The position numbers and the translations under genes are program-made. A stretch of 20,637 nucleotides of DNA from a virus, in the IMG/VR virus record IMGVR_UViG_3300000228_000054, positions 1 through 20,637 of that record; one strand, given 5' to 3'. Below, one piece after another: positions 1 to 20,637 of this stretch; within the stretch, counting starts at the first letter, position 1, and each line of letters starts with the position of its first letter. The notes beneath the pieces were generated by a model. The model worked only from the letters and a program-made list of their open reading frames with translations, was not told the DNA's origin and searched no databases.

Positions 1-907
1 ATAATGGATTAACCGTGATCGTCCGTCCGTTAACCTCTGAACGGAACCTAGGCATCAGTACGCCAGCCGCCATACAAACAAAATAAGCTGTTAGTTCAGC
101 CATATAGCTAACGCCGGTAGAGGGCGTAGCAGTAAATGTTAAAGCAGTATTAAAAGCTGTTTGAGATTGTAGAGAACCCGCTGTAAGTGTTGTATTGTTT
201 CTAGCGTTTATCGTAAGTTTGCCAGTTAACCCACCATTATTCGCCAGAGATAAAACAATTCCAGATGACGTCGCGGATGACATGTATCTAATGTTAAATT
301 GAATCTTATAGGTCATGCCAGGTACGCAGTTAATACCTAATGGTTGAATTTCTACCCACGTGCCGTTAGACGCATTTGTGTAGGTCTGAGATGAAACCTG
401 CTTAAACAGGTCATTTGCAAGAGACGCTACGCCAACTACTGGGTCTCTGGATATCTTCATGCTACTGCCGCCAACTATCATTGTAGCAGTTCCGGCAACA
501 CCGGCCTTCCTAGCAAAAAGTAGTATAACATCGTTTTTTACTGCATAGAAGCCGTCTGTTAATTCAGCATGAGAAAAAAGGCACGACGTTGCTGATATTT
601 TGGCTGATCTGATTATTGGTCTGGGGGCACCGTTTACTGCTACGCAAAATTCAACGGCTATATCGTTTTCAGAACACTGAAGATACGCTCCGGCATTTAT
701 GTTTAGCCAACCGGTTTCAAGAACCTGAATACCCTGTCCTGATAACTGAAAACCGGTATCAAGCCTATCTACCGTGCCATTAATTGATACCGTAGAAAAC
801 GTTGTTGAAGCGTTTAGATTAGTTACGGAATCTGTATTCCTAACACAAGCTGTTATCCCCTGCTCCGTGTTTCTATAAAACTCATTTCTAAATACAGAGT
901 TACTCAT
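1..907 (-). CDS. Partial beta-rich tail protein / adhesin (3' end outside window)
   Basis: An open frame runs from ATG at 905-907 to the left edge with no stop, giving about 302 codons. Its ribosome binding site is GAGGTG (912-917), five bases from the start. The protein is beta-rich throughout. Residues about 70-155 (NINAGAYLQC, VEFCVAVNGAPRPIIRSAKI, DGFYAVKNDVILLFARK, ending SSMKISRD) look like a jelly-roll of the TNF/C1q-like type found at phage fibre tips. A second beta domain follows (about 165-290: TNASNGTWVEIQPLGINC, then MTYKIQFNIRYM). That plan and its place at the end of the fibre cluster make a minor fibre or adhesin likely. The fold assignment is from pattern only, and the missing C-terminus limits it. 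Confidence 0.55.
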   Translation of the reverse strand, partial: MSNSVFRNEFYRNTEQGITACVRNTDSVTNLNASTTFSTVSINGTVDRLDTGFQLSGQGIQVLETGWLNINAGAYLQCSENDIAVEFCVAVNGAPRPIIRSAKISATSCLFSHAELTDGFYAVKNDVILLFARKAGVAGTATMIVGGSSMKISRDPVVGVASLANDLFKQVSSQTYTNASNGTWVEIQPLGINCVPGMTYKIQFNIRYMSSATSSGIVLSLANNGGLTGKLTINARNNTTLTAGSLQSQTAFNTALTFTATPSTGVSYMAELTAYFVCMAAGVLMPRFRSEVNGRTITVNPL

Positions 908-957
908 CAATCACCTCGGGTATACGCTATTATTTTAATTCGGGTTTTACAAGAAAA

Positions 958-1527
958 TTAGCTTTCTGCATCCAGAAGTGATACAATTTCTGTTTTTTTC
1001 ATTGCTACGCGTAGCTTATTTACGGCAGACAAAAGTCGTGCCTCGTTAATGTATTTCTCATCATAGTCTTCAGCTGGTATTGCTATAAGTGCCGCCATCA
1101 CTAGATCAGGATCTCCAGTTTTAATCGCAGACATTACCGGCATTAGCTTCGTAGCTACTTCTGTCTTCTTTATAAGACCTTCTTCCCTTATACCTAGAAG
1201 CGAGTTTTCGGCCATAAAGGAAATCTCTAACTGATTGCAGACCTGCTTCATATGCGCTACTGCCTGTTCTGCTTTCATTCTTACTTCGTTAGCGTCCGAC
1301 TTAACCTTTGCCACATCATCTAGCTGAAGTGAAAACCCGTCTTCGTTTTCAACTAATAAAAGGTGCTTTTCATCTTTTTCTTCTATTCCCTCGAGTATAG
1401 CAATACTGAAGCAGAAGGGCTCCGCTAAAAGATGCGACCTATTATTCGAACTATCGTCAATGCTTTCAGAAACGTATGAGCTAACAATTTTTTTACTTTC
1501 CTTTTCAATTACTAGAAACCTTTTCAT
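958..1527 (-). CDS. Small helical protein of unknown function, possibly fibre-associated or an assembly chaperone
   Basis: I do not recognise a family for this 189-residue protein with confidence. The first 75 residues look like a small beta-containing domain (MKRFLVIEKESKKIVSSYVS; HLLLVENEDGFSLQLDDV). Then comes a charged, mostly helical part with Ala/Met/Lys-rich segments (about 75-105 and 120-150), and an end resembling a short conserved phage segment (DEKYINEARLLSAVNKLRVA, 157-176). There is no signal peptide or membrane segment. Position between two adhesin genes fits either a fibre chaperone (these are often small and helical) or a minor structural protein. The start has AAAGGAGA (1533-1540). 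Only the location supports a tail role. Confidence 0.45.
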   Translation of the reverse strand: MKRFLVIEKESKKIVSSYVSESIDDSSNNRSHLLAEPFCFSIAILEGIEEKDEKHLLLVENEDGFSLQLDDVAKVKSDANEVRMKAEQAVAHMKQVCNQLEISFMAENSLLGIREEGLIKKTEVATKLMPVMSAIKTGDPDLVMAALIAIPAEDYDEKYINEARLLSAVNKLRVAMKKTEIVSLLDAES

Positions 1528-1552
1528 TTTTATCTCCTTTTATAAATTAGTG

Positions 1553-2533
1553 TTATAACTCTGCGTCAGCCTGTATTATGTCTGTGTATAGTGATACCGG
1601 TTGGTAAAGCGTAAATGATCCTGAAAAATTAACACCAATGCTGTTTTCTGACTCTCCCCCAGTCCAAGGGATTCCTGTTGGAGTATAGTCCCCTGTCCCA
1701 AGCCTATCTAGGCAGTTGGTAAGAGAAGTACCAGGAATTTGACTTACTATTGGCGGCACCCTCATTTTAGTATGGGTCGCGAATCTCATAGCAACACCTG
1801 AGCTGTGATAAGCCCCAGTAACAGAACTGTGTCTAAAATCTCTCTGATAATATCTCTGGCATAATGTAAACTCTTCTGCGGGAGTACTGCCGGCCATACA
1901 AAACTCGGCACCGGGATTATCGCCTACAATAATCGACACCTCAGTTATTTCAAAATAATCAACACCTGCGATAATGGGCACAGCAAGTGGATTCCACTGG
2001 ATGTCAAAATATAGACCTCTACCACTCATTTCAGAAGCGTCAAAAGTGTTAGGGTTAAAATCAAGAACAAATGTTACCTTTTGCCAAACATCGGCTTCTA
2101 GAATTTCAAAGTCCCTATTTCTGTGATCCCAGGTTCCGATTCCATTACCGTTTGCAAAGGACGCCCACTGCATAGAATTTCCCGTCCTATTTGATCTAAC
2201 CCAAAATGAATACGACAGCTTTTTATTCCATGCCCTTCTTAGAAAACGCTTCTCAACAACTTGTCTTATCGACATCTCGCCCATTGCAGTACAGTTTGCA
2301 GTAACCTGAGAAATTCTCAGTGCGTAATCACTGTTTCCAGTAGGACAGCTAGACACAACTCTTGATACTCGCGCGTGACCTCCAGTGAATGTTGATATGA
2401 TATTCCATCTATCTACAGGATAACCACTCGTATTGTTGTAATCCGTTGGGCCAACGCCCCTCTGCCAGTAATCAAACTTTCCATTAATCAGTAAATTTTT
2501 ATCCAGTCTATCTATTCTTGGTGCTAAGCCCAT
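1553..2533 (-). CDS. Tail fibre / receptor-binding protein, second 'NG..QR' ADAEL family member
   Basis: This 326-residue protein starts with the family signature more clearly than its relative at 5376-6434: NLLINGKFDYWQRGVG (13-28) and YPVDRWNI (38-45). A beta-sandwich-like middle (about 50-200) includes LSYSFWVRSNRTGNSMQWA and a region ending in DYFEITEVSIIVGDNP. CQRYYQRDF (225-233) matches the other's CRLYYEKSY, and the protein ends in QADAEL. Family knowledge: such proteins are phage tail fibre or carbohydrate-binding-like tips. The two genes are separated by the three collar genes. The ribosome binding site GAGGG (2538-2542) is four bases from the start. The likely function is host binding; the specific receptor is unknown. 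Confidence 0.75.
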   Translation of the reverse strand: MGLAPRIDRLDKNLLINGKFDYWQRGVGPTDYNNTSGYPVDRWNIISTFTGGHARVSRVVSSCPTGNSDYALRISQVTANCTAMGEMSIRQVVEKRFLRRAWNKKLSYSFWVRSNRTGNSMQWASFANGNGIGTWDHRNRDFEILEADVWQKVTFVLDFNPNTFDASEMSGRGLYFDIQWNPLAVPIIAGVDYFEITEVSIIVGDNPGAEFCMAGSTPAEEFTLCQRYYQRDFRHSSVTGAYHSSGVAMRFATHTKMRVPPIVSQIPGTSLTNCLDRLGTGDYTPTGIPWTGGESENSIGVNFSGSFTLYQPVSLYTDIIQADAEL

Positions 2534-2549
2534 TTATCCCTCTTTATGT

Positions 2550-3134
2550 TTAGTTAATTTTTATGAAGTAGTTAAGAACAATTGTAGGCTGTGTATTCTG
2601 GTGCGTAACGCCCGATCCGTTGTTTTGAATAGAAATATTAGATAGGCTTCCATGTGTACTCCATACCTGATTGTTTGCTATATCACTTCTAGGTACATAC
2701 ATTCCAGCGGACCCAGGAGGAAATCCGGAAATCCCAGCTATTGAGTAATTGTGCCCATGCCCGGCATCATTTACTCCGTGTCCGTGAGAAGGCATTTGCC
2801 CTACACTTAAAGCATGAACTTCACTGCCCCCAACGGATCTCGGTACCTGCCCATTAACCCCTGAAGCGGCAGACGTAAGTCTATTTGCTGCGGAACCACC
2901 CATATTGTCAACGCCGGCAACAACTCGTCCACGTAGATCCGGAACAAGGGTCTGACCTGTTACGTTTGCATACTTAGATCCCGAGCAAGATGCTCCGTCA
3001 CACACAACCCACGACGACCCATTCAGGCTTTGGAACTGAGCCGGTGTTAAGTCCGCAGCAACGATCATACCTACAGGATTAAGGTCTCCTTGTTCAATCG
3101 CTCTTGATACTTGCAATCTAGGAACTTTCATCAT
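2550..3134 (-). CDS. Short tail collar protein (almost only the collar domain)
   Basis: In 194 residues this is nearly a bare collar domain: LNPVGMIVAADLTPAQFQ, SWVVCDGASCSGS, PDLRGRVVAG, then GSEVHALSVGQMPSHGHG and the end TQPTIVLNYFIKIN. The last two are the most canonical collar signatures in this window. Two His-Gly-His pairs (about 117-119 and 126-128) suggest metal binding in the trimer. Two ATG codons in a row (3134 and 3131) are possible starts; the ribosome binding site AGGAGAG (3141-3147) is six and nine bases ahead of them, so either fits. Residues VSRAIEQGDLNPVGMIV (9-25) are identical to part of the preceding collar gene. A short N-terminus suggests it needs a partner to attach to the baseplate. 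Confidence 0.85.
   Translation of the reverse strand: MMKVPRLQVSRAIEQGDLNPVGMIVAADLTPAQFQSLNGSSWVVCDGASCSGSKYANVTGQTLVPDLRGRVVAGVDNMGGSAANRLTSAASGVNGQVPRSVGGSEVHALSVGQMPSHGHGVNDAGHGHNYSIAGISGFPPGSAGMYVPRSDIANNQVWSTHGSLSNISIQNNGSGVTHQNTQPTIVLNYFIKIN
3061..3107 (-). repeat. 47-bp exact repeat, copy 1 (second copy 3610-3656)
   Basis: This stretch is identical to 3610-3656 base for base, and the bases flanking it differ. It encodes the start of the collar domain (within SRAIEQGDLNPVGMIV) in both genes. Flanking collar sequence is much less alike, so recent exchange between the genes or strong codon-level constraint is implied. Confidence 0.9.
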
Positions 3135-3173
3135 GTTATTCTCTCCTGTATCTGTCTGACCTAGATGTTAAAC

Positions 3174-4523
3174 TTAGTTAATTTTTATGAAATGATTGAC
3201 TGTGATGTTACGCATACGGGTTTCGTTATCACCAGCAGTTAAAGTAATACCTGTAGCAGCCGCGGAAGTACTAGACGCTTGACTTGTTAGGGCGCCACCA
3301 CCCGGACTAGTGCCATTCATATTGTTTACGCCTAATGTACCATGACTGTGCCCAGGATCACTAATTCCTAAACCATTCTTAGCCGTAGCCTGATCCTGAA
3401 AAGTTCCTAGTGCTAAATCACCTGAAGGATTCTGCTGCCCATCCGACCTTCCATTGTTTTTACCTCTTAGTACCAAGCCCCTAGCATCTGGAATTGTTGC
3501 CGCGCCAGTTATCGTAGCGTATGCGCTTCCGGCAATATTTCTTCCATCCATTAGTACCCAGCTATTACTATTTATACTCTGAAACTGAGACTCGGTTAAC
3601 ATAGACTGGACGATCATACCTACAGGATTAAGGTCTCCTTGTTCAATCGCTCTTGAGACTAAGAGTTTTGCCTCAAGATCTGAGATCCTCTTCTTGTGGT
3701 CAATTACGGTGTCACCGAAGGTCTTTAAATCAACATTAGATACACCACCAAAATTACTCTCTGGCTGACCAGACACCGCAGACAGTGTTGGAACCATACT
3801 ATCTACTTTTCCACTAAGTGTTTCAAGAAATTGAATCGTAGATTCCTGCGGTCTCTCCGCAAGGCTTCCAACTGATACAACCGAAATCTGATCAGTGGTT
3901 ACATGGGTTTGTTTAAATCTGATTAAGCTAGAAGTACTACCCGTTCCGACTTCTATGTAATCTCCGTTACTCAGTAAATCATTCCCGATACAGCGAATCT
4001 GCTGCAAACCGTTTCTATACACAAGAACCGCGCCGACCTGCGACATTGGATTTTTATTCAGATCAAAAGCTTCACCTACGGTAAAATCGGTCGAATTAGC
4101 AGCTAAGTCACCCGTTGCAACTAAAGGCCTTGCATCAACAAATGGTATGGTGCCTAGTTTACTGAATTCAAAGTTACCCGTGAATATCTCTCCTTCTTCT
4201 GCTGTAAAGCCAAGAAATACGATGTTATTATTCACGACAGTGTAGGATAGCCCACTAATTAAAGAGCCGCGCAATGAACTAGTAAGAGTTAGGTTATTTT
4301 TAAAGTAGTGCAACCTTGCACTCTGTAATAACGTTGCACTTGGATTTGTGAAACCCGTACTTGCCATTTCAACGGGTGAGTTTAGACTATTTAGACTAAA
4401 GCCTGAGTCACCTTGAGTAGCTCTGTGCGCAAACATGAGTCTATTTATACCGGTGAACAGACTCTTCTGTCCTAGAATTTCCGACTTCTTGTATGATATG
4501 CTTAACTTACCTAATGCGCTCAT
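3174..4523 (-). CDS. Tail collar protein with long N-terminal region and one 'YRNG' module
   Basis: This 449-residue protein has three parts. Residues 1-115 are unassigned and may attach to the tail. Residues about 128-222 form an 'RNG' module (GAVLVYRNGLQQ, then SLIRFKQTHVTTDQISVVS). A short region with helical character (KRISDLEAKLLVSRAIEQ, about 278-295) may be a trimeric coiled coil. The C-terminal 150 residues are a tail-collar domain: LNPVGMIV, SWVLMDGRN, IPDARGLVLRGKNNG, a DPGHSH pair and TVNHFIKIN. The gene looks mosaic: 47 bp match the downstream collar gene exactly and 50 bp match the upstream collar gene exactly. Its ribosome binding site is a modest GAGGA (4529-4533), five bases ahead of the ATG. 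Confidence 0.85.
   Translation of the reverse strand: MSALGKLSISYKKSEILGQKSLFTGINRLMFAHRATQGDSGFSLNSLNSPVEMASTGFTNPSATLLQSARLHYFKNNLTLTSSLRGSLISGLSYTVVNNNIVFLGFTAEEGEIFTGNFEFSKLGTIPFVDARPLVATGDLAANSTDFTVGEAFDLNKNPMSQVGAVLVYRNGLQQIRCIGNDLLSNGDYIEVGTGSTSSLIRFKQTHVTTDQISVVSVGSLAERPQESTIQFLETLSGKVDSMVPTLSAVSGQPESNFGGVSNVDLKTFGDTVIDHKKRISDLEAKLLVSRAIEQGDLNPVGMIVQSMLTESQFQSINSNSWVLMDGRNIAGSAYATITGAATIPDARGLVLRGKNNGRSDGQQNPSGDLALGTFQDQATAKNGLGISDPGHSHGTLGVNNMNGTSPGGGALTSQASSTSAAATGITLTAGDNETRMRNITVNHFIKIN
3373..3422 (-). repeat. 50-bp exact repeat, copy 1 (second copy 4777-4826)
   Basis: Identical to 4777-4826 over 50 bases, with different bases on both sides. It encodes the segment GDLALGTFQDQATAKNGL in the middle of the collar domain of the 449-residue protein. 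Confidence 0.9.
3610..3656 (-). repeat. 47-bp exact repeat, copy 2 (first copy 3061-3107)
   Basis: Second copy, inside the 449-residue collar gene, in the same reading frame and at the same domain position as in the short collar gene. Confidence 0.9.
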
Positions 4524-4556
4524 GGTTATCCTCGTTTAATTGTTAAGTTATGCTAG

Positions 4557-5348
4557 TTAATCCGTATTAATTTTAATAAAAATATTTACTGTTACATTGC
4601 GCATGCGGGTTTCGTTATTTGTTGATTGAATATTTGCGTTAGCTGCTGCGATGGTGGGCGTTGCGTTTGGACCATTATAGGCTGCGCCGGGATTATACCC
4701 ATTTCCATTACTACCGCCGTAAAAACTAATAGTTGGAGTATTTACCAATGTGTGACTATGCCCTGCATCATACAATCCATTCTTAGCCGTAGCCTGATCC
4801 TGAAAAGTTCCTAGTGCTAAATCACCATCTGGGTTTCTAGTGCTGCCATTATTCTTACCTCTAAGAACTACACCACGCAGATCGGGCACGTTATTTACTC
4901 CAGTTACTGAGGAATACTGGGAGCCAGCCACAGAACGTCCGTCAGCTAAAATCCAAGATGTCCCGTTTAATGCCTGGAACTGGGGCTCAGTAAGCATTGA
5001 GTGAATAACGGCTCCGACCGGATTAGGGTCTGATACGGCACCCGTGAATGCCGCAAACGCACCAGATGCGTTTGTATAGAATGACCTGATGAATTTAAAA
5101 CCCTTGTACCCAGCTGGACCAACTGTAAAGGAATTAACAGAAGAAGTAAGTATGACCTGACCATTTGTTGTGCTAATAACAGCAAATAAGTTATACCTTG
5201 TGCTGGCGGTGAGAGACGAGATGCTATGCTGTAGTGAAGACGTTTGATACTGCTGTCCACCAACGGTTAAACGACTATTACCAAGAGTTATTGCCCCCGA
5301 AGAATATGAAACTGAGCCAATACTGTCTTCAAAAAATTTTTGACCCAT
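4557..5348 (-). CDS. Tail collar protein with unique N-terminal beta domain
   Basis: This 263-residue protein has a beta-rich N-terminal domain (1-105), resembling an FNIII-like or chaperone-like sandwich (SSLTASTRYNLFAVIST, then VGPAGYKGFKFIRSF). A phage tail-collar domain follows (about 109-261): DPNPVGAVIHSMLTEPQFQ, SWILADGRSVAGSQY, PDLRGVVLRGKNNG, a His-x-His pair in AGHSH, and the closing TRMRNVTVNIFIKI. Collar domains form short trimeric tips in phage short tail fibres (T4 gp12 type) and use paired histidines to hold metal ions. The start has the strongest Shine-Dalgarno in the fibre block (TGGAGGTAA, 5352-5360). It shares an exact 50-bp stretch with the next gene. Confidence 0.85.
   Translation of the reverse strand: MGQKFFEDSIGSVSYSSGAITLGNSRLTVGGQQYQTSSLQHSISSLTASTRYNLFAVISTTNGQVILTSSVNSFTVGPAGYKGFKFIRSFYTNASGAFAAFTGAVSDPNPVGAVIHSMLTEPQFQALNGTSWILADGRSVAGSQYSSVTGVNNVPDLRGVVLRGKNNGSTRNPDGDLALGTFQDQATAKNGLYDAGHSHTLVNTPTISFYGGSNGNGYNPGAAYNGPNATPTIAAANANIQSTNNETRMRNVTVNIFIKINTD
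4777..4826 (-). repeat. 50-bp exact repeat, copy 2 (first copy 3373-3422)
   Basis: Second copy, in the 263-residue collar gene, in the same frame and at the equivalent position of the collar domain. The collar sequences on either side differ at many positions. Confidence 0.9.
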
Positions 5349-5375
5349 TAATTACCTCCAAAGTTGTTCGGAAAA

Positions 5376-6434
5376 TTAAAGTTCTGCATCGGCTGACCAG
5401 TGTGCGTGATGGTAAAGCCCTAATCCGTTTGGATTCCATATTCTAAATCCACTAGTAGAGTAGCCAGAGATAGAAACCGCCTGATCCCCGTCTCCCTCGG
5501 TGTATATTTTATTAAACGTGCCCACGTGTGACCATATTTTTATGTTAGGCGTAGCTCTTTTTACTGTTTTAAAAGATACTCGTGAGGTCACTAGGCACGC
5601 TGAGGGCGCGCCGCCCCATGAGTGTGCATCGGTCTCTGCAATCACAGATGATCCGGGGGCTACGTATAGCGGATAGCTCTTTTCATAATACAAACGACAG
5701 CGGTCAAGTTGCTCAGTGAAATTGCTAAATAAAAATTCAGACGCCGAAGACCCAATTTCTAATTGAATTCCAGAAAATAAAATTGTTGCACCGGAATAAG
5801 AAATCCAATTAATTGAGTCCGGTGATTTAAGCCTAACAGATGGTGATGGTGCGTTCCAGATGCCCTCGACTCCTGCACGATCTGAAGCATCGCCCAAACT
5901 AAATCTTATTTCCATAGCGGCGCTGACATCAGTATTTTGTGATCCGGATAGCAAGCCGGGTATTACAATTTTTTTTCTTTCCCATGTATTAGCCTGCATT
6001 ACAGTATATGATGAGATGTAAGCTTCCAGATTATCGGAATTTATTATAGAAATACTGTATTTACCTGTGACTGCACTGTTTACATAGAAAGATAACACGC
6101 TCTGTGCTGCTGATGCCTTACCATAATTTAACTGAGAGGCGTCATAACCGATTATCGTAGTAGAGAGCGCATGAATTGATCCGGATGCGGGTGTTACAGC
6201 CGATGTAACAACTAATTTTGCAGCATGAGAAAATCCGGTTGGTACGTTATCGGTTACTTGCTGTATAGAAAAACCGCCCGTGCCTGCATGTACCTTAAAT
6301 CGGTCAGGACCATACACACCCGAAGGTGACGCAGCCACGGCATTACCTACGTTTCTTTGGTCAATACGCACGTCTCCATTTGTAACCATGTTTCTTGACC
6401 CAGTTCCTATGATTTTTGATAGCTCTCTAGCCAT
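5376..6434 (-). CDS. Tail fibre / receptor-binding protein, 'NG..QR' family, C-terminal ADAEL
   Basis: Residues 15-50 show the family pattern NMVTNGDVRIDQRNVG, then YGPDRFKV. Later segments are also typical of this phage fibre family: FSGIQLEIGSSASEFLFSNF (about 220-239) and EQLDRCRLYYEKSYPL (240-255). The protein has a carbohydrate-binding-like beta-sandwich plan with a C-terminal region unique to each member. The last residues are SADAEL, which a second fibre at 1553-2533 shares as QADAEL. The two proteins are distant relatives with differing middles, as for alternative receptor-binding parts. The ribosome binding site AGGTGA (6438-6443) overlaps the stop of the preceding fibre gene, indicating co-translation. 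Confidence 0.75.
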   Translation of the reverse strand: MARELSKIIGTGSRNMVTNGDVRIDQRNVGNAVAASPSGVYGPDRFKVHAGTGGFSIQQVTDNVPTGFSHAAKLVVTSAVTPASGSIHALSTTIIGYDASQLNYGKASAAQSVLSFYVNSAVTGKYSISIINSDNLEAYISSYTVMQANTWERKKIVIPGLLSGSQNTDVSAAMEIRFSLGDASDRAGVEGIWNAPSPSVRLKSPDSINWISYSGATILFSGIQLEIGSSASEFLFSNFTEQLDRCRLYYEKSYPLYVAPGSSVIAETDAHSWGGAPSACLVTSRVSFKTVKRATPNIKIWSHVGTFNKIYTEGDGDQAVSISGYSTSGFRIWNPNGLGLYHHAHWSADAEL

Positions 6435-6441
6435 TTTTCAC

Positions 6442-8493
6442 CTACACAGTATATATTGCAATGTTGTTGTTAGCATCCACAGTTAGTTCCACCAATACCC
6501 CATCTGGACGCCTAAGAAAAATACCTCTTCCTGGTTGCGACCTATCAATTCCAGAGTCAGTACTGCCTAGAAAGTTTGCTGCCAATAGTTGTGAATTTTC
6601 GTTACTTAGGTCAAACGCTGTTCCACCCTCCGGCTGCTGTTCGAAGATAAGAGTGATAGTCTCGCTAGGAGACAAAAATTGTCCATGTGAGAATAGTATC
6701 GTTTGACCCTGGCATGAGAACACACCGTTTCTATAAACCAATCCGTTTCCTACGTCGTATGCCCTCAACAATGATGGTTCTACTGTAAAATTACCTATCT
6801 CGAAGACAGTTCTATCTTCACTTCCGCTAAATGAAAAAATTTGTGACGCCGGTTTACTCGTTACTGCTTGAGATGGTACTCTTCCGTAGAACAATGCAAG
6901 TGCATCAAGATAAACGTTTTCCGTACCAGACACAACACGTAATTGAGTGACCAAATCAATTCCTTTAAGCGAAAAAGAGAATGGGTTTATACCTGACACC
7001 CACTGACCAGAAACTGTTTTAGATGCGCTAAATGCTGGACCATTAACTTTATTACGCAGTGTTATTTTGCTGTTTATAGCATTGTAAGATGCCCTGTACG
7101 CATCGTCGGTTTCAAGAACCACGTGATAACCGAAATCAATAAGTGGTAACGCCGTTAGTGGTATTTCTAATTCGATATCTGTCGTTGCACCAAGAGACGC
7201 AATATGAATTGGTGGAAACGATAAAATAAAATCATCGTAAACCTCTCCCGGTGTGCCCGGAATCACTGTACTATTTTTTACAAGAGAGGCGAGTATCGTA
7301 CCCGAGGGTGACCCCGTTTTTATAATGCCGTGTATTTTTAATTTCATAACCGCTTTAAGGTCTGTCGGGCCATATGTACCCGATATCCGTGTAGAAACCT
7401 TTGCAAGAGTATCCGTAAAAGATAGATCATTCGATGGGGCACCCGATACTATAAACTCTGCAAACGTAGTAAGCAGGACAGGGGCAGGGAATACTAGGCT
7501 TCCGTGAAAGGCCTCGGAGTTTCCAACTCTTTTCATATCTACGGGATTCCAGTTATAACCATTATCCCTAGTGGCCTCAAGTGTAAACAATGGGTCTACC
7601 CCTAACTTAGACCAGAACACCATAGCGTCTATTTCGGTAATAAGCTTTTTTTCTTCCCTAAACTCATTATCGACTAAATCTTTCGTTCTGAGTGTGTCTC
7701 CAATTACGGAAAACTTTACGTTCTCATTTGCTACATCGTACTTCGCTGTGCTGTAATATTCTATTAGAGTTTCCTGTTCAGTGGAAAAGATATTGGGTGT
7801 GAGGTAGTCATATAGAGAATCGCTAAAATGATTTTTAAGAGTTTCAAGAATTGAATTCGCGTCTCCGCTTCCAGCACCGCCGCTACCGGAACCAAAAATT
7901 GTAATCGTGTTTCTTCCGTTTGAGAAGTTAAGTATTACTTGGTCCGGTGCCCCCATTGATTTTAGCTTAGTGTCGTCGGTGTATTCAAGCTCTAGATATC
8001 CAAGCGGTAGCCCACCTTTTGCAAAAAGAGCTCCCGGATTTAACAGATTCTGAAAAACAGCATCAGGAGGAGAGAAAATAATCTTTATCACACCTGAAGC
8101 AAGAAGAGTAAGTCCGGCACGCGTAAACCATCCGTAGACGCCCGTAGGTATTGAGAAGTCAAACTGTACTCCGGATGTTGCACCAGTCTGAAAATCAATA
8201 CTAGATAATGGTATATTAAATATCTGCGATTTTACCGGAGAATGTGCTTTTGCAGTTCCCTCTATCGTTTTTGAAATTGAGGGCTCTAAGTATAGACTAG
8301 AGCTAGGTGGATAGCCCTGTCTAAGCATTAGTGGCTGACCATGAATTAGCCTCTCCCCTATTGCCTCACCAAGTGTCTTAGCTACACCAAAGTAGTCGAT
8401 AAATATCTTGTCGGAGCTGGGTAGCTGCTTCTTTTGACCCCCTGCGGCCTGTAATTGCGCAAGAGATTTTATATCCTCATTCTGTATTCTCAT
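6442..8493 (-). CDS. Tail fibre / adhesin protein, 683 residues, multi-module
   Basis: The N-terminal 200 residues are beta-rich. A linker GSGSGGAGSGD (201-211) is followed by a helix (ANSILETLKNHFSDSLYDYL) and a region typical of tail proteins of large marine and freshwater myophages (about 235-300: ETLIEYYSTAKYDVANENVK, then VIGDTLRTKDLVD). Residues 300-350 contain EATRDNGYNWNPVDMKRVG, resembling the jelly-roll part of such proteins. A long beta-sandwich region runs to about 540. Residues about 555-620 contain one 'YRNG' module (NGLVYRNGVFSCQGQTILFS). The end, about 647-683, has the motif PGRGIFLRRPDGVLVELTVD, found as a terminal domain in phage fibres. The function is probably adhesion, but the modules are assigned by pattern only. 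Its TAG stop (6442-6444) overlaps the ribosome binding site of the downstream fibre. Confidence 0.65.
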   Translation of the reverse strand: MRIQNEDIKSLAQLQAAGGQKKQLPSSDKIFIDYFGVAKTLGEAIGERLIHGQPLMLRQGYPPSSSLYLEPSISKTIEGTAKAHSPVKSQIFNIPLSSIDFQTGATSGVQFDFSIPTGVYGWFTRAGLTLLASGVIKIIFSPPDAVFQNLLNPGALFAKGGLPLGYLELEYTDDTKLKSMGAPDQVILNFSNGRNTITIFGSGSGGAGSGDANSILETLKNHFSDSLYDYLTPNIFSTEQETLIEYYSTAKYDVANENVKFSVIGDTLRTKDLVDNEFREEKKLITEIDAMVFWSKLGVDPLFTLEATRDNGYNWNPVDMKRVGNSEAFHGSLVFPAPVLLTTFAEFIVSGAPSNDLSFTDTLAKVSTRISGTYGPTDLKAVMKLKIHGIIKTGSPSGTILASLVKNSTVIPGTPGEVYDDFILSFPPIHIASLGATTDIELEIPLTALPLIDFGYHVVLETDDAYRASYNAINSKITLRNKVNGPAFSASKTVSGQWVSGINPFSFSLKGIDLVTQLRVVSGTENVYLDALALFYGRVPSQAVTSKPASQIFSFSGSEDRTVFEIGNFTVEPSLLRAYDVGNGLVYRNGVFSCQGQTILFSHGQFLSPSETITLIFEQQPEGGTAFDLSNENSQLLAANFLGSTDSGIDRSQPGRGIFLRRPDGVLVELTVDANNNIAIYTV

Positions 8494-8504
8494 TTAACTA
8501 CCCC

Positions 8505-9152
8505 TTAGATAAATCTGATATAAATTACATAATCTTTTGCAGTATCCAGTAGAGTACCCACGTTTAAAAGAGCAGATTTTGACTTGTCAGTATTTGTTTT
8601 AAAACTTTCAAAGACTATTTTTGAAATTCCATAATCGCTGAGTAATCCAGTATTAGTAATCTGAAAAATGCTAACCTCTGATAGAATAATATTCGACAAA
8701 CCAGTTGGTGCTATTACGAGTGTGTTCTGACTCGTACCGAATTGCGTCTCGGACGGCGTATGATCAAACGCCGTATCTAGCTCAAGCCCTGTAACAGTTA
8801 ATCCAAGTAGTCTTGAAGCCAGATCAGCTCCTGCTGGCATTACAAACTTAAATTCTTTAAGTATTGATTCCACCGACTTCCATGCCATCGCATAGTTAGT
8901 TGAGCTTTGTTTTGCCAGCACCTGATTAACTGTTCCACCTGCTGGTACCAATGATGGTATAGACGGAAGAACCAGTGTCCCATTGCTTGTAATCTGCACT
9001 TCTTGACCCGTTGCGTTCTTCCAGAATAGTTCTATGTTTCCAAGAATTTCTTTTGAATAAACACGACCGCAATTCGCAGGAACTGGTACCGATCCTACTT
9101 GCTTTTCCATGATTGGGGGCGTTGTTCTATTAATCTGATTAAAATTTATCAT
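8505..9152 (-). CDS. Small tail-fibre-associated protein
   Basis: This 215-residue protein has two features usual in phage fibre proteins. One is GRVYSKEILGNIELFWKN then EVQITSNGTL (residues 29-60), a conserved 'virus fibre' segment. The other is AGGTVNQVLAKQSSTNYAMAW (71-91), like the 'GTxGQVLxKxSxxDxxxxW' motif. The C-terminal half (about 100-215) is beta-rich and not recognised, with a hydrophobic end YVIYIRFI. It may be a short fibre or a distal piece attached to the long fibre encoded just upstream. The ribosome binding site is AAGGAGC. The TAA stop overlaps the ribosome binding site (AAGGGG) of the next gene, so the pair is probably co-translated. Confidence 0.65.
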   Translation of the reverse strand: MINFNQINRTTPPIMEKQVGSVPVPANCGRVYSKEILGNIELFWKNATGQEVQITSNGTLVLPSIPSLVPAGGTVNQVLAKQSSTNYAMAWKSVESILKEFKFVMPAGADLASRLLGLTVTGLELDTAFDHTPSETQFGTSQNTLVIAPTGLSNIILSEVSIFQITNTGLLSDYGISKIVFESFKTNTDKSKSALLNVGTLLDTAKDYVIYIRFI

Positions 9153-9167
9153 TTATGCTCCTTATGT

Positions 9168-10124
9168 TTACGATATGATTGATGTCAGTACGTCCGATAT
9201 TACAAGAGGCTCTTCTAAATACAATTCAAATTCAGTAGGTGCTGTAGCTACTACTCGATATCTACTTCCTGGACTACCCAGAGTCGTGCTTTCAATCATA
9301 AGAACCCCGTTTTTATAGAAAGAAAGCTTTTCGTTATTTGACAACCCAGTAAAACTAAGAAAAACGTTCCCACCGTACCCCATTACGTCGGATCTTGTTC
9401 CGACAAATTCGGATACGATAAAAGTTATTACGTCTGATTCAGATAGTGGCTGTTCTAGCTCCACTGCGTTCTGCGTTAGCTCTGTGTACTTCAGACTTCC
9501 TGAGTACATGTGGTACATATTCATGAGAAGCCCGTTTCTATACAGAAGCAGGCTATTTGTACCCACAGTGTAGACTGGGACAGGTATAACCGTTAGACCG
9601 GACTGATTGTAAATCTGGCCTCTCGATAGCACGCGATAATCTTTATTAATAAAAGTAAATACGTCCGATGACTGTGCATGTAGATTAAGATAGATGCTCT
9701 GTGAGGATTCTTCCTGATACTGATCAATAGCTGAACCGCATAGTTTTGTGTATAGCATAAGAACGCCGTTTCTAAATACATCTAGTCTATCTGAACCGAG
9801 ATTATAGCTGTTCGAAGCGTATACCGATAGCCTATCCTGTAACCCGAATACATATCTTCTGAATCTCGTGTTATAAACTAATCCGGGAGTGAAAGAGAAT
9901 AAATCAGGCGTGTACCATGCAAGAAGATCCTGACCGGGGAATGGTGTCCAATTTGGATCAATTATCTGGATGTTCGTGCGGGTAAGACTGTAAGAAGTTC
10001 TTGGCATAACTAGACCATCGCGGAATAACCAAATTTCTTCCTGACTATTAACCTCATGCTGTATGCTAAAGGCGCTATTCAGCCCATCTATTACGCCCGA
10101 CGGTGTCTCGTATATTGGCTTCGC
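9168..10124 (-). repeat. Four consecutive 'RNG' beta modules at the fibre C-terminus
   Basis: Centres at residues 770, 853, 931 and 1006 (spacing 83, 78 and 75): EIWLFRDGLVM, RLDVFRNGVLM, SLLLYRNGLLM and KLSFYKNGVLM. Each is followed by a region of aromatic and hydroxyl residues and ends in an acidic strand such as SDVFTFI, SDVITFI or SDVLTSI. The repeat fills the last 318 residues, so it is probably the distal or receptor-facing part. Confidence 0.75.
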
Positions 10125-12332
10125 ATCAAAGGTGTCAAATTCAATACCGATAGACCCGTCAAAGCTGAACTCGCTACCGATTATCTGATTTTTTCCGTTT
10201 ATCGGCAGCGGTGTATCTTTAAAAAAGAGCTCCGCTCTTGTTCCGGTGTAACTCGACATATTTATTCCGGTCTCGAACCCCTCGATTCTGCCCATGCCAA
10301 CAAATTGACAGTTGTTGCTATCAAGTTCCACGGCCTTCGTTGTACCGTAAGGAAAACCGTTTTGAATTAACTGTGTGCTTATCAATACGGGGTTTAGAGC
10401 CGTTTTTAGATTACTGCTTGGAAACCTTCCCTTTTGCAATGACTGCGCGGATATGGGAAAAGATGTAGAGTTATTTATGCTAAGTAGCACACCGCCGGAA
10501 CCACCTGAACCACCTACATTTAGATTAGAGTTTATTATTTTTATAAATGGTTTACTACGAAGAGAGTCCGGTCCTGTAAATTCTATTTCAAAAAATCTCT
10601 CAGAAAAGCTACCGCGTACAGTAACTTCGGCAATACCAGGTAATGGCTCAAGAAGGTTTTTTAAATCAGACGTGGTTGAATTGAATGGAAAGTTTAATCC
10701 AGTATTACCCGCAAACTCAAAATCGCAGGTACCGTCATCCGGTGTCTGAGAGAAATCAAATCTCTGTATTTCATTTCTACCGGAGTCGTTATACGTGATT
10801 AAAGGTAGAGAAATCTTATCGTCAAACCTAAGCGTAAAACCTGAACTCATGTCACCGGTAACGTAACAGCCTGTATGACCATGAAGTCCTGCTATGGCTG
10901 ACTGAACACCCGCTGCCGTAATATTAAAATCTAGATCAAGCGTTTTCTGAGTGTCTCCACTAAATAGGTCAATAAACTCGATTCTCCATGTACCTTCGTC
11001 AGGTACCGAGCTAAACAATATCTTCTGCGTCATCGTCTGACCGAGGTATCTTCTAAGACCTGTGTTATTCCCTCTGAAAACCACGTTTACTGTTTTTCTA
11101 TTTGTTCTAACGGTAGACTCTAGGTCCTCGACTTTTGTAACGAGTATGAAACCATTATTTGGAACGTAATCTATTGCATTCTGTAGTGTATGGAACTGCT
11201 TAAAACCTGATTCATTAGAAACAACGGCATCATAATCTGCATTAACTCCACCAGCAGCGGATTCTCCGGTGGCTGTTAATAAGATAAACGAATTTGAAAC
11301 AACTATGCCTAGTTTAATAGACGTGCTAATGTTTGTTAGTTTTCCGTGATTACTATCTGATAGAAAAATATCGTCTCCGATATTAAATCCCGTAGTTTTC
11401 GACACGAAACCAGACGGTGCCTTAACGATACGATCAGATAGGTAGGCAAGTCCGGATACTTTTGATGACAGTGTGCCGTTTGCAATAGCTCGTTTATAAA
11501 CATTATCCACATCACGGTAAACCGCGTCCTGCTCGCTCACGTAATAAAGCCCACCGGATAGAGTAGCGCTTCCGCTAAGAACTTCGGTCCCTACGCTGTT
11601 GTGTGAAATATTTGCTGATGGATTCGCTATATTAAATTCAGCGACAACCGTATCAAGTGATTTTACACCATCAAACGTTATAACTTTTCCATTGGCTTCG
11701 GTACCCCGATGAATAGCAGTAAATGTAACGCCGGAGTAAAATGTTTCAGCTCTAACACCGTCAAACTCGGGGTACTCGTCGTAGGGCTGATGAAAATATT
11801 TAAACGGGGCGCTGTCATTCTTTAAATACATCCCCGCCTTGTGCATTGCTTCTTTAAATTCTGGGTGGGCGTTTGGATCGTTTGTGTGACTGGCAAGATC
11901 AACTGCGATGGTATTCTGAAATAAATAGCTAGATGTAATATTGTAAGACACCAGAGAAATCTGTAGATCAAGTGTTACCGTTCCGCTTGGATCATAAATA
12001 ATTGTTTCAGTTGGCTGCCCGATAGCTAATAGAAAATCGTTATTAAGACTATCCTTAGCGTATACGTAGATTTCTTTTATGTCCTCTTTCGTAATCGTGG
12101 TTCCAGGAGGAACGATACAGGTAATACGTATAGTATTTTCGTTCAAGGGTAGTCTGGCTGAAATTGCGTTCGTGTACCACTGACCGGAGTTCGGGCCGGT
12201 GCGTGTTTCTTCTAGTACACCGGCATCACGGCTTACACCAAACGACCACGGCAAAATCTTAAATCCTTCGTTGTTCTGGGCGTCTATTGACTTCGCAATT
12301 CCGACCTGAGTAAAACGACCAACAATACTCAT
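9168..12332 (-). CDS. Long tail fibre, gpH/DUF3751-type N-terminus, mosaic shaft, four C-terminal 'RNG' modules
   Basis: In 1054 residues several parts can be read. Residues 1-140 resemble the fibre N-terminus that attaches to the baseplate in P2 gpH-like proteins (FTQVGIAKSIDAQN, then AISARLPLNENTIRITCIVP). Residues 200-262 are a small beta module of the type common in phage fibres (VTFTAIHRGTEANGK, ending LSGG), followed by a 'gld..ls..' module to about 355. Residues 376-420 (FKQFHTLQNAIDYV, then GFILV) resemble the start of a pectate-lyase-like beta-helix. Two related modules, 433-517 and 520-604, interrupt it, and it seems to resume after a GGSGGSGG linker (607-614) up to about 732. Residues 737-1054 are four repeats centred on FRDGLVM, FRNGVLM, YRNGLLM and YKNGVLM. 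A role in host recognition is likely. The start has AGGGGAGA upstream. No enzyme motif was recognised. Confidence 0.8.
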   Translation of the reverse strand: MSIVGRFTQVGIAKSIDAQNNEGFKILPWSFGVSRDAGVLEETRTGPNSGQWYTNAISARLPLNENTIRITCIVPPGTTITKEDIKEIYVYAKDSLNNDFLLAIGQPTETIIYDPSGTVTLDLQISLVSYNITSSYLFQNTIAVDLASHTNDPNAHPEFKEAMHKAGMYLKNDSAPFKYFHQPYDEYPEFDGVRAETFYSGVTFTAIHRGTEANGKVITFDGVKSLDTVVAEFNIANPSANISHNSVGTEVLSGSATLSGGLYYVSEQDAVYRDVDNVYKRAIANGTLSSKVSGLAYLSDRIVKAPSGFVSKTTGFNIGDDIFLSDSNHGKLTNISTSIKLGIVVSNSFILLTATGESAAGGVNADYDAVVSNESGFKQFHTLQNAIDYVPNNGFILVTKVEDLESTVRTNRKTVNVVFRGNNTGLRRYLGQTMTQKILFSSVPDEGTWRIEFIDLFSGDTQKTLDLDFNITAAGVQSAIAGLHGHTGCYVTGDMSSGFTLRFDDKISLPLITYNDSGRNEIQRFDFSQTPDDGTCDFEFAGNTGLNFPFNSTTSDLKNLLEPLPGIAEVTVRGSFSERFFEIEFTGPDSLRSKPFIKIINSNLNVGGSGGSGGVLLSINNSTSFPISAQSLQKGRFPSSNLKTALNPVLISTQLIQNGFPYGTTKAVELDSNNCQFVGMGRIEGFETGINMSSYTGTRAELFFKDTPLPINGKNQIIGSEFSFDGSIGIEFDTFDAKPIYETPSGVIDGLNSAFSIQHEVNSQEEIWLFRDGLVMPRTSYSLTRTNIQIIDPNWTPFPGQDLLAWYTPDLFSFTPGLVYNTRFRRYVFGLQDRLSVYASNSYNLGSDRLDVFRNGVLMLYTKLCGSAIDQYQEESSQSIYLNLHAQSSDVFTFINKDYRVLSRGQIYNQSGLTVIPVPVYTVGTNSLLLYRNGLLMNMYHMYSGSLKYTELTQNAVELEQPLSESDVITFIVSEFVGTRSDVMGYGGNVFLSFTGLSNNEKLSFYKNGVLMIESTTLGSPGSRYRVVATAPTEFELYLEEPLVISDVLTSIIS
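10521..11036 (-). repeat. Two tandem beta-sandwich-like modules inside the long fibre
   Basis: Fibre residues 433-517 and 520-604 align over about 85 residues: QKILFSSVPDEGTWRIEFI against QRFDFSQTPDDGTCDFEFA, then QSAIAGLHGHTGCYVTGD against KNLLEPLPGIAEVTVRGS, then FTLRFDD against FEIEFTG. Such 'P-D-x-GT...F...V.a.L..L' modules are found in tandem in phage and bacterial surface proteins. The role is not known; it may be sugar or protein binding. Confidence 0.65.
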
Positions 12333-12397
12333 GAAAATCTCCCCTACAACTTTGTTTTATCAATCAAGACTATCTTATCAAAGTATATCTTTCAAGT
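12333..12397 (-). other. Largest intergenic gap, between gpI-like gene and long fibre
   Basis: Apart from a ribosome binding site (AGGGGAGA, about 12338-12345) for the long fibre, this 65-base AT-rich gap shows no convincing terminator hairpin. A TTGAAA box is present near its start on the coding strand, but no good -10 box lies 16 to 18 bases downstream. It is the only place in the window with room for an internal promoter between baseplate and fibre genes. Confidence 0.3.
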
Positions 12398-13000
12398 TTA
12401 TACCACTCTTCTAACTATCAGACCGCGATAATTTGCGTTATGAAAGCCCGCCATAATTGGAACAGCTTCTGCAAATTTTGCTGCGCTGAATCTCACGTCG
12501 ATATTATCAATTTTTGCCAAAACATAGTTTTCACTGAAAAGCCTAAGCTTGTCCAGAGTATTGTATACGTCTGTAACAATCGAGGTGTTCATCACGACTA
12601 TGATCTCATACGACCACGGCTCCGCATCTCGAACTGTGTTCTGCCACCACTCTTTTATGATAGAATCGAATCCCATCAATTTTAGAACCAACTCCATTCC
12701 GCGTCTAGTTCCTTTTAAGTTACCGATAAGATCAACGAAAGCTGTCATTGTTGAAAAACTAAAACCGTCAAGGGTATCCATAACGTCTTTGATATATGAA
12801 TAACCAAGCTCTGTGATAATTTGTTTTATCGGCTCGTTATCAAGAGATCCGGGATTTGTTAGTTTATATTTCACGGGTGCCATGTCCATATTTACCCCGT
12901 CAACAACGTACTGCACCAGCTCCTGAATTTTTACCCAGAGCTCCTTATCTTTTTTATGCTTTGCTATAAAGTTTTGTACATCCCTAAGCTCAGTAGCCAT
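12398..13000 (-). CDS. Baseplate protein, P2 gpI-like (tail protein I family)
   Basis: The segment at residues 96-119 (KGTRRGMELVLKLMGFD, then EWW) matches the pattern of the tail_P2_I family: a Lys/Arg-Gly-Thr turn, a helix, a Gly and then Glu-Trp before a beta segment. The N-terminal 70 residues are helical. The 200-residue length suits the family. In P2, gpI follows gpJ and is part of the wedge that carries the tail fibre gpH, and gene order here is the same: gp6/J ahead, fibre behind. The start overlaps the upstream stop (TAATG) and has a ribosome binding site (TGAGGAA) inside the gp6 gene. The gene ends 65 bases before the next one, the widest gap in the window. Confidence 0.8.
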   Translation of the reverse strand: MATELRDVQNFIAKHKKDKELWVKIQELVQYVVDGVNMDMAPVKYKLTNPGSLDNEPIKQIITELGYSYIKDVMDTLDGFSFSTMTAFVDLIGNLKGTRRGMELVLKLMGFDSIIKEWWQNTVRDAEPWSYEIIVVMNTSIVTDVYNTLDKLRLFSENYVLAKIDNIDVRFSAAKFAEAVPIMAGFHNANYRGLIVRRVV

Positions 13001-14946
13001 TAGTTCCTCACGATAATTTCTGTTGTTATCACATTGTATTGGTTTTCAGCTATGGCTATGGTCTCTGACTTCTGATCAAGACAAGTCCATTCGATAGACT
13101 TATCAATAACTCTATCGCCTACTGTTAAAGAAAATGCTGGCTGCACAAAATTTGATTTCCCAAGGTATGCGTAAACCTGAAACATTAGTTGGTTATTGTC
13201 CTGACTGACTGGATCAGTTGATACTATCGTCTCACCTCTTGAGTAATGCTTATTTGGCATCCAACTTTGTATACCGGCTCCCGACTTCTCTCTTACAATC
13301 CATAAGACATTCTTGTCCTTTATAAGCGTGCCGACGATATCTGAAACTGGTGTGGAGCCAATACTGGGCCAAGTAGGTTCAGTATTATCGCTTAGTTTTC
13401 TATGCCTACGCACTCGATACACGAATCCGTTTCCGATACTGGGCTTAGCAATGTCGTCGACGCTGTACGCCGTACTTGGTAGCCAGTAAGGGTAGGCCGC
13501 GACTTCTGTTCTAGGCACGGCTGTCCATTCGATGTCCACGTCGTTTACGATATTAGCTGCAACAGTAGGCCAAATTGGTTCCACTGCACCTGTGAAGGCC
13601 AGTATTTTAGTTACTCGATAAACTTTACCGTTATCAGGAGATGCCTTAATGTATTCACCCAATTCATAAAGCGTATTAGAGGCCCACGATTGTCCAGTTA
13701 TCTCGACCCGTGCAATTTTAATAAAGTCATAATCTTCGAACGCCTGCTCAATAGCCATTAGATCTAGAAGATCCCCTAGTATTAACCGTCTAGTAGATAG
13801 TACTTCATCAACTGTCTGCTGTATGTTTCCTGCTTTTTTTGGTTGAAGCGTTAAAGTTATTTTTAATTTTAACGGTGATCTATTTGGATCCTCTATTACT
13901 GGAGGCTGTAATCCATGTGGTCTGTAGTTTTCATAAACATCTTGTACGTTTATTTTTTCATCTTCAGTTAGACGGCCCTCGTTTTCCATTAGGTAAATAA
14001 TTTTCATTACGGCTGCGCTAACGTCTTGACCTTTCGCATCAATAAATCGCGCGTCTAATTTCTTAAAGATCTTAGCTTGGTCATTTCTACCACGAACTGC
14101 GTTCTTTGTTTCATTTTCAAGAGGCGCCTTAACCTGTATGCTGTAATTTTCTTCCGGCTTCTGATACAGAGAAATAATTTCTACAAGATTCTTTACTCCG
14201 GTCGTCGCATCAAGCACGACGTCATCTGGCGTAAAAGATGTATCTTTCAAATCTACCCACTCTAACTTTATTGGAGTCCCAGTAGTGTAGCGCACTGCAA
14301 AGGAATCGTAGTTTAAATACTTGGCATCAATGGAACCAAGAGGATTGCTCTGTACTGATATTTTACCGTTTAACATCTCAACGGTATCAGAAGACATATC
14401 CACGATATCAGATCCAATGAATAATCTGAAATGCTCGCTGACGTTTTTCTTCGTGAATCTGAAGAAATTTAGTTTTTCATTTACTGCGTAAAGCGTCTCT
14501 TCAAATAGCTCTCCAACTACGCATAGTACATCGATAGTAATTCCGGCGTTATAAGGTTTTGCTTCTAAAACGATAATTCGTCTATCCTTGACTGCACCAA
14601 GATCATCGTATTGATTGAATACTCCCGACGTACTCGGTGTCAGATTAATTTTTACCACGGAGTTCATTCCTCTGAATGCGCTGTAGCCATTTAACTGTGC
14701 CCCACCTATGATGGATGAGCGGTTAATCGCAAACTGGTAATACGCCTCTCTTCTTGCCATCATTGAATCGTATTTTAAAAATGAGGATAGCCCTGCAATT
14801 AAATCAATTAACGCCTGTCCGGTTGCGCTATCATAGAAGCTAGACCATTTTTCCGCATCTGGTTTATTGTTCAACCACTCACGTATGTCCTGTTTGATAT
14901 TTTCCTGAGAAATACTTTCCGGTTTTATGATAAAATCATCACTCAT
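13000..14946 (-). CDS. Baseplate wedge protein, gp6 / P2 gpJ-like, with three inserted carbohydrate-binding-like modules
   Basis: This 648-residue protein opens like a gp6/baseplate_J protein: IREWLNNKPDAEKWSSFYDS, then LIDLIAGLSSFLKYDSMMAR and a long helical and beta core to about residue 417 (ending FIKIARVEITG). Residues about 419-479, 487-553 and 561-624 are three tandem modules. They share W-x(4)-Y, a Gly-x-x-(I/V) or similar turn, a (V/F)Y-R/Q-V strand, EP-x-WP in the first two, and a closing Trp. These resemble small carbohydrate-binding (chitin-binding type) modules seen in phage proteins. The last 24 residues (ending TTEIIVRN) resemble the final strands of the gp6/J core, so the modules appear to be an insertion. 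In myophages, gp6 forms the ring that links wedges and opens on infection. The start is preceded by GGAAGG within the end of the gp25 gene, and the TAA overlaps the next ATG as TAATG. Confidence 0.85.
   Translation of the reverse strand: MSDDFIIKPESISQENIKQDIREWLNNKPDAEKWSSFYDSATGQALIDLIAGLSSFLKYDSMMARREAYYQFAINRSSIIGGAQLNGYSAFRGMNSVVKINLTPSTSGVFNQYDDLGAVKDRRIIVLEAKPYNAGITIDVLCVVGELFEETLYAVNEKLNFFRFTKKNVSEHFRLFIGSDIVDMSSDTVEMLNGKISVQSNPLGSIDAKYLNYDSFAVRYTTGTPIKLEWVDLKDTSFTPDDVVLDATTGVKNLVEIISLYQKPEENYSIQVKAPLENETKNAVRGRNDQAKIFKKLDARFIDAKGQDVSAAVMKIIYLMENEGRLTEDEKINVQDVYENYRPHGLQPPVIEDPNRSPLKLKITLTLQPKKAGNIQQTVDEVLSTRRLILGDLLDLMAIEQAFEDYDFIKIARVEITGQSWASNTLYELGEYIKASPDNGKVYRVTKILAFTGAVEPIWPTVAANIVNDVDIEWTAVPRTEVAAYPYWLPSTAYSVDDIAKPSIGNGFVYRVRRHRKLSDNTEPTWPSIGSTPVSDIVGTLIKDKNVLWIVREKSGAGIQSWMPNKHYSRGETIVSTDPVSQDNNQLMFQVYAYLGKSNFVQPAFSLTVGDRVIDKSIEWTCLDQKSETIAIAENQYNVITTEIIVRN
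13075..13692 (-). repeat. Three tandem carbohydrate-binding-like modules inside the gp6/J gene
   Basis: Coding segments about 13510-13692, 13288-13488 and 13075-13266 encode modules of 61 to 67 residues. Matching positions include W-ASNTLYELGEYI / W-LPSTAYSVDDIA / W-MPNKHYSRGETI, then KVYRV / FVYRV / LMFQV, and IEWTAV / VLWIVR / IEWTCL. EP-x-WP is present in the first two and is PAF in the third. Divergence between copies is large, so the triplication is not recent. Confidence 0.7.
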
Positions 14947-14951
14947 ATCTA

Positions 14952-15332
14952 CTACCTTCCTAATACTACTACTGCGTTATAAGACCCTGTCCCAGTGAAT
15001 CCCTTCAATCTAAAATGAAGATCAATGGCGTATGCATTATTTTCCGTATCCGCGAATATACTACTATCCTCTGTTAGAATTTCAATCATGGGTAGCCTAT
15101 CTGCTAACTGCTCAGATAATGACGAAAAAATTAACGCCGCGTTTGAATCATCAACTAGATCAAAAAGAAAATCGTCTAAATCTACGCCGTAATCAGGTTG
15201 AAATAATCTCTCACCCTTACGGGTCATTGTATAGTCTTCAAGCCACTGAGAAACTGCTCTCTCATCTATAACATCTGGACGTAGAGTCGGTGAGTTTTCA
15301 TTTAGATCTGTATAAAATACTTTCCTACTCAT
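14952..15332 (-). CDS. Baseplate wedge protein, gp25 / P2 gpW-like (lysozyme-like superfamily)
   Basis: This 126-residue protein carries the gp25/W hallmark near residues 36-55 (RKGERLFQPDYGVDLDDFLF), corresponding to the conserved Glu-Arg...Pro...Tyr-Gly segment of the family. The rest alternates a helix (SLSEQLADRLPMIE) with a beta-hairpin that ends in GSYNAVVVLGR. In T4, gp25 sits at the inner wedge and is where sheath assembly begins; contractile injection systems all have it. I chose the ATG at 15330-15332. An upstream in-frame GTG at 15338 would lie inside the Shine-Dalgarno sequence AAGGTG (15338-15343), whereas that sequence is spaced five bases from this ATG. The start region touches the stop of the 478-residue protein, and its own stop codon lies close to the gp6 start. 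Confidence 0.9.
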   Translation of the reverse strand: MSRKVFYTDLNENSPTLRPDVIDERAVSQWLEDYTMTRKGERLFQPDYGVDLDDFLFDLVDDSNAALIFSSLSEQLADRLPMIEILTEDSSIFADTENNAYAIDLHFRLKGFTGTGSYNAVVVLGR

Positions 15333-15337
15333 CGCCA

Positions 15338-15343
15338 CACCTT
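15338..15343 (-). promoter_or_regulatory. Ribosome binding site that fixes the gp25 start
   Basis: AAGGTG on the coding strand lies five bases ahead of the ATG at 15332 and partly covers the TAA of the upstream gene (15342-15344). The only alternative start, GTG at 15338, is inside this element and so is very unlikely. Confidence 0.8.
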
Positions 15344-16778
15344 ATTTTAGTTTACATATTCTTGCCAATCGACCAACTGTTATCGCTACGGGAATACCAG
15401 AACTAAGTCTAACATCAAGTCCTGCTATTTGTGTAATACTTCTAGTAAATACGATGCTGTCATTGTCCATTATTTTTATCTCATCCGTAATGGAAAGCCC
15501 CGTAACGTCTTGCACTGTAAATGTATCCTGCCCAATACCGGCATCAGAAGCTAATTTATTTACTTGAATCGCTGACTCGTACTGTGCTAGCTGCGCTTCA
15601 GCACTCCGTATCTTTTTGTCAAAGAAAACAATGCCAGAATCTGAGTCGTAAAACTTAGATAAAGAACCGGTACCAGAAGCTGCGCGTAAATCAATTGTTT
15701 TAAATAATTCAAGATAAACGCCGGAACCAGTATACAGACCATCAGGCGTTTGTGATACGGAACCAAGATCGGACACGATTTCATTTGACCTAAGATTACA
15801 GAATGAAGCGCTGTCCAGCAGTTCATTTTCAATACTAGATAGTTCCTGATTAGTTGTTATACCACCTACGGCTAGATCAGGTAAGGCTAACCAGGCATCT
15901 ATTACGCCCACCGAGTCAGATGCTCTTATTCTTGCCGTAGTTACTCGAGACTTTCTTGGTGGAAGGTCAGGGTTTTGGTTCAATGCTATAAGCTCAGCGC
16001 TTACAGAAGACTTCCAGTTATTCACGGCTTCGATAATCCTAGACCTCAGGTCGTTGTACACACCAATCTGCGTACCTATTGGATCAATACCGGACCTCTG
16101 ATTATCTGTAAATCCTGAAAAGTATCTAGTGAACGTAGTTGGACCATTAGAAGATGTACCGAATAAGACAGTAAACGTAATTGCTTCCGTAGCAATGTCT
16201 ACTTCCGTAATCTCTGCTGCAAACGTATTAGATCCTGATGTAACGTAGATTCTATTACCGACTGAAAGACTTGAGATATTAACCGTAATTGACTCAATAC
16301 TTGAACCCACTACATCTCCGCTCCACGAACCCGCGCCATCATTAAAGCCCGACTTAAGCATTTGTATAACTGGCGGTATTTCAAACATCTTATTTTGCTC
16401 GGTAAGCGCCTGTACCGTAGAAACTGGGTTACCATTATTTGAAGGTATAACCATTGGTACAAGTTTTGTCCAAGTAGGAACTGGGAAGTGAGGGCTCTCT
16501 GACTTTCTAGCCGCTTTATCAATTTCAATATCCGCGTAGTTTGTTTTCTGATTCGCGGATAGTTGAATATACTCCGCATGGTACGCAGATACTGCGTTTG
16601 TCCATAGATCAGAAAATACCTTTTGATCCTTATCGGTTTTCTCAAGCTCGCCCTTTTGTACAATGACCTTATTCTTCTGAGCAATCAACCCCGTCTCTGG
16701 GTCATTTATAGTAAATGGGATAAGTAGTATGTCCTTACTTATGTTCTTAATGTTTTCGTCCGTGAATCCTAACGACAT
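15342..16778 (-). CDS. Uncharacterised 478-residue baseplate-region structural protein
   Basis: I do not recognise this gene. It lies between spike and gp25, so a baseplate role is likely. The N-terminus (1-150) is polar and mixed. Residues about 160-225 look like a small beta-barrel (SSIESITVNISSLSVGNRIY, then EITEVDIATEAITFTVLFG). Residues about 235-335 and 385-405 are helical, with EVNNWK-like and SAEAQLAQYESA-like segments. The C-terminus (405-478) is a second compact beta module: LASDAGIGQDTFTVQDVTGL, then KIMDNDSIVFTRSITQIAGL and a closing Arg-rich end. Such 'strand, turn, strand' modules occur in phage tail proteins as small barrels. No enzyme motif, signal peptide or membrane segment is seen. 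The start ATG has AAAGGA seven bases upstream. The TAA stop overlaps the gp25 ribosome binding site. Confidence 0.75.
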   Translation of the reverse strand: MSLGFTDENIKNISKDILLIPFTINDPETGLIAQKNKVIVQKGELEKTDKDQKVFSDLWTNAVSAYHAEYIQLSANQKTNYADIEIDKAARKSESPHFPVPTWTKLVPMVIPSNNGNPVSTVQALTEQNKMFEIPPVIQMLKSGFNDGAGSWSGDVVGSSIESITVNISSLSVGNRIYVTSGSNTFAAEITEVDIATEAITFTVLFGTSSNGPTTFTRYFSGFTDNQRSGIDPIGTQIGVYNDLRSRIIEAVNNWKSSVSAELIALNQNPDLPPRKSRVTTARIRASDSVGVIDAWLALPDLAVGGITTNQELSSIENELLDSASFCNLRSNEIVSDLGSVSQTPDGLYTGSGVYLELFKTIDLRAASGTGSLSKFYDSDSGIVFFDKKIRSAEAQLAQYESAIQVNKLASDAGIGQDTFTVQDVTGLSITDEIKIMDNDSIVFTRSITQIAGLDVRLSSGIPVAITVGRLARICKLK

Positions 16779-16789
16779 CTGATCATCCT

Positions 16790-17662
16790 TTATGATGGGG
16801 CAAATACTTTACTTGATCCCTGTATGACGCTGCTAACTACCGGTGCGCCCATATTACCTGTTCCAATTGATTGACTCCCTAGTACAGCGACCCCCCCGCC
16901 ACCACCTGCTAGCATAACCGTAGACCCATTCACATTAGTTACTGAAACACTATCGCCGACAGTCGTACCGCCTTTGCCGGCAAACTTTGCCTGAGCATCT
17001 GATGTAACCTCAACTCCACCTTTTCCGTCAATCTTAATACTGGAATCGGATACTATGTTTACACCTGATTTTCCACTGATGCTTACCTTTTCGTCAGACG
17101 ATATATCAACTCCGTCTTTACCGACTACGCTAACTTTTGCCTCGGAAGATATGCTGAAATCTCCTGTAACGGTTTTCTCTACCCTTCCTTCTACAATAAT
17201 TTTTAAATCCTTCTTAATAAAGAACTCAAGTGTCCCGTCAGCTTTAACTTTACCTCTGGTCGTTGATTCGTGCACAATCTCCCCGTCCTTCGTTTCCTTA
17301 TTAAACTTGGCTTTTAGCCCAGTCTCGATAAAGCCAAACGTCTTAGGGTAATTATCTTCAAGATATGACTCGTTTTTATCCCCGGTATTCCAGTAACCTA
17401 GAAACGCCGGGTGATAAATATCGTCGAATGGAAATATTACAACCATTTTTTCTCCGATATCCGGAACACGTACTCTTTTCGTAGAGTCCGTGAACGGCAT
17501 AGTCCAAGGCAGATTAGCTTTATCACCGGCAAAAATGCCATCAATCGTAACCTTCACGCGCTTTAACTTCTTTGGATCTTCGTTATCAACTACGGTTCCA
17601 CAATAAAATTTCCAGTTATACTGCTCCGTCCTTTTAAAAAACTCAGTCATTTTGATAAACAT
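16790..17662 (-). CDS. Baseplate central spike protein (gpV / gp5-like OB-fold plus beta-helix)
   Basis: Residues about 15-95 form an OB-fold of the gp5/gpV type: YCGTVVDNEDPKKLKRVKV, then LPWTMPFT, VPDIGEKMVVIFPFDD and PAFLGYW. A linker leads to a repetitive shaft. Residues 171-234 are four consecutive 16-residue units of the pattern (I/V)xS(D/E)xx..xGKxGV, which should wind into a trimeric beta-helix. A glycine-rich tip region (about 252-257) and a short end finish the 290-residue protein. There is no lysozyme domain between OB-fold and shaft, unlike T4 gp5, and no visible His-x-His iron-binding tip as in P2 gpV. The start overlaps the hub stop (TAATG) and has only a weak Shine-Dalgarno, so translation is probably coupled to the hub. 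The protein would form the puncturing tip of the tail. Confidence 0.85.
   Translation of the reverse strand: MFIKMTEFFKRTEQYNWKFYCGTVVDNEDPKKLKRVKVTIDGIFAGDKANLPWTMPFTDSTKRVRVPDIGEKMVVIFPFDDIYHPAFLGYWNTGDKNESYLEDNYPKTFGFIETGLKAKFNKETKDGEIVHESTTRGKVKADGTLEFFIKKDLKIIVEGRVEKTVTGDFSISSEAKVSVVGKDGVDISSDEKVSISGKSGVNIVSDSSIKIDGKGGVEVTSDAQAKFAGKGGTTVGDSVSVTNVNGSTVMLAGGGGGVAVLGSQSIGTGNMGAPVVSSVIQGSSKVFAPS
16961..17152 (-). repeat. Four in-frame 48-bp units encoding the 16-residue spike beta-helix repeat
   Basis: Spike residues 171-186, 187-202, 203-218 and 219-234 align without gaps: ISSEAKVSVVGKDGVD, ISSDEKVSISGKSGVN, IVSDSSIKIDGKGGVE and VTSDAQAKFAGKGGTT. The nucleotide copies have diverged, so this is an old protein-level repeat and not a recent tandem duplication. 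Confidence 0.85.
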
Positions 17663-17664
17663 TA
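17662..17664 (-). promoter_or_regulatory. TAATG stop-start overlap, hub to spike
   Basis: The TAA of the hub gene shares its last base with the ATG of the spike gene. Upstream of this ATG (coding strand ...GTGAGTGTTTAATG) there is no good purine-rich ribosome binding site, unlike the neighbouring genes. Reinitiation by ribosomes finishing the hub gene is the likely mechanism. A second in-frame ATG at codon 5 has no better site. Confidence 0.5.
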
Positions 17665-18795
17665 AACACTCACATTCTTGAGAGCTGAGACGGACTCTCT
17701 GTTAAGTGTTACAGTCGTGACTAGCATCTTATTCTGTATAGTCCTGGATACACCGGTAACGAAGTACAGCCCAGACGTATACTCAGAAGTAGATTTTTGA
17801 TTAGGCGCCATATCCTTGTAAATGACTAAGTCAAGTGGACGAATGTTGTGGTAAACGTCTGCAAAACTATGTGTAGCCTCCACCTTACTCATCTGAGTTA
17901 GATGTACTAGATTATGATCTTCAACCTTCCAATAGTTTTCATGCGTATTATCAGACTGCGTTTTAAATCCACGATACCTGTAATTTACGCCGGTCAGCTT
18001 TTCAGACTCTTTTGCCTGACTGATGACTGGTTTAAAAATAGTCCTTATCTCGGAAACCACTCCTGAAATGGTGTTCAGCACTTTTAAAACTTTACCGAAA
18101 CCCGTCCAGCTATTAATAAACGTAGTATCTATCTCCATTAATCCGTCACTTATGACTAGTATATCAGTAGCATCCACACCTTGTTGAACAAGTCTGAATT
18201 TCGGTTTCTCCTCCCTCACGATCTTCAGAGCATCTTTTAAAATTACTGTGCCGGATGCCGTAATAGCAATTACTGGAAAGCTCGGCATTAGGTTGCTGTG
18301 CATAATCGTTTTACTGACAAACGCTTTATTCGTGGTACTCGGCTGTATCCATGCCTGCATATCTTTTGATTTCGTTATATTCGTTTCTACTTTTTTAAAG
18401 TCTTTTTTGAGCACCGAGATTACTGTCTCAATACCGGATTTTTTAGGAAACGCGTTTAGGTTATGATTTATTACGTAGCTCTGATTTACACACAGACCGT
18501 TCAGCGTGAACACCCAGCTATCAATTCCTTCTTTATTTGCGCTTATCTTTCCGGTGTAGCACAGAACCTCATCAAGATTATCCCTAGACTTACCGTATGT
18601 CGCCTTTATTGGCGCCCCTTCGTGAAACATCGTTAACAGGCTATCGTCTTTTGTTATAAAACTAAGAATAAACTCCGGCAAAGCATTACCGGCGTGTTCG
18701 ACAACTGTGAACTCGACTAAATCCTCGGTACTTAGAAAGTCCTTCTTCCCACCAAGATCTAGTTGTAGATAAAACCCACCCTTCAGCTGTATCAT
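17662..18795 (-). CDS. Baseplate hub protein, gp27 / P2 gpD-like
   Basis: At 377 residues the length suits the gp27/gpD hub family. These proteins form a trimeric ring at the centre of the baseplate, adapting the sixfold tube to the threefold spike. The N-terminal half has a beta-rich start (QLDLGGKKDFLSTEDLVEFT) and a stretch of the type 'short motif, then capped helix' at about 140-172 (QAWIQPSTTNKAFVSKTIMH). This resembles the hub segment that precedes the second tube-like domain. The C-terminal part has VYHNIRPLDLVIYKDM and ends in GLYFVTGVSRTIQNK, like the closing strands of hub proteins. The ATG overlaps the upstream stop as ATGA, with AGGA six bases ahead of the start. It is followed directly by the spike gene through a TAATG overlap, as expected for a hub-spike pair. 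The evidence is position and overall pattern rather than one decisive motif. Confidence 0.7.
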   Translation of the reverse strand: MIQLKGGFYLQLDLGGKKDFLSTEDLVEFTVVEHAGNALPEFILSFITKDDSLLTMFHEGAPIKATYGKSRDNLDEVLCYTGKISANKEGIDSWVFTLNGLCVNQSYVINHNLNAFPKKSGIETVISVLKKDFKKVETNITKSKDMQAWIQPSTTNKAFVSKTIMHSNLMPSFPVIAITASGTVILKDALKIVREEKPKFRLVQQGVDATDILVISDGLMEIDTTFINSWTGFGKVLKVLNTISGVVSEIRTIFKPVISQAKESEKLTGVNYRYRGFKTQSDNTHENYWKVEDHNLVHLTQMSKVEATHSFADVYHNIRPLDLVIYKDMAPNQKSTSEYTSGLYFVTGVSRTIQNKMLVTTVTLNRESVSALKNVSV

Positions 18796-19151
18796 TCTGA
18801 ATCCTGATTGAATTTTAGACTGAAATAAAAGTCGTCTAATAGGTCAAGACGGGGATACTGTATTTCCATTCCATTTTCTATCTGCTCGACGGATGTGATA
18901 GAGTTGTACAGCATGATTACCCACCAGTACTGCGTGTCATCATACACCCTATATGATATAAGATCAGGTCTTGCCTCTTCCCCTTGTACACGGTAATGAC
19001 CGCCTATTTCTATTTCTCTTAATCTATACAAGATACTAGACGTCAGAGCATCGTGATTACCGTTAACATAGTTAAGGAACTTTTCTAAGTTATATCTTCC
19101 CTTCGCCTTGGTATCTAAATTTATAAAAAAGAATGAACTAATCTCTGACAT
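18792..19151 (-). CDS. Baseplate wedge protein, T4 gp53-like / LysM-like (tail protein X-like)
   Basis: This 119-residue protein carries the typical signature of gp53-type baseplate proteins at residues 61-80: RPDLISYRVYDDTQYWWVIM, followed by LYNSI. Then comes a short region ending in a Tyr-Pro-Arg-Leu motif (about 99-102), as in the LysM-like fold of this family. In T4, gp53 clamps neighbouring wedges around the hub, and P2 gpX is the simpler counterpart. The N-terminal 60 residues contain a short strand (SSFFFINLD) and an amphipathic region. Its ribosome binding site (GGGTGA) overlaps the stop of the preceding tube-adaptor gene, and its own TGA overlaps the hub start by four bases (ATGA), so translation of the three is probably coupled. 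The family call is fairly safe; the exact role is by analogy. Confidence 0.75.
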   Translation of the reverse strand: MSEISSFFFINLDTKAKGRYNLEKFLNYVNGNHDALTSSILYRLREIEIGGHYRVQGEEARPDLISYRVYDDTQYWWVIMLYNSITSVEQIENGMEIQYPRLDLLDDFYFSLKFNQDSE

Positions 19152-19154
19152 ACA

Positions 19155-19901
19155 TCACCCGAATATACTTTTAAATTTTTCTATTCCATTTCTTAGTTTT
19201 GCCTCAATATCTGTTTCTTTAGCAACCTCATTTACTTTTCCTGCGCCGCTGATAGATGATATTTCTTTAATTGGCTGAAAATAAGCAATAAACTCATCCT
19301 CCGTCACTACGCCATACGGCTCAACCGTAAAGTTACAGGTCCAAAAAAGAGGGTAGCTATTACTCATCACCTGTTTACTGGGCGTACAGGTTTCATTTAC
19401 CATGACAAGCTTTCTAGCAACTAGCCAGTTGCCTATACTGAGAGTTAGGGTTCCTTTTGTGGAAACACCTGATCCGTATCCTAGTGGCGCTAGTAGGGAC
19501 CCGCCTGCATTGATTGGAAGAACACAGGACTTAATCAATTTTATTTGTTCCGTATTCTCTACTGCGGCTTTAGCAGTGCTGGCGTAAAGCGTGAACTCTA
19601 TTGTAAAACTCGGCTTCTGAGACTCTTCCCATTTCGCAGCCGTTTCGCCTTTACTATAAAAGCCATGCCCTCCTAATTTTCTGGCGGCGCCTGTCAGACT
19701 ATCTAGCCCACCCTGAAACCTCCCAAGTATTGGAAGCTCTCTGGTTAGGGCCCCAGTTGTTGTAAAAGTATTACCCCCGCTTAATGATACATCGTTGGTC
19801 ATGACTCCTTTAACTATACCTTTATCCGGCACTACTAGTCTGAACTGATACTGCAATCGCTGTTCATCCGAGGCAAACTCTAGTTTAGAAAGAAATGACA
19901 T
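19155..19901 (-). CDS. Putative baseplate tube-adaptor protein (gp48/gp54-like tube fold)
   Basis: This 248-residue protein starts at an ATG with a strong Shine-Dalgarno (GGAGG at about 19908-19912), located in the last bases of the upstream gene. It looks beta-rich up to about residue 210 and then has a charged helical tail (about 215-248). The stretch from about 155 to 210 resembles tail-tube-like proteins: a Gly-Asn-Trp-Leu turn, then the conserved-looking FWTCNFTVEPYGVVTEDEF. Known families with this place between tape measure and hub are the T4 gp48 and gp54 tube initiators, which connect the hub to the tube. Sequence similarity is too weak to tell which one, so the assignment rests on position and predicted fold. 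The stop codon TGA sits within the ribosome binding region of the next gene. Confidence 0.5.
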   Translation of the reverse strand: MSFLSKLEFASDEQRLQYQFRLVVPDKGIVKGVMTNDVSLSGGNTFTTTGALTRELPILGRFQGGLDSLTGAARKLGGHGFYSKGETAAKWEESQKPSFTIEFTLYASTAKAAVENTEQIKLIKSCVLPINAGGSLLAPLGYGSGVSTKGTLTLSIGNWLVARKLVMVNETCTPSKQVMSNSYPLFWTCNFTVEPYGVVTEDEFIAYFQPIKEISSISGAGKVNEVAKETDIEAKLRNGIEKFKSIFG

Positions 19902-19903
19902 GC

Positions 19904-20637
19904 TTAACCTCCGTAGTTAGTAAATGCTAGACCTTTGTCCATCGAACCCTCTTTTCTTCTAGACACGGACTGCTTTTGAGGTTGTGGTATGGGTACAACA
20001 ACAGGATTTACAGTGACGTTTGGGGGCGGCTGCTTCTGATCCATTCTATTTTTAGATAGCTGTATTGTTTTACCCGCATCGGGTACGACATTTGAACGCT
20101 GCGACACTATTCCGTATGCCCTCTGTATTTCCTTATTTAAGTCAGCCGCTAGAACAGGATCTTGCTTGATACTCTTATCCTTGTTGTAAGCTACGAGCAG
20201 CTTTTTGTATTCCTCTCCTGCATCTTTTGTGTTTCCAGAATCCATCAATTTTTTAATTGAATCAACCGATGACTGGTAGTCATAGCTTTTTGCGTTTCTT
20301 TTCTCACTCTCTGGATCTGCCCATTTCATTATCGAGTCTACTGCCCCACCAAACACGCCGGAAGCCTTCTTCATTACAGAGGTAACACTCGCAGGAATAA
20401 GATTTCCTAGCATTTCAAATATGGCTTTAATCGGAGCCGTAATTCCGTCGATAATTGGTTTAAGCAATTTAGTTAAACCCATCTCATCTGCTGATTTTAG
20501 TAAGTTGCTCAGCATCTCTGATGCTTTATCAATTACAAAATTGAACATTCTTGGAACGACGGATGCAATCGCCTTAGGTATTAGCAGCAAGGTGTTCCAG
20601 ACTGCCTTCATGTAATGCCCGCCGGCCATCTGGTCCA
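19904..20637 (-). CDS. C-terminal part of a tail protein, probably the tape measure protein (5' end outside window)
   Basis: The reading frame stays open to the right edge (codons for Asp-Gln precede the first visible Met), so the true start is probably outside the window and 243 codons plus the stop are seen. The visible part begins with amphipathic and hydrophobic helices (about the first 100 residues, including the stretch PKAIASVVPRMFNFVIDKA and a second one ending IFEMLGNLIPASV). A charged helical region follows, then a proline-rich tail (QPPPNVTVNPVVVPIPQPQ) ending in Gly-Gly. Hydrophobic helices followed by a low-complexity end suit a tape measure protein, which sets tail length and lies inside the tube. 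The place directly ahead of the baseplate genes is where tape measure genes usually sit. No lysozyme or peptidase motif is visible. Another long internal tail protein cannot be excluded without the missing part. Confidence 0.6.
   Translation of the reverse strand, partial: DQMAGGHYMKAVWNTLLLIPKAIASVVPRMFNFVIDKASEMLSNLLKSADEMGLTKLLKPIIDGITAPIKAIFEMLGNLIPASVTSVMKKASGVFGGAVDSIMKWADPESEKRNAKSYDYQSSVDSIKKLMDSGNTKDAGEEYKKLLVAYNKDKSIKQDPVLAADLNKEIQRAYGIVSQRSNVVPDAGKTIQLSKNRMDQKQPPPNVTVNPVVVPIPQPQKQSVSRRKEGSMDKGLAFTNYGG

Follow-up and report, generated by a model that had tools for sequence, protein, structure and literature searches.

The window, which here means the whole 20,637-nt stretch of viral DNA analysed, contains a gene for a T4 gp6-type baseplate wedge protein that carries three tandem modules inserted close to its C terminus. 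By profile comparison and structural modelling these modules appear to be CBM5/12-like in fold group, although they lack the tryptophan that contacts chitin in CBM12, and the gp6 proteins that carry them form a single clade. We propose that the array, inherited since one acquisition, may give the wedge ring a multivalent layer for contact with glycans, a reading to which we assign an even chance. In a sub-lineage of this clade the gp6 gene is split within the second module.

Results

A baseplate wedge gene with an insertion near its end

The identification of the protein as gp6, made in a preliminary description from the sequence, was confirmed by a match of the window protein to PF21379, the N-terminal gp6 helical domain (Pfam; 30.5 bits against a cut-off of 27, E=3e-7). 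The window has the gene order gp25 - gp6 - gpI, with the start of the gpI-like gene overlapping the gp6 stop. The features of the locus are as follows.

14952..15338, minus strand: gp25-like gene, upstream neighbour (phrog_261, 1e-12; PF04965 below cut-off)
13000..14946, minus strand: gp6/J-type baseplate wedge gene, 648 aa (PF21379, phrog_219, homologues)
13705..14946, minus strand: gp6 core, residues 1-414 (identity to module-less gp6 proteins)
13513..13692, minus strand: module 1, residues 419-478, CBM5/12-like (phrog_20658, 1e-5; AF2 model with pLDDT 88 and pTM 0.75)
13282..13488, minus strand: module 2, residues 487-555 (phrog_20658, 1e-4)
13318..13365, minus strand: module 2 loop after EPTWP, residues 528-543, intact in the window and the cut site in L143, L144, L147 and L150
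13075..13269, minus strand: module 3, residues 560-624 (phrog_20658, 1e-3; 37 bits with an 87-module profile of which module 3 is not a row)
13003..13074, minus strand: last strand of the gp6 core, residues 625-648 (alignment with the ends of module-less relatives)
12398..13000, minus strand: gpI-like gene (Tail_P2_I), downstream neighbour (PF09684, 28.3 bits, cut-off 20.6)

The three modules together occupy 13075-13692 on the minus strand, exactly residues 419-624 of the 648-aa protein. Modelled at full length from its single sequence with AF2, the protein reached a pLDDT of 33. The limits of the insertion come from related gp6 proteins that are 434-436 aa long and carry no modules (L016/L019, L017 and L018/L020). 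Core residues 6-414 of the window protein are 30-32% identical to those of L016, L017 and L020, which keep the core as far as DFIKIARV and then run directly into a short homologous end (..NSYIKV..) aligning with window residues 625-648. Because these related viral proteins have the same end without the modules, the modules are an insertion near the gp6 end, and the roughly 24 residues that follow them belong to the core, both as had been proposed. The gp6 relatives of cultured phages (Vibrio, Rhizobium, Pseudomonas, Escherichia) are likewise shorter and end in a similar x-[QE]-Y element. That residues 418-624 are simply part of the ordinary gp6 fold is hardly tenable, given that close relatives do without them and that the modules match a separate family present in unrelated proteins.

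These alignments would place the modules in the final hairpin of the C-terminal domain of gp6. In XM1, domain III of gp16 is homologous to T4 gp6 340-489 and forms a dimer with the adjacent wedge (PMC10457771); by sequence continuity with the relatives, the C-terminal domain of the window protein may be the counterpart of this inter-wedge dimerisation domain.

Three related modules of a CBM5/12-like fold group

The modules are related to one another, as first described. Local alignment scores were 92 for modules 1 and 2 (shuffled maximum 48) and 68 for modules 1 and 3 (shuffled maximum 39), neither being reached in 1000 shuffles; modules 2 and 3 were weak as a direct pair (score 39; 4/1000 shuffles). 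All three were matched separately by phrog_20658, which matched the whole insert at 2.2e-16. This family is named for capsid decoration, whereas the window modules lie inside a baseplate protein. A profile of 87 collected modules found the three at 9e-20, 4e-18 and 7e-11, of which only the third value is non-circular, as the profile itself includes modules 1 and 2. The 87 were gathered by a pattern requiring NG..Y and EP.WP, so their conservation is in part that selection. The W..Y and EPxWP pattern originally noted for all three holds for modules 1 and 2, whereas module 3 reads QPAFS in place of EPxWP and retains W..Y..D..W.

Several comparisons point to the CBM5/12 fold group, in line with the earlier view of the modules as carbohydrate-binding in type. 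The module profile matched the CBM12 domain 1ed7, the chitin-binding domain of chitinase A1, at E=0.0028, and PF02839 matched 26 of the 87 modules at a permissive limit (best 9.3e-7); a Pfam search with the window modules themselves gave no match, PF02839 included. When the AF2 model of module 1 was searched against the PDB with Foldseek, the receptor-binding domain of the cyanophage Pam1 tailspike came first (7EEA; TM 0.58 on the query, E 0.056), followed by chitin deacetylases and chitinase B, with no match below E 0.001. The Pam1 domain sits on a tailspike and has weak sequence similarity to module 1 (17%). Among viral models the module fold appeared in many virion proteins, two of which, from Siphoviridae sp. 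ctYh54 and ctgu013 (BFVD; TM 0.78 and 0.70), bear the automatic name baseplate wedge protein. The phage modules share with CBM5/12 (1ED7, PF02839) about 40 residues of profile and the W..Y..G..NG..Y pattern, but lack the chitin Trp and have in addition EPxWP and a C-terminal hairpin.

The original reasoning from the W/Y pattern to glycan binding is not supported, since the pattern is no sign of a binding face. A conserved Tyr and a conserved Trp of CBM5 domains reportedly belong to the hydrophobic core (PMC8449059), and these probably correspond to the Y and the last W of the modules. Chitin contact in CBM12 is made by Trp687, just before Glu-Pro (PMC2265269). None of the 87 modules has this Trp, whether sought by alignment or without it, and none has a Trp anywhere in the contact loop, so that chitin is unsupported as a ligand. 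In all nine gp6 proteins, module 3 has a Tyr or Phe five residues after the conserved F/Y/W.

The module on other virion proteins

Our scan recovered 66 module-bearing ORFs, which include head closure proteins, head-tail adaptors, sheath and sheath stabiliser proteins, hub, nozzle, fibre, gpI and baseplate J proteins. The module is a general phage decoration domain, and the expectation that such modules are usually on fibres or glycan enzymes was too narrow. Matches to CBM5/12 in viral contigs can be virion modules and not metabolic genes. A Baseplate_J protein at L129:2239-3270, minus strand (PF04865, 4.6e-18), has the same type of module on a gp6/J-family protein, present as a single copy near residues 123-178. 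This different position marks a separate graft, and gp6/J proteins have therefore been decorated at least twice. A gpI-like (Tail_P2_I) protein at L106:7380-9080 has two CBM5/12-like modules.

Distribution and ancestry of the insertion

A search for other gp6 proteins with the same insertion, combining a module pattern scan with alignment searches, found it in eight further distinct viral lineages, all of them metagenomic contigs. Locus searches with a single protein or a seven-row alignment returned nothing; narrower alignments and a DNA pattern succeeded. In L122, L094 and L051 the gp6 protein has three plain modules, in L145 (identical to L146) the region of module 2 holds a further nested domain, and in L143, L144, L147 and L150 the insertion is present and gp6 is split. 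Insertions of this kind were absent from cultured phages in tblastn searches, which matched gp6 relatives with none carrying modules, and a scan of genome contigs found no relative, hence no host was identified. A match of the insert to BcepSaruman was rejected as chance on inspection of the protein.

In a tree built from the core only, the module-bearing gp6 proteins, including that of the window, form one clade (support 97/92); the split gp6 proteins group with support 88/94, below the starred level. Core identity among the module-bearing lineages is only 33-42%, yet the three-module array is retained in order. Between phages, modules at the same position score a mean of 106 against 76 for those at different positions, and the triplet is therefore old. 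The degree of conservation in the modules is similar to that in the core, unlike the hypervariability of strain-specific receptor tips.

gp6 is split within module 2 in four lineages

In four of the carriers, gp6 is encoded by two ORFs that divide inside module 2:

L143:9001-11757, split gp6
L144:8995-11168, split gp6
L147:8853-11292, split gp6
L150:8977-11227, split gp6

The first ORF (gp6A) stops just past the EPxW(P) of module 2 in all four. The second (gp6B) starts 10-49 nt after it and encodes 108-116 aa, beginning with the V.DG..LW hairpin of module 2 and continuing through module 3 to a core end of (N/D)(E/Q)YY. The neighbours are partly those of the window, with gp25 preceding gp6A in L144 and L147 and gpI following gp6B in L143 and L147. 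As the AF2 model of module 1 has two strands (55-58 and 61-66) beyond EPxWP, gp6B would, by homology with this model, supply the last hairpin of module 2.

Metagenomic contigs can contain errors, and the split might have arisen in assembly or sequencing; alternatively, a conserved frameshift or read-through of the stop codon might be at work. We consider all of these very improbable: the cut falls in the same loop in four pairwise-divergent contigs from different metagenomes, and gp6B lies in frames 0, 2, 1 and 1 relative to gp6A, a different frame in three of the four lineages. It starts with ATG or TTG and has a GGAG-type site upstream; in L150, the ATG at 10880 has a better site than an upstream GTG. 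The differing frames, together with these start signals, speak against an artefact common to the four contigs and against frameshifting or read-through, and a conserved frameshift or read-through was rejected on the frames.

In most unsplit relatives, the loop at the cut site is longer than in ordinary modules. One or more extra domains of the type GNxIxLxFDG..WNTxNPTN lie in the module 2 region, after residue ~470 in split gp6A and at ~500-625 in L145. In all four split lineages gp6A has one Cys a short way ahead of module 2 and another at or next to its C terminus; the window, L122 and L094 are without both. Directly after the split gp6 of L143 is an endonuclease VII-type gene (L143:11760-12236; PF02945, 5e-22), and the split may have arisen through a homing endonuclease. 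We tentatively suggest, at a little less than even chances, that this sub-lineage builds gp6 from two polypeptides and that module 2 is a clasp re-joining them by fold complementation. The products of gp6A and gp6B would then re-join through module 2, and one may speculate that the Cys pair helps to lock the clasp. The split lineages suggest how a decoration domain can enter the assembly of a core machine.

A possible role for the array

Accessory domains of glycan-binding type on virion proteins are already known. The present case would differ in that an array of three modules, fixed in the final hairpin of gp6 throughout a deep clade, could provide adhesion on the wedge ring itself, which adjoins the parts that trigger contraction. 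Under the proposal made above, an ancestor of the clade gained a row of three CBM5/12-like modules in the final beta-hairpin of the C-terminal domain of gp6, where neighbouring wedges are joined in related phages, and its descendants have inherited them. With gp6 at about 12 copies, by analogy with known baseplates, up to 36 presumably exposed modules could stand on the ring, and may make low-affinity, multivalent glycan contacts that steady the baseplate on the envelope while the fibres engage.

We favour this glycan-contact reading because of the fold group and because of a precedent in the Bacillus cereus phage Vp4, whose wedge protein Gp119 has CBM-type domains and was shown to decorate host cells, whereas its homologue Gp177 of Deep-Blue lacks these domains and does not (PMC11406892). 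The parallel is partial: Gp119 is a BW3 protein with CBM16- and xylanase-type folds, the window protein is a gp6-type BW2, and Vp4 has a Gram-positive host and no split gene. Phage Ig-like domains are likewise small and have been added to virion proteins of many classes, among them baseplate wedge initiators; some bind carbohydrate, although their fold is Ig and not CBM5/12 (PMC7602432). Against glycan contact we count the lack of a recognisable binding residue, the chitin Trp missing from 87 of 87 modules, conservation close to that of the core and unlike that of receptor tips, the PDB search with its best matches above E 0.001, and the carbohydrate-binding module on the neck fibre of the Anabaena phage A-1(L), which did not bind its host (PMC10966104).

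The same phage provides a case for an architectural role, in which the modules, with no sugar binding, would serve as docking sites for tail fibres or as cement between neighbouring wedges. Its gp6-type wedge protein gp31 also has an extra inserted domain, located at residues 81-180 and not in the C-terminal hairpin, which plugs into the hub and holds the long tail fibre (PMC10966104). Such a role also suits the constant module order and core-like conservation, the use of module 2 as a gene split site, the occurrence of the module on internal-type virion parts (head-tail adaptors, head closure) and the absent chitin Trp. However, the fold group is known for glycan binding, eight of the ten close module-less relatives retrieved do without modules, and the closest functional precedent, Vp4 Gp119, binds cells. 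We regard an architectural role as a serious contender, close to the glycan-contact reading and rather short of even chances. Spread over so many unrelated virion proteins, the modules might instead act mostly as neutral spacers or shields that have no particular partner, which seems improbable for an array kept in order in proteins whose cores have diverged this far. With module-less gp6 proteins, intact arrays and split genes among them, these phages offer a natural series in which the role of the array can be tested.

Other features of the window

Two fibre-type proteins (1553-2533 and 5376-6434, minus strand) share the same phrog_4492 region and ADAEL ends and are probable paralogues. Between them, at 2550-5348 on the minus strand, three adjacent collar-fibre-type genes share NPVGMIV/SWV..DG segments. 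A 1054-aa protein with no Pfam match, encoded at 9168-12332 on the minus strand, has a C-terminal [FYR]RNG[LV]LM-like motif every ~70-80 residues.
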